This document shows, piece by piece, positions 1 through 64,000 of a DNA stretch of 64,000 nucleotides; position 1 is the first letter of the stretch, and every line of letters starts with the position of its first letter. The position numbers and the translations under genes were made by a program. Source of the stretch: Venturia oleaginea (taxonomy: Eukaryota > Ascomycota > Dothideomycetes > Venturiales > Venturiaceae); the NCBI GenBank assembly GCA_013176395.1, contig JABMLP010000012.1, forward strand, positions 1,364,001 to 1,428,000, written 5' to 3'. Under the pieces are notes generated by a model. It saw only the letters and a list, made by a program, of their open reading frames with translations. It was not told where the DNA came from and did no database searches.

Positions 1-935
1 GGAGGGAGGTTAGGAATGTTGTTAGGAGGGATTGGGCTCGTATGTAGTTTGTTTTTAGGATGGGGCTAAGGGGTTGGGTTATGTTGTCTATTATTATCAT
101 TCCGATTTTCTCGGGGAGGGTTGAGGGTGGTGGTGAGGGTTTGGTCGCGAGCGGTTGTGGTGAGGCGAAGAGCATCTCTTCTTCTGTGTCGTCTTCTTCG
201 TCTGAGTCGGCGATTTCGGGTCGTGATTTGAGTTGGGTTAGTAGTTTGGGTTGGTGCTGGTTCTCTTGCGGTTCTGGTTCTTTATCGAAATGCTGATCTC
301 TGAGCTCCTCACTCAGCTCCCCTGCCGCCTCCACCATGCCTATGAAGTCGAATACCCTCAGGATCTTGACCCGCTCAAGTGCCTTCTCTGCGGTTTTCTC
401 GACATCTTCAGTCGGCGGCGGCGGAGGTGACATCTTGACATGTACATCACCAATCTGTCTGGCTCTCTCAGTCAAGATTTCCGACTTGACTCTCGTGATA
501 ATCATTTCATGAAGACGCAAGAGATCGAACGTGCCAGTCGTGTCGATGACGGCGGCTTGAGAGTTCGGAGATGAAAGTAGATGCGTGATGAGGCAATGAA
601 TCGCTATCTGTGGGTGAAGCATGAGAAGAGCCATCATCTTGAGCAATGAGAGATCAGTGGTGAGAGAACTCGATGGGAATGAGATTGATATTAAGGTCGA
701 GGAGAGATTCCCGAGACGAGTGGAAGATGAGCGGCGAAGGAAAACCTACTGTAGTTTTCCCCTGGCTCTTGTCACCACTTATGCATGATATTCGTCCATA
801 ATCAAGACCACCTTTTAGTGCTGTATCTATTGGGTCGAAGGAAGCGCCCACTCTTTTCCTCTTTCGGTTGGTAGATTTATCATTGGCCAGCTTGAATAGC
901 GTCGATGCTAGGGTTGGAAGCGCTGGAATTGCCAT
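1..935 (-). CDS. RecA/Rad51-like P-loop ATPase, 5' part (3' end off window)
   Basis: The first exon (935-750, 62 codons) ends in a Walker A motif, GDKSQGKTT. A GT-AG intron (749-638, 5' splice GTAGGT) follows, and the second exon continues in phase 0 from 637 (MMALLMLHPQ) to the window edge. About 150 residues on, after an acidic/proline-rich insert, a hydrophobic strand ending in DNIT (near 60-110) fits Walker B. This order is typical of Rad51/RecA-core proteins, known to act in recombinational repair. N-terminal DNA-binding domains of true Rad51 are absent, so a Rad51 paralogue or fungal-specific RecA-like protein is more likely than Rad51 itself. The start ATG at 935 lies only 20 bp from the target-site repeat of a transposon (955-961). 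The 3' end is not visible. Confidence 0.7.
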
Positions 936-954
936 TTTGACTTGTTGTTGATGA

Positions 955-961
955 GCAGATG
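955..961. repeat. Left target-site duplication of copy A (GCAGATG)
   Basis: A 7-bp direct repeat matching 2713-2719 exactly and abutting the aligned terminus of the element. It lies 20 bp upstream of the start codon of the Rad51-like gene. Confidence 0.7.
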
Positions 962-2712
962 ATGGATTGATCGATTGGTTGATTCCTACTCGGTTGTGGC
1001 CGCTCTTAATCAGCAGCTATGCCCTGTCAGGTGGACTTCACCAGACAGCCGACACGTGATAAATTACAAATCCATCGCGTCCCACTTCGCCTTGCTCAAT
1101 GTAAACAAGAAAAACAGCACACACAGCGAGAACTCAATTTTTGGAATTTACAGAAGTATCATCTAAAGATCATCAAAACACCTCTGCCAGTGGCCGCTCC
1201 GGCCTCTAGAGGCCATCGCGCGTCCCTCAGCGTCGATGAGATATCTCTAGAGTCGCCGTCGCGGCCACGGCAGAGCAAGCAGACGAATACATGAGCAAGC
1301 TACACGAACGATGCGTCCACCAAAGACAACAGCAACCATCTAGTCACTATCTCCCGGCTAGTCCATCACCCCAGATGACACTGCAACGCTCCGAGTCGAC
1401 GAGTCACTGCTAGAACGGCAATACCTTCAACACAACTCAAACACCAGACGCCCGGTGCGCAACAATCGGCACCACACACCACTGCAACGACTAGACAACC
1501 TCTCCCAACGTCTTGGCAAACCGTCCTGCTACAAGCTGTTGCCCAGAGCCTTGAGCCTCTCCCCAAACTGTTGCCTCCCAGTTATGGCATTGGCAAGAGT
1601 AGGTGCGCGACACAGTAAGTAGTAAGGACGCATAGAAGGAGCCTATTGGCGGCAAATCCCCTCCCTGTAAGCTAGCAGACGTAGCCTTGAGCCTCTCCCC
1701 AGACTGTTGCGTCCCAGTTATGGCATTGGCAAGAGTAGGTGCGCGATATAGGCAAGCAGGGAGAGCGACTAGCAGCAGATAGGCTCCGACTATAAGACGA
1801 CAGGTCTACAACACAATCGGTGCGACACGATACGGCAGCTGCTAGAGAACCTCATCTACTATCGTCTCCGCAAACCGTCCTGCTGCAAGCTGATGTCAGA
1901 GCCTTGAGCCTCTCCCCAAACTGTTGCGTCCCAGTTATGGCATTGGCAAGAGTAGGTGCGCAACACAGTAAGCAGTAAGGACGTATAGAAGGAGCTTATT
2001 GGCGGCAAATCCCCTCCCTACAAGCCAGCAGACGTAGCCTTGAGCCTCTCCCCAGACTGTTGCGTCCCAGTTATGGCATTGGCAAGAGTAGGAGCGCGAT
2101 ATAGCAAGTAGGGAGAGCGACTAGCAGCAGGTAGGCTCCGACTATAAGACGGCAGGTCTATAGCACGATCGGCGCCATACAATACGGCAGCTACCAGACA
2201 GCCTCGTCCACGGGCATACCCGGAGTATCACACCCAAGCAGCGAAATCACGACTACGATGGTTACTATTGTCTCCAGCATCACACAACCAAATACACCGC
2301 CGCATAGGAATCTGGTGCAAGGCAACTTTCACAAGCAGAAACATACTTAGGGAACCCATTGGCCTTGAGGGATAAGGCGAAACAGATAGACAAAGCTGAG
2401 CATTAGAGGGAGACTGTAGGTAGAAGGATAGCGAAACACGAGGCATTGCCTCTTGAGTCTACATAGCACAGATATACTAGCAGAATACCCAGTATCTACA
2501 AGAGCCAGCGGGCATTTGGAGATACTGGTTAAGGGAAAAGAGGGAGGACGGAGGGGACAGCTGGTCTTGTTTCAGTGAACGGGGCGAAGTGGGGCGCGGT
2601 GGATTATGTAATCTATCACGTGTCGGCTGTCTGATGAAGTCCTCCTAACCGGACATAGCTGCCTGATTAAGCGGCTGCAACCGAGTAGGATAAAATCAAT
2701 CAATCAATCAAT
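962..2712 (+). mobile_element. Complete non-autonomous TIR element, copy A (1751 bp)
   Basis: Both ends begin with a 23-bp GATT-rich terminus followed by CCTACTCGGTTG, in inverted orientation; similarity runs about 150 bp inward on each side, as long TIRs. The termini align base for base in length and are bounded by an identical 7-bp direct repeat, GCAGATG (955-961 and 2713-2719), which looks like a target-site duplication. No transposase is encoded; the longest conserved ORF is 72 codons (2228-2446, minus). The interior carries a repeated subterminal motif and a palindrome, GGCCTCTAGAGGCC (1201-1214). A second copy lies inverted at 5756-7350. TSD length does not settle the superfamily. Confidence 0.85.
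1550..2100. repeat. Subterminal repeat array in copy A, four units
   Basis: Four copies of a motif of about 58 bp (start near 1550, 1687, 1903 and 2039), each containing CAGTTATGGCATTGGCAAGA flanked by GAGCCTCTCCCC and a GCGC-rich end. They alternate in type: units 1 and 3 are followed by a segment around GGCGGCAAATCCCCTCCC, units 2 and 4 by a segment around GGGAGAGCGACTAGCAGCAG. This makes two higher-order repeats of about 350 bp. Subterminal repeats of this sort serve as transposase binding sites in known TIR elements; that role here is inferred. Confidence 0.8.
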
Positions 2713-2719
2713 GCAGATG
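2713..2719. repeat. Right target-site duplication of copy A (GCAGATG)
   Basis: Exact match to 955-961, directly outside the right terminus of the element. Confidence 0.7.
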
Positions 2720-2796
2720 CAACGGTGTACTTAACCTCTGGAGTCAATACAGTCAAGTCACAGGGTGACACTCGTTCTGTTCATCGGCTCCTATCG

Positions 2797-4168
2797 TTAA
2801 GTTCGTGTTGAATCTACTTCCGAATAACTCTGTTTTGCTCGTTCAGCGTAACATGAAGTTGAAATAAATATTATTATAGATGTCTCTGGTAACCGAATGA
2901 CCATATATTGAAATAGAGAGGGACTTACCACAAACCAACACCACATTCGCTCGCATCGTGAACTCTCTACCACGGTATTTATTGTGTGTCTTGACCCCAG
3001 TTTTGAGAAGTTTGAGCTCGTCAACGAGAGGCCTTAGATAGCTGTCAATATCCTCATGTTTGTTGGGCCCTGGAATGACGAGAGAGAGTAATATATTACC
3101 CTTCTTATAGCGAACCGATGGTGGTAGGTTATAGTTGACGAGGATGACTGGGCTGACCGAGTGATTGCCCGATTTGATAGCTTGAACGCCATCATAATGT
3201 AGTGCAAAAGCGATGTCAGTTGGTCGCTTGAAATAGCCTTCTTTTTTGAGATCTCGGTACCTTTCGCCGGACCACCAGTCATCATAGACTAATGGTAACT
3301 GGTCAATAGGGTTGATCCAGTACTTTTGGTGGTGTTTTTGGAGGGTCTCTGCTCGTATAGCCGATTGGAATTGATACCTGAGGCGAGGTATAAGAGGGAT
3401 ATATAGGAAGGTTTTTCGTGCACGGCGAGTGCTATAGTAATAACGAGGTTCGTTACAACTACTGCAACCCTCTAGATTAGCGTAATCGCCAGTGTATGCA
3501 ATACAACTCTTGATACAGCAGTCAAAGGTTCTACCCTCGAGCCTCGTCAGTGCCGTAAGAACATCGCCGCGGCGGCGTAGATCTGGCAACTGTGTAGACC
3601 ACCCATCCTCGACGATATAGCGTAGCATATTGTATTGTTCTCGGCTGACATGGTAATCAACCCATTCAGAGAGTTGTAGATACCGTAATTGGGCGTCGGA
3701 GAGTTGACGTACTTAAAGAAAGTTAGCTTTATGTTAACTTGGGGACCTCCAGCGTAAATGAAAGGCCAATTCTGCTAAGAGGACGTTACAGGGATTAAAA
3801 GTAGTGTAGAATGAGGTTATATCGTCCTCGAAAAGAATTGAAGTTGCTCAATCGCTGAAGGTTCCTATTTATCTCAAAGTTAACTTTAACTTACTTCGCT
3901 CAAAGTCGATTTCATCACCAATATCGATATCAGAATCGTAATCTAGTGGCTCATTCTGCTCATTCTGAGGGCTTGGCGGGGTGTGAGACTCATCATCGAC
4001 TATCTCGTCATCGGTCTCGATGCCGGCGGGCTTATCTGCAGCGTTATAGGTAGGAAGATTGAGGTTTTGACGTCGTATCCAAGCCTCACGATGTCTTGTA
4101 CGAGTCCGGATAGAACATCGATGTATAGATTCGCCGAGATCTCGTTCAAAAAAGCAGAATACAGCCAT
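2797..4168 (-). pseudogene. Tnp2-family (CACTA/EnSpm-like) transposase, C-terminal half missing
   Basis: Exon 1 (4168-3895) carries a basic region of the type HRCSIRTRTRHR and an acidic stretch. An intron (3894-3712) leads into exon 2 (3711-2929), which shows the hallmark Tnp2 order: CCSSC-like CEGCSSCNEPRY region near 3460, then FLYIPLIPRLR, the D..SGERYRDLKKEG segment, DIAFALHYDG, NLPPSVRYKKGNILL, IPGPNKHEDIDSYLRPLVDE. A further GTAAGT splice site at 2928 leads to a short tail that ends in stops before copy A begins at 2712. Family members are usually 900-1100 residues; this has about 360, so the downstream catalytic part is gone. Head-to-head with the gene at 4418, with about 250 bp between. 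Confidence 0.8.
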
Positions 4169-4417
4169 TTTTGGTATGCCAGCGAGAGTGATGTGTTCGA
4201 GTCACAATAGAGGTGTGAGATTCTGAGACTACCGGCCGCAGAATCCACCTCCGGATTGACTCGAGACGTTTGAAACGGCTACTGATTCGGATATATCGTT
4301 ATTGTTGGTGTATGAAACGGTCTAGGTGTCATGCTAAGGTGGGGTTGAGGTGTATAATAGGAGAATCTAGCTGTAGATAATTATACCTTCACGATCACAA
4401 CCTTTCAAAGACTTATA

Positions 4418-5677
4418 ATGGCGCCAAAAACAGCTTTGAGTGAACGCCCGATTGAGCAACCTCTTGATACCGAGATCACCACCTTGGCAGACATCCTCGT
4501 CACCATTAATCTGGCCGTGCGGAACTACCCGGAGAATATTCGCAAGGAGCTGATTGCAGACTATAAATCTGCGGTAGCGAAGTCACTCAATATCGCGAGA
4601 TCTTATAGTCAAAAGGAGTCGGTTCCGATTCGCAATGGTGATGGGACTTTGAATCTTGAAGCGTTAGTAACTACTCAATATCTCATCAAAGAAAGCTACT
4701 TATCTCTCTCTTTTAGTACACGTTTTAATCCCGTTAAGCAAACCAAGCCTTTTAAATCTCAGAGTCATACAGATCGTCCAAATCTGTTCACCGCCCTCCA
4801 TACCGAAAGTCCTATTCTATCCAGATACGTAGGCTATTGGCCCTCCGCAGCGTTACTAAAGATCAAGTTGGACTATATTCGTACCGAAGAGTGCCGACGA
4901 AGAAAGGTTATAATGACACCAAAGGTTCCTCGAAAAAATGGCAGGGCAAAGTTGAAATCTACACCGATATCTACACCAACTTCATTAGCAAGTCAAGACA
5001 CCGAGGGTGCCAGAATGATCGATTTTACACCTTCAAAGCCATCAAAACAGTCCTCTCATGTCGCCGAGGTGCTTGCTACACCTGGTATCTATTCGAGGTC
5101 GGTTTCTGCCGAGCCATCTTTGCCATATACATACGACGATGAGGCCGCCGATTTCGAGGACTCTCAGGATCAGATCAATATCGATGATGATATTAGCGTC
5201 TATAGCGATGACCAACGCGATGACTACGGCGCTCGAATTGACGAGATTGATGGCGAGCTCGAAGCGCTAGATTCTACTCTACAATCTACTCAGATAGCCT
5301 CGAAAAAGCGCAAGGAACGAGACCCTCAAGACCCTACTCTTATATTGGCCCCGAGTGCTAAAAGAAGCTTTCAAACAACGTCAATTGTGGTGGATGTTAA
5401 CGATAATAACGAGAGAAAGAGAGCTGAAAAGAAAGATTCTTTGGCCAAACAAGCTCTTGCATTGAAAAAGAAGACACAGCAAGATGCAGCCCTGGTACGT
5501 CAGAAAGGAAGCAGTTGGTTCAAGTCACTGAGTGGCCAATTACCCGAAATTGACGAAGAATCAGAGTCATGGTATATCATCGCTTCCACGGTATCTAACA
5601 AGAAGATGGCATTTGGAAGAGTCTGCACGTACGAGTGCTTCATTGGGGCAAAGACCCTGGACGCGGAGGATGCATAG
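4418..5677 (+). CDS. Orphan 419-aa lysine-rich protein inside the transposon block
   Basis: A single uninterrupted ORF from ATG 4418. The N-terminal 100 residues look folded (alternating hydrophobics around ADILVTINLAV and IRKELIADYKSAVAK). The middle is basic and serine/threonine-rich, residues about 245-285 are acidic (EAADFEDSQDQINIDDD), and residues 300-365 are highly charged and likely coiled coil. I do not recognise a family. It is divergent from the broken Tnp2 transposase and ends about 80 bp before copy B, so it is probably a second gene of the same transposon, for example a DNA-binding accessory protein. That role is inferred from position only. The intact frame contrasts with the broken transposase. 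Confidence 0.6.
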   Translation: MAPKTALSERPIEQPLDTEITTLADILVTINLAVRNYPENIRKELIADYKSAVAKSLNIARSYSQKESVPIRNGDGTLNLEALVTTQYLIKESYLSLSFSTRFNPVKQTKPFKSQSHTDRPNLFTALHTESPILSRYVGYWPSAALLKIKLDYIRTEECRRRKVIMTPKVPRKNGRAKLKSTPISTPTSLASQDTEGARMIDFTPSKPSKQSSHVAEVLATPGIYSRSVSAEPSLPYTYDDEAADFEDSQDQINIDDDISVYSDDQRDDYGARIDEIDGELEALDSTLQSTQIASKKRKERDPQDPTLILAPSAKRSFQTTSIVVDVNDNNERKRAEKKDSLAKQALALKKKTQQDAALVRQKGSSWFKSLSGQLPEIDEESESWYIIASTVSNKKMAFGRVCTYECFIGAKTLDAEDA

Positions 5678-5755
5678 CCCCCAGTTTAGGACCTGGATTG
5701 GAGGCTATCTGCCTATGTCGCTGTAATTATATAGTTAATCTGGTGATAGAGCTAG

Positions 5756-7350
5756 ATTGATTGATTGATTTTATCCTACTCGGTTGCAGCCGCTTAATTA
5801 GGCAGCTATGTCCGGTTAGGAGGACTTCATCAGACAGCCAACACGTGATAGATTATATAATCCACCGCGCCCCACTTCGCCCCGTTCACTGAAACAAGAC
5901 CAGCTGTTCCCTCGGTCCTCCCCTTTCCCCTTAACCAGTATCTCCAAATGCCCGCGGGCTCTTGTAGACACTGGTTACTCTGCTAGTATATCTGTGCTAT
6001 GCAGACTCAAGAGGCAATGCCTCGTGTTTCGCTATCCTTCTACCTACAGTCTCCCTCTAATGCTCAGCTTTGTCTATCTGTTTCGCCTTATCCCTCAAGG
6101 CCAATGGGTTCCCTAAGTGTGTTTCTGCTTGTGAAAGTTGCCTTACACCAGATTCCTATGCGGCAGTGTATTTGGTTGTGTGATGCTGGAGACAATAGTA
6201 ACCATCGTAGTCGTGATTTCGCTGCTTGGGTGTGATACTCCGGGTATGCCCGTAGACGAGGCTGTCTGGTAGCTGCCGTATTGTATGGCGCCGATCGTGC
6301 TATAGACCTGACGTCTTATAGTCGGAGCCTACCTGCTGCTAGTCGCTCTCCCTACTTGCTATATCGCGCTCCTACTCTTGCCAATGCCATAACTGGGACG
6401 CAACAGTCTGGGGAGAGGCTCAAGGCTACGTCTGCTGGCTTGTAGGGAGGGGATTTGCCGCCACTAAGCTCCTTCTATACGTCCTTACTGCTTACTGTGT
6501 TGCGCACCTACTCTTGCCAATGCCATAACTGGGACGCAACAGTTTGGGGAGAGGCTGAAGGCTCTGGACATCAGCTTGCAGCAGGACGGTTTGCGGAGAC
6601 GATAGTAGATGAGGTTCTCTAGCAACTGCCGTATCGTGTCGCACCGATTGTGTTGTAGACCTGTCGTCTTATAGTCGGAGCCTATCTGCTGCTAGTCGCT
6701 CTCCCTGCTTGCTATATCGCGCTCCTACTCTTGCCAATGCCATAACTGGGACGCAACAGTCTGGGGAGAGGCTCAAGGCTACGTTTGCTAGCTTACAGGG
6801 AGGGGATTTGCCGCCAATAGGCTCCTTCTATGCGTCCTTGCTACTTACTGTGTCGCGCACCTACTCTTGCCAATGCCATAACTGGGAGGCAACAGTTTGG
6901 GGAGAGGCTCAAGGCTCTGGGCAACAGCTTGTAGCAGGACGGTTTGCCAAGACGTTGGGAGAGGTTGTCTAGTCGTTGCAGTGGTGTGTGGTGCCGATTG
7001 TTGCACATCGGGCGTCTGGTGTTTGAGTTGTGTTGAAGGTATTGTCGTTCTAGCGGTGACTCGTCGACTCGGAGCGTTGCAGTGTCATCTGGGGTGATGG
7101 ACTAGCCGGGAGATAGTGACTAGATGGTTGCTGTTGTCTTTGGTGGACGTATCGTTCGTGTAGCTTGCTCATGTATTCGTGTGCTTGCTCTGCCGTGGCC
7201 GCGACGGCGACTCTAGAGGTATCTCATCGACGCTGAGGGACGCGCGATGGCCTCTAGAGGCCGGAGCGGCCACTGGCAGAGGTGTTTTGATGATCTTTAG
7301 ATGATACTTCTGTAAATTCCAAAAATTGAGTTCTCGCTGTGTGTGCTGTT
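5756..7350 (-). mobile_element. Inverted, truncated second copy (B) of the TIR element
   Basis: The terminus at 5756 (four bases shorter than in copy A, one GATT unit fewer) runs into the same CCTACTCGGTTG end. The whole interior then mirrors copy A in reverse to about 7350. The outer 170 bp, including the second TIR, are missing: similarity stops at 7350 just after the sequence matching 1111-1145. Differences from copy A are scattered single bases. The boundaries carry a near-identical 17-bp direct repeat (GGTGATARAGCTAGATT at 5742-5758 and 7355-7371). The 78-codon ORF at 5999-6235 corresponds to the 72-codon ORF of copy A with two substitutions. Confidence 0.85.
6369..6912. repeat. Subterminal repeat array in copy B, four units
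   Basis: The same motif as in copy A, in reverse complement (TCTTGCCAATGCCATAACTG core), at about 6369, 6501, 6715 and 6856. It keeps the same alternating order, so the two arrays are mirror images. Confidence 0.8.
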
Positions 7351-7417
7351 GTCCGGTGATAAAGCTAGATTTGTTGTTGTTTTTGCGGCGATGCGGCGAT
7401 GCAGTGCACGTGACTTT

Positions 7418-7440
7418 GGGGGGGGGGGGGGGGTGGGGGG
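7418..7440. repeat. G-tract (G16 T G6)
   Basis: Sixteen consecutive G at 7418-7433, one T, then six G. Low-complexity, potential G-quadruplex on the plus strand; also a place where sequence length may be unreliable. Confidence 0.9.
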
Positions 7441-7599
7441 ATCTCCCCGCCAAAAACCAAAAAAAAGGGCTGAAATTTACAATAGACTGAATGCTAGATT
7501 GTTTACGGATTTTTTTTTGAGTACAATGAGAATTCCTGAGAGAAATCCCGTAAAAAACGGTGATTTGGTTGTATTTTCCGTGATTTTGGCGTTTACAAT

Positions 7600-9185
7600 G
7601 TGTTTGTGACCGTAGTGCTGCTAGATTCGTCCATCTACGCGATTCTTTCTACTGCTCGTACCCGCCCTTATCATCCCGAACGTCCGCAGCCGAAGTGCTG
7701 GCTCTGTGGTCTACTTTATGGTCTACATCGCTTGCCTAGAGAGATTGTTAAAGTAATAGCTTCTTTTACCCCGCCAAGCCCACTCCACCAAGCGTTCATT
7801 GTCTTTGGCGATACCCTCAACGTACTCGAACAGCTCAAGAGAAAAGCCGTCCCGAACCTGTCTGTTTCAAGCCAAAAGACAATATTCGTGACACACGTTC
7901 AATTTGGGGGAATCCAATACATCTCCGGACTTTACAATGAACGTGTCGACCACTCGACCCTATTAAAAGACAACACAAAATTCAAGTTCGCTGTCATTTG
8001 GCTTGATAGAATCGGCATCACCGGTATAGAGTTTTGTTCCTCTATCGACTCAAATAACTCATGGCAACAAGGTCGCTGATGGGTGTATGTTATTCTCTTT
8101 GTCGGACACACTACATGTGACATCAAAAGTAAATATGTCCCCTGTACCATTGGCTGATCAATCTAAAAAAAAAACAGGGCACGTTCCTTCAGAGAATTGA
8201 TATTACTGCAGTTCCCCAGCGTCGCATTATCTAGGACTCACCGAAAGCGCTGGCCCTTGAGACAACATTTGCCAATAGTTGGAAAGAAGACACTTTCTTT
8301 GTTCACTATGTACCTCTGGAGAGTACAGGCGGCATTTCCTTCCCTTTCAATCCTCTTGAACTCTGCGCAATAGTCGGCCATGACGCTACGTTGACTCATC
8401 ATCCGAAGACATCATCTGGCAGGAATGGGGGTACATGGGTGCATTGCCCGCTTCGAAATGGGAGTGAACGAATTCTACAAATCTGGGAAATACAGACTTT
8501 TCAACACAAGTGGTCAGGACAGAGTTTTCACCTTGGTGCCAACGCATTGATAGTGAGTTGGGCGTCGCAGAGACTCTGAGCATAATTTAATCTCTGACAG
8601 ATCGAAACTAATCTAAAGCTTGTTTGGCTAGGCCCTGCCTCCTACTTCTTAAGACCCCCGAAGACAACGCCATTGTTGCTACAACCGTGTCAGGCCGTTT
8701 GTTTTAGTGAGGATGAATCCAGCGGCAGTGTCATATTAGCCACTATCTCAGAAGATGGATTTGGCAAAGACCAGTATGTACAAATACCACCGCAACAGCC
8801 ACCCTATCTCAGACAAAGTCCAAGGTCGCGTTCTTCCGATTTCGAAGAGGGGTGGTTTTATTCGGTAGCTTCACTAGAGTCAGTCGAGCAAGTTCGGCTG
8901 TGTATTGACGAAGGATATTGCATAGGCCTTCGTCTGCAGTACAGGACCTTTGATGTGACTCTCGGTCAATACAGGCCGGAAAACCAGGTTACAGAAACAT
9001 TTGAGAATCCACAGTGGGGATGTTTCAAACTGCAGGTGGACAATGCGGCGAAAACCTCGTATCTTAACATTACGTTCTCGACGGAGGAGATGCCCGCGCG
9101 TGATGGGTGGCACATCTTTCCCATGACTGGTAAAATGTGTTGGTGGTTCAAACCAGGAAGGTCGGAGATTACATTGATTTCATAA
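7600..9185 (+). pseudogene. F-box-like fungal protein with DUF-type beta domain, probably decayed
   Basis: Segment 1 (to about 8071) has CWLCGLLYG, the helix LPREIVKVIASF and then GGIQYISGLYNE...GITGIEF...NNSW, a pattern I know from a large fungal family with an N-terminal F-box-like helix and a repeated beta domain. Segment 2 (8235-8552) and segment 3 (8601-9185) are joined in frame by a clean 48-nt intron (8553-8600, GTGAGT...CAG). Segment 3 contains RLCIDEGYCIGLRLQY, TLGQYRPEN and KMCWWFKPG, the usual C-terminal features of this family. Segment 1 and segment 2 cannot be joined in frame by any GT-AG pair I found, and no ATG starts segment 1, so I call it broken. Alternatively a 5' exon and an unusual intron are missed. 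Confidence 0.45.
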
Positions 9186-9332
9186 GCCAAAAGATTTGGT
9201 GGCTATCAAGCAAAAATGTCTACATAGTTTCCCAGTTCTCTTGCAACCCGAACATAGGGGATTGCCGAGCCCCCTTTCCAGCAGATCCATCCCGCCCCTT
9301 CGAAAGTATGGTGGTCTCTACGCTATGTGTAC

Positions 9333-9500
9333 ATTGATTGATGGATTGATTGGTTCCTACTCTGTTGTAACCGCTTCATTGAGCAGCTACGCCGGGAAGC
9401 AGAGATCTGGTAGAAAGTCGACGCTTTCGCCAGATAAGCTGACTAAGCCCCATTTCGCCCTGCTATTGGTACGACTAGCTGCCCTCTTGTCTCCGCGTTG
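9333..9500 (+). mobile_element. Solo terminal end of the same TIR element family
   Basis: Starts with a 23-bp GATT-rich terminus of the same length as in copy A, then CCTACTCTGTTG and GAGCAGCTACGCC. It diverges more than copies A and B from about 9400 on but keeps CCCCATTTCGCCCTGCT. No partner end is visible to the right, so this is a deleted or older relic. Confidence 0.65.
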
Positions 9501-10885
9501 ACTATCTATCTATATATTTGGTCTATACATTGTAGTTGCTGTTAATATGCTAGCTAAAGTATTGTTTTACTTGTAGCCTCGTACGTATAGTTCTAAATAC
9601 GAGCTTCATACTACTAAGACTAACAAGTCTCACTGGTCCTAAAGTTTGCGCGTACCCAGTCAGGCAACCAATTCTTTCCCCCTCGGCATGAGAACCCGTT
9701 GAGTTGGGTCCACCCAGGTTTGCATAGAATGAAACACCATGGGGGCATTCCCTCCGAGTTTATGATATTCATCGCACACGATTTGGTCGATTGCATGTCA
9801 ACCAAGGTAAGGGGTTGCATTGCGACAAGAATGTGAGCCACAGTCCGTTAGGTTAGGATTCTACGTTCTGCTGCTTCATGCTGCTTCGATAGATGCACGT
9901 GCGAAGCTGTCGGGTGAAGCATAAACGACAAAGATGTCTCGGGCTCGAATGTCGAAGCGCGTGAATTAAGGAATGGCCGAGAGACTGTCTCGATCGATGT
10001 GCTTTTATAGCTTTTGGACTCGTTTCTGATGTCTCGGGACCAGATTCAATAGGAGGATGCATGTGAGCCCAGGATTGAGTGAGTAAGCGAAATTGGCTAT
10101 TTGGGAGCTATTTCAGGTCCCTAATGGGCCGTGATTCGAGCATCGAGTCATATGTCTGATAAAGAGATAGAGACAAGGAAAACATGGCGGAGAGAACGGA
10201 AAAGAGTATTGATAATGAAAGGAAGATGTCCAGTTCGCGGCAGACGGAGAACTCTGCGACTCCGTAGCGGGCCCACTTTGACAAAGACATCTCCCCGTTG
10301 TGCGACACATCCACCTTCAACTTTACTGACAAACACAAACATCACCAACAATTCCAAGAGAGAGACTTGTCGGGTTTCCGCACGCCTGTTTCTTCCGCTG
10401 CAAGCTGTCGCTGCAAGCTGTCGCTGCAAGCTGTGATTCGACTGCCCCTGAACATGCTGATGTGTCCTGCCAGCCTTCGATAGCATTCTTCAGCCACCAA
10501 CTCTCGTGTCATGATCAAGCCAAGTCATTTCGTCTTTACGATCCTGTCCTTTGGGCACGGCAGAGCTTTAATTTAATACTATGCTTTCTTACATGCTCAC
10601 CATCGCCGATGCCCACGAGAAACAATTCTTATCAGCTTCGCTTGCAAAAGGTAAACTTTGATTTGAGAATTCGGAACAACACCTTTCTTTCAAACCAGCT
10701 GCGACACTATCTTGTGTATACCGGGTACAACCCCACGGCTGGATTAAGACGTCACTTCTATGCGCTCAGTCATCGAATCTTCTAACAAAAGCCAAATCTC
10801 CACCTTCTCGAACAACTACTAGTACCTTCTCGCCTGCCTGGCCAGTCTTGTTGCTGTCGGCTTTCTTTGTTCCACATCCAACACC
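9501..10885. other. Intergenic, no supported gene
   Basis: Only short overlapping ORFs without coding character. It includes a three-fold 13-bp repeat (CGCTGCAAGCTGT) at about 10397-10436 and pyrimidine-rich sequence before 10886 that probably is the 5' leader of the next gene. Confidence 0.6.
10397..10436. repeat. Short tandem repeat, three 13-bp units
   Basis: The unit CGCTGCAAGCTGT is repeated three times with almost no variation. Confidence 0.85.
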
Positions 10886-11254
10886 ATGAACACTTCATCG
10901 ATCCCCAATTCTGCGCCGTCTGGACCGCCTCAGCCTAGACTTTCGCGAGGCACGATAATCGGATCTGCTGTAGGAGGAGGAGTTGCCTTGATCATTTTTC
11001 TTTTGCTTTTCTATCTCATCGTAAAAGACAGGAATTATCGCAATCGTGGGAAGGTTGTTGGCTTACCCATGGAGGATCAAGATGGATCAGAAGGTTTGAG
11101 ACCAGCTCTTGAATACGAGGGCGTCCAGATTCCAAACCTCCACAAGAAGAAACCGCAGGATAAGGAAAAATCGGGTAGTCAAGAATCGACTGCAGTTGGA
11201 AGCAGAGACTCCTCTTCACGCAATTTATCTTTGCCCCAGAAAACCAAAGGTTGA
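10886..11254 (+). CDS. Small single-pass membrane protein
   Basis: 122 residues from an ATG in good fungal context (ACACCATGAAC). A Pro/Ser-rich N-terminus leads to one transmembrane helix at about residues 24-46 (GSAVGGGVALIIFLLLFYLI), then a basic stop-transfer segment (KDRNYRNRGK) and a polar, lysine/serine-rich tail of about 75 residues. There is no cleavable signal peptide, so a type III/I orientation with the tail in the cytosol is likely. The glycine-rich start of the helix resembles many short fungal membrane proteins. I recognise no family. Single exon. Confidence 0.5.
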   Translation: MNTSSIPNSAPSGPPQPRLSRGTIIGSAVGGGVALIIFLLLFYLIVKDRNYRNRGKVVGLPMEDQDGSEGLRPALEYEGVQIPNLHKKKPQDKEKSGSQESTAVGSRDSSSRNLSLPQKTKG

Positions 11255-11512
11255 AGATCTCATGCTGATGAGATCATGGTTATTCATAGGTGGTTGATAC
11301 CAAGATAACCGTCTCCTCTTTGTGGTAAGCTGTATTCCTCTCCTATGGCCATGAACACCATTCTCACGCCTCCTGATCAGCTCTTCCAATATTACCATAC
11401 ATTTCTTTATCACAAAACCTCAACGGTCTCAAAACACTAGGCGACTAGATGCAGACCTCACATCAACTTCCAGCGGCTATCTCGAAAGGACCTCCCTACA
11501 CACACTGCCACA

Positions 11513-11956
11513 ATGGGCACAAAAGAAACCGAGAAATCATATTACTGTCCAGTCTCCACGAGCCCAATATGTAACTACCTTCGACAGGACCAATATCTCG
11601 CAGCAACCACTCGCCAACCACTCTTAGGCTGCAAATTTCACTTCAGTTCCTATCCTTTCCACACATGGATAAAGCGTCTAGCTCAACCCCACCTAAACGC
11701 CTTCCATTCCCCTGACGATATTGAGGAGCCGAGCTTTGTCGAACATATCGTCCAGCGACTGAACCTTGTAGAAGTCGTGGCGCAGAAGGCAACTCTCTCC
11801 CACTCCATCTTCGAGCATGTTCGTTACATCCGTCCAAGCTTCTCAAGAAAACATGCGTGGACGAGGACGTCGGATGTAGTGATCGATGACATCTTTCCAG
11901 GAACAAACGACGGTGTGTATGCGTCACACTTCGATGGACATGCCTGGTGCAGGTAG
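11513..11956 (+). CDS. Possible 147-aa hypothetical protein
   Basis: ATG at 11513 in reasonable context, no introns. No motif recognised. The opposite strand is also open over most of it (11643-11972), so coding strand and reality are uncertain. Confidence 0.22.
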   Translation: MGTKETEKSYYCPVSTSPICNYLRQDQYLAATTRQPLLGCKFHFSSYPFHTWIKRLAQPHLNAFHSPDDIEEPSFVEHIVQRLNLVEVVAQKATLSHSIFEHVRYIRPSFSRKHAWTRTSDVVIDDIFPGTNDGVYASHFDGHAWCR

Positions 11957-13374
11957 CATTTGTCGCGAACAAGATTCATCCCAGCAGCTACGGTCTTGCC
12001 ATGCTCCCATCCACGCAACATTGAACAGCTCGCTTCGCAAACAGAAACCGGAACACTCGATCGAGACATCAAGACAGAAGAACACTAAATCTTCCTCGCT
12101 CGCACGACATACACTACCAAGGCCACCATGAGCTGGCTTAGCTTATACCCAGATCACGTGACTAGGCGAACAAGATCGACTGCAGTGGAAGACGTCAGTA
12201 AAGATTTTCTGTCTTACGGCATAACGAGAAAGTTTCTTTACGGAAATTGTAGTTGGAGAATCCTAATAGAAAAAATTATTTGCCCAAGGTGGGAGATGAA
12301 TGAAGGACAGTACTGCGCGGCCGCAAAAGCGATGTAGAGCCACATAATGTAATATGAAATAGCACCACAAACCATCGCAAGACCGGTGCCAACTTGATTC
12401 TGGCCAAGTTGTAGCAAAAATACGCATGTCCCCTTCCATCCCCCGAAGAATCATATCTATCCTCCTTCACTTTCCTCTCACGAGTCCACCTATATATACA
12501 ACTAACTATTACTATCCTCCCTCTTTGCGACGAGGATGAAGGATATCCCGAGCAGTGTGCAGTCATCAGACGAGACAGATGTAGACATCGGCGAAGAGTA
12601 TACTATGGAATATATCTTATTGAAACCCATACGATTCCAGTCAAGATGGAAGAACAGTGGCTTTCATTCCCAAGGGCCTTTCCGTCCTTTGCTGCCTGAA
12701 AGAGGTAGATCCATTCTTCTCACTTAGAAACCAGAAACCACCAGCACGCATCCCGATGAGCATCATCAACTCATTCGTCTCCACGAGCACATTACTCGGC
12801 TCCACTCGCTCGAACTCTCTGTACCCGAGCCCCCCATGCCCAATGGACGCCCTCACAGCACTTGCAGCTTGCCACTAATCAGGCTTGCTCCAAGCCTTTC
12901 ACATAGACGAAGGGAGCCCAATCTCTTCATCTATTCCAGCTATCCAAAAGCGTTGACAGAAGCCTTGAAACTAGATGCCGTTGACACACGCGTTGGAACT
13001 GACAAAGACTATGGGCTCCGTTTATCTTGGTTAAAAACCTCACAGCAACGAAAGGGGCCAGCGTTCCAACCAACCAACCAAACCCTTCATCTGGGGACGA
13101 CAACGATCTTTTTCGAATGCCATTGGGTGAAAATTGCTTTCACCGCGGACGAGAAGGGCTAAAATCTGGTTTCAACGTCCGAATGGAATATCACACCCTC
13201 AAATGACTACATCAACGATGATGGCTTGAGATCTTGTTGTGATGGTGGCGGCTGTCCGGATTCAAATGGCGGGGGTCATCGTGGCGCAATGTGTACAGTG
13301 AGTGGTTTCCTTGCCGAAGCCGTTCAGAGTCATCGAATCATCTCTGCCAATGATCCCGATCATTCTCTGTTGCT
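11957..13374. other. Intergenic, no supported gene
   Basis: Short ORFs on both strands, none with family-like features. It includes a short run of ATG-initiated ORFs of 60-108 codons that I do not trust. It ends at the 3' end of PEX14. Confidence 0.5.
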
Positions 13375-14574
13375 TTATCCCACAACCGCACCAGCTGCTC
13401 TTGGAAAGTTCCTCGTGCTCAACAAAACACCTTTGACGCCTCTGATTTCCGCCTTGAATTTGTCAATTTCATCGTTCTTGTTGCCAGATGTATCGTTCCC
13501 GGACCAGCCACCATAGTTACCACCACCGTATCGATAGTATGGACTCGAATATGTCAAGTCGTTCAGGTAAGATGTCAAGGATGCAAGTTGCTTACTAACA
13601 TCGTCTTCCTTTTCCTCTATGGAAGAATTGGAATGTTGTAGGTCCTTGAGGTGGGATGCCATAATCTTGAGTCGATTCTCATGCCCGCTGACAATATCTG
13701 CTGGAAGGAGATCCGAGAGGTCTGATGACGAGGTGTGGCGTGACAGTGATGGGGAGGTTTGGGTGCCGAAATCGCGGTGGAAGAGTTCAGTTGGGTCCTC
13801 GTCTGATGTCTCTGATTTGTCGTCTGCCAGGTCCAAACCTGAAGAGGTTGTGGGTCTTGATGGGGGTGATTTGGAGACCATTGTCGATAGACGAGAATTG
13901 AGACGCTCGACTTGAGTTCTGGTGTGCCCAAGCAATTCGTGGCGGGATTCATTCAATGCAGCTTGTTGGGGACCGATGATGTATTTTGACAGGCCGTAGA
14001 TGGTAGCGTATAGTCCAGCGGTTATATATGCAGTATTCAGTAGTCGGTCGGTGGTTACTAGAGGTGGAGGTTTGCTGGCGTGAACGAGGAATTCCGGGTA
14101 TGTGATGACAGGCGGGACATCACGAATTTGCTGTACTGGTTTGGGGGGTAGGAGTGGTGCTTTCTAGAGAAGTGTTAGATGCTATTATAAATACATTGTA
14201 CAGTTGTTGTAACAAACCTGAACAGCAACCTCGTCTGGATCTTTCCCTAAGAGAGCCTCAATGTCATCCCGCTCCACACCTTTCGACTCCAAGAAGGCGA
14301 TCTTCCGTTCCCGGTCAGCATCTTGTATGCTTGGATCTTGCAAGAACTTGGCGGCCTGTTCTCTCAAAATCCTTGGTTCGGTGGAAGTCGCTTCTTCCTC
14401 ATCGACTATCTCGATGGGATGCTCTTCGGGTGCCTTTGCGGGCGTCTCTTGGGGTGCCTTTGCGGGCGTCTCTTCTTGCGCTGGTGCGGCTGTCTCTTCT
14501 GATTTACTAAATTCTTCTGCGCCTGGAACAGGATCTGAGCGTTGCCAGGCTGGAATCGAAGATTTGGGAGGCAT
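13375..14574 (-). CDS. PEX14: Peroxin-14, peroxisomal docking protein
   Basis: Two exons: 14574-14218 (119 codons) and 14163-13375, joined in phase 0 by a 54-nt intron (14217-14164); 381 residues. Residues about 70-115 hold the Pex14 N-terminal domain (REQAAKFLQDPSIQDADRER, then a KIAFLESKGVERDDIEALLG-like helix), the site that binds Pex5 and Pex19 in known homologues. After a proline-rich stretch comes the membrane-proximal part with YPEFLVHASKPPPLVTTDRL and a hydrophobic segment (NTAYITAGLYATIYG) that anchors the docking complex. A Ser-rich coiled-coil tail follows. Upstream of the domain are EETPAKAP repeats. Role: docking of PTS receptors at the peroxisome membrane. Divergent from the IES2 side. 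Confidence 0.92.
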
Positions 14575-14823
14575 GATTGAACAATATCTGAGTTTATAGT
14601 TGCAGATGAGAGTTGTGTAGGCGAAGTTAGGCTGTCTGCTCTCATGTCGGATATGCCGAGGTCAATGTCACGGGCTTGTCCCTGAGAACTTATTCAGTAC
14701 CACCAAAGCTCACCTGGAAGCTCGACTCGATCGCTTTGGCATCTGAATATCGACAATCTTGATTCTCTATATCTACAGCTCCTGCATCTACATCGTGGCA
14801 AATAATATCGTAATCCGGCCATC

Positions 14824-15054
14824 ATGGACAGCTACAGCAGTGAGCGGCCCTCCAAGCGCCTTAGACGGCTGTCGACTGAGGATGACAGCGAGGATGGGAA
14901 TTTCAGGTGAGTGCTGCACCTTGATTGGGGCACCGAGTCGGAGAAATAGCAGGCATGCGTGCAACGGACGACTTATATACCTAGGTATATGGACAAAGGA
15001 ACGCCTACCAAAGCGCCGAACAGTGCAGTACTACCTCCTACAAACTGGCAATAG
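14824..15054 (+). CDS. 50-aa spliced micro-ORF between PEX14 and IES2
   Basis: ATG at 14824 opens a basic then acidic peptide (RPSKRLRRLSTEDDSEDGNF). A GTGAGT splice site at 14907 and CTAG at 14981-14984 define a 78-nt intron; splicing joins the frame to YMDKGTPTKAPNSAVL and a stop at 15052. Total 50 codons. The cluster of R/K followed by acidic residues resembles a nuclear localisation or histone-chaperone-like tail. It may be a true small gene, an upstream ORF on the IES2 transcript, or a chance spliced reading. Confidence 0.33.
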
Positions 15055-15066
15055 CCGCACCTCTGT

Positions 15067-15120
15067 ACACCACTGCCACTGCCACTGCCACTACCACTCC
15101 CACTCCCACTCCCACTGCCA
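15067..15120. repeat. Hexanucleotide microsatellite CCACTG/CCACTC
   Basis: About nine tandem hexamers with single-base variation, just before the leader of IES2. Confidence 0.9.
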
Positions 15121-15203
15121 ATAAATTTACAAAGACAACTCCATTCTCACCACAAATATATCTTCAAAGACAACTCTATTCTCAACTCATTCTCACCACA
15201 AAC

Positions 15204-16965
15204 ATGCCTGCTACTCGCCGACTACTAAGACGCAAAGAACTAATAGCTCGCCCCAGCGCCGCCCCAAACTCAGCATCCCGCCCACGACGCGCTGCCGCTT
15301 CAGGTACGACAATCGAGCGCAGCTCGCCGCCTGACGACCGAACCACTTCAATACGACTGACCGTCAAGTCAGACCCAATGAAGCTTCAACAGGCCACCCG
15401 CGGTCAAGCAACCACATCACGGTCAGGAAGGTCCAACATTTTTCCAGATCTTGCTGACATAGTTAGTGGTCCACGACAGACACGAAAGAAGGCCATTGTT
15501 GAAGAGTCTTCGGAAGAAGAAGACGACGACGAGCAAACCCCTGCTGGCTATGGCCACGAGGACGAGGATGATCTCTCCGACGAAGACGCCGAAGGTGAAG
15601 AAGATGAGGATGAAGATTTGGACGCTGAAGGCGAGGACGACGAGGAAATGGTTGTTGTTCCTCCGCCTGCACGCGCCTCTGCTCCGAAGGGAAAGGCTGC
15701 AAAACCACAAGTCACAATCACGCCTGCGCAAGAGCTGCCTAGCGTAGAGGACAAGGAAATGGCCATGGACGACGATGACGATGACGACGAACTCTCTGAG
15801 CTGGACGAAGACGCGGAGGGGGAGTTAGACGATGAACTCGGCGGGGAGGAGGACGCCGAGGGGGAAGAAGATGAGGATAGCGACGAAGACATATCAGCTT
15901 CAGTCAGCCGTGGTGATACACCTGATCTCAGCAAATTGACAAGCAGACAGAGGAGGCAATTTGAAGACGCGGATGATGGCAGTCTTCTTGCCCTGTCAAA
16001 TGGCATGTTCTCTGCATCGGGTTTTAGACGACTTTGGCTAATAATTCCTACAGAAGCACAAAAGAAGAAAGTGCTCACAGAAGAAGAGCATAACATGCGC
16101 CGCACCGAAATGGCTCGCCGCCGAAAGAATCTCAGTGAAAAGCGCAACGAGGAAGAGAAACAAGATACTATCAATCGTCTGCTGAAGAAACAAGCCCCGA
16201 AACGCCGTTCCAAAGCCGAGAAAGAAGCTGATCTCAGAGCCGAGGAAGAAGCCGACCCCGATCGCGTCCTTCCAAAGGCAAGTCCTGTTTACATACGCAC
16301 GGTTATTAATTCCTCTGGCTCGCATGTAAGCTTCCCGGAGGTCGACGAGGGTGCACACTTTGCTGAATTCCTGGCGAACTCGAAACTAGAGGACAAGAGT
16401 GCAAGACGTTATCCTAGACCAATGGTGGAAGAGGTTTTTTGAGCTTATAAAGAAAGTCTCACGCTATGTATTCTTTTGTCGACTCTGATGCCAGTGCGAA
16501 AAACAAGAAGAGCAGAAATTGATCAAGGGCGGAAACGAGGATCAATATGCTTTAGCCGAAGAAACTTGCGATAGATTGCGATCTGGAAAGCCTTGCAGTT
16601 CTCTGGACGAGGCGAAAAAGTTCATGGAAAATTCGGTGTTTCTTAAGAGTTTGTATACTCTGGTTTCTAAAGCTGATGCGATCGTCGCCTGCCCGGCAAC
16701 TGACAGTCCACGCTCGGGTGAGGATGAAGATGTTGACGAAGAATCGACCTCGGACGCACCAGTAGTTGAGGTCTCCGAAGAGCCACCCCCCAAAAAACGC
16801 AGAAAGAACCTAGTCGATGAACTTAGGCATCATAGTAAGATTGGTGAAAAGGAGCGGCCGAAGAAGTCACACCACGAACGCAAAAGCGGCAATCCCTTTT
16901 ACTCTCTCAAGAAAATTACAGCGAAGGAACGTGAGGCTACCAGGCAATTGGGCTATGAATTGTGA
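15204..16965 (+). CDS. IES2: INO80 chromatin-remodelling complex subunit Ies2 (PAPA-1 domain)
   Basis: The N-terminus is basic, followed by about 150 residues of D/E-rich repeats. The PAPA-1 core follows: LTSRQRRQFEDADDGSLLAL, then EEEHNMRRTEMARRRKNLSE and RLLKKQAPKRR. These identify Ies2, an INO80 ATPase partner in the nucleus. Between the two core pieces lies a 51-nt in-frame segment (16003-16053) that starts GCATGT, holds GGCTAAT and ends CCTACAG. I read it as a GC-AG intron because its removal joins SLLALSN to EAQKKK, as in the family. A second intron (16434-16494, GTTTTT...CCAG) joins in phase 0 to a 156-codon exon ending 16965, giving 549 residues. If it is retained, the protein stops at 16442. 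The 3' part has KKRRKNLVDEL and a lysine-rich tail. Confidence 0.85.
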
Positions 16966-17381
16966 AGAGTTTCTCGATGCAGAAGAACATGGGTGAGGAC
17001 ACTATTGCTTGTAGCATGCTACTATTCTTGAATATGATGCATTACACTTGTAGGTTCTGAAGATTGACGCATGCCATTATCAATTTTAATCATCGTCTCT
17101 TTACTCTCATTGTGCTTCGTTCCCGCCAATTTGATTATCTGGTTAGCAGTCTGGATTGCGTGATTGTGTTGCTGGGTGTAAGATCACAACGTTGTTGCTC
17201 GGTAAGCCGGAATTGAATTGTAGGTACTTCGTACTGGGTTTCTTATCGATTGGAAAAGTGAATGGAGATGCCGATGCCATCTCCAGTATTTTCTTCGTCG
17301 GGTGCGGCGGGCTCGCAAAGATGACTCAACCATACCTACGGGAACTCCAAAAACAACACAACAACAAACATCCGGAACAGC
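16966..17381. other. Intergenic, no supported gene
   Basis: The 3' flank of IES2. A 130-codon plus-strand ORF (17156-17548) runs antisense through the tRNA gene and shows no family-like features. Confidence 0.5.
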
Positions 17382-17386
17382 AAAAA
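17382..17386 (-). terminator. Polymerase III terminator (T5)
   Basis: Five T on the minus strand, 14 nt after the tRNA 3' end. Confidence 0.7.
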
Positions 17387-17409
17387 GGTATCCAAGATTT
17401 GATGAGAGG

Positions 17410-17420
17410 GGATTCGAACC
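17410..17420 (-). promoter_or_regulatory. Internal polymerase III B box
   Basis: GGTTCGAATCC matches the B-box consensus GGTTCGANTCC and starts at the first base after the T-arm intron. The A-to-B spacing is about 180 bp because of the introns. Confidence 0.8.
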
Positions 17421-17473
17421 CTTGGAGTTGTCAGTTTTCTATTGCGTTGTTTAATATGTACGAGATTTCTTAC
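17421..17473 (-). other. Intron in the tRNA T arm, spliceosomal type, 53 nt
   Basis: Begins GTAAGA, has AAACTGAC near the 3' end, ends CTCCAAG. Removal joins GATGCGGG to GGTTCGAAT, restoring the T arm. Confidence 0.75.
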
Positions 17474-17495
17474 CCCGCATCTTTCGATACTAGAA

Positions 17496-17524
17496 ATCAC
17501 CAAAGCTTGCGCTTGGAAGCATTT
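17496..17524 (-). other. Canonical anticodon-loop tRNA intron, 29 nt
   Basis: Starts one base 3' of the anticodon (after position 37), the normal place for eukaryotic tRNA introns removed by tRNA endonuclease. Contains TTTGG, able to pair with the anticodon region. Confidence 0.8.
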
Positions 17525-17539
17525 CTTGAGTCTAGCGCC

Positions 17540-17594
17540 CTGGAGTAAGAATTAGACCGAAGTGCATTGAAACCCCTCAAGATTATAGACCTAC
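17540..17594 (-). other. Intron in the tRNA D arm, spliceosomal type, 55 nt
   Basis: Begins GTAGGT, has GGTCTAAT about 14 nt before the 3' end, ends ACTCCAG. Removal joins GGTCTAA to GGCGCTAG, the canonical tRNA-Leu D arm. Confidence 0.75.
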
Positions 17595-17599
17595 TTAGA

Positions 17600-17610
17600 C
17601 CGCTCGGCCA
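17600..17610 (-). promoter_or_regulatory. Internal polymerase III A box
   Basis: TGGCCGAGCGG matches the A-box consensus TRGYNNANNNG and lies wholly in the first exon. Confidence 0.75.
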
Positions 17611-17617
17611 TCTCACC

Positions 17618-17992
17618 GTTAATGTGAGAATTAGAAAAGAGTTGGTTTATATCGCCGTCTAAAGATGAGTCATATTCATCTTTCTTGTGGATTGTTGTGG
17701 GAAAATTGGGGTGATGAAGGGTTTGAGGATGAGGGTGATTGGTAATGAGGAAAAGGATGAAAGAATCCCTGCGAGATTGGGCGTATACACAGAAGAGAAA
17801 CCAAGAGATTGTAATTAGTAGTCAATTTGTGTGAATGATTGTACGGAACGAGGCATATGTACCTCCCTAGCCGTAACTTTGGTTCGTCAAACAGGATGCG
17901 CAATACATTTTGGTCTATATCTTGATCATTGTGCTTCCAGTGATCTTTCATGGGAGCATCAGGACTTGATCGCACGCGATTTAGGCAGCGAA
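17618..17992. other. Intergenic, no supported gene
   Basis: 5' flank of the tRNA gene and 3' flank of the esterase relic. AT-rich, nothing recognised. Confidence 0.5.
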
Positions 17993-18861
17993 TTACTCAT
18001 TCACCCATTTCCCGATGCTTCCCAATGTCTCATCGGCCATTTCATGCTTTCCAGCCATGAAGGGGTAGGCGTGTTGCATGCCCTCCTGCACGTCCAGGAC
18101 TACACTTCCGCCAGCTTCTTTGAACTTTTCCGCCATTTTTGTACTGTTGTCGAGTAACGTCTCGTAGCTTCCTGCGGCGAGATACATAGGCGGCAAACCT
18201 TTGACATCAGCATATAACGGATTTACCGACGGATCTGTGAAGAGGTAGTCATCAGGCAGGAATAAAGATCGCATGTTTTCGAGAACGGGAGCTTGGACAA
18301 AGGCATCGGTTGAGGCATTGGAGGTCAAGTACCGGCAGCCGATAGTTCCATGTCGTGCCAGGGGGAGAGTCCTATGATTGCTCTTGGAAGGGCGAGCTTG
18401 AGATCGCGGAGCTTGAGGACGAGAGAAGTGGCTAGGTTGCCGCCTGCTGAGTCTCCCTGATAAAAATATCACTCAATGGTCTCAATACACGTAAGAAAGG
18501 GAGCACACTCACAGCAGTGGCAATATTCTCAGCTTTATATCCCTGTTCCAGAAGCCATCTATACGCCTCCACAGCATCCTCGATCTGACTCGGAAACCTC
18601 GCTTCAGGGGAACGTCGATAGTCAACTGCCAAAGCTTTACAATCCACCCGTTTGGCAAGATGTCCTACCATTTTCGATGGCTGTTCAGACCGTTGGTGGC
18701 AAAGCCGCTGCCGTGGAAGTAAAGGATCACGTTTTTTGAATGTTGAGCTGAGACGGGAATGTGCCAAAGGGCTGGGCGACTGCCTGCTGAGACTTCTTCG
18801 TAGGTTACGAGAGTGGGCTCCGAGGGAATTCACACCTGTGACGGTCAAGATGAATCTCGAA
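17993..18861 (-). pseudogene. HSL-type alpha/beta hydrolase (esterase/lipase), frameshifted
   Basis: Pieces read in order: TYEEVSAG and RPALWHIPVSA, then the oxyanion motif FHGSGF (usually HGGGF), SHRK, then in another frame GHLAKRVDCKALAVDYRRSP and YRWLLEQGY. A 56-nt intron (18512-18457) leads to the nucleophile motif GDSAGGN, then SPWHDMEL, then after another frame change TDAFVQAPVLENM, NPLYADVKGLPPMYLAAG, and the histidine region GMQHAYPF. Frame changes are near 18672 (a missing A in an A run) and near 18335 (stop at 18325-18327). The acid position reads GSYETLL where relatives have GGDE, so the catalytic Asp seems replaced by Tyr. Together these indicate a non-functional gene; two sequence errors alone would not explain the Asp loss. 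Confidence 0.72.
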
Positions 18862-19409
18862 AGCTATACTGTCCATCTTAGTAATAGATCAGGCTGACCC
18901 GAGCCCGCGACGCTGCACATCAGCCTTCACATTTCCACATTTGACCGCACGAGGCTGCGGTCTCCATATTTGTGAGCAACGCAAAGTGTCCTGGGCCGGA
19001 AGGTTGCGTGCTATCATTGATATGGTGAGAAGCTCCTTGAGACGAAGCCACCAGTAAGAAGAGTGTTAGCAATGGTAGATGCTCATCAATCAGGCGAGCC
19101 GTTCTGCATTGACTAGATAGTGTTGAGGTTACATCTTCCGCATTCGTTGATACTGTCGCAGGCGGTCAATACCTCTACATTGCGACCGGGAGGTTGTGAG
19201 ACATCGGACTAGAGATGGATGAGAAGATGAGACGTAAGCAAGCAGCTTGGCGACATGACTCGGACCAGGCCTAGTTCTGTGCCTCGAGGGCTAGATTATT
19301 TTGGGTCATCCGACATCAGCTTCATCACCCTCGACAGGCCCTTTTCCTCCTTTTCCATCCAAATCCCATCAACTGTTTTGGCGGGCCTCTCAAGGCCGTC
19401 ATCAGGACT
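18862..19409. other. Intergenic between two decayed genes
   Basis: No convincing ORF. The segment before 19410 may contain 5' sequence of the HET gene. Confidence 0.5.
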
Positions 19410-21488
19410 ATGTCAAAGGCTTTCCTCGGGGATACGATCATCAGGAACTCATTGGATTTACCCTCGGGCAAGAATGTTGTTGTGTCGCGATGGAAAAGGC
19501 TATGGGAGTTTACCGGTGGAGCCTTTGTGGATGGTCTCAAAGATGAGCCTCCTGTTGAATCAAACCTGAGACAGGATAAATGGGCTGATGGCTATCGTCA
19601 GGACGAAAACCATAAGAACACCGAGCATGGTCTTACATTCTACTATGACACCCTACCCGATAGTCGCAAGTATATGCGGTTACTTCAGATACTTCCTGGG
19701 ACGTCTCAGGATGATATGAGATGCTTCATGTATCCTGTGTCTCTGGACAACTGCCCAGACTTCGAGGCCTTATCTTATTGCTGGGGAATTGCCGCGGACC
19801 TCACTCCGATCCTGATCAATGAGCACTCATTGGACATCACAAAATCTCTGCGTTCTGCACTTTTCCATCTGAGGAGGTTGCAGGAACCAAGAACACTCTG
19901 GGTCGACGCAATATGCATCAATCAGGGCGATGTCTTCGAGCGAGGCAATCAGTCAACATTATGGGCGATATTTATGGCCAGGCCATTAGAACAGTGGTAT
20001 GGCTAGGCTCTGGAGATGAAGATTCGAAGCGTGCCTTCAAAATTTGCGAGCAATTGGCCAAGGAGGCTATTATGCTCAAATCGAACTTGGACCCAACTAA
20101 AGATAACCTCTCCTTTCCAGAATATGATAAAAATGACAACTGTCTAGAAAAACTGGTGGATGAGTGCCCATGGTGGAAGCAAGTCTGGGTTGTACAAGAA
20201 ATTATCCTTGCCACAGACGCAACGCTGGTATGCGGCAGGCGGCAGTAGTGAGATTGACTGGAAGGTTTTCTGCCGATCCATTGACAGACTGCTATCTGCC
20301 AAACTCATGGACGGGACCGTCATGGGTCTTGTGGAAGACCAACCTTTCAGATGGTACAGATCGATAATCTCAATGCGCAGCCTGTCTATGACAGACTCCC
20401 TGGGTGACAAACTTCTCGACCTTCTCATACACGTGCGAGAACGCGAGGCCACCAATCCCCGTGATAAAGTTTTCTCTGTGCTAGGTTTGATGGAGGGTAA
20501 GTCAGAAGCTATGGGCATCGCGCCAGACTATACGGGATCACCAGAGGACGTCTTCAAACATACAGCCATCTGCATTTTGAAAAACTCTTCGACACTAGAC
20601 ATTCTTGGACTCGCCTCAACGAACGCAAAAGATTTTCCTTCTTGGGCGCCATCGTGGGCCTTTGCTGGCGAGATACCTAAGCCAATGCGGTTCGATGCTC
20701 GGGACAACATTCGAAGGACACATGCATCTCGGGGTACATCGCCTCATCTGAGTGTTCGAGAAGAAGGCAGGGTCTTGGTCTTGTCGGCTCATCATGTTGA
20801 CAGTATTGCTGATCTCGCTGACATACTCCCAATCTTCGACAAAGAGTCCGGGTGGGAGGAGATCCCTGATCCGGACGAGGACGCAGGAGCGATGGAATGG
20901 TTTCGAAGTGCGTTTGCAGATATTGGACAGGCTTCCAGCCATATGCTTGCCATCACCAATCGTCTACGTACCTTTATCGCGTGGGAAAGCTTCGTTGGCA
21001 ATTCCAAAGACCGAGAGATTCCATATTGGCAGACCATCTCCGCATGTTGTGGACTCGATGATCTGGTTTCCATGGAGAACCTTTATCGCGAGTGGCACGC
21101 CTCCCTCTCGCCTATTCGCAATCTCGTGCAATGGCTTGTCAATCGAGTTACAACGAGTAGCCTGTTCAAGTCACTGGGATTCGTGGGATGTCTGACGTCG
21201 ACCTGAAACAGCTACCCTGAGTTCGGTATGCTTGTCGAGACGCAAGCAGCAGGTCGAAGGCTTGCAAGAACAGCAAAGGGCTCACTCTGTCTGGTACCAG
21301 CAGAAGCAAAGCACGGCGGTTCTATTATTTTGGCCAAGGGCGGCAGGGTTCCTCTGGTCATTTGTCCCCCCGTGTCTGACAAAAGTACTTCTGAGTCTTG
21401 GACCCTCGTAGGCGAGTGCTATGTACATGGTTTGATGAACGGAGAGGCCTTTCGAGAGGAAGATTGCGTGGATATATGCATTTGCTGA
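19410..21488 (+). pseudogene. HET-domain (heterokaryon incompatibility-type) protein, broken
   Basis: The first frame (19410-19945) carries the HET signature: FEALSYCWG, ITKSLRSALFHLRRL, TLWVDAICINQGD. The reading must then shift near 19945 to continue with NIMGDIYGQAIRTVVWLG, and shift again near 20235 (LVCGR to SEIDWKVF). The third frame holds the RSLSMTDSLGD...NPRDKVFSVLGL block, PSWAPSWAF, and then an in-frame TGA at 21204-21206 before the usual HET C-terminus (RRLARTAKGSLCLVPAEA ... WTLVGECYVHGLMNGEA, ending at 21488). Two frameshifts and one stop make it a pseudogene of about 690 codons. Intact HET proteins trigger cell death on non-self fusion. Confidence 0.85.
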
Positions 21489-21675
21489 ATCGAGTTGGTT
21501 AAGAACTCGCCTGATCTCGGCGTAGACGATTTGCAAGAGCGTCGCTGTCTATCTCTCACCTTATACTCGCTAGCAAGGAAGAGAATGATTGGTTGTGCGG
21601 TCTCATACCGCGGGAGACTTGTTGCAAGCTTATCATTGCTAAACTCTCACTCTTCGCCGTCCAGCAACTTATCTA

Positions 21676-21957
21676 CTAGACCTCCCTCAACAACGGCTCC
21701 TCCTCTACCTCAGCCTGAATATCGACCTTCTCCTCCTCATTCAACCAAGCCTCTGCTTCCGCCTTCCTGTTCTCAAAGGCTCCAGCCCCTTTCCGCCTTA
21801 GACTCTCCTCCGCCTTCTCATAAATATTTTCCATTGGCTCTTTGTCTTCCCGCTGGACTAGTTTTGAAGGACCACTCAAATTCAGATTCTTGGTCATGTT
21901 GTAGACGATTTCTGGACCGTACCGGATGCTGTGATAGAGGGAGAATAGCCATCCCAT
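21676..21957 (-). CDS. Possible 93-aa small protein
   Basis: ATG at 21957, single exon. The N-terminal 25 residues are aromatic/hydrophobic (MGWLFSLYHSIRYGPEIVYN) and the rest is charged and helical (EKAEESLRRKGAGAFENRK, EAEAWLNEEEK). This is compatible with a small membrane-associated or mitochondrial protein. No family recognised; it overlaps ORFs on the other strand. Confidence 0.33.
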   Translation of the reverse strand: MGWLFSLYHSIRYGPEIVYNMTKNLNLSGPSKLVQREDKEPMENIYEKAEESLRRKGAGAFENRKAEAEAWLNEEEKVDIQAEVEEEPLLREV

Positions 21958-23338
21958 TGCTAATGTGAATATCTCTTGTTGCTATAAAGTATTTGCGTTC
22001 CAGATTTGGGTTGCGAATGAGTTTGGATGTGATGCGTGAGTGATTCCAGTTCATCCATGTAGGACCGGAGAAGGCGTGTAAGGAAAACAGAGTGGGACAC
22101 GTCTCCATGAATATTGCGCTAAAGGTCCGTGGAATCGTTGTTTGACAATCTTCTTCTTTGCTGATTTTTGAGGATGTTTAGACGCAGTTTAGTATACAGC
22201 AAACATTTGGGCGATCAGTTGATGACAATTGCTCAAGTTTAAGACTGTGAAATGGTAGTTGTTATTTGGTCTTGGCTACTGACAAAAGTGGTGAGTCTCA
22301 GATTAGTTCTCTTTTTCTCGTGTCGTCGTAGGTTCTGTGGCCTCCTCAATCCCAACCTCGCTGAACTTGAACACGGGAATTGATAGAGTATCGGAACCTG
22401 GGTTTCAACACCAAGCGGCGCACTCGGTAGCCATGACGATGTGGGGGAAAACCCTATACGACGATATCATCATTTCTTCATATGCTATCTCACATGAGTG
22501 ATGAAGCGTCTCGAAGAAAAAGTATCCGGTCGGATTCTGGCAGCTTAGCAAATGTCCAAAGAATCTTTCGTTTGATTATCCCTCATGCCGAGATCAACCT
22601 GGACAAATCCGGAGGGGACGTTCACTAGTGGTCCTACCAAGGTGTACGAGTACACGACGTATTTTACTGCCACGACGTGCAGGTGGTTAAACCGGCAGGC
22701 AAGCCAGAACAGAGCTTATAAGATCTGACCCGGAAACTGAGTAGTCCACCAACAAGTCTGAGGTCTCCTACGCCATCTCAAGTCAGAATATCTCTTCGCT
22801 AACACATCATGTGTTTTCCGAAGGCAGGAGCGACCATGAACCGACGAGGAGGCTATGGAGCTGGCTGAAGGAAGGAAGGACCATCTGAAGCTGCAACACT
22901 GTGGGCCAGACAAGTCAAAGCCCTTCTACAAACACTCTTGAAGCAGCTGGTAACGCGTAAATTGAGATCGATATCGACAGCTTTTTGGTGAGTTTTTGAA
23001 AATTGATTGGCAGAACTTTATCCATCGCGGTTACGAGTGGAGAGACTATTCTTACAATGCTAACTTTGTGAGTGCGAGGGCGGGGAAGGGATATTGATTC
23101 AAATCCTCACTCTAGCAAGAGCGTGGAAGTCCAAGGGATACCAACCTTCTTTCTTGCATACCTTCCCATCACAATAACATAAACAACAGCCCAACGAAAT
23201 GTTTTCTCCTTGAACAGGATTGCAGCAATTGTTACGGGTGAGTCCATACTCTTGATGGAACAATATTTTGTCAGATACACACACACTCATAGCCTCATCA
23301 TTTTAGACTCCCAGCCTTCGTAGACCGTTATCACAACC
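21958..23338. other. Intergenic, no supported gene
   Basis: Only ORFs of 60-96 codons without features. The last 100 bases may be the leader of the gene at 23339. Confidence 0.5.
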
Positions 23339-24496
23339 ATGTGTGCTTACTACTACTGCGCTATCGAGGAGATCTGGGCAGAGAAATTCATGGCACAATT
23401 AGATGTGACCGAGGAGGTGAAAAGAATGCTCAGGCTCGAGGGTGGCGCCAAATGGAACATCCATCGAATCGTCGTCATGGGGAGCGGAGACAATTGGCCA
23501 TCGCTCGCCCTGATCCTGCAGGTGAAAAAATTTCTTGAAAAGGAGAGCGGGGAGTCCCTTGTACACCAAGGCAGTAGTATCAGGGTCTATTCCCAGGGCA
23601 ATTTCACCAATCTTCATCCAACTTGGTTTAAGGATTTTCCGAAAGAGGAGTGTCCACTGTACGCAAGCGGCTGCCGAAAGTTTCAAGAGGAGCGCCTCTA
23701 TTTCAAAACGATTGATTATGCCGATCCAGCAGGCGATGACACTGGAAATATCGCCCGATATATAGATGGAAACACCTTGCTCTTTTGTCCAGTTGGGCGT
23801 GTACCCGCAATTACTGCCGCACTTCGTAATCTCCACGATCGCAAGGTGGATCCTAAGCTTATCATCGGAGTGGACATGGGTACCATGGTGTTGACTTGCA
23901 GGGAGAAAGGCTTGATTGATGGAGAAGAAGCCGCACAGCAGTTCATCGACAGTCACGAGTGGCAGCAGTTCGAGTCTTGGCCGGCATTGACAATGTATCG
24001 CAAGTTCACCGGCAAAGCAAAAGTTGTCACGGCAGATAATTACAGACTCGAGCTGGGTGTATGGTGGACTAATCGCGTGGAGCAAGCACCTCCAGCAGAA
24101 GTTCCAGATGTTGCTCTATCCGCGACCGAAACAGCACCAATTTCAAATGGTCCAACTGTTCTCAATACCCCTCCAGCAGAAGTTCCAGGTATTGCTCTGC
24201 CCGCGACCAAAACAGCATCAATTTCGAATGGTCCAACTGTTCCCGATGCTCCAACTGTTTCCGATGCTCCAACTGTTCCCAAAGCTCCAACTATTCCCGA
24301 TGCTCCAACTGTTCCCGATGCTCCAACTGTTCCCGATGCTCCAACTTTTCCCGATGCTCCAACTATTCCCAAAGCTCCAACTGTTCCCGATGCTCCAACT
24401 GTTCCCAAAGCTCCAACCGTTCCAAAAGGCCGTGTCGAACCTGTTCTCCCCCGTTATTCTCATCAATGGCTGGAGGCGCACGGAAAGAGAGGTTGA
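23339..24496 (+). CDS. SRR1-like domain protein with hexapeptide-repeat tail
   Basis: 385 residues, single exon, ATG at 23339 in ACCATGTG context. Residues about 38-190 alternate strands and helices (IHRIVVMGSGDN, SLALILQVKKFLEKE, IRVYSQGNF, GNTLLFCPVGRVPAITAALR, KLIIGVDM), a Rossmann-like order that I compare with fungal SRR1-like proteins; this assignment is tentative. From residue 240 two 28-residue units beginning PPAEVP repeat, followed by eleven six-residue units of the type PTVPDA/PTVPKA encoded by an 18-bp minisatellite. The tail ends with a basic motif. The tail is probably extended and disordered. The function is unknown to me. Confidence 0.6.
   Translation: MCAYYYCAIEEIWAEKFMAQLDVTEEVKRMLRLEGGAKWNIHRIVVMGSGDNWPSLALILQVKKFLEKESGESLVHQGSSIRVYSQGNFTNLHPTWFKDFPKEECPLYASGCRKFQEERLYFKTIDYADPAGDDTGNIARYIDGNTLLFCPVGRVPAITAALRNLHDRKVDPKLIIGVDMGTMVLTCREKGLIDGEEAAQQFIDSHEWQQFESWPALTMYRKFTGKAKVVTADNYRLELGVWWTNRVEQAPPAEVPDVALSATETAPISNGPTVLNTPPAEVPGIALPATKTASISNGPTVPDAPTVSDAPTVPKAPTIPDAPTVPDAPTVPDAPTFPDAPTIPKAPTVPDAPTVPKAPTVPKGRVEPVLPRYSHQWLEAHGKRG
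24231..24428. repeat. 18-bp coding minisatellite, 11 units
   Basis: The unit is close to CCAACTGTTCCCGATGCT, in frame with the gene and encoding PTVPDA or PTVPKA. Variants differ by one or two bases, mostly non-synonymous between D and K at the fifth residue. Confidence 0.9.
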
Positions 24497-25383
24497 AGGG
24501 GCCAAGGGAGTAAAATAGTGATAGCATTTGTCTTCACCATGGAACAATTGTTTCTTGAATCGACGCTCTCTTCAGTATGTTAACAATGAGTTGCGATGAT
24601 TCTGGGCGGGCATGATTGTTAGCTTAGTGTGGATAGCAGATGCAATTAGCATTTCTTCATCTTGATTGTTCTGGTTCTACCGTTGTGCCTTTCAAAAAGG
24701 GAAACGGTGCATGACGGTGAAGGTAGGAGTACGGACGTGAGGGAGTAGATCATGTGCGGGTCCCATGACGTTGGAGCTTGTGGCGAGCTTCCCCTTGGGT
24801 TCGGCAATCTAACCGTATAAAGTTTAGATCAGTTTCGGAAAACTGCACCATCTCAGCTCCAAATCTATTCTTAGCCAGAGCACACTACATCCCTCGATTG
24901 ACGTCCCTCGCTCCTTCCCGCGAGCCATGCGCTTGATCCTATGATGCAGGAGCGGGCTTAGTCTATCTTCTTTCTGTGCATAGTGAATACGATGGTCGCA
25001 GTCTACCCTGGGCCGGGCCAATTGCCGTTCCTTGTTGTGGCTTTTGGTCTTGAATTATAGGACTATCTTGGGCTCGTAAGTAGTATCGGTGTCTGCCTTT
25101 TTGTCCCTGGCTTTTCTCTCTCTCTGCTTTCTCTCCTACTCTCCTCCAAAATCTGAAACTTAATCTTAATTGTTCCGTTGTTGATTGAACGTTTGTGCGA
25201 CATCTCTCTCGAGTTATCCAGACAACATTGAGACTCTGCTGCTGGTCCGCTACAATCCAGGCCTTGTTCCGTTTCAATCGCAAGCATTCCAAGAGAACCA
25301 TCTGCACGATCATGAGATCATAACAACCGCCTCGCCACAAGATACCAGCACTCTCCTCCTCCTACCACAACAACCATCTCGCC
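24497..25383. other. Intergenic, no supported gene
   Basis: Pyrimidine-rich stretches (25100-25150, 25340-25380) before the next gene look like a leader and promoter. No ORF with features. Confidence 0.5.
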
Positions 25384-26239
25384 ATGTCGACAGTACTCGT
25401 CTCATCAACATGGCAAAAGCGTGTTCTGTTCCCTATCTGGAGTCTGCGAATGGCTCTAACATCATATCTCTTAATATACTTCATCTTGACTCTGGATTGG
25501 GTTAGTCGACGAGACTCGTACACAAGGTCGATACTCGCGTAAGATCCCCCCAATCTCACAGCTCTATAGCAAGGCCCGCAATTTATTGCCCTTTCAATTG
25601 TCTAGAAAGAAAAGAAACCCTACGAAATCGGTATCGATAAGATTTTGGCATTTTCTGAGAACAATGTGCCCGAAGTTTCTTACTACCGACCTTTGATTGA
25701 GAATCGTCATTGAAGCACAAACAATAAACCGTCTTGCGATATCACTGAAAGACGAACCACTAACATCACCTATAGTGTCGCCATGGTCATCTTGATATTC
25801 TTGGTTGCGGTCCTCATGATCGATGTCTTTAGCATCGTCGTTCTCGCCAGGAATCGGCTATATAAGTCATGGTTCCTGATCTTGCAAGTGGCACTCACGA
25901 TGATTTGGGCAATGCTCCTCTTGGTTTTGGTCATCTTGGCGACGATGAATTGGGAGGGGCGATTACCGCTGTTTGTGACATTCTTTGTGCTACTATTGTA
26001 AGCTTCCCCGCTATATGACTTCGCCATTCCTTGATATAATTCTGACCATCCGCAGTGTCTCCTCCCTCAGTGTTATGATCTGGGCCATTTTCATCTACCG
26101 ACGTTCTGGTCCTGCTGCTCCGATCAACCAATGTGTTCAGCCAATACCAGGAATGGGGTCTCGCAATCCCGATCCTTTCAATGACGAATATGCTTTGCCT
26201 CCTCCACCCTACACAGCCAGCGCCGTACGATACTCATGA
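25384..26239 (+). CDS. Four-TM MARVEL-like membrane protein
   Basis: Three exons: 25384-25538, 25776-25997 and 26056-26239; 186 residues. Introns are 237 nt and 58 nt with GTAAGA/GTAAGC starts and TATAG/CGCAG ends, and phases agree. Four hydrophobic segments are visible: around MALTSYLLIYFILTLDW, VAMVILIFLVAVLMIDVFSI, FLILQVALTMIWAMLLLVLV and PLFVTFFVLLFVSSLSVMIW. The cytosolic tail is proline-rich (YALPPPPYTA, a PPxY-like motif that could bind WW domains). The overall shape matches fungal MARVEL-domain proteins, which organise membranes. The first intron is long for this genome, so an extra exon is possible. Confidence 0.62.
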
Positions 26240-26671
26240 TGAAAGACCTGCGCTATATAAATCGACGTCCTTAGGATACGATAGACGCAGATCATCGCGT
26301 CAGCTCTCGTATTATTATGCCAGTCATCTGGAGACAGTCTAGATGCCGTCAGCCACCTACGAGGTTGCAAAAGGCAAGACGACATACCTCGCTTGGAGCT
26401 CGTCCATAGAAGGGCCCAATATGCTGCCTGCGTATCAAAAGATGACAATCTCGGTCAAGAGAGATGATGTCCATGCAGATATGAGAGGAGAAAGAGGTCA
26501 ACAGGCTGGATGACAGGGTCTCATGGGTGATAGCTGTGTAGCGACCGGGAACGACTGGATATTGAGCAAAAAGAGGAGAAAGGCAGTACATGCTGCGAAG
26601 TTGGGCGATGGAAAAGGAGAAGAGACGGCCGGGTCGGTCATGGGGAAAAGTCTATCATGTAAATAGCAAAC

Positions 26672-27118
26672 ATGCTTTTGGCTTTCAATTCATGCCCTTC
26701 TCTTGAGAACAAGTTGGCCATGTCCGATTTACCGTTAAAGTCGAAGATTGTCCAGCACTTCCCAACTCGAATTCCCAGCAAGTCAGTGAGATGGATGCCA
26801 GATTGGGGTAATTATCTTTTTCAAGAGATGATATCGCCATTTGGAAGGCTGGGAATGAATAGGAAGCGACATGCAGTAACTGTATTTTGCATTTTGCGGT
26901 ACACTATAGGAACTGCTAAAGCTGAATGGAACGAGCATGTGACATTTATGGATCCTTGTATCCTCTATCAGGGAATTCATATCGATCTGGACCCCGAGCT
27001 GGAAAAGGCACGGGCAGATCCATCTCATCGGAGATTATTTATAGCACCCAATCAGAAAATGTGGAAATTCTTTACAACTAGCCGATTCTTTGATGCAGCG
27101 GGTGCAGTGAATTGTTGA
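26672..27118 (+). CDS. Possible 148-aa hypothetical protein
   Basis: Single ORF from ATG 26672. Tryptophan/proline-containing segments (VRWMPDWGNYLF, HIDLDPELEKARADPSHRRL) give some coding appearance, but no family is recognised. It may be a fragment of a decayed gene. Confidence 0.27.
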   Translation: MLLAFNSCPSLENKLAMSDLPLKSKIVQHFPTRIPSKSVRWMPDWGNYLFQEMISPFGRLGMNRKRHAVTVFCILRYTIGTAKAEWNEHVTFMDPCILYQGIHIDLDPELEKARADPSHRRLFIAPNQKMWKFFTTSRFFDAAGAVNC

Positions 27119-27559
27119 GAGGATGTGACAGACTAGGAAACAACCTTGATGTCTTTGAGCTTCACCACTACAAAAAGATACATATGCCTAGATGCAAACC
27201 CCGCAAACTTTGCACGTACTTCACCCGTCTCAATGCCCGGAACGCACGATTCCAACACAATCTACAGCTCGATTGGTAGTTGATCAGCACATCCATTGTG
27301 GGGAAGAAAACAAGGAAGTTGGCTGGAGAAGGCCACCCCTGCTGCATCCGCGTCGGAGTCGGACTATGGTACTGGTACTGGGACTGTACAACTATCACAA
27401 CGCCATCATTTTCAACAGGCATCTGTGCACGGCACAGAAAGAAATCTCACTGCCAAACACGACATCCCTGGAATAGAGAAACACTGGCCTGCCTATCCCA
27501 AGAGAAAGAAGCACCGTGTGCTGCCCCTGAAGCCATAGTTCCATACTTTGTCCGACGTT

Positions 27560-30500
27560 ATGTCTCCGTTGTCAGCGACCGTGTACGACAGCGGTCTCAG
27601 CAACTCCGAACATCCTCAATTTGCGCAGCCTACTACGCCTGGTCGCTCGCCTAACAAAGATGTTGGGCATCGTCGGTCTCCTGCGAAGCTGTTGCGCTCA
27701 ACGAAAGCTGTGCCCGACTACGATGAATTCCAGGCACTGCTCAATAGTGATATTACGACTGCGGCGGAGAAGGAGCTTGCTTTTCGGGTCGTCAGAGCTG
27801 CCGAGAAGCTGAGGGAATGGTGCGCTGAGATTGAACAATGGGGATGGTCGGGCTCGTTTGAAGCTCAGCCTACGAATGAAGAGACCGGACAATTTGACGG
27901 GGATTCGGAAGAGAAGGAATACTCTGGCAGCATACCTTTGGAACAGGTTGAGGCTTACGAATCGCGACTGGATGGCATCGACGACGAGCTCACATCTCTG
28001 GAAGTGGACGAATTGAAAGAGCAGATTTTAGGCATACATGTTGGCAGATCGCGGCCATCATCGAGCTACTCCTCAGCAAGTTATGCGACGAATATAACTC
28101 TCTACGACGATTTTCAACTTTTTGTCACAGAATCGCTGATTCAGACGCTGCCCCATCACGCGAGTTTAAAACACTATATCAAGGTCTGGACGGCGAGGCT
28201 GGCGGTGATGGCGGAAATACCTTCGTTCTCACGCGGATCCTACCAATTCTTCACGATTCTCAATGGCGCTTACCATCCACTACAATTTCCCCTGGGTCCT
28301 CTCGCAGAGCCCGCAGCACTCAAGGTTGTGGAAAAGCTCTTGATCACTGCACAGAATGATCTGAGAGATAAGGTGGGCCAGCTCGGCAAGCAATTGGATC
28401 GGATGTTGGATACTTTGGAAGAATCGGATGATCACCTTCCTGAGAAATGGATCGACAGGTTTGAGAGAGACGAAAAGGAGTACACGGATTGGTCGTATGA
28501 AGCGGACAAGAAGCTGTTTGAATTGCGGATGCTGGAGACTGCGCTGGCCAATAATCACGATATGTCTGCGTGGGTGCCGCCTGATCCAGATATTGCCACT
28601 TCGATACCCGCACCGTTGGAGCCTGCTGCCTTGGATCATAAACTGGATGGTCCGATAGATCGCGAGCTTGCAGATGTGCACGAGAGCGCCAATGGGATAC
28701 TAGAGACAGATGGTGCAATTCTCACAAATGGTACCACGGGAGGAGCTATATTGGCCGCCTCTCATCTCGCCTCAGAGAGTGCAGTTTCTGCATACGACCA
28801 AGCGGAGAATACGAACACCTCCCCTAAACTGCCTGTTGAAAGCCTAGCCAAAGATCAAAACACCAAAGTAGTCAATGGGAAACATACAGTGCTAATGTCC
28901 AAGGACACTTCTACTGGGCACGCGCCAACGAGAGATGGCGCTCTTATAGAATCGTTAAATTTGAGCGCTTCGAATGGAGCCATGGATGACACTTCTCGAG
29001 ATACCGCAATTCTACTTCCAGAGAGCGCAGCAGATGTCCTGTCAGCTCCTTCACTCGCTGATCGTGAACCAAGCTCATCTCTGCCCGTCTTGGCCAGTGG
29101 TGATATCCACGCTGATTTGGCTGATAATTCGAGCACCTCTTCCGAGGCTTCGATGGCGGGGGCAGAGACTTTCGCTCACTCGATAGACAAGAAACAGACG
29201 GCAGAAAAACCTCATGTCCCTATAGAGCCTCTTCTGCAGCCAGACACCCCTCACCTTTCCACAGAGCCTGTTCAAGAGTCAGGGACTCTGGCAAGTGCTC
29301 CTATACAGGACCCAACTTTCAGCGATCACATTGTCCCAACCAAAGCGGTTATGGACATGGAACCCATCAAACCAATAAACGAAGCTTTTGACCAGGAACA
29401 TGCCACAAGCTTATCTGAGGGCCCAGAGGCAGCACTCCGAAGGCTTGAAGGGAACACTCCAGATACCATAGAAATATCTGCCTTAGGTCTCATGAATTCT
29501 GGCGATCTACGAGAATTCACATCGCTGGACGCTGCTTCCTCGCCAATTGCATCGGAGATATGGCCCGGCGATGAAGATGGTGCTGAGGGCAACGGTGGCA
29601 CTGAAGGTCCTGTGGCTGTAGACCTGTCTTTCCTGGATACAGATCCGGTTGAGTCCACCAACATCCACCACTCCATCCCATCTTTTATGCGAAGAGCTTC
29701 GGCGACTTCTATAGAGTCCTTCTCTCGCGACAAAGTAAGTTGCAAAAAACACCGTGCTCTCATCGTGCTAACTCCTATCTTCAGGTCAAGACTGTCACTC
29801 TATCTCGTAGGAGCAGCGCCAATTTGTCTCGGAGAGGTAGCACGTCGACGATTGCTAGCGTTGGCGATACATCATCTTCATTCCTGCATCATCCAAATGC
29901 CACGTCCATGGAAAGCACGAGACCAAGGATGTCGTTCGGCAGCCCGTTGAGCGCCTCTACACAAGCGTCTGATCAAGATCGCGAACTGTCAAGGCCAATG
30001 ACCCCTAACTTCCAGATAATCAACCACGGTGTAACTTCTCCTCTTTCTTCCGCCATATCAGATGCATTGGAGGAGAGGCAGATGCTGGAAGACTCGCCTT
30101 TGTTGCGCGTGCGCGAACGTCTCCCGGTGAATGGTCCAAAGCCACCGTTGAACTGGGCTATGCGAAAACGAAGAGTTGATGCAGACCCTGTATTGGACAC
30201 ATCACGCTCGATGTCTTCGCCAGTCTCGGATATGCAAGCGAGCTCGTCACCTTCCCCGGGATCGCCCTCTTCAAGCAGTGTCAAGTCACCCAAGTCACCG
30301 AAGTCACCTATGATGCCTTTTGAAGAGCAGCTTAGCAGCGTTCTTGAATCGCTGCCTGCTTCTATACGACTCAAGACCACCCCATCACACAATGCGCCAA
30401 CTATTACATCCATGAACCGTATGGCATCGGCATCACAATCATATCAATCAAGGAGTCGTGCCTCAACCCCAGCACTCTCTCCTCTGCCCACGCTAACATT

Positions 30501-31212
30501 GGCTCCCGCAGAAGAAACCTCCAGTCGACGATCGGGAGTCAATGATGCAGAAATCAAGACTTACAATTTGATATCGGGAAAGGATAAGCCCATCAAACTC
30601 TACATTCGACGCGTTGGTGAGAATGGAGAGAGGATCATGGTCAGAGTAGGTGGTGGCTGTAGTGACTTGGGCGAGTGGTTAAGGAACTATGCGGAACATC
30701 ATGGACGGAGGGCAGCGAGTGAAAGTGCGTTTGAGGTTGTCCAGATCGCCCGGCCTGTTCATGATCTCAGCATCATCACAGCTGCTTCGAACACTACGCC
30801 AACGAGTCGGAGATCGAGCCTGGCGGGGTCCATTGGTAGTTCAGCTATCCATGGGACAACACTCCCCAGCAGTCGCTCGGCGTCGAGAGCTGGCGCTGTA
30901 TCTCCTGCTTTTGTTGACAGGAATACGCCGTCGAAACTGCGTACACCGATTCTTGGAAACGAGGAGTTCCTGAGCGCTACTCCGCTTCCTGGTGGATCTG
31001 TTCAAACCAATGGAAATAAGAAAGCGAGTAGTCCTTGGGACGAGGGAGCTGCCGGGTTGATGGGACCGGCCATTGCGAAGAAAGAGAAGACGCTGAGTGA
31101 GGAGAAGTCAAGGTGGGTTGATGGTGTCGTGGAGCAAGCCAAGAGGACGGTGGGGAAAGATAGTGGGAAGGGGACGAGGAGAGTTTTCTTGAAGGGGAAG
31201 GGTGGTGAATAG
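27560..31212 (+). CDS. KAR9: KAR9-like spindle-positioning protein with C-terminal GAR (GAS2) domain
   Basis: Two exons, 27560-29734 (725 codons) and 29785-31212, split by a 50-nt intron; 1200 residues. The ATG at 27560 is the first in the frame. Residues about 55-340 form the KAR9 helical region (YDDFQLFVTESLIQTLPHHA, then a long helix with VGQLGKQLDRMLDTLEES and LPEKWIDRFERDEKEYTDW). A long Ser/Thr-rich disordered part follows. Residues about 975-1050 hold a GAR domain (KLYIRRVGENGERIMVRVGG, DLGEWLRNYAEHHGRR), a known microtubule-binding fold. In yeast Kar9 links EB1/Bim1 and myosin V to align the spindle. SxIP-like motifs may lie in the basic Ser-rich region but were not confirmed. Confidence 0.75.
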
Positions 31213-31266
31213 GTGAGTTATTTCGGCTTTTCTTTTTCACGTTTTGTTAGGGTTGAGCATTGCATG

Positions 31267-31412
31267 CATTTCAGGGTTTTGGGCTCTCATTATCGGGGCG
31301 CAGGATATACATACATTATTGGCTTATTTGGGTGCATTTCAGGGGTATTGGACCCTCATTATTGGGGTGCAGGATATGCATTGGCGGCTTATTTGGATGC
31401 ATATTTGGGTGG
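31267..31412. repeat. Tandem repeat of about 65-68 bp, two full copies
   Basis: Units at 31267-31334 and 31335-31399 share CATTTCAGGG, CTCATTAT, GCAGGATAT and GGCTTATTTGG; a third partial unit follows. It lies in the 3' flank of the KAR9-like gene. Confidence 0.8.
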
Positions 31413-32854
31413 AGTCGTGCTATCTGGAGCAGACTTCAGGCAGCAGATTTCATGGCATACACCCCGTTTCGATTCACAGAGTCATGTGAAAGAATCGTCG
31501 TTCGTCGGCTTAGCGGATCGCATTTAACTATTCTCTGTGGACTTTCTCTTCGATCCCTCTGCCGAGCTCGTTCTAATGATTGAATAACTTTTGCGATATA
31601 ATGAACCGACTCCTAGAGCTACAATGGCACTTATCTGCTAATGGCCAGACCATGATTTGAACGCTCAGGTAGTGCCATGAAATGGAACAGTGTGCGCAAG
31701 CTTCGAGGCGCGTCTCAAAAACAAAGCGGTCCAATTCAAGGTCGATATCGACAACCTTCAAGGATGATGTGATCAATATCCATCTCGATAGATCCAGGAT
31801 CGGCGGGCCGCAGTGGCATGGGGATTATAAATGGCATGGTTATAAAGCCATGTGACGTAGAACTATTGCCCGTCTCGACGGCCCATCCGCCGACCCATCC
31901 GCCGACCCATCCGCCGACCCATCCGCCGACCCATCCGCCGACCCATCCGCCGACCTCCTTTGTCAACGACTACTAGCCGCCGTTTTTTCATTCGCTGTCA
32001 CCACCAGTGAATCATTCGTCAGGTAATAAAACCATGTTCGTTACTCCCTCCCTGCGTGCTAATTATGGCACGTACGTACGTGTGCCAGTACGACGCCGTC
32101 TGCCCTCGTGGCACGTGCGATGGCCAGTAGAGAGCAAGAGCAAGCGTGCAGACTTGTTTTTGAGCTCGTCCATGTTCTTTGGGCATATCTGGGTTGGTTA
32201 GCGCCAGTGCTGAGGATAAATGAGAGATGTAGCGCTGGGATCCCTTGGGTGGGTTTGGAGATGCTTGATCGGATTAAGGTGGCCAAGTATTTTGTGAGGG
32301 AGGTAGCTTACTTACAGATCCGCAGCAAGGTCATCACTTCCTAATCTGACCATCATGTAGAAGATGCTGTTGGTCTATGAGTCCCCCAACTTGATGTTGA
32401 TGATATTATTGGGCAATTCGGTTTTGGAGACTCGCCAGAAAGTCATCGGTATCGTTCTGAGTTGACTAACAGCTAACGTACTCATTTCGTGGCTTCTCAT
32501 TAGACAGTCCGCTTACGAATCCGCAGATCGGAATCCGCGGATCGTCGTGGAGGTTGGCTACTAGTAGGTTCCATGGCGGTACGTGACTACTGCTTTGTAG
32601 GGATGGTGTGAGGCAAGAAGGATCGCAGAAGACGCGAACGTCACTGCTGCGCGAGATCAAAACATTTTCAACGCCTCCTTTTGCTTTCCCCTTGCATCTC
32701 ACTCGTTCACCATTCACAATTTTTTCTGAGAACATCGATAGCTCTTCACGGTACATTTTTACTGTTTGATACTCAAGAGGTAATTCGTGGTCTACATTCT
32801 TCCATTTGATAGCTATATACTGACTTTGCTGTAGCGCGTCGAACTACAGTCAAC
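31413..32854. other. Intergenic with minisatellite, no supported gene
   Basis: Apart from the 12-bp repeat, only short ORFs. The last 100 bases before 32855 are the likely leader of the next gene. Confidence 0.5.
31877..31955. repeat. 12-bp minisatellite CGACCCATCCGC, about 6.5 units
   Basis: Nearly perfect tandem repeat. It reads as a Gly-Trp-Val-Gly repeat on the minus strand, but that ORF shows no other coding signs. Confidence 0.92.
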
Positions 32855-33702
32855 ATGGCGCCAGTGGTCTGGGGTCTCTCGCTCGCGGATATCAAATGGA
32901 GTGCCTTCAAATCTTCTAACATGTGGAACAATCAGTACCACCTTCGTCGGACGAAGTTTGGCGTTTATCAGGGAGCCATGATCTTCTGTGTTGTCTCTGA
33001 ATCCCTCGGAACTGACACACTCTCGAGCTACAAGGTATGGAAGTATCTGTCTCATATCTACAATCAAGTAGGTCTAACAGTCTCTCAGAAAGAGCAACAG
33101 CAAATCCAGATGCAATACCCGAATGCAAACATCGCGAACGACGACGTTATCGGATCCTTCTCGTACAATGTCTTCGCTGGTGTGTTCGTCGCCACCATAT
33201 TTGGTGCAGCGTTCTTCTTCGACCTCTTCTGGCCTGAGCGAAAGGAGTCCAAATCCGTGCAATGGGCTTGGAAGATCTGCTCCGTCCTCTCTGTTCTCTT
33301 AGTCCTCGCTAGTGCGATAAACCTCACTGTCATCATCTCCACCCACCAAGCAGTTCTGTCAGATCCAACGGGCAGTGTGCCTCAGAGCTACCTCAACAAC
33401 CTGAACCCAGTCTTGAATTACGGCCGGAACGGAGAAGCCGTTGCGTCGGTCGTTCTGATATGGATTGGTTGGTTGTTCACTATCTGGGCGTACGTTCTTT
33501 CAGTCCCAAGTATACCATCTCCATGCGCTGATATTTCCCTTGCAGCTCATATCTCATGATTACTTGTACCTCATACATCGCAGCCAACGGCCCCCTGTCC
33601 ACACACGCCAAGACAGCCAGCACATCAACACCAGGGGCACTCGAAGCAGCCAGTTTTACACATGGTACTGAGGGTAAAAAGTCCTCAGAGGAATCTTCCT
33701 AG
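32855..33702 (+). CDS. Fungal four-TM membrane protein
   Basis: ATG at 32855. Hydrophobic helices: FGVYQGAMIFCVVSESLG, FAGVFVATIFGAAFFFDLFW, WKICSVLSVLLVLASAINLT and VASVVLIWIGWLFTIWASYL. The segment FFFDLFWPERKES is a strong family marker I recall from an uncharacterised Pezizomycotina membrane family. Introns: an in-frame 54-nt segment 33035-33088 (GTATGG...CTAAC...CTCAG), whose removal gives the usual spacing before NDDVIGSFSYN, and 33490-33545 (GTACGT...TTGCAG). Protein about 245 residues, stop at 33702. A coding-looking tail continues in 33731-34125. Confidence 0.62.
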
Positions 33703-33730
33703 ATCTAACGCGGACAATGCCATTTTTTTT

Positions 33731-34125
33731 ATTTATTTTTCATCTGGCTGATCTTGGAGTAAGGCAGTAGGACTGGAACTCGACCATCTCAGTCAGACAT
33801 CGAATTATTGCCCAGAAAAGGTGTCAGATCATCCGATCACGTCCGAACAACGATCAATCCAGGGACGGCACCAGTCATTCATTCGAGAACCTACCCACCA
33901 ATCATTCCCTCATCCAAAGATTCCTCCGACGATCCGTCCGGTTCAAAGGAGCTCGGAGGAGAACAGACCGAACCTTTGACTGGAGAGGGAATGGGTGCCC
34001 GCGTTTCGGCGGATGACTCGGTTTTGGATCCGGACTTTGATGCTGCCCGGATATCTACGCAGGGCATGAATCCGTTGGCTGCTTTGATGTATAGAACTGT
34101 TGGAACGATGCTCAGTATGGACTGA
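33731..34125 (+). other. Candidate C-terminal tail exon of the preceding gene
   Basis: After an AG at about 33765 the frame reads RTGTRPSQSDIELLPRKGV and stays open to a stop at 34125, ending in ALMYRTVGTMLSMD. It looks like a cytosolic tail and has no ATG of its own. I found no strong GT site in phase in the preceding exon, so alternative splicing, a frameshift or a separate gene remain possible. Confidence 0.35.
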
Positions 34126-35555
34126 TTGGAGGACATAATACCCACATTATCGGTGTTTTCTCTTGTATTGATTGGGCTTTTGGTACTGGACGGAAGGCTC
34201 TGTGCTTTTCCTCGTTGATAGGAATTCATTGTTTTACTTTGCACTTCTTCTTCTCTTCCTCTTTCTTTCTATCCGCTGAGGTTTCTTGATCTGCATTTGG
34301 ATTCATACATCCGATTGCCGAATTCAATGAGTATTCTCTCGGTTTGGCGTCGATGTTAATCGCGGATTGGGAGTTTGCTAGAGGGAAGGCATGGTCTCCA
34401 TTCCACATTGCGCCGTCTTCAAGTTTAAGTCAGGCTGTCTAACAGTTCATTGGTCTCCTTCGTCCAAGTTCTTCGACTTGACTCGGCTCTTATCCTCTGC
34501 CACGCAGGCCTGCATTCATCTGTTCATCCGATAATTGACCTCAGAATGAACAGATGCTTGCTCGATTATCCATCCGATGAATACTATTTATTCCCTTCCT
34601 CATCGAACCTTATCCGCCATCGAAGATGCTGATACTAGTGTAGCATAACGCCTTAGCCACTTCGGATTTCTTCATCGTCATCCAGATGATCCTAAGTTAG
34701 AAGCTTATCAGTCTATTGAGCCATGGATGGCATGGAGAATCTCGTCCATCATTGGAATTTGGATGGATTGGGTGGGATGAATGCAGATGTCCACGGTTGA
34801 CATTAGTTGAGTATCTGTCATCTGGCATACGGTTGGTTCTATAAGCCGTCGTGTCGTCTTTTGTTGTAGAACTGATATCCAACTTCCCAACGTCCAATTG
34901 TGAGGAACTCTAGATTTTCTACCTAGTAGGACTTCTAATACCAGCGAACCCAAATAAAAGTTCAAGATTTCATTCGAAGAGTCAAGTTTTTGAAATGCTC
35001 CTCCTGGTCTTTGATAGGCTTCCAAAAAGGACATGGCCTCGATGAAAGTGTTAGTGTACCGGCTTGTCGAGGCGGACTCTACCGGTACATCAGCAATGTA
35101 GCGGCACCATCTGGATAAAAGGCGAAATGTGTCCGGAGACTAGGCTGCTTCTGGCAGTGCTCCACTACGAGGAGTCAGCAATTCTTACCCTATTTCTCTC
35201 TCGCTCGCCATCATCTCCCATTACTTCAATCGTAATTCAACTTCCCGAATATTGGACTCTTCTGGCGTTGTAACAACCATAGGACTGGGCTCAACTGTTC
35301 CATCCACAACTAAAAAGCGACTCCTAATAATCATCCCCACTCCCATTGAAAATTCGAAATAAAGCCAACCGGGCAGAGAATTTGTGGTCACTTCTGCAAC
35401 CAGTTGTATCGGAAACAAAACACACCAGTTTCGTAACCTATCCTATCCATGCACATATATCCAAAAGCTGCTTGTCATCTCCCGGCCCCCAAAAATGCCC
35501 ATCTCGATGTACTCATCTTACTCATCACAAAAACAATAATCCAGACTCGATTACA
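34126..35555. other. Intergenic, no supported gene
   Basis: Only short ORFs on both strands. The last 300 bases are probably the 3' untranslated region of APP1. Confidence 0.5.
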
Positions 35556-38339
35556 TCAACGCCTATCCCTCCTGTTCTCAGCAGCCTTCTTATCCTCCCT
35601 CTCTGCCTTCTCAACCAACCTCCTACTCTCCTCAAGCACATCACCGCCAACCCTCCAAGTCCTAAGCAAAACCCCCTTATGTCTACAATACCCCTCTGCC
35701 CTCTCCCACCTCGCCTTCCACATCTCAACTCTCTTGTTAACCGGTGCCTGCGCCTGTTGTCCCACCCCCGCACCCATCTGCCCGTTATAACTAACCGCCC
35801 TCCTAACTCCCGGCGTCCCAGGTTGACTCCCACCAGAATTATACGCCTGCCACGCATTCGTCACTCTCGTGGACGCAAACGCCGCAGCAGCAGCGGGGTA
35901 AGAAGTAATCGTTCTTTTGGGAAGGGTAGGCGGAACGACATCTTCATCCATTGTTTTTTCCAATGTGCCACTTTCTACTCCTCCTCCCTCTTTGTTGTTT
36001 GATGAAGGTGCATCAACTTGTGCGGACCCCCAAGGTGCATTGGGGAGATGAGCATACGCACTCGCGAACTTTTCTCTCGCAAAATGTCCGTAGCTCTCGT
36101 CTTCCGGATTTGCTTTGGGAGGCGGACCGGCAGCGGGCGGTTTAGAAGCACGAGGAACAGGAGGTGGAGACTGTGTCGCTTGATTGGGGAGTGTCGTTGA
36201 TAAGGTTGTTGAGCGCCGCGACGGAGGAGGAGGTGGTGGTTTCTTCTTTGCCCCTTCTTGTTGATCCATGTTTTGGCTTGTTGCATTTCTCAGAGTGTGT
36301 GGTTTTCGTGGGACTGGCGGGGTTGTTTTCGTGGTTGCGGAAGAATCGCGTTTCGTCGGAGGAAGTTGGGATTCATTTTGTGCTCTGGGGAGCGGAGGAG
36401 AATGGGTTTTTTTCGACTCAGACTCTTCATCACTGAAGTCAATCAGTTTTTCCTCTGTGTCTCTCCTCGGTGGCAAGGACGGTCTCCTCCTATCTTCCTC
36501 TTCCACACTCTTCAAAGATGCTTCAATAGCAGCTTTAAGATCAGGATCATCCTCCTCATCATCAATCCTGTTTCTGTCTTGCTGAAACCTTGAACCCGAA
36601 CTCCCACCGTGAAGTGAAGTCTCGCTCCTGTCCCCAGCCAAATGTCCCATCCGATGATCAAAAAAACCCCGATGCACAGGCGTCGTGACGTCTCTTATGA
36701 AGATCCCCAAAACACGACCTGGATTTTCCTGCACAAAATCGAGATATACCTCCAAATCGGCTTCTCCACTGTCTCCAACAAGAATGAACCTCCTCTGCGG
36801 AAAATCCCTTGCAATACGATCAAGAGTTCCCTTCTTTCTCTCCGCCACCGGTTCAAAAATACCTTGCATCATGCCAGCATACTGTTTCAAATGGAATGAT
36901 CCAGGCGGCAACCCAGCCTGCGCGAAGAACTTTGTGAGAACAGGGTAAAGTTGCCACGGCGAGTTGGAGACGTAATGGAATTTTACACCCATCTTCGAAA
37001 GATTGCTATACCATTCTTGCACACCCTCGATTGTGAGATCGTTCAACTCTCGAATGAAAGCATTACGAAAGATTTCTCGTGCGCCACTGCCAATTGCAGA
37101 ATGCTTGATCGTGTCGTCAATATCGCTGATAACGCTTACTCCATTGGGATCAGTCACAAGGACTTCTTCGGTCGCGGAAAGATTTTCTGATGCCAATATC
37201 CTCACATGCGTGGGTACAAATTCGAGTTCCGCTCGGAGAGCAAAGTGACCATATGCATCCGTGTGTACCGTCCGTTGTCGTGATATACTTTCATTGTAGA
37301 AAAATGCACTGATGGGCGTGTTGGCCAGTGGATTAGAAATGAAAGGTTTTAGCCTAGCCATGAGATGTGCGTTCGCTGTGAACAACTCGGACGGATTCAT
37401 ATCAGCAGGTTGGTTCCAAGAAGCCCTCTTCTGTATTGGTTTGATCTTCGGGTCGTCCTCAGTTCCTGCCGCATTGCTCGCTGCTACTCTTCTCAAAGAG
37501 TCCGTCTCCGATACTTTCCTATTCGAAATGCCAGACCTACCTGGCCGACCGTCTGCAGCATCATCCGTTGCGTCTTTCGAAGGAGTCTCGCTGTATTCGC
37601 CCCTCCCAGCAGCCTCGGCCTCAGCCTCGCCCTTCCTCAAAATGTTCTCTGCCTCCTTCGATACAAAATCCTCGTCTCTCTGCCTTTGCCTAGCTTCCGC
37701 ACTCTCGCGATGTTGAGAGTGCGGACTCGTATCTCTGCTCGTCTGATCACTCCCAGCAGGAGAACTCTGCGCCGGAGCGGGCAATCCAGCCAATTGTCTC
37801 GCCAGCGTAATGAAAAGCCGTTGCTTCCTCGTCATCGCCCCCTTGTGAGGCGAGAAAACCCACCCCCTGACATCAACATCCACAACCGCGTTGTCCTCCT
37901 CATATTTCTCCCATTGCTGCCGCCAATACTCAGCATCACCCTCGCCCATAGAATCTCTCGCATCGCGGCCTTGTCCTTCAGTTTCTTGTATGGTTCCTGG
38001 ATTCGCTTTCGGCTTTTCTTTGATATGCCTCCTAGCATAACTAGGGAACAAGACCATTTGCTCATCGCCACCCCTCACCACAGCAGCCGCATCAGGGTAA
38101 CTTCCCGGCGGTCCATCGTCCCCCTCTTCCAAGAAACTCGTCCTGTTGTTCCATCCACTGGCATATTGTTGTTGGTATGTTTGTCGCAACTCATTGGCAG
38201 CCTTCAGATATCCCTTCAATTTCGCTCTTCGTGACCCTGCTGGCGGCTCGTCTCCTCCAGAATTACTGTAGCTGTTATAGTGCCCGCTTTGCCCAGGCCT
38301 GGTCGGATTCCTTTCCCGTCCATCATTTGGTTCTGTCAT
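35556..38339 (-). CDS. APP1: Phosphatidate phosphatase APP1 (actin patch protein)
   Basis: 927 residues from the first ATG of the frame (38339); the open frame extends further upstream without another ATG, so an upstream exon is possible. The N-terminus has LKGYLKAANELRQTYQQQY, typical of fungal App1. The catalytic part contains SDIDDTIKHSAIG, the DxDxT HAD-like phosphatase motif, then VQEWYSNLSKMGVKFHYVSN, PWQLYPVL and FILVGDSGEADLEVY. The C-terminal third is disordered with many polyproline stretches (KKPPPPPPSRRS), likely SH3 ligands of actin-patch proteins. In yeast App1 is a Mg-dependent phosphatidate phosphatase at cortical actin patches. Single exon as read. Confidence 0.9.
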   Translation of the reverse strand: MTEPNDGRERNPTRPGQSGHYNSYSNSGGDEPPAGSRRAKLKGYLKAANELRQTYQQQYASGWNNRTSFLEEGDDGPPGSYPDAAAVVRGGDEQMVLFPSYARRHIKEKPKANPGTIQETEGQGRDARDSMGEGDAEYWRQQWEKYEEDNAVVDVDVRGWVFSPHKGAMTRKQRLFITLARQLAGLPAPAQSSPAGSDQTSRDTSPHSQHRESAEARQRQRDEDFVSKEAENILRKGEAEAEAAGRGEYSETPSKDATDDAADGRPGRSGISNRKVSETDSLRRVAASNAAGTEDDPKIKPIQKRASWNQPADMNPSELFTANAHLMARLKPFISNPLANTPISAFFYNESISRQRTVHTDAYGHFALRAELEFVPTHVRILASENLSATEEVLVTDPNGVSVISDIDDTIKHSAIGSGAREIFRNAFIRELNDLTIEGVQEWYSNLSKMGVKFHYVSNSPWQLYPVLTKFFAQAGLPPGSFHLKQYAGMMQGIFEPVAERKKGTLDRIARDFPQRRFILVGDSGEADLEVYLDFVQENPGRVLGIFIRDVTTPVHRGFFDHRMGHLAGDRSETSLHGGSSGSRFQQDRNRIDDEEDDPDLKAAIEASLKSVEEEDRRRPSLPPRRDTEEKLIDFSDEESESKKTHSPPLPRAQNESQLPPTKRDSSATTKTTPPVPRKPHTLRNATSQNMDQQEGAKKKPPPPPPSRRSTTLSTTLPNQATQSPPPVPRASKPPAAGPPPKANPEDESYGHFAREKFASAYAHLPNAPWGSAQVDAPSSNNKEGGGVESGTLEKTMDEDVVPPTLPKRTITSYPAAAAAFASTRVTNAWQAYNSGGSQPGTPGVRRAVSYNGQMGAGVGQQAQAPVNKRVEMWKARWERAEGYCRHKGVLLRTWRVGGDVLEESRRLVEKAEREDKKAAENRRDRR

Positions 38340-39134
38340 CTTCCCTCCCTTCTTTCTCTTCCCATCTTCCACCCTCAAACTCCTAGATCCTCTTCCTAGC
38401 CTGCTTCTAAAGACCTCAAGAAGCGTGGGTCTGGTCCTTGCAGCCTTTGCCAATTGCCTCTTCACAATATACCGATATATCCGTGATTGCACTCTATGCT
38501 TGAGCTTGGGTATATGCTCGTGCCGGAACTTGGACAGATGCGCGCGTGCTATTTGCCTGGTCTTGGGGAGAATGTAGGCAAATAGTCTGGAGGATGCGGA
38601 TGCGCGTGGAGGGCGGCGAGGAGGAGCCAGGTTTGCGGTCGTGTGGGGGAGGAGTAATGTGGTCGTCTGGGGGTTATACGAGGCTCTTGCGATCCTTCGA
38701 GATGTGATGTTTTGGCTGCGTCATCGCTGCCCACGAGAATGATATTTCTTTTGACACCAAGGCATTAATGGTTAACAATGGCATGTCTAGCTTCATTGGG
38801 CTTCGATCTATTTCGAAGAGACATTGCCCAGTTATCCACATCATTGTTGTGATGTTACTTTCAAATAGCTTTGCTCAAGAAATTACATTACGCTAACCAA
38901 TGTGGCAATACAGTAGTCCCCACTGCAACTCAGCCTCACAGCAACCTTCACCAGAAATTCAGGAAATCATAAAAACCTTTCCCAAGCAGTTAGAAGATAC
39001 TATAGATTAGACGAAATAGTGCCATGCTTGAAGGCAATGCAGCATATATACACATTCACTGAGCAAGAGAAAAACAGCCACCGATTGACCTTCCCCTAGG
39101 ACTTTATACCATACGAGCACTCTTACACAACTAT
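38340..39134. other. APP1 5' flank and VMA2 3' flank
   Basis: The APP1 frame stays open to about 38700 on the minus strand without ATG and with arginine-rich content, possibly an N-terminal exon. The rest (38740-39134) is AT-rich with no ORF of note. Confidence 0.45.
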
Positions 39135-41045
<1,911 letters not shown>

Positions 41046-43024
41046 GATTGCTTATATGCTCCCTCTTGGAAGCTCGACTCTGGACCGAGAGAGGGATTGA
41101 TGGTGTTTGGAAGGGGTGGGAGTTTGGGTAGTGATGTACTAGGGTGGGTTGTCCTCGATGAGCTTTCCATGGTGGAGCACTGCTAACACTGGAGCTAGAA
41201 GACCTGAGCTTCAAGCCACAATGTTGTGGCCTTGGCGCCTGAATTGCGATAACAAAATCGCAACTTGACCAAACTCGATCACACACACAAACAACTCCAC
41301 CTGCGCCCTGTTTTTTTGCTGTATCAAAGCATCACTTTGAAGCGTCTTCTGATTCTGTTTCACTCACCATCTTTCTGCTTATTAATGTACCATTCAATCT
41401 TTCCTCCAGTCAACATTTACCACCACTCATTTCTCAAGACCTTTCCGCGCTCCAAACATCTATTTCGGATTCGCCTTCCCGGCTCTACATGGATATCGAT
41501 AATTTCCTGACGACATCGCTGTTGAATCTTCCAGGTGGAGAGGTGGCCGTTTCGCGATGCGAGAGCGTCACACAAAATCGACTCGATATTTCTTTCATTA
41601 CCCCTACGAGACGAAGAAGCAGAAGTGAACGCTGTATATATGGTCTTCGGAAGAGATATACTTCCAAAGAGGATGATGTATTTAATTTGCAAACCTAGTC
41701 ACAAAATCACGGCAGTCTTCAAGGTCACGTAAGATACCCAGGGAAATGGACAGACTCGAAGGGCCAACCGTTTCAACCTCATTGACAGTCGGCAAGGTCT
41801 GGTCTCCCTTTCCTTAAATGCCGCATTGCCATGAGAAGACGTGGAGCATATTTTAGAGAAGGCATTGCGATTACAGTGGGAAAAGCCGAGGGAATTGGAA
41901 GCAAACGACTTGGAAATGCAGCCCTTTGTGGTGTCGGTGTAAAATACTTCCTAGCTCGGTGTTTAGAATACTGTATAGTTTACGCCCGTCGATCCGAGTC
42001 TCTAGAGAGTCTAAAAGGTCGCGTAGAACTTCGCAAAGACGTTCGATAAACGTTGAAAGCATCGAAAGAACAGCTTCTTTCAATACCGACGTTCATGAGT
42101 CTTGAGACTGGCACGAATAGTAATCTGATGCTGGCGCGATTTCCAGCCATCTCCGTGAACATCCCGGGGCCTGTATATACAGACGCATCCTCTGACTGAA
42201 GGTGAAACGCCTCCAAGTCTAACAACACAAGATCTACCGCGACCACTAGCGACTCCAGCTGCCTCGAACACGATCAGCCAGAGCAGGCACGTAGACGGGA
42301 GACTCGACCGACCAGTTCACACATACGGATAACCACATATCTCCCATGGGAAGAGAGCTGTCTGTATAGGAACGTCGCAGCAGTCCGCTCTACAAACAAC
42401 CTTCCGCGACCGACCTCCCATTCCCCTGCATAGCAGAAAGTCCATCCATTATACGACCCTGTACCGCCCTTGCGCCTGGATCCTCTCAACGACACCATCT
42501 GAAAGAGACGTGACCGTCCCAAGGACTCGCGATCCACCTCAATCACTTCTTGGCCCCAGATCCGACGACCCTGTCCCTCCTTTGCCCGCCGCATCGCTAT
42601 CATCGCGTCCCCGAGACACTGACCAAAAATATCGCTCATCGCTCTTTTGTCGTTGGAATTGCCTGTAGAGCCATACGTGCCCGCATGCGCCTTGTCCTCA
42701 CGCGGTGATTGGATTTATGCGCTGACCTCGCCATTGCATTGCGCTCAGCAGAACTGTACACCGACATCGACGTTCCGTTGGACCCTCTTTCGCCGACGAC
42801 CGCTCTCTGCTACCACCGACCGCAACACATCTATTCATGCGCGTCGCCTGCCTCGAATACTGCATCGAAGACTCGAATCCCTCTCCATCACGCGCATTTC
42901 GTGTTCTTACGATTCAAGAGAAGGAAGGAGTGGTGGTGTCTCAGCGGCGGAGCTGGGACTGTGAGACTCGATCATTGAGGGCGGAAGGGATCCTGATACT
43001 ATCGCTCATTGACCTCGCTTCAAC
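41046..43024. other. Divergent VMA2/ptaB intergenic region
   Basis: 1979 bp between the two start codons. ORFs of 60-121 codons exist on both strands (for example 42274-42639 minus) but none has family-like features. The part near 43024 is probably a long ptaB leader. Confidence 0.5.
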
Positions 43025-45492
43025 ATGAATGTGATGTCGGGTGCTCCCTTTCACGGTGGAATGCCTGGGCAACACCCAGGCATGCACCAAGGCCAGCCCA
43101 TGCCAGGACAGCCTCATCCGGGCCAAATGCACATGATGGGCCAGCCTATGCACGGTGTATCAGGTCCACACGTTCAGCAAGTGAGTCAGGCAGGTCCAAT
43201 GATGGGCGGGATGCAGCCCGGCATGGGTCAACATCCAAATGCTCATGCTCTTTCACACCTGGCTCCACAGCAGCAACAATTATTGGCACAACAGCAGCAG
43301 CAGATGCAGCAGATGCAGCAGATGAACCCTCAGCAGCAGATGAACCCTCAGCAGCAGCAGCAACACATGCAGCAACAGCAACAGCGCATCTTTATGCATC
43401 AACAACAAATACAGCGCATAAGGCAAATGGGTCAGCAAACAGGCATTCAGATGACACCTCAACAGATGGCGGCGATACAGACGGGGATTAACGTTAATCT
43501 GCCCACTCATTTACAACAGCAGCAGATGATGCAATCACAAGCCCAGCACCAGGCACATCAACAAGCGGCAGCTCATGCGCACCACCAACAGCAACAAAAT
43601 CTGGCGCAGCAGCAGGCGGCTCATCAACAGCAGGCACAGGCACAGCAGCAGGCTGCACAACAACATCATCTCGTAGCAATGCAGCATGCAGCATCGCAAG
43701 GCAGTCATGGGAGTGCACATGGAAGTAGTCAAGGCCATCCACCTGTAACGTCTCAGCCCGGGCCTCCAGGACAAACGGGACAACAGGCGCCAATGAGACC
43801 TCAGAGCGCAATGTCCCAGGCTCAGACATCAAGTATAGAAGCACACTCCTCGCCTGCACCCACGGCAGGGCCTCCTCAAGGACAACCGCAACAACAGCCG
43901 CAAGGTCCTAGCCAAGTTCAACAGCAAGCTGCTGCTCAGGCCCACCAGGCACAACAAGCCCAAGCTGCCGCGCAGGCACAAGCACAGGCACAAGCTCAAG
44001 CTCAATCCTCGGGGCCCCCGCAACAATCGCAACCTGCCACAAGTGGGCCAGCACAGAATCAGGGACAACAAAATCGGGGCCAAGCTGCTAATCACAGCGT
44101 CAATCAGCAACCAGCTGGTGGCGCTCAGCCTCAGCCTCAGCCTCAAGGCCAGAATCCAAACCAGCAGAGATTGTCCAATGCCGGAATGAATCCCCAGCAG
44201 GCTATGGCAATGCGTGCGCAACAACTACAACCTCAAAATCGAATGAATGGAGCTACTTTACTCAAAGTCTTCAATTTTGCAGACAAGTTGGGATCGTTTC
44301 GAGGTCATATACAGCCGAACGATTTCACCTTCTGGCACAAGTTGATAGAACAACACTTCTCTAAAGATGGTGTGTTCCGCATGATTCTCCGGAGTGACGC
44401 AGACAAAGGCTCGAAAACGTTTGAAGTAAATTATCATTCACTACCGCGCTTTTTTTACACACAGTATGAGAGTGAGGTAGATCAGATACAGCTGTTACTG
44501 GACGGGACGAAGGAAGGGCCCGTGATCGAGTCTCATCAGTATGTGCAAGCTGAGAGGGCACGAATGATTTACTGGTTCCGAGATGGCTCTCAGGTCAGTC
44601 TTTTGATTTCCCAACGGTGAAAAAACAGGAACTAACTGTAATGCAGTTAGTATGGAATGGAAGGTTCATGGCCATATATGCGGCAGAAAAGATGGAAACC
44701 ATGACATTCGAAACGAGGGACCATGAGACATACATCCCTCGATCTCGATTAGCAGAATTATGCGCCCAGGCCTCACCTGACCAGAACAAATCTCCTAGGA
44801 TGACGAAGACTGCGGGAAAGCAGAGGAATCAAGTAAAGAATCAAGCGATGCCAGCGTCGGCTTTCGACAGGCGGAGTCTGCCGGAACGGCCGTGCACCGA
44901 ACTTGGCGTCACAGCGAGGATCCAGACTTTCCTTGAGGTAGGCCAACTTCAGATCGATTAAGTCACAAAATCTATTCTGACTGTGTTATAGCTTGGCGAG
45001 ACTCTCAATTACATGAAAGACCTCATATTTTACTCCAGAGAGAACCCTGAACTGAGCGTAAAAGAGGCACTCGAGTCTCTGGTCGCGTCTTACCAGCCAC
45101 AGGCCAGCCAAAACCCGGTAAGACCGGCATTTCCAGATGGCGGAGTGCGGGCCTTTGGTGCCGCTGGCATTTCTCCTCACATCACGAACCAACTTCTTCC
45201 AGGCGGGGCACAAGCAAATGGCTCGCCTCACATGAATGCCATGAATCTCAATGGAATGAATACACACACACCTTCGCCCCATCTGAGCAACATGGCGCCG
45301 CCTATGATGAATTCTCTTAGTCATCAAGGTAGCTCCACGAGTGGGCCGAGCACAAATACGAGCCCCAATGTTAGCCAGCAGAATAAGAGGAGACGAAGTA
45401 CTGTCAAGGCTGAGGGCGACGATGGACCTACGCCAAAAGTTAAGGCGAGCCCGAGGATGAACCTAAATGCGAAGAGAATGAAAAATGGCTGA
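43025..45492 (+). CDS. ptaB: LIM-domain-binding (LDB/Chip-type) transcriptional co-regulator, PtaB/Mfg1 homologue
   Basis: Three exons: 43025-44593, 44647-44937, 44992-45492; 786 residues. The N-terminal half is Met/Pro/Gln-rich with long CAG/CAA-encoded polyQ and Q/A tracts. Residues about 405-645 form the LIM-binding domain (ATLLKVFNFADKLGSFRGHI, DFTFWHKLIEQHFSKDGVFR, LPRFFYTQYESEVDQIQLLL, then MIYWFRDGSQ|LVWNGRFMAIY across intron 1, and RIQTFLE|LGETLNYMKDLI across intron 2). The tail contains NKRRRST, a likely nuclear localisation signal. In Aspergillus PtaB acts with SomA, and in yeast Mfg1 with Flo8/Mss11, to control adhesion and filamentous growth; the same role is inferred here. Confidence 0.88.
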
Positions 45493-47102
45493 TCGATACG
45501 ATAGCAGAGGCGCTAGTTGATCAATTGCGATCCTTCCCGAGGGACTGGATCTGATCTGTTCTGGGTTGTGGTCTAAGCCGGCATAAACCTGCATCCGCGC
45601 GCTTAGACCGTGATCCCTCGCATTTGCAGGAGTCACTCGGGGCCGTTCCATGATCGTCAGACACTACGGAGATACCACCGACTATTCGGCACGCATACGG
45701 AGTCTCGGGGTCTTTCCATCTACATACCTTCTTCACGAAGAGGTATCGTCATCGTCATTGAGCTTGAATGAGATTGCCCTATCTCCCGCTCATATCATTT
45801 TAAATCTTCTTGTGAGCGTTTTTTGTCCTTTTTTTTTTTTTTTTTTTAGTTTACCTCTGGTTTTTCTTTGTACCTTGCTATTTTTCTCGTTGATCACGTT
45901 TAGTGAACGCTCACAGATATTTTTTATATGGTATTGTTTGTTTGGTCTATTACCCGTCCTGCGAAAAAGAGCCGAGAGCTTGCTAATGCTGTTTTGATTT
46001 TGTTGCGATCTCTCTGTTGGTTTTTTTTTTGTTCGCTGCGAAATTTGGGATATTGGATATTACTAAACGAATCTCCTGGAACGATTGCTATATTTCTTAA
46101 GGGGGGGAATGAGGAGGAGTAGGTAGGATTGATGGATGGGGTGGCTGGGGAGTGGCATTTCTTGTATCATAAACTGGATATGGGTCTTGGGGCCTTTGCA
46201 CTGGAAAGACTGGGCTTGGGCGGTACATATTGACATTCATTCGCTTTTAATCGACATGCCGAAATCCTCTGCCATCATCCCTCCTCTGCCAGCAATCTGG
46301 GCAATAGAATAATGCGGTGTGCAAAGCAACCAAGACCGATTATGCCTGAAGATGGTCCTTCCTGCGGGGTTGGAGGAAGTGAGGAAAAGTGGGGATCAGG
46401 CGAGCGTCAGCGAGCCCCACGAGAATTGACAACCTCAATGCCCTGGAGCACATGAGCGGAGCGAATTAACGACCCTAGACCTCTATAGTCTGGGTAGGAG
46501 TCTCACGCTCTACCTATCTACCTAACCAGGCCGCTCTTGTTGTATGGACGTGGGGAAGGCAGGGTGGTGTATGTGTAGTTGAGAGTTGGTGAAAGTAGAT
46601 GGAAAAGTTATCTGAAGCAGAAAGAATTGGTTGATATTGAATAATGAGTTGGTTCTTGACCTATACATATTAGCTGGTCTTGTATGATAACGGAATATGG
46701 AATAAGGTATATGTACTTGTACTTCTTTGAAGAAAGTGGGAGGAGTAGTCAAAAGACGAAGAGAAGCAAGTAGATTGCTTTAAAAAGAATGGTATTACAC
46801 TATCGTCATTCCGAACCCAGAAACGGCAAGGGAAAATGCTATGCTATGCAAAAGTCATGCCTGAACGCTCATAGAACTCCTGCCTAGATGCAAACAAAAC
46901 AACAAAATTTCCTTTTCCCAGCAAACACCTCAGATCAGGTATCCAACCCATCCAATTCGTTCATGCAGTCCATGTGGGGTATAAAGCCGACTCAAATACA
47001 TCCCCCCTAAAAAATTTAGATGGAGAAACAAGGTATTATGTACATACGAAAGTGGTAGTAATAAATAGTTACAAGGAAAATAGTAAGAGAAAAGGGAGGG
47101 AA
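45493..47102. other. Convergent intergenic region, ptaB and C2H2 gene 3' flanks
   Basis: No supported gene. Contains a T17 tract near 45832-45848 and further T runs, likely within the ptaB 3' untranslated region. Confidence 0.55.
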
Positions 47103-50100
47103 TTACATAAATCGTCCCACCCTCCCATCATAGAAAGGATCCGTATCCTCAGTCCCTAGATCACGCATTAGTGGCCTGCTCTTCGGCCGAATCCTCGTTG
47201 CTGATGTAGTAGAAGTAGCTCTACTTCCCAACGGATGAACGTGTGGTGGCATGGAATTAATACCACGTCCACCCTGTTGTATTGGTTGTACTTGCTGGTG
47301 CTGTTGTCGATGTGGAGGTGTATGGCTCTGTGATGATTGACGGAGGTGCGCGTGAAGATGATGCGTCACCTGAGGTTGCTGTTGCTGAGAATGTGGCTGT
47401 TGCCCCATCTCTCCGTTTGTCCAATTCCACATCCAAGCTGGTGTGTCATCCGGAGACTCACGGTACTGGTGAACATCGTTGTGTGCGGCGAGAGCTTCTT
47501 GGATAGCAGGGTTTACGGCATACGATGGCATTGTTGTATTCGGTGCCATTGACATATTTGGCGGCATATTCGTGTAGGGTGCCATTGTCGTGTAGGGCGC
47601 CATTGTTGTTTGCTGGGTCATATCTGTGGCGTAAGTAGGTCCATGGCCGACAGGCATTTGTTGTAGCTGTTGTTGCTGCTGATCTGGCTGGGACAAAGCA
47701 GTCTGCATTTGTGATGGATAGGAATAGCTGGGAAAATTTGGTGAGACCTCATTGGTCGTATAGGATATGTTGTCCTCAGGCATAACGGGATTGGACCACC
47801 TCAGCATTGAAGCACTTGTCGGATGTTGATCCAATGGTGCATCGGCAATTGTGTATGGTGGTTGTGGAACCAGAAAGTCGAATATATCATTCGTTAATGG
47901 AGGTTCGGCGGCGGTGGCACGGCCAGCGAAAGCCATGCTTGGATCAATGGTTGGCCCACGAGACCGCTGTGGGCCATGCATAGGTGGATAGTTCTCGTAA
48001 GCTTCAGAATAGACATGCTCGGGGACATGAGTCAACGGAACAAAATTAGTTGTTGAACTTTGCCAGGCAGAGGCTGTTGGAATCAAAGAGTCAGCAGATG
48101 TGGGAACAGAAATTTCGCTGGGTTTGGGGTTGTTGCGAAAGGCGATGGGATCGACTGGGGCTTGATTGTGCGACGTACGAGATGGTTGGCCCATAGATGT
48201 CGAGCGAGCAGGTCCTGCTGAGCCCTCTCTGCCATCGTTTGTGAGAGATCCGTAGGCGGAGTCGCCTTGGTCCGAAGGTGGGGGCCCTCCGGATCGAGTC
48301 TCAGTTGCGTTCGGCGTAAACATCCGCCAGAAGGGTTGCATGTAATCCTGCAGCGAATTCTGGATGATGCCAGGTAAAGCGGCTCTCAACTCTTCGTTAA
48401 GAGGTCTTCTAAGGTGCCGGTTGATGTCTTCGGCTAGTCGTTGAGGCAAGGCTCGTAGCATTTCTTCAATGAGCGGAAGGTCATTCGGGCTGGGCGACGA
48501 GGTTGGCAGATCAAAGTCATAGTCTGCATATGTCAGTAACAAGTGCAGCAAAGGCTTAGAATGGAGTCTTACATGGGCCAGGAACCTCTGCATCATCGCC
48601 GAAGAGGATCCGATACATTTCAGCCCATCGATCCTCATCAGTCTCGCCCGGTTGCCTTTTACGGCACCTGAGTTTTCTCTCCTGCTCCTTATTGCATCCT
48701 TCTATCGGCTGTTCAGGTGGATGACTGGCGATCGTACATGATTCAGCGGCCTGTGCATGTTCATTCAGAGTTTCCGAGTCTTCGAATTTCAGCCGACAAC
48801 GAGGGCAGGTGAAGAGTGTATGCCGTCTGTAGACATGCTCCCTAGATGGTTGTTAAGCACGGCCAGAGGATGTGGGTCTGTGGCTGTGAAACTTACTTGA
48901 CTCGTCTCACTTCTTCCCAACCTGGCCCACGACAAGATCTCCATCTCTGGTGATTATCCGCATTATGCTTGAAGAATGGACACGCAAATCTCAATCGTAA
49001 AATGGAAGGATTTGGAGGTACGTGGGTCATCTTCCTTCTCTTATCGTTATCGCCATCGTCCCTGTCGTCGGGCGAGCCTGGCTCTCGGTCTCGTGAGGGA
49101 CGTTTGTTAGATCCACCACGATTGGATTGATTAGGAGTGGCTGCTCCATTCCTGCGCTGATAGGCAGACTGGTTTCCGACCCCTTCTGCTTCCTGTGGTG
49201 CTGCCATAGTTGCATTCAATTCCGACAACACTCTTGACAACACATCTCGTCGAACGTTGGCGAGAACGGTGTGGAAGACAGGACCCATGCTGCCTAGCTC
49301 AGCCATGGCTCGCATTTCTGCGGAACTATAGTCGGTAATTCCGGAGGAGATATCATCGAAATCGCTGCCATCCACGGACGTGGACGTTTCAGATTCTGTC
49401 AAGTGGCTCGAGTGCCACTTAGGTGAGCTCTTCATGGTTACATGGTCCATGCTGCCTCGATTGAAAGTTTTCGGGCTTGCGTATGAACCTTTCCTCGTTG
49501 GGAAGCCTGTGCTCTCCTCGTCGGCAGAGTCAATATCATGCAAAACATCATGTCTGCGAGATCCATCATAGCTGAATCCGTCGCCGAGAAGGGGCCTTCT
49601 ACAGTCCTGGGGTGAAGGCTTGTTGACGCTGACGATGCTTGCGCGGCTGTGTATAGATTGAACCGGTATCGCTTCTGCTTTGAGTGGTTCCGAAACGGAG
49701 TCAGGACTTCCAGGATGTAAGCTTTGGCTCTCTCCATCATGTAACGTGAACAGTGAGGTGATGACTCTGGACCCCTTGGGAAAGTGGCCAGGAGGGAGCT
49801 CAGAAGTGGTGAACCGACTTGCATCCGTGGACTTCGATGGCCCTGTGTACTCATTCGGCATTTCTTTAACAGGACTCAAAGTTCCTTCTCGTGCCAGATT
49901 TGAAGCTCCTTCTTGCTTCGAGTACGCAGAAGTATAATCGTGATCGACTCCACTCATTCTGCTCGACACGTCGGAGAATCGAGAGTTGCGAGATTCTTCC
50001 ACCTTTTCTTCGGAGGTTCGTTCGAGCTCCTGGTTGAAAGAATAGGGCCGGTCACCACCACTCGCGAAGTCGCCGGGTCCGAATGGCCTTGAACGGAACG

Positions 50101-51258
50101 GCATGGATTGCCCACTAATCATGGATGATCGTGCTGAGGCCAAATTTCTGCTAAATCGAAAGCTTTCGCGAGAGTCTCGCCAGGACTTTTTAGCAGGAGT
50201 TCCATCACCAGCAAGCATTTCACTGGGTGCAGTAAGACTTGTTCCATCTGTCCAGGTGCTCAATCGTGAGAATATCGACGGGGCATTCGTGGTGTTAGTC
50301 ATGGCAGAGTCCCGTTTCCTGCTGCTCCCACTGTCTGTCGGATGAGGGCCTGAAAACGCAGCAGTAGCTTTCAAAATACTATCCTGATTCTCTTCCAGAA
50401 GATCCATGACCACATCCGCCTGACTCCAGTGCTACGTAGGAATGTTAGTCACGCCGGGGTCATGTCGTAACAACTCACCTTGACATGAGAAGGCTGTTCA
50501 GCCACTTCTGGTTGGCCAGCTTCACTCTTCCTTCTTCCGGCATTAGGGTCCACAGACTCTATCCATTCCATTACTGCAACCTCTGCTGGCGGCGATGTTT
50601 TCGTTGCACGTTTCAGCCTCAATTCGGATCTATGACTCCTTGCTTGGTGGCTGGATTCTTGGTTAAGAGCTTCCGACGATTCACTAGCCTCGCTACCATG
50701 ATAACGCGATCGCTTCCTTTTAGGAATATTTACAGGTTCGCGGTTGCCATGGGGCTCCGACCGGGGGATCATTGGTTTGATCTGAATCTGCTCCTGGCTT
50801 TCGCTTCGAATGCGAAGCGAGAGGGTGCTAAAATCAGGCGATTCTTGAATAGAGTGCGGATGTGACTCTTTTGATTTTTGTGATATTTTGAGAAATTGGC
50901 CACGCTCGGGAATTGATCGCGTGGGCGACTGAAGGTCCCGGCTGCTAGATTGTCGTGCGTCAGCATCGGAGGTTTGGCTTGGGCTCGCATTGCTGATGGA
51001 TTCCACAAAGATTCTGGACCTATTAGCGAACGAAGACGTCCTTGAATGAGCAGTATTGGCTTCTTTGGCCAGATTCGTGGTGCTCGAGGCCTTGCGAGCG
51101 GTCTTGCGATCGTTGAGAAACTTCTTGGGGGCCTTCAAGCTGGTCATAAACCTGGAGGCCTTCCCGGACGTATCTTCATCGCCCGAACTTTCATCGTAGG
51201 TTATGCGCATAGGGGATGAAAGGGATTCACCACCTGAGATGCGCGCCGTTGGCGCCAT
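47103..51258 (-). CDS. Large fungal C2H2-like zinc-finger protein
   Basis: Four exons: 51258-50479, 50431-48897, 48841-48573, 48523-47103; 1334 residues with consistent phases and introns of 47, 55 and 49 nt. The first 740 residues are Ser/Arg-rich and disordered. Around residues 742-760 is CPFFKHNADNHQRWRSC, then WEEVRRVKEHVYRRH and CPRCRLKFEDSETLNEHAQA (about 783-803), the degenerate paired zinc-finger block common in uncharacterised Pezizomycotina proteins. It is followed by the conserved GETDEDRWAEMYRILFG helix and EVPGPYYDFDLP. The C-terminus is Gln/Met/His-rich with tandem TMAPYTTMAPYTNMPPN units. It is probably nuclear; targets unknown. Confidence 0.75.
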
Positions 51259-51416
51259 GATTGATGGGAAACGACAGTCGAAGTGCAACTGAATCGACAC
51301 CGGGATTGTTGTTTGGAAGACGTTGGACGTCAGCCAGTCGTCGAGAGAAGATGGCGCGTCCTCGACCTAAGAGTGGTGTTCCTCAATCGACGCGCCTGTC
51401 CGTCCTCTGTGGTACC

Positions 51417-51661
51417 CTAGCAGTGAGATTGGTACGGGAAGAAGGGCAAAGGTTCGCAGACAGACCCTAAGAAGCCAGCGCCAGCATCCCGATGCAAAAA
51501 GTCCGACAGGGCTCCCTGAGAAGCAGTTGAATGCTTCTTTGCAGCAGAGATGTATCGGAAATGATTCTGCGCATTCGCAAAGCCACCTACCGCTAGAGCG
51601 GCCATAAGGGAGGCCGCGGCGCTTGTGGCGTGTAGGCCCCGACCAGAGGGTCTAAAGAAGC
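51417..51661 (-). CDS. Possible terminal exon of a small mitochondrial-type protein
   Basis: After an AG at the end of CTTTGCTTCTTTAG (about 51662) the minus frame reads RPSGRGLHATSAAASLMAAL and AQNHFRYISAAKKHSTASQG, an Arg/Ser/Ala composition like a mitochondrial presequence or small inner-membrane subunit, and ends at 51417. No ATG is present, so an upstream exon within 51662-52110 is needed. I could not assign it. Confidence 0.25.
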
Positions 51662-53215
51662 AAAGATGGGACAATGTTAGTGCCAAAGGTCCAAAGCCGT
51701 GGAGGGAGTGCCGGAGTGACCATGTTGGCTTCGGGAAAGTGCTTCATCGCTGTGGTCCTACTCCTGCGAGTCGAATGCCCTGGACGGAAACCACTGCATC
51801 GGTTTAGGAGTTTAGCATCTGTTCCCATCTCATCAGCAGCGTCTCCGTCTTTTTTGCTGGGTCCTCATGGTCGATGCCTACGGAGTACGGGAGTGATCAG
51901 GGCAGTTCTGCAACTCAATGCTCACCGAGGGGTGCCTCTCATAACGGTCGGCCCAATAATGAGACACGATTCAACTGATCTTCGCTCCGATGGTGCACTA
52001 CTACCCAATGGATTTCGAGTTGAGCTGTGTCGTCGTCGTCTAACAGCAAGCCGAGTGGTGAAGAAGTCCAACCTTGTAGCGATCCCGCATGGTTGAGGAT
52101 CATTGTGAACCATTACAGCTCTTCAGTTAAGCCCGAGTACTAACGGTCGTCCCGCTACGCCTACGTGTGGAGATTGCCATTTTTGTCTCAGATGCACTGT
52201 TGAAGAGAAGGTCAAGCTGACAGTCGGGAGCTGCGTTATTCTGTCTTGTAGTGGTGAAGCTAAGTAATTCGACGAATATCGAATCGAGCAGGACGAGTAC
52301 ATTGCTAACTACAATACCGCTGGCCATCACACTACACCCAATAACGCACCATGTCTCCACCCTTCACACCACATCTATCGATAGCCGCTTCCAGGTTACG
52401 GCTTCCTTAGTTACCAAACTTGACATCCGCACCTTCCTCTCCCTCCCGCGTCCCCGTCATGTCGACTAACGACTTTTTTACGAGGCGACTTCGGGAGATC
52501 CGTACCACCTTCTCATCATGGTTAGGACTTGCCTTGCATGAAATCCTTCGACTCATGCGGAGGTGAGTTGAAGCTCGTCGGAAGATGTGTTCGGTGGACA
52601 CAATTTGGGAAGGATCTGGTTCCCATTGAGTGTGCCTGTTCTGCCGGATAGGTGTACTAGAATTGCTATACCTATGTACTCGGAGGAAGATGTAGATACC
52701 TGAGAAATGTAAGCTCGTTGCTTGTTGTACAGGATCAGGCTGATACTTTTTAGAAAAGGATGCTGGAATATTTCTCATCAAACGCATCCGATGTCACTTC
52801 ATCGCACTCATTTCAATATCCGTATGGCTGGCTATTCAGCATATTTTCCCGAGTCAAAATAATCGGGCATACTTCCCACGTCCATATGCATAGTACGTTT
52901 TGGACCTGAAAGACCGCAGACAACTGTATGACGCGCCGGGGTTCTTCCATGCCTATCTTGATTATATCTCGCTTGTATATGCTATTCCTGAGCATCTAAT
53001 CAAGAAGCGTTTGAAGTTTCCAATGCTCTTATACCCAGAGGAAAGGTACAGATCCATCATATTTCTTCTTCGCACTAGAATAAAAAGACACCAAAAACAA
53101 CGGTAATTCACCCGAGCCTCCACTTCATAACCACCTCGATCACCTCTATCAAAACCCTCTCAGTACATATTCACAAACCATCCAACCTATCCAACCAAAG
53201 AACCTCACACCAATC
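51662..53215. other. Intergenic, no supported gene
   Basis: ORFs up to 140 codons (51674-52096) on both strands, none recognised. The stretch before 53216 is C-rich and is probably the leader of the next gene. Confidence 0.45.
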
Positions 53216-53755
53216 ATGTCCCCCTCCCCCCCAAAACCCATCCTGATAACATCAGGACCCCACCAATTCCTCGCAACCCTCGAAGCAACCGCCGCCCCAA
53301 AAACAACAACCCTCTTCCTCTCCCTCCTCCCCTACACTCAAAAAATAATCCACGTCCGCTGGTCCGGCGAGGGAATGTGGATACCCCTAGGCTACTCATC
53401 CTCCATCCAAACCTCCCTCCCACAAGAAAATCACACCGCCCACCCTGCCCCCGGTCAAATCCTTCTCTACCCTGGTGGAATCAGTGAGACGGAGTTTATT
53501 TGGGCGTATGGTGGGTGTCAGTTTGCTTCTAAGATGGGTATGTTGGCTGGGAATCATTTTTTGACGGTTGTGGAGGGGGTGGAGGGGATGAGGGGGTTGG
53601 GGGAGGAGGTGTTGTGGGAGGGGGCTAGGGATATTAGGTTTGAGGCTGCAGATGAGGAGATGTAAGTCTTTCCATTTCCTTTTCTTTTTGATGGGGGGGT
53701 TGCTGATGTGAGTAGGGTGAGGAAGTTTAGGGAGGGGAGGAGGGCGAAACTTTGA
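53216..53755 (+). CDS. DUF3830 (cyclophilin-like fold) protein
   Basis: Two exons, 53216-53661 and 53716-53755, with a 54-nt intron; 161 residues. Family marks in order: LATLEATAAPKTTTLFLSLL, IIHVRWSGEGMWIPLG, PQENHTAHPAPGQILLYPGG, ISETEFIWAYGGCQFASKMG, AGNHFLTVVEG. This is a compact beta-barrel family found in bacteria and fungi with no firm function; bacterial members sit near amino-acid or amide metabolism genes. No neighbours here suggest a pathway. Codon use is strongly C-rich at the 5' end and G-rich at the 3' end. Confidence 0.8.
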
Positions 53756-54263
53756 GTGTTGGAGAGAAATAGATGGAGAAACGCATCGCAGTCAGGTGGA
53801 AAGTGGTATTGGGCCTGATGTACTGACCTTCAAGTATGCTGCTGATTCGAGTTGAGAATGTTGGTAGGAGACAGGCTGTGTGAACTGTCAACGCCCATCC
53901 GAGAGCGTAGAATCAAGATGTAGGAATCTGGCACATTGTCAGGTTCCAAGCACGATGCTCATTGGATGCTCCAGATTTGCCGTGGCGAACGATGACGCCA
54001 CAAGAAAACTTTGAGTTTTTCATGATGGTTTGCGAATGTTTCATTATCGTGAAAATCAAGGACACAATTTCCTAATATTTGATTATAGGACGGCTATCGC
54101 GTACGTCAGTGTAATTTACGTTTTCAGCCTCCAGATGTGAAAACTAAGTAATAAATAGGATGAAAAAAGAAGTGGTGCATAAAATAACCGGTCAAATCTA
54201 CAGTCTAGTCAAACCAGTCGTCAACACAATCTCTACCACTTTTGTGAGGCTGAGAAAAGGCAC
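53756..54263. other. Convergent intergenic region, no gene seen
   Basis: The 3' flanks of the DUF3830 and glutathione transferase genes. AT-rich, no ORF of note. Confidence 0.6.
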
Positions 54264-55074
54264 TCACTTTCCCTTCTTAGCATCCTCCTGCATGCCAGCT
54301 TGCACCCACTTGCGCGATTCTGCTGCATGATGTTCCATCTTCTCCTTATTCGCCAATAACTCCTTCATAGTATATGGACTCGGAATGTTCTTCCCCTTGT
54401 CCACTCCCGGTCTCGCAGCCATCCTGTCCTCCCACGCCTTCAATGCAGGGAAATCTTCAATGTTCACGCCCGCCCAGCCAGCAGCGGCGATCCAACCCCA
54501 ATGTGCAATGTCAGCAATAGTACATTTGTTGCCTACCAAATACTCCTTGTCACCCTCTTTCAAATGCGCATCTAGTACACCGTATAACCTCCTCGTCTCA
54601 TTTTGGTATCGATCAACACCGTACTGAATGATCTCTGGCGCATAACGAGTGAAGTGATTTGCCTGGCCTTGCATTGGTCCGACGCCTGCATTGAGGAAGA
54701 ACAACCAGTTGTTTACTTCGAAAGCTTCGCGGGAGCCGGGTGGGAAGGAGATTTTATACTCGGGATCGTATCGGGAGACGAGGTATTGCTGGATTGAGCC
54801 TGATTCGAATAGCGCAATTGGAGAGCCATCAGTGAAGGTGTCTGTAAGAGCCGGGATGCGCCCGTTGGGATTTATGGCGAGGAACCAGGGTTCTTTCTGC
54901 GTGTTCTTGGAGATGTCGATTTTGTGGACGATGTATGGGATTCTAGGTTTGTTAGTGGAAATGTAAAGTTTTGAGATGAAAGGCTCACCCAAGTTCCTCC
55001 AAGGTAATTGAGATTTTGATGCCATTCGGAGTCTGGGCAGTGTACAGGTTGATATTTGGTAATTGGGAAGCCAT
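54264..55074 (-). CDS. Glutathione S-transferase, Ure2/YghU-like
   Basis: Two exons, 55074-54989 and 54942-54264, with a 46-nt intron (GTGAGC...CCTAG); 254 residues. The thioredoxin-like N-domain shows LYTAQTPNGIKISITLEELG, then IPYIVHKIDISKNTQKEPWF, INPNGRIPALTD and the glutathione-binding ESGSIQQYLVSRYD. The helical C-domain has ANHFTRYAPE, QNETRRLYGVLDAHL, and the N-capping motif CTIADIAHWGW. This set is typical of fungal Ure2-like/nu-class transferases, which often have peroxidase or disulfide-bond activity. Cytosolic, no targeting signal. Divergent from MSL5 with about 700 bp between. Confidence 0.9.
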
Positions 55075-55787
55075 GGTGAGGGATAACGTGAGGAGGGGTT
55101 TGGTTTGATTTGAATGTACTGATGGTTCCTAAGCTTAGCAGAGCTGGTAATCTCATCAGCAGTTTTTAGGCGATGTAGGGGTTAATGCTGTCCCATCTGC
55201 GGGGACATGACGGAGGTGATTAGAAATTCAGCACGCAATGCCTGTGATCAGCCTTATTGCATGCCCCTTCAATATGGAGTATATCCGGTTGTACCTGGAT
55301 CTAGACAAGCTCAATACGTGTTCTGCCTACAGTTGCTGTTCTCAACACGACCTCCCCAGTAGGATTGTACGAACATCATTATTCGCGTATCGACAGCCAT
55401 GATCTTCTGCCAGACCAAGGGGACGTTTTCATAAGATGATCGACTGTAATGCCTGACAACAGGGAGAATGCTAGAAAGCTATCTGTGATAGACAGAGTAG
55501 CGGAAATATGGTTAAGCAGATGTGTAATAAGAATCGTAGCAGATCGGACAAGTCTTCATCTCAAGCCAATCGAACACTCTTTCGCATAGTTGGATTCTGT
55601 ACACGCTGACAATGTGTTGAAGGTAGCTGGTTTGATTGGAGAGTTCAGGAATCGGGTGGAACACGCCAAGTCAAAATTTTCATCACGTGATCTAGTAAGA
55701 TCCTCTTAGTAAAGTTTTGGGCCTGGCTTCTCAACTTCACAATTAACCAAACTACCCACCACCGCAACTGACCACTTCATTAACACA
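55075..55787. other. Divergent GST/MSL5 promoter region
   Basis: No gene seen. TCACGTGA at 55681-55688 is a palindromic E-box-type site (CACGTG) about 100 bp before the MSL5 start. Confidence 0.5.
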
Positions 55788-57753
55788 ATGGCGTGGCGCG
55801 CAAACCAGAGTCAGACCGGCTCGAACAACATTCCTTTGGGAAATCGTCGCCGCTTTGGAGGAGAAGATGATACGCCTCCACCTCGCGAGTCGCGCGGTCG
55901 GGAGCGCTCTCGCAGTCCAGTTCGAGGTATGTCCAAATCCATCCTCCATCATAGCCCTATATACTTACAACGTCCAGTGAAGCCAGATCCTGATACTCAG
56001 CGTGTCCGCAAGCGTCGCAATCGATGGGGTGCCGCAGACGAGAACAAGGCTGCTGGTTTGATGGGTTTGCCCACGGCCATCCTCTCCAACATGACCCAGG
56101 AACAGAAGGAGGCGTATGTGCTTCACTTGCGCATCGAGGAGATCAGTCAGAAACTTCGCATCGATGATGTGGTGCCTAGTGACAACCGGTATATTTTTCT
56201 CCGTCCTACGTTCTTCCAACAGCATAATACTCATGCTTCATAGATCTCCCTCGCCAGCTCCCGCCTATGATAACTTTGGTCGCCGTAACAACACACGTGA
56301 GATGCGCTATCGTCGCAAGCTCGAAGAGGAGCGTCATCAGCTTGTGGAGAAAGCCCTCAAAACCATTCCTGAGTACCATCCTCCTGCAGACTACAGGCGT
56401 CCAGCCAAGACTCAGGAGAAGGTTTACGTACCAGTGAACGACTACCCCGAAATTAACTTCAGTAAGATACTAATCCTAACCTTCCTAACAAGCCAAAAGC
56501 TGCTCCCCTATGCTATGCCATGCTATCCCCCGTACATGGCCGTTCGGGCCACACCTTTGAATTCAGACATTCTTCACATGAGATACAGCTACTAACCTTT
56601 CTTCTTTCAACTAATTACAGTTGGTCTATTGATCGGTCCTCGTGGTAACACTCTCAAAACCATGGAGCAAGACTCCGGCGCCAAAATCGCAATTCGTGGC
56701 AAAGGCTCCGTGAAGGAAGGCAAAGGTCGTTCCGACGCCGCACACACAAGCAATCAGGAGGAGGATTTGCATTGTCTTATCATGGCGGACAGCGAGGACA
56801 AAGTCAACAAGGCCAAGCAGCTGATCAACAACGTCATTGAAACTGTAAGTTCTACACTCTCAATCCTCTTTTCAAAAGCTAACCATACTTAGGCCGCATC
56901 GATTCCTGAGGGACAAAACGAGCTCAAGCGCAATCAACTCCGAGAACTTGCAGCGCTCAACGGCACACTTCGTGACGATGAGAACCAGGCTTGTCAGAAC
57001 TGTATGTTTCATGGACGTCCGCTGATCAAGTACAACAAGCGCTTACAATTCACAGGTGGACAAATCGGACATCGCAAATACGACTGCCCAGAGAAGCAGA
57101 ACTACACCGCAACCATGATCTGCCGAGTTTGTGGCAACTCCGGTCATATGGGCCGCGATTGTCCAGAGCGCCAGCAAGGTGGAGATTGGCGAGGCGGCGA
57201 TGGCCCTCCACGTCGTCCTCCAGCGATGCGCAACCCGGACAACGACTTCAACAGCCTCATGTCTGGTCGTCAAGATGGACCTCCACAGCGCATCGAGGCA
57301 GGCCCTGGCGGATACGGCGCGCCACCGCCTCCAGCCGACGATGGTCTCAAGCCTTGGGAGCGTGGTCCTCCTGCTGCTGGAGCTCCAGGTGGCTGGAACC
57401 CTCCTCGTCAAGATTCCAATGGAGGCGCTGCTCCTTGGGCATCTGGCGGCGGTCGTGGTGGTGGAAACAACAACTATGGCTATCCACCACAGTCGTCATA
57501 CGGCATGCCGCCTGCGCCTCCAGCCGCCCAACCTTGGGCACAAGGAGGAGCACCGGCTGCTGGACCTGGATATGGCTACCCACCACAGGCCGACTATGGA
57601 TACCAGGCTCCCCAGCCATGGGGTCAACAAGGCGGTTATAATGCTGTTCCACCGCCCCCTCCATCAGGCTCTGCCCCTCCTCCGCCACCACCTTCCTCGG
57701 CTCCACCCCCACCGCCTCCATCTAACCAACCGCCACCACCTCCTCACTACTAG
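55788..57753 (+). CDS. MSL5: Branchpoint-binding protein (BBP/SF1)
   Basis: Six exons: 55788-55926, 55978-56188, 56244-56461, 56621-56844, 56893-57001, 57056-57753; 532 residues, phases consistent. The N-terminus has [13 protein letters not shown], the U2AF65-binding RWG-type motif of SF1. The KH-QUA2 domain includes [20 protein letters not shown] (exon 4) and [20 protein letters not shown] (exon 5). Two CCHC zinc knuckles follow ([14 protein letters not shown] across intron 5; [14 protein letters not shown]). The tail is Pro/Gly-rich ([10 protein letters not shown]). It recognises the branch site of introns in early spliceosome assembly. Intron 3 (56462-56620) is 159 nt, three times the usual length, and holds a perfect TACTAAC. 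Confidence 0.95.
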
Positions 57754-58362
57754 GTTGAGTACTCACTAACTGGATTTCCTTCTCAACTCTCTTAACAACA
57801 GAAAACTCGAAAATATGCTTCATTCACTTCGGCTTCACACGAAAAACACAGCTTTTACAGATGGTGCTGCCACTAACACGACTCGGTCCTTAACCACTTG
57901 TGCAATGGGGATCTTGGTCAAACGCGATGTTGCTCAATCTTTCGCTCGCTGCTTCTTGCTCACTGCCTGCTGCTACTGCCTGCTGCTCACTGCCTGCTGC
58001 TCACGACTGCTCATCATGGACTTACGAATTAACTGACGAGACACAGGTCTGACGGATATTACTTACATAGGGTTGGCTTGGTTCAGGGAAGGTGTCTCAC
58101 CGCTTGAGGTCTGCCTCAGCTGCTGCTCTACACGCGCTCACAAGATATGCTACTCTTGGCTAAGATGGCGAAACAGTATACTAATGCCGCGACTAACAAT
58201 GGCTTCTTTCCCCTTGCACTTTTGTACCATATTTCACGTCTGTTCTGACATTATAGGAACCAATTTTAAAAGGATGTTTGAGATGTTTTCTTCACAGGTG
58301 TGATCTTTATTGTTCAGCTATCAACTCGATTTTTCATACTGGAACTAAGAACAATACGGTGA
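57754..58362. other. MSL5 3' flank with CTGCCTGCTGCT repeats
   Basis: No supported gene. Short imperfect repeats of GCTCACTGCCTGCTGCT lie at about 57958-58010. Confidence 0.5.
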
Positions 58363-58899
58363 TCATAAGTTTCTATCAACCATATCCTTTTCTTCTGTGT
58401 TCTCTTTCCTTAATCGGGTCGCCCCACTTTGGTGGCGTTGTATTCCACGTCTGGACAGGATGTGGAGATGATGCTTGAGCTGGACTGGGATCCCTAACTC
58501 GTGGCGATGATGCTTCAAAATTTGCTGGGAATGATCATGTGCCGCCAACTGCGGTCGCCGCCACTGTCTCTGGGACATCTGGACTCGGTACCGGCATTGG
58601 ATCAGAAAAGGGGGTCTCACCATAAGCTAACGCTTCAATTTCCGCTGAGCCTGCTTGCTGCTGCTGCTGAGTTTGGCCTCTTAATGTTCTGCTGATGCTG
58701 CCTCATCTTCTGCACGCATGATATCTGCTTGTCCCTGTTCTCGGGCGCGTACTTCACGCCAGTGAATTTGATCTGGTATTAGTGGTGGGAGGTCTTCGGA
58801 GCTGACATGGCGGAGGCTTGGGCCACGGGTGCGTCAGAATTGACTGCGCAGGCGCTGAGGCCCTCTCCCTCGCCAAAAATCGTAACTTCACGGTTAAAT
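58363..58899 (-). other. Possible leader/gag-start relic of a second retroelement copy
   Basis: Read on the minus strand, after the LTR-like block the sequence goes through TTTTTGGCGAGGGAG, a purine-rich leader and discontinuous Gln/Pro/Ser-rich frames (for example EQGQADIMRAEDEAASAEH). This could be a PBS plus the start of gag. It is interrupted by stops. The assignment is tentative. Confidence 0.25.
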
Positions 58900-59150
58900 A
58901 TCTCTACGACAGGTGATTCGGTTCTTCTAAAATTAAGTAAGTAGATAAAGTCTTACCTCCTTATAAGATCCTAGTATTACGGGACGGTAGCTGGAAAGAC
59001 GCAGCATACTCGTAGCCAAAGATTGTTTAGATTCAGTTAAAGAGTGAAGGTATCTACAAACAGAGAACCTCAATGAGGTTCTTTCTCTATACTAGGCTCA
59101 ATCAGGCTTAGGCTCTTAGCCTATACCAACCATGGGCCATGCCCATAACA
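58900..59150 (-). repeat. LTR of the gypsy element (3' LTR in element orientation)
   Basis: The minus strand starts TGTTATGGGC at 59150, directly after a polypurine tract, as expected for an LTR. It contains an inverted repeat AGAACCTCA/TGAGGTTCT (59066-59084). The far boundary is not defined (about 58900); no TSD can be checked because the 5' LTR is outside the window. Confidence 0.6.
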
Positions 59151-59166
59151 TTACCCCCCTCCTTAC
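59151..59166 (-). promoter_or_regulatory. Polypurine tract of the retroelement
   Basis: The minus strand reads GGTAAGGAGGGGGGTAA just before the LTR start TGTT. It primes plus-strand DNA synthesis in LTR retrotransposons. Confidence 0.7.
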
Positions 59167-59712
59167 CGGGTGTGCAGGACTAAAGAGGGTGTGGTAGGTG
59201 GGATAATCAAACAGACAAACGCCATACATCGCTTCTGCCAGCTTGTAGCAGATTCGAAGGCGCTGGCCACCGCTACTCGGTTTCTTCGGGCCCCTGTTTG
59301 AGCTCCTATATCTTCGCCGACACCGTCGCCCTTGCCATACTCTGCCTCGAAGCGGTCTAAGTCCTCGACTTCTGTAAATAATGAACGTGGCTGCCAATCG
59401 GGATCTGCATAGCCTTTCCATTTGATTAATAACTGACGAACCCAGCCTCGCCCAACCCGTTTCTTCTCTGCGCGAAGTATACGTTCTACTTCAAACTCAG
59501 CCTCTGTTTCTTCGGTTTGAGGCACTAATGGTGGCGGCTGGGTATCATCGGATTCTTGTGAGGGCAGTGTGTCGGTTGCGGCTCGGCGGAGTAGGTCAAC
59601 GTGGAAACGGTTATGGATACCACTTGGCAGGTCAGCCAGCTCGTATACCATCGGGGAGATCTGGTTCTCGACAGTGTATTTGGCTTGCGTCCACGACAGT
59701 TTCTCTATAGCT
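59163..59712 (-). CDS. Integrase C-terminal tail with chromodomain (frameshifted from pol)
   Basis: Continuing pol in a different frame from about 59712: IEKLSWTQAKYTVENQISPM, VYELADLPSGIHNRFHVDLL and then a chromodomain, EFEVERILRAEKKR, RQLLIKWKGYADPDWQP, DLDRFEAEYG. The aromatic cage-like residues (F/Y, W, Y/W) are partly kept. It lacks its own natural start; in the intact element it would be the end of the Pol protein. Stop at 59163. Confidence 0.85.
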
Positions 59713-62700
59713 GCGGAGTATTGATATTCCTAAGGTTCAACCAGACTTTGTCGCCCTTTTTTAACGTTTCGGCAGCTTGACGTGACCTGTTGGCGTCGTT
59801 CTCCATCTTCTGCTGGGACCAGGCCATCGCTGCCTGTGCATATTCTTGTGCCTCTTCTATTCGTTGCACAAAGGTCTCGGCATCGGCTGTTGGTGAGTTA
59901 CTGGGTGAGATTCGTTGTACTTTCTGGATTGGTTCCGCATGGTAGCCGTGGGTTAGATAGAATGGACTCATCCCTGTGACTGAAGAGTCACGATTGTTCA
60001 GTGCTAACATAGCCGTAGGTAGTAGCGTTGGCCAGTCTAGTTGGGAGTATGCGATGAAGGCGCGGAGATAGCGTAGAACTTCCTGGTTCATACGCTCGGT
60101 CGCGCCATCGGTCTGTGGATGAAAGGCTGTAGAGAGTCTCTGCTCAATCTTTGTAAGTTCGCAAAGCTTCCTCCAAAAACGACCTGTCCAATTGCTGCCT
60201 CTGTCCGACGTCAATGCCATGGGAAATCCGTGGTAGCGATAGTGGCATTGTAAGAACCTTTTCGCGCACTCTTTGGCGCTCATTGTAGTCATAGCCTCCA
60301 ACGTAACACTTTTGAGGAGGCGATCTGTGATAACCATGAGGTATTTTGGGCCGTTTTCCTCCGCGGGCAAATCAGTCATGAAATCGATTGATAGCTCGCT
60401 GTGGAAGCGGGCCGGGATTGGAAGTGGTTTCAGAAGACCTCGCTTCTTATCACGCCATATTCCTGTTCTCCCACATACGTCGCAATTACGTACAAACTGC
60501 CGGACTGTCTTGTATTGTTGGGGCCAAAAGAAACTTCTGGATAGAATCGCAAGCGTGCTATCTCTCCCTGGGTGTCCAGTAACATGGGAATCGTGAGTTT
60601 GTTGGACCAGCGTTGTTCGCAGCGGTTCCCAATCTGGTACCCATAGGATCCCTCTTCTCGTGACCGCGCCGTGGTCGTCTACTTCGCATTCGGGTAGCTG
60701 TACCGACAACTTGAGCTCTGGAGGAAAGGAACGTTCGCCAGTAACTATAGCCGTATGAATAGCTTCGTAGGATTGGTCCTCTGCTATTGCGCGATCCCAG
60801 AGAAGTTGTAACTCTGGTTTCTCGAAAAGATCGCATCCTTTTGCAACTGACCGGTTTTGACCGTACCTAGTAGTGGACCGGTGTTGACCGTTTTCGGCAG
60901 TCAGCTGGTGTCGACCGTCCAGTCCAGTATTTTGCTGGGGCTCCCGTATAACGTCCCATGTACTATTGGATGTATTCGGTGTATTGACTGGGCAGATAAG
61001 GGCTTGTATTGCGATTGTTTCGGTCGTCCTCTCGGAAAGAGGAGGAAGCCATTCGTCCTTGATCAACTGGGCCACTCGCCCTTGTAGTCTCTCGTCGTTC
61101 TTGTCATGTGGCATATCTTGATGTCTTCTTGATAGTGCGTCTGGTCTTTGCGCTAGTTTTCCGGCGCGAAATTCCAGCTGGAATTGGTACTCAGATAGAA
61201 TTAGCGACCATCTTGCTTGTCTCTCTGACAAACGCTGCGCTGTCATAAAGTAGCGGAGATTCTTGTGATCGGTAAGGACTTTGAAAGGTGCTGCAACACT
61301 GCGTAGTTCTCCTCTCCAGTGTTCAATGGACTTGATTACTGCCAGTAATTCTTTATCGTGGATCTCGTAGTTACATTCAGCCGCAGTGAGCTTGCGGGAG
61401 AAGTATGCTACTGGTCGTAGTTTTCCTTTCATATCCTTCTGCGACAACGTGCCTCCCAGCGCGTAGCCAGAGCAGTCGCACTCGAGTACCGTATCCAGAT
61501 CTGGATTCCAGTGAGCCAGTATTGGGGCGGAGATGAATAGCTCCTTCAAGACTTGAAAGGCGTTCTCATGTTCTTTGTTCCAGACAAAAGCGACGGCCTT
61601 CCGTGTTAACTTGATTAAGGGGTCGGAGAGCTCTGAGAAGTTGTCGATGAAGTCTCGGTAGAAATTTGCAAAGCCTAGGAAGGAGCGTACGCCTGTGACA
61701 TTGACTGGAGCCTCCCATTCTTTAATCGCGGCAACTTTCTCTGGGTCGACTTTGATCCCTTCTCCTGCAGTGATAATGAACCCCAGATATTTGACCTCCT
61801 GAACAGCAAACTCGCACTTGCTTAAGTCTAGCCGAAGTCCAGCAGTCTTGAGCTTGGCAAGAATTTGGTTAACCTTAACCATGTGATCCAGATAGTCGCC
61901 GTCGCTCCATATCAAGACATCGTCCATGTAGGCTGAACAGCAGATATCTAGGGATTCCCGTAGGACTCCGTTGATGTATCGTTGAAAGCTCGCGGGTGCG
62001 CCAGCTAGTCCGAAGGGGGTAACTAGCCATTCGAATAGTCCAAATCGAGTGCGAAAAGCCGTTTTCCACTCATCGCCGTGCTTGATGCGGAGCCGATGAA
62101 ATGCCGCTCTGACGTCAAGTTTGGTGTACCAACGCGCTGTTGCTAGATTTCGTAGGGTTTCTCGGATTAGTGGCAATGGGTAGCGGTCCGATCGAGTGAT
62201 TCGATTCAGTGCCCGATAGTCTACACACATCCGAATGCCTCCACCTGGTTTCCTTACAAATAAGACTGGGGCTGCCGCTGGTGAGTTGCTGGCGCGTATC
62301 CAGCCCTTGTCCATATAGTCCGAAAGTGTTTTTCGTAGGACTAATAGCTCTTCCCTCGACATGCCGTATAATGGGCCCCAAGGAACTTCTGCCTCGCGAC
62401 CTTGTTCATCTCGTATCAATTCGATAACGTGATCGCGACCCTCTTGATGGGGCGCGATCTCTCCGTCTTCGTCGTCGAGAAAGGCATCAGCATGCTCTGC
62501 TATTTCTTCTGGTATCTCTTGTCGGATTTCTTCCTCAGTCTTTCTCTGTTTTCTTTCTGCTAACTTGCTTAGGGCCTTGTTGATATCCGACATCGAGATA
62601 GCCAGCACTTGTGTACCATCCGGTCCATCTCTTCTCAACCGTCGCTGGGCCCTTCCAACAATAGCTGCAAATACAGATCCTGACACTAGACAAGCCGCCC

Positions 62701-63238
62701 GCACGTGAGCGAGCCGGTCTCGCGCTTTGGTGTTCTGTTCTAGCCACCCCTTTTCTCTTACCGTGATGCGCTGGGATCCTTGACCAATAAGCAGCTTTCT
62801 CTTAGCTGCTATATATCGCACCCAGTTTCTCTCTGCCCATGCCTTGCCTAGGATAATAGGGAAGCTCAATCCTTTCACTATATACCCATAGACTCGCTCT
62901 GCTCGACCATCAATGTCGATCGTAGCGTAGGTCATGTGCGTAATACGGAGGTCTTCTCCGTTCTCGTGGCTCTCTTTAGCCAGTGCCAATTGTTTGGTGT
63001 CAATTGGGATGCGCGGTAGACGATGTGTTTGGACACTCTTCTCGCTGAAAGCAGCATAAGGGAGGCAGCCGTTATCAAAGAAGGATTCGGTGAAAGAAGT
63101 TCCGTTGATCAAGGTATCTATCAAGAAGGGTGTACTTTCCATCCTATCCTTTGCTGCTTTGATTTCTCTTATGCCTGGTAGCTTTGTAATGTCTTCGCCA
63201 TGTACATCTACTTCAGACCCTCGTGCGCGACGATGCAC
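59705..63238 (-). CDS. pol: Pol polyprotein: protease, RT, RNase H, integrase
   Basis: 1177 codons from a GTG at 63238; the frame is open some 30 bases further and overlaps gag. Protease has FFDNGC near residue 55. RT has CVDYRALNRIT, YTKLDVRAAFHRL and the active site YMDD near residue 440. RNase H has LECDCSGYALGG, HDKELLAVIKSIEHW and VLTDHKNLRYF. Integrase has the HHCC finger (TGHPGRDSTL ... CDVCGR), then LSIDFMTDLP, LTSDRGSNWTG and ERMNQEVLRYL as the D,D,E triad. It stops at 59705, 1-nt out of frame with the chromodomain tail. No other breaks were seen. Confidence 0.95.
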   Translation of the reverse strand: MHRRARGSEVDVHGEDITKLPGIREIKAAKDRMESTPFLIDTLINGTSFTESFFDNGCLPYAAFSEKSVQTHRLPRIPIDTKQLALAKESHENGEDLRITHMTYATIDIDGRAERVYGYIVKGLSFPIILGKAWAERNWVRYIAAKRKLLIGQGSQRITVREKGWLEQNTKARDRLAHVRAACLVSGSVFAAIVGRAQRRLRRDGPDGTQVLAISMSDINKALSKLAERKQRKTEEEIRQEIPEEIAEHADAFLDDEDGEIAPHQEGRDHVIELIRDEQGREAEVPWGPLYGMSREELLVLRKTLSDYMDKGWIRASNSPAAAPVLFVRKPGGGIRMCVDYRALNRITRSDRYPLPLIRETLRNLATARWYTKLDVRAAFHRLRIKHGDEWKTAFRTRFGLFEWLVTPFGLAGAPASFQRYINGVLRESLDICCSAYMDDVLIWSDGDYLDHMVKVNQILAKLKTAGLRLDLSKCEFAVQEVKYLGFIITAGEGIKVDPEKVAAIKEWEAPVNVTGVRSFLGFANFYRDFIDNFSELSDPLIKLTRKAVAFVWNKEHENAFQVLKELFISAPILAHWNPDLDTVLECDCSGYALGGTLSQKDMKGKLRPVAYFSRKLTAAECNYEIHDKELLAVIKSIEHWRGELRSVAAPFKVLTDHKNLRYFMTAQRLSERQARWSLILSEYQFQLEFRAGKLAQRPDALSRRHQDMPHDKNDERLQGRVAQLIKDEWLPPLSERTTETIAIQALICPVNTPNTSNSTWDVIREPQQNTGLDGRHQLTAENGQHRSTTRYGQNRSVAKGCDLFEKPELQLLWDRAIAEDQSYEAIHTAIVTGERSFPPELKLSVQLPECEVDDHGAVTRRGILWVPDWEPLRTTLVQQTHDSHVTGHPGRDSTLAILSRSFFWPQQYKTVRQFVRNCDVCGRTGIWRDKKRGLLKPLPIPARFHSELSIDFMTDLPAEENGPKYLMVITDRLLKSVTLEAMTTMSAKECAKRFLQCHYRYHGFPMALTSDRGSNWTGRFWRKLCELTKIEQRLSTAFHPQTDGATERMNQEVLRYLRAFIAYSQLDWPTLLPTAMLALNNRDSSVTGMSPFYLTHGYHAEPIQKVQRISPSNSPTADAETFVQRIEEAQEYAQAAMAWSQQKMENDANRSRQAAETLKKGDKVWLNLRNINTPQL

Positions 63239-63246
63239 AAGGGTAG

Positions 63247-64000
63247 CTAGTTTTCCGACTCTGATGAGGCTTCCTGTAGGGAGTCATCGGTATGCTGTGT
63301 GATTACCGCAGTGACCTGAGTCTTTGGACGTGTTGCTGGTCGGAATTCGCATACGTTCGGATGGTGCTTGGGCTTCTTACAGCGCCCGCATTTGCCCGCT
63401 TGTATAAGTGCCAAGAACTCTGTTTGGGATCGCCATTTCGCTCTAGGTCGTCGGTCCTTCTTCGCATCCTTTCCGAGTGTATCGACCCGAGCTATCAGTG
63501 CTGCGATCTGCGCTGAAAGGGCGTTGATGCCAGTCATTTCGACATCGCCTTCTGCGTCACGACTGACTGTTTGGGGTGATTGTGGCCTCCCTCGAGTCGT
63601 TGGCGTCTCCTTATCCGTACTTGGATAGCGGCGTTGGTGGGATAGAGCCTCTGTCTTCGTCGCGAAGTACTGTACATCTTTTACGTAAGTGTCGTAGTCG
63701 TCCCTGGACAATCGCACTGATTTCAAGGTCTGTTGGAGGGAGTAGTTGAGCGCGTTGTTCATGATAGTGATCTTTGAGGCTCTTTGCGGCGCTAGGGATC
63801 CAGCTTGCGATGTCAGTTGTTCGAACTGCTGGCGGAAGTCTTCGAACGGTTGTCTGCTGCCTTGGCTAATCTTGTTCAGCTCGTCGAGAGCTTTAGCTTC
63901 CGCTTCATGATCTAAGAACTTGTCGTCCATATGCTTGATAAAGGACTCGGGTTCGTAGTTGTCATGTTGCTCTCCATTGCTTAGCCATTGGATGACGCGT
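63247..64000 (-). CDS. gag: Gag, C-terminal part (5' end off window)
   Basis: The frame is open from the right edge to the stop at 63247-63249. A capsid-like helical region (DELNKISQGSRQPFEDFRQQ, FEQLTSQAG, MNNALNYSLQQTL) is followed by a basic/proline linker and a CX2CX4HX4C zinc knuckle (CGRCKKPKHHPNVC). The pol frame overlaps the last 38 nt of gag and lies in the -1 frame, with GGAAAAC directly before the gag stop as a possible slip site. Confidence 0.9.
   Translation of the reverse strand, partial: RVIQWLSNGEQHDNYEPESFIKHMDDKFLDHEAEAKALDELNKISQGSRQPFEDFRQQFEQLTSQAGSLAPQRASKITIMNNALNYSLQQTLKSVRLSRDDYDTYVKDVQYFATKTEALSHQRRYPSTDKETPTTRGRPQSPQTVSRDAEGDVEMTGINALSAQIAALIARVDTLGKDAKKDRRPRAKWRSQTEFLALIQAGKCGRCKKPKHHPNVCEFRPATRPKTQVTAVITQHTDDSLQEASSESEN

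Follow-up and report, generated by a model that had tools for sequence, protein, structure and literature searches.

A tRNA-Leu(CAA) gene of Venturia oleaginea is interrupted by two short insertions, one in its D arm and one in its T arm, in addition to an ordinary tRNA intron at position 37/38. These extra insertions are very likely U2-type spliceosomal introns that lie in an RNA polymerase III (Pol III) tRNA gene and are removed by the spliceosome, with this gene being one member of a genome-wide set. Judging from the sequence, maturation of some tRNAs in this fungus probably depends on the mRNA-splicing machinery. The gene is located within a 64,000-nucleotide stretch of DNA (the window), and has the following components.

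17617-17400, minus strand: tRNA-Leu(CAA) gene (copy A, L147), class II; 218 nt unspliced, 81 nt joined
17617-17595, minus strand: exon 1, acceptor 5' strand and D arm (read directly, boundaries rechecked by script)
17610-17600, minus strand: A box TGGCCGAGCGG, uninterrupted
17594-17540, minus strand: D-arm spliceosomal-type intron, 55 nt, GTAGGT...CTAAT...CAG (rechecked by script)
17539-17525, minus strand: exon 2a, with anticodon CAA
17524-17496, minus strand: ordinary 37/38 tRNA intron, 29 nt, not GT-AG (placed by eye from anticodon-stem pairing)
17495-17474, minus strand: exon 2b, comprising the 3' strand of the anticodon stem, the variable arm, and the 5' strand of the T stem
17473-17421, minus strand: T-arm spliceosomal-type intron, 53 nt, GTAAGA...CTGAC...AAG (rechecked by script)
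17420-17400, minus strand: exon 3, comprising the T loop, the 3' strand of the T stem (lacking one C), the acceptor 3' strand, and A73
17420-17410, minus strand: B box GGTTCGAATCC, contiguous in the DNA
17386-17382, minus strand: run of five Ts, candidate Pol III terminator

The window gene and its Leu-CAA paralogues

Direct reading and a script recheck of the boundaries agree with the original prediction of four exon pieces and a 29-nt intron at 37/38, and with insertions of 55 and 53 nt that each start with GT, contain a branch-like motif (CTAAT 11 nt and CTGAC 9 nt from the respective 3' ends), and end in CAG or AAG. The A box, B box, and T-run terminator are all present and intact, with their coordinates read directly. 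The tRNA arms are present after joining, as had been claimed, except that the T stem is one base short, which the original prediction missed; its 3' strand has four Cs, compared with five in both of the other Leu-CAA loci (L050 and L051). An acceptor/T-arm pattern script failed to recognize the window copy because of this missing C, and a copy that is one nucleotide short in the T stem may be weak or dead. Nonetheless, ARAGORN calls the joined form Leu(caa), whereas it reports no tRNA in the unspliced window DNA, the contrast between genomic and spliced forms that had been proposed as a check. Unspliced window DNA likewise has no Rfam tRNA match at the gathering score, and with E values up to 10 the local stretch gives no tRNA, its sole match being a 13.5-bit match to a non-tRNA family over the B-box hairpin.

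The two insertions resemble the protein-gene introns of the window in length, as was originally noted. A scan of the window for protein introns using splice signals and open frames, with reversed-sequence controls, yielded 51 candidate pairs, and two reversed controls together yielded 19. Clear candidates, which are likely protein introns, have GTAAGT-like starts, CTAAC or CTGAC, YAG ends, and lengths of 46-58 nt. The window also contains a retroelement (59705-63238, minus strand), with an open frame that has reverse transcriptase, RNase H, and integrase domains.

The genome holding the window (46.1 Mb in 61 contigs) contains further Leu-CAA genes, and on the question of how many others there are, which the original prediction had raised, the result is divided: L050 is likewise interrupted, but L051 is without extra introns. 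L050 shares both extra intron sites with the window gene, but the intron sequences between the splice signals are unrelated; intron interiors of Leu-CAA copies A and B have identities of 0.49 and 0.53, compared with 0.49 and 0.50 for shuffled sequences. L051 has only the 37/38 intron and reads across both extra sites exactly as the predicted joints do. At this locus (C34:1040772-1040880), the acceptor 3' end is changed, with TCTCATTC replacing TCTCATCA, and with such an end it may serve poorly as a leucine tRNA. For the window copy taken singly, the existence of L051 and the short T stem both count in part against the original reading. The same two sites recur beyond Leu-CAA, and the D-arm site is interrupted in L050, L058, L081, and L154, and the T-arm site in L050, L058, and L071. 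The paralogue search, with the window gene as DNA query, is not exhaustive; L058, whose 5' end has 26 letters in common with it, escaped the search. When the two Leu-CAA forms are folded, z is about -2.4, with a minimum-energy fold that lacks the full cloverleaf in the D and anticodon arms.

Interrupted tRNA genes across the genome

Of about 94 nuclear tRNA loci (a hand count that includes decayed loci), 30 carry extra insertions, 38 in all. All 38 lie outside 37/38, the position of ordinary eukaryotic endonuclease-type introns, and are situated in the D arm, anticodon stem, variable region, T stem, or T loop; eight genes have two extra introns each. Sixteen anticodons are affected: Leu-CAA, -AAG, -CAG, and -UAG; Pro-CGG; Arg-CCG, -UCU, and -UCG; Gly-UCC, -GCC, and -CCC; Ser-AGA, -GCU, and -UGA; Trp-CCA; and His-GUG. 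Within a census that is not exhaustive, every copy found is interrupted for Leu-AAG (three copies), Leu-CAG (one), Trp (two), Arg-UCU (two), Arg-CCG (two, one of them AT-AG), Pro-CGG (one), and Gly-CCC (one).

These loci were collected in several ways. Rfam gave 58 tRNA matches at E<=0.001 and 62 at E<=10; 63 of 1697 candidates were scored, and 40 stretches were fetched. An exact B-box search gave 101 places, and among the 100 listed, 86 were fetched, 8 are in known loci, and 6 are on contig C38, which looks mitochondrial; B-box places were filtered by a script that also demanded an A box. Three A-box patterns gave 15, 14, and 22 places, all of which were read, and a fourth gave 70, comprising 11 known, 57 read, and 2 unread. 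Most loci were thus found via an intact A box, such that introns breaking the A box would escape; a B box was no condition for the A-box set.

Several assignments changed or need comment. Leu-UAA was rejected for L058 and L154, which ARAGORN calls Leu-AAG, and Gly was rejected for L103, which it calls Arg-CCG. L081 is filed as Leu-AAG despite an ARAGORN call of Leu(taa), because its anticodon arm is the same as that of L058. Arg-CCG L195 (C12:1294715-1295085) has a T-loop intron ATAAGT...CAG, and at the same site in Arg-UCG L202 the intron starts GTATGT; the L195 5' site is either broken or AT-AG. The two His-GUG genes, L175 (C8:934214) and L180 (C14:804561), each have two T-arm spliceosomal-type introns ten exon bases apart, together with a 37/38 intron. 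Among other loci, L014 (C19:646219-646492) and L015 (C60:820714-820987) are low-scoring tRNA matches whose sequence and flanks are identical over the printed stretch, and are perhaps part of a repeat. Contig C58 (18,945 bases) has two copies of one organelle-like tRNA-Arg(UCG), which face opposite ways (L045 and L046). Two repeated sequences (L233/L239/L241/L244/L246/L247 and L216/L218/L219) have A-box-like motifs, and no tRNA was found in them.

Intron signals, exon conservation, and promoters

The original reading of the window insertions as spliceosomal-type introns is supported by their 5' sites, branch motifs, 3' sites, and lengths, and the same holds across the 38 insertions of the 30 tRNA genes. 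Counting the slides permitted by exon letters, 37 of the 38 have GT..AG ends versus 0.39 expected, with the remaining one (L195) being AT-AG. G is present at +5 in 35/37 introns, and the 3' ends are TAG (19), CAG (15), or AAG (3), so that 34/37 are YAG; L140, which is outside the 37-intron set, has a 56-nt intron with an AAG end. The CTRAY branch motif is present in 32/37 (the nearest being 8-17 nt from the 3' end) and absent from five, whereas 500 dinucleotide shuffles give 7.9 (sd 2.3, maximum 15). Apart from values of 69 and 89 nt, lengths run from 47 to 60 nt, and the median is 53 nt. T runs are not significantly depleted in the 37 introns (T5 or longer, 0 versus 0.57 expected; T4 or longer, 2 versus 3.4). 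Degenerate group I introns were provisionally discounted on length and signals, and a common mobile (introner-like) origin was rejected; at E<=0.01 only the His pair L175/L180 is similar, over 16 nt.

These signals also bear on whether the introns could be excised by tRNA endonuclease from bulge-helix-bulge structures, as non-canonical introns are in archaea and the red alga Cyanidioschyzon merolae. Several introns per tRNA gene in the D and T arms are known in those systems, from the parts of the reports covered here (PMC4090602, PMC9602550), and if slides of up to 3 nt are allowed, 3/37 introns fit a simple bulge-helix-bulge rule, compared with about 2 percent of random places. At the GT-AG joints themselves none of the 37 fits, although the rule is weak and 5/5 ordinary introns tested fail it too. 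Endonuclease removal gives no reason for the GT-AG ends, the CTRAY motif, or the uniform length of about 53 nt, and the genome's ordinary introns are different, being 6-52 nt long, with none of 45 ARAGORN-called examples in the fetched loci (a control that includes mitochondrial and doubtful hits) having GT..AG ends within slides of 4, and six having CTRAY. We therefore regard endonuclease excision as very unlikely, and spliceosomal introns as the better description of the insertions.

ARAGORN calls a tRNA in 39/39 sequences (29 joined and 10 uninterrupted paralogues, with L140 outside the set); when the 29 interrupted genes are left unspliced, it is correct for 3, wrong for 7, and makes no call for 19. 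Across 22 genes that have an intron in or near the T arm (a set that includes two Trp genes with a variable-region intron and leaves out the window copy), 108/110 T-stem pairs form after joining versus 50/110 when the DNA is read on, and 279/280 acceptor pairs form in 40 genes, figures that are partly by construction, with loci having been found by acceptor pairing and joints set with the tRNA fold in mind. An independent check on the joints comes from the uninterrupted paralogues of Leu-CAA, Leu-UAG, Gly-UCC, Gly-GCC, Arg-UCG, Ser-AGA, Ser-GCU, and Ser-UGA.

Those paralogues, together with an uninterrupted His copy, raise the question as to whether the interrupted genes are pseudogenes, with tRNAs supplied by the uninterrupted copies. 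Eukaryotic tRNA genes with an insertion in the D or T arm are usually read in this way, according to part of a review (PMC4090602), and some of the genes here look poor: the window copy is short by its one base, and L141 and L217, with 4/5 T-stem pairs each, look decayed. Conservation points the other way. Paralogues have intron sites in common but not intron sequence, and the exons of Ser-GCU L211 and L213 are identical (81/81), whereas their intron interiors (0.53 and 0.48) are at shuffle level (0.48 and 0.49); similarly, Arg-UCU L009 and L199 match at 71/72 exon positions, with intron interiors at 0.50 versus 0.49 shuffled. One His intron (0.64 versus 0.50) and Gly-GCC (0.59 versus 0.50) are slightly above the shuffled level. 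The near-complete acceptor pairing also argues against decay, as do the seven anticodons, Trp and Arg-UCU included, for which every copy found is interrupted, and there is little chance that the set as a whole consists of pseudogenes. Conserved exons with drifting introns that retain their splice signals fit with working introns, and if the introns had instead been gained independently at one site, splicing would be required too.

The arrangement of the introns relative to the internal promoter is consistent with Pol III transcription. Introns are downstream of the A box in 28/30 genes, and in the other two (L071 and L103) the intron cuts the A box before its last G, for which the intron's own first G substitutes. 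With T-stem introns, the B box begins with the terminal AG of the intron (AG|GTTCGA or AG|TTCGA); T-loop introns are inserted after TTCG, TTCGAG, or TTCGATT, and the second half of the B box is changed. A T run of at least four is present within 60 nt downstream of 28/30 interrupted genes, and L009 and L141 have no T4 run within the downstream stretch examined. Spliceosomal removal is normally linked to Pol II, and Pol II transcription with mRNA-like splicing and later cutting of the tRNA ends might be imagined, but this is exceedingly improbable given A boxes that are whole in the DNA, a B-box core that is mostly kept, intron letters that complete a box in several genes, the downstream T runs, and the presence of the same introns in U6, which is a Pol III gene in known fungi.

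The likely pathway for spliceosomal introns in Pol III tRNA genes would begin with transcription by Pol III from the internal A and B boxes as far as the T run. The nuclear spliceosome would then recognize each short intron through the 5' site, the CTRAY branch motif, and the terminal AG; the intron would leave as a lariat and the exons would be joined. The joined tRNA would fold, tRNA endonuclease and ligase would remove the 37/38 intron, and the ends would be processed, with the order of these steps and use of the products in translation being presumed. We lean toward the further view that the spliceosome is an obligatory tRNA-maturation enzyme here, with every gene for some decoding species (such as Trp, Arg-UCU, and Leu-AAG) having U2-type introns and translation of their codons being splicing-dependent, and that introns have lasted only at sites where both Pol III boxes (A and B) can still be read from the DNA, the GT or AG of the intron itself completing a box.

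Relation to known introns outside mRNA

Elsewhere in this genome, seven U6 matches were found, of which four are full length without an insertion (two of the four were read). U6 genes L236 (C12:1178041-1178350) and L237 (C36:59791-60106) have GT-AG introns with CTAAC, and L238 (C2:1122056-1122320) has a degenerate insertion at the L236 site. Of the 33 5S rRNA matches, 32 are 120-121 nt long and one is 106 nt; as judged by length, neither these nor the single SRP RNA match (266 nt; Fungi_SRP, over the cut-off) have an insertion, in a comparison that covers a capped number of scored candidates and would rank an interrupted copy low. The assembly lacks the 18S 3' signature.

If the spliceosome does act on these tRNA precursors, then there is a further route of tRNA maturation, decoding is tied to the spliceosome, and Pol III transcripts are routine spliceosomal substrates; it would also explain how tRNA finders can miss tRNAs in such genomes. 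The genes would further provide a test bed for the entry of introns into non-mRNA genes. A search of the open literature by title and start of abstract, which covers few subscription journals or preprints, returned no report of spliceosomal introns in tRNA genes.

Several known systems share some of these features. Ordinary eukaryotic 37/38 introns are found in the same genes here; they differ in that eukaryotic tRNA genes are described, in the part of PMC8450103 covered, as limited to one intron, at 37/38 and removed by tRNA endonuclease. Archaea, nucleomorphs, and C. merolae are alike in that a single tRNA gene can hold several introns, located in the D arm, anticodon stem, and T arm; in the covered parts of the accounts of the non-canonical introns (PMC4090602, PMC9602550), those of archaea and C. 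merolae are at bulge-helix-bulge sites and cut by tRNA endonuclease, those of nucleomorphs are 3-24 nt long with their splicing unexplained there, and none is described as GT-AG with a branch motif. The word stem 'spliceosom' has no occurrences in PMC4090602 or PMC8450103.

Likenesses are also found in other RNAs. In the ribosomal DNA of lichen fungi and other ascomycetes, spliceosomal introns that are short and ectopic interrupt a structural RNA that is not made by Pol II, and yeast can splice one from rRNA, in the account given in part of PMC8527467; the difference is that rRNA is a Pol I product, and tRNA has no occurrences in the text of that paper. Fungal U6 snRNA genes, with fission yeast as the example, have GT-AG mRNA-type introns in a Pol III transcript that are removed by the spliceosome, and two U6 genes here have such introns too, although, as put in part of PMC10484740, U6 is itself a spliceosome component, with introns thought to have been reverse-spliced near its catalytic bases. 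A tRNA is not part of the spliceosome. The tRNA introns described here differ further in being located between internal promoter boxes. Spliceosomal introns outside mRNA are thus already known from U6 and rDNA, and tRNA provisionally represents a new place for them.
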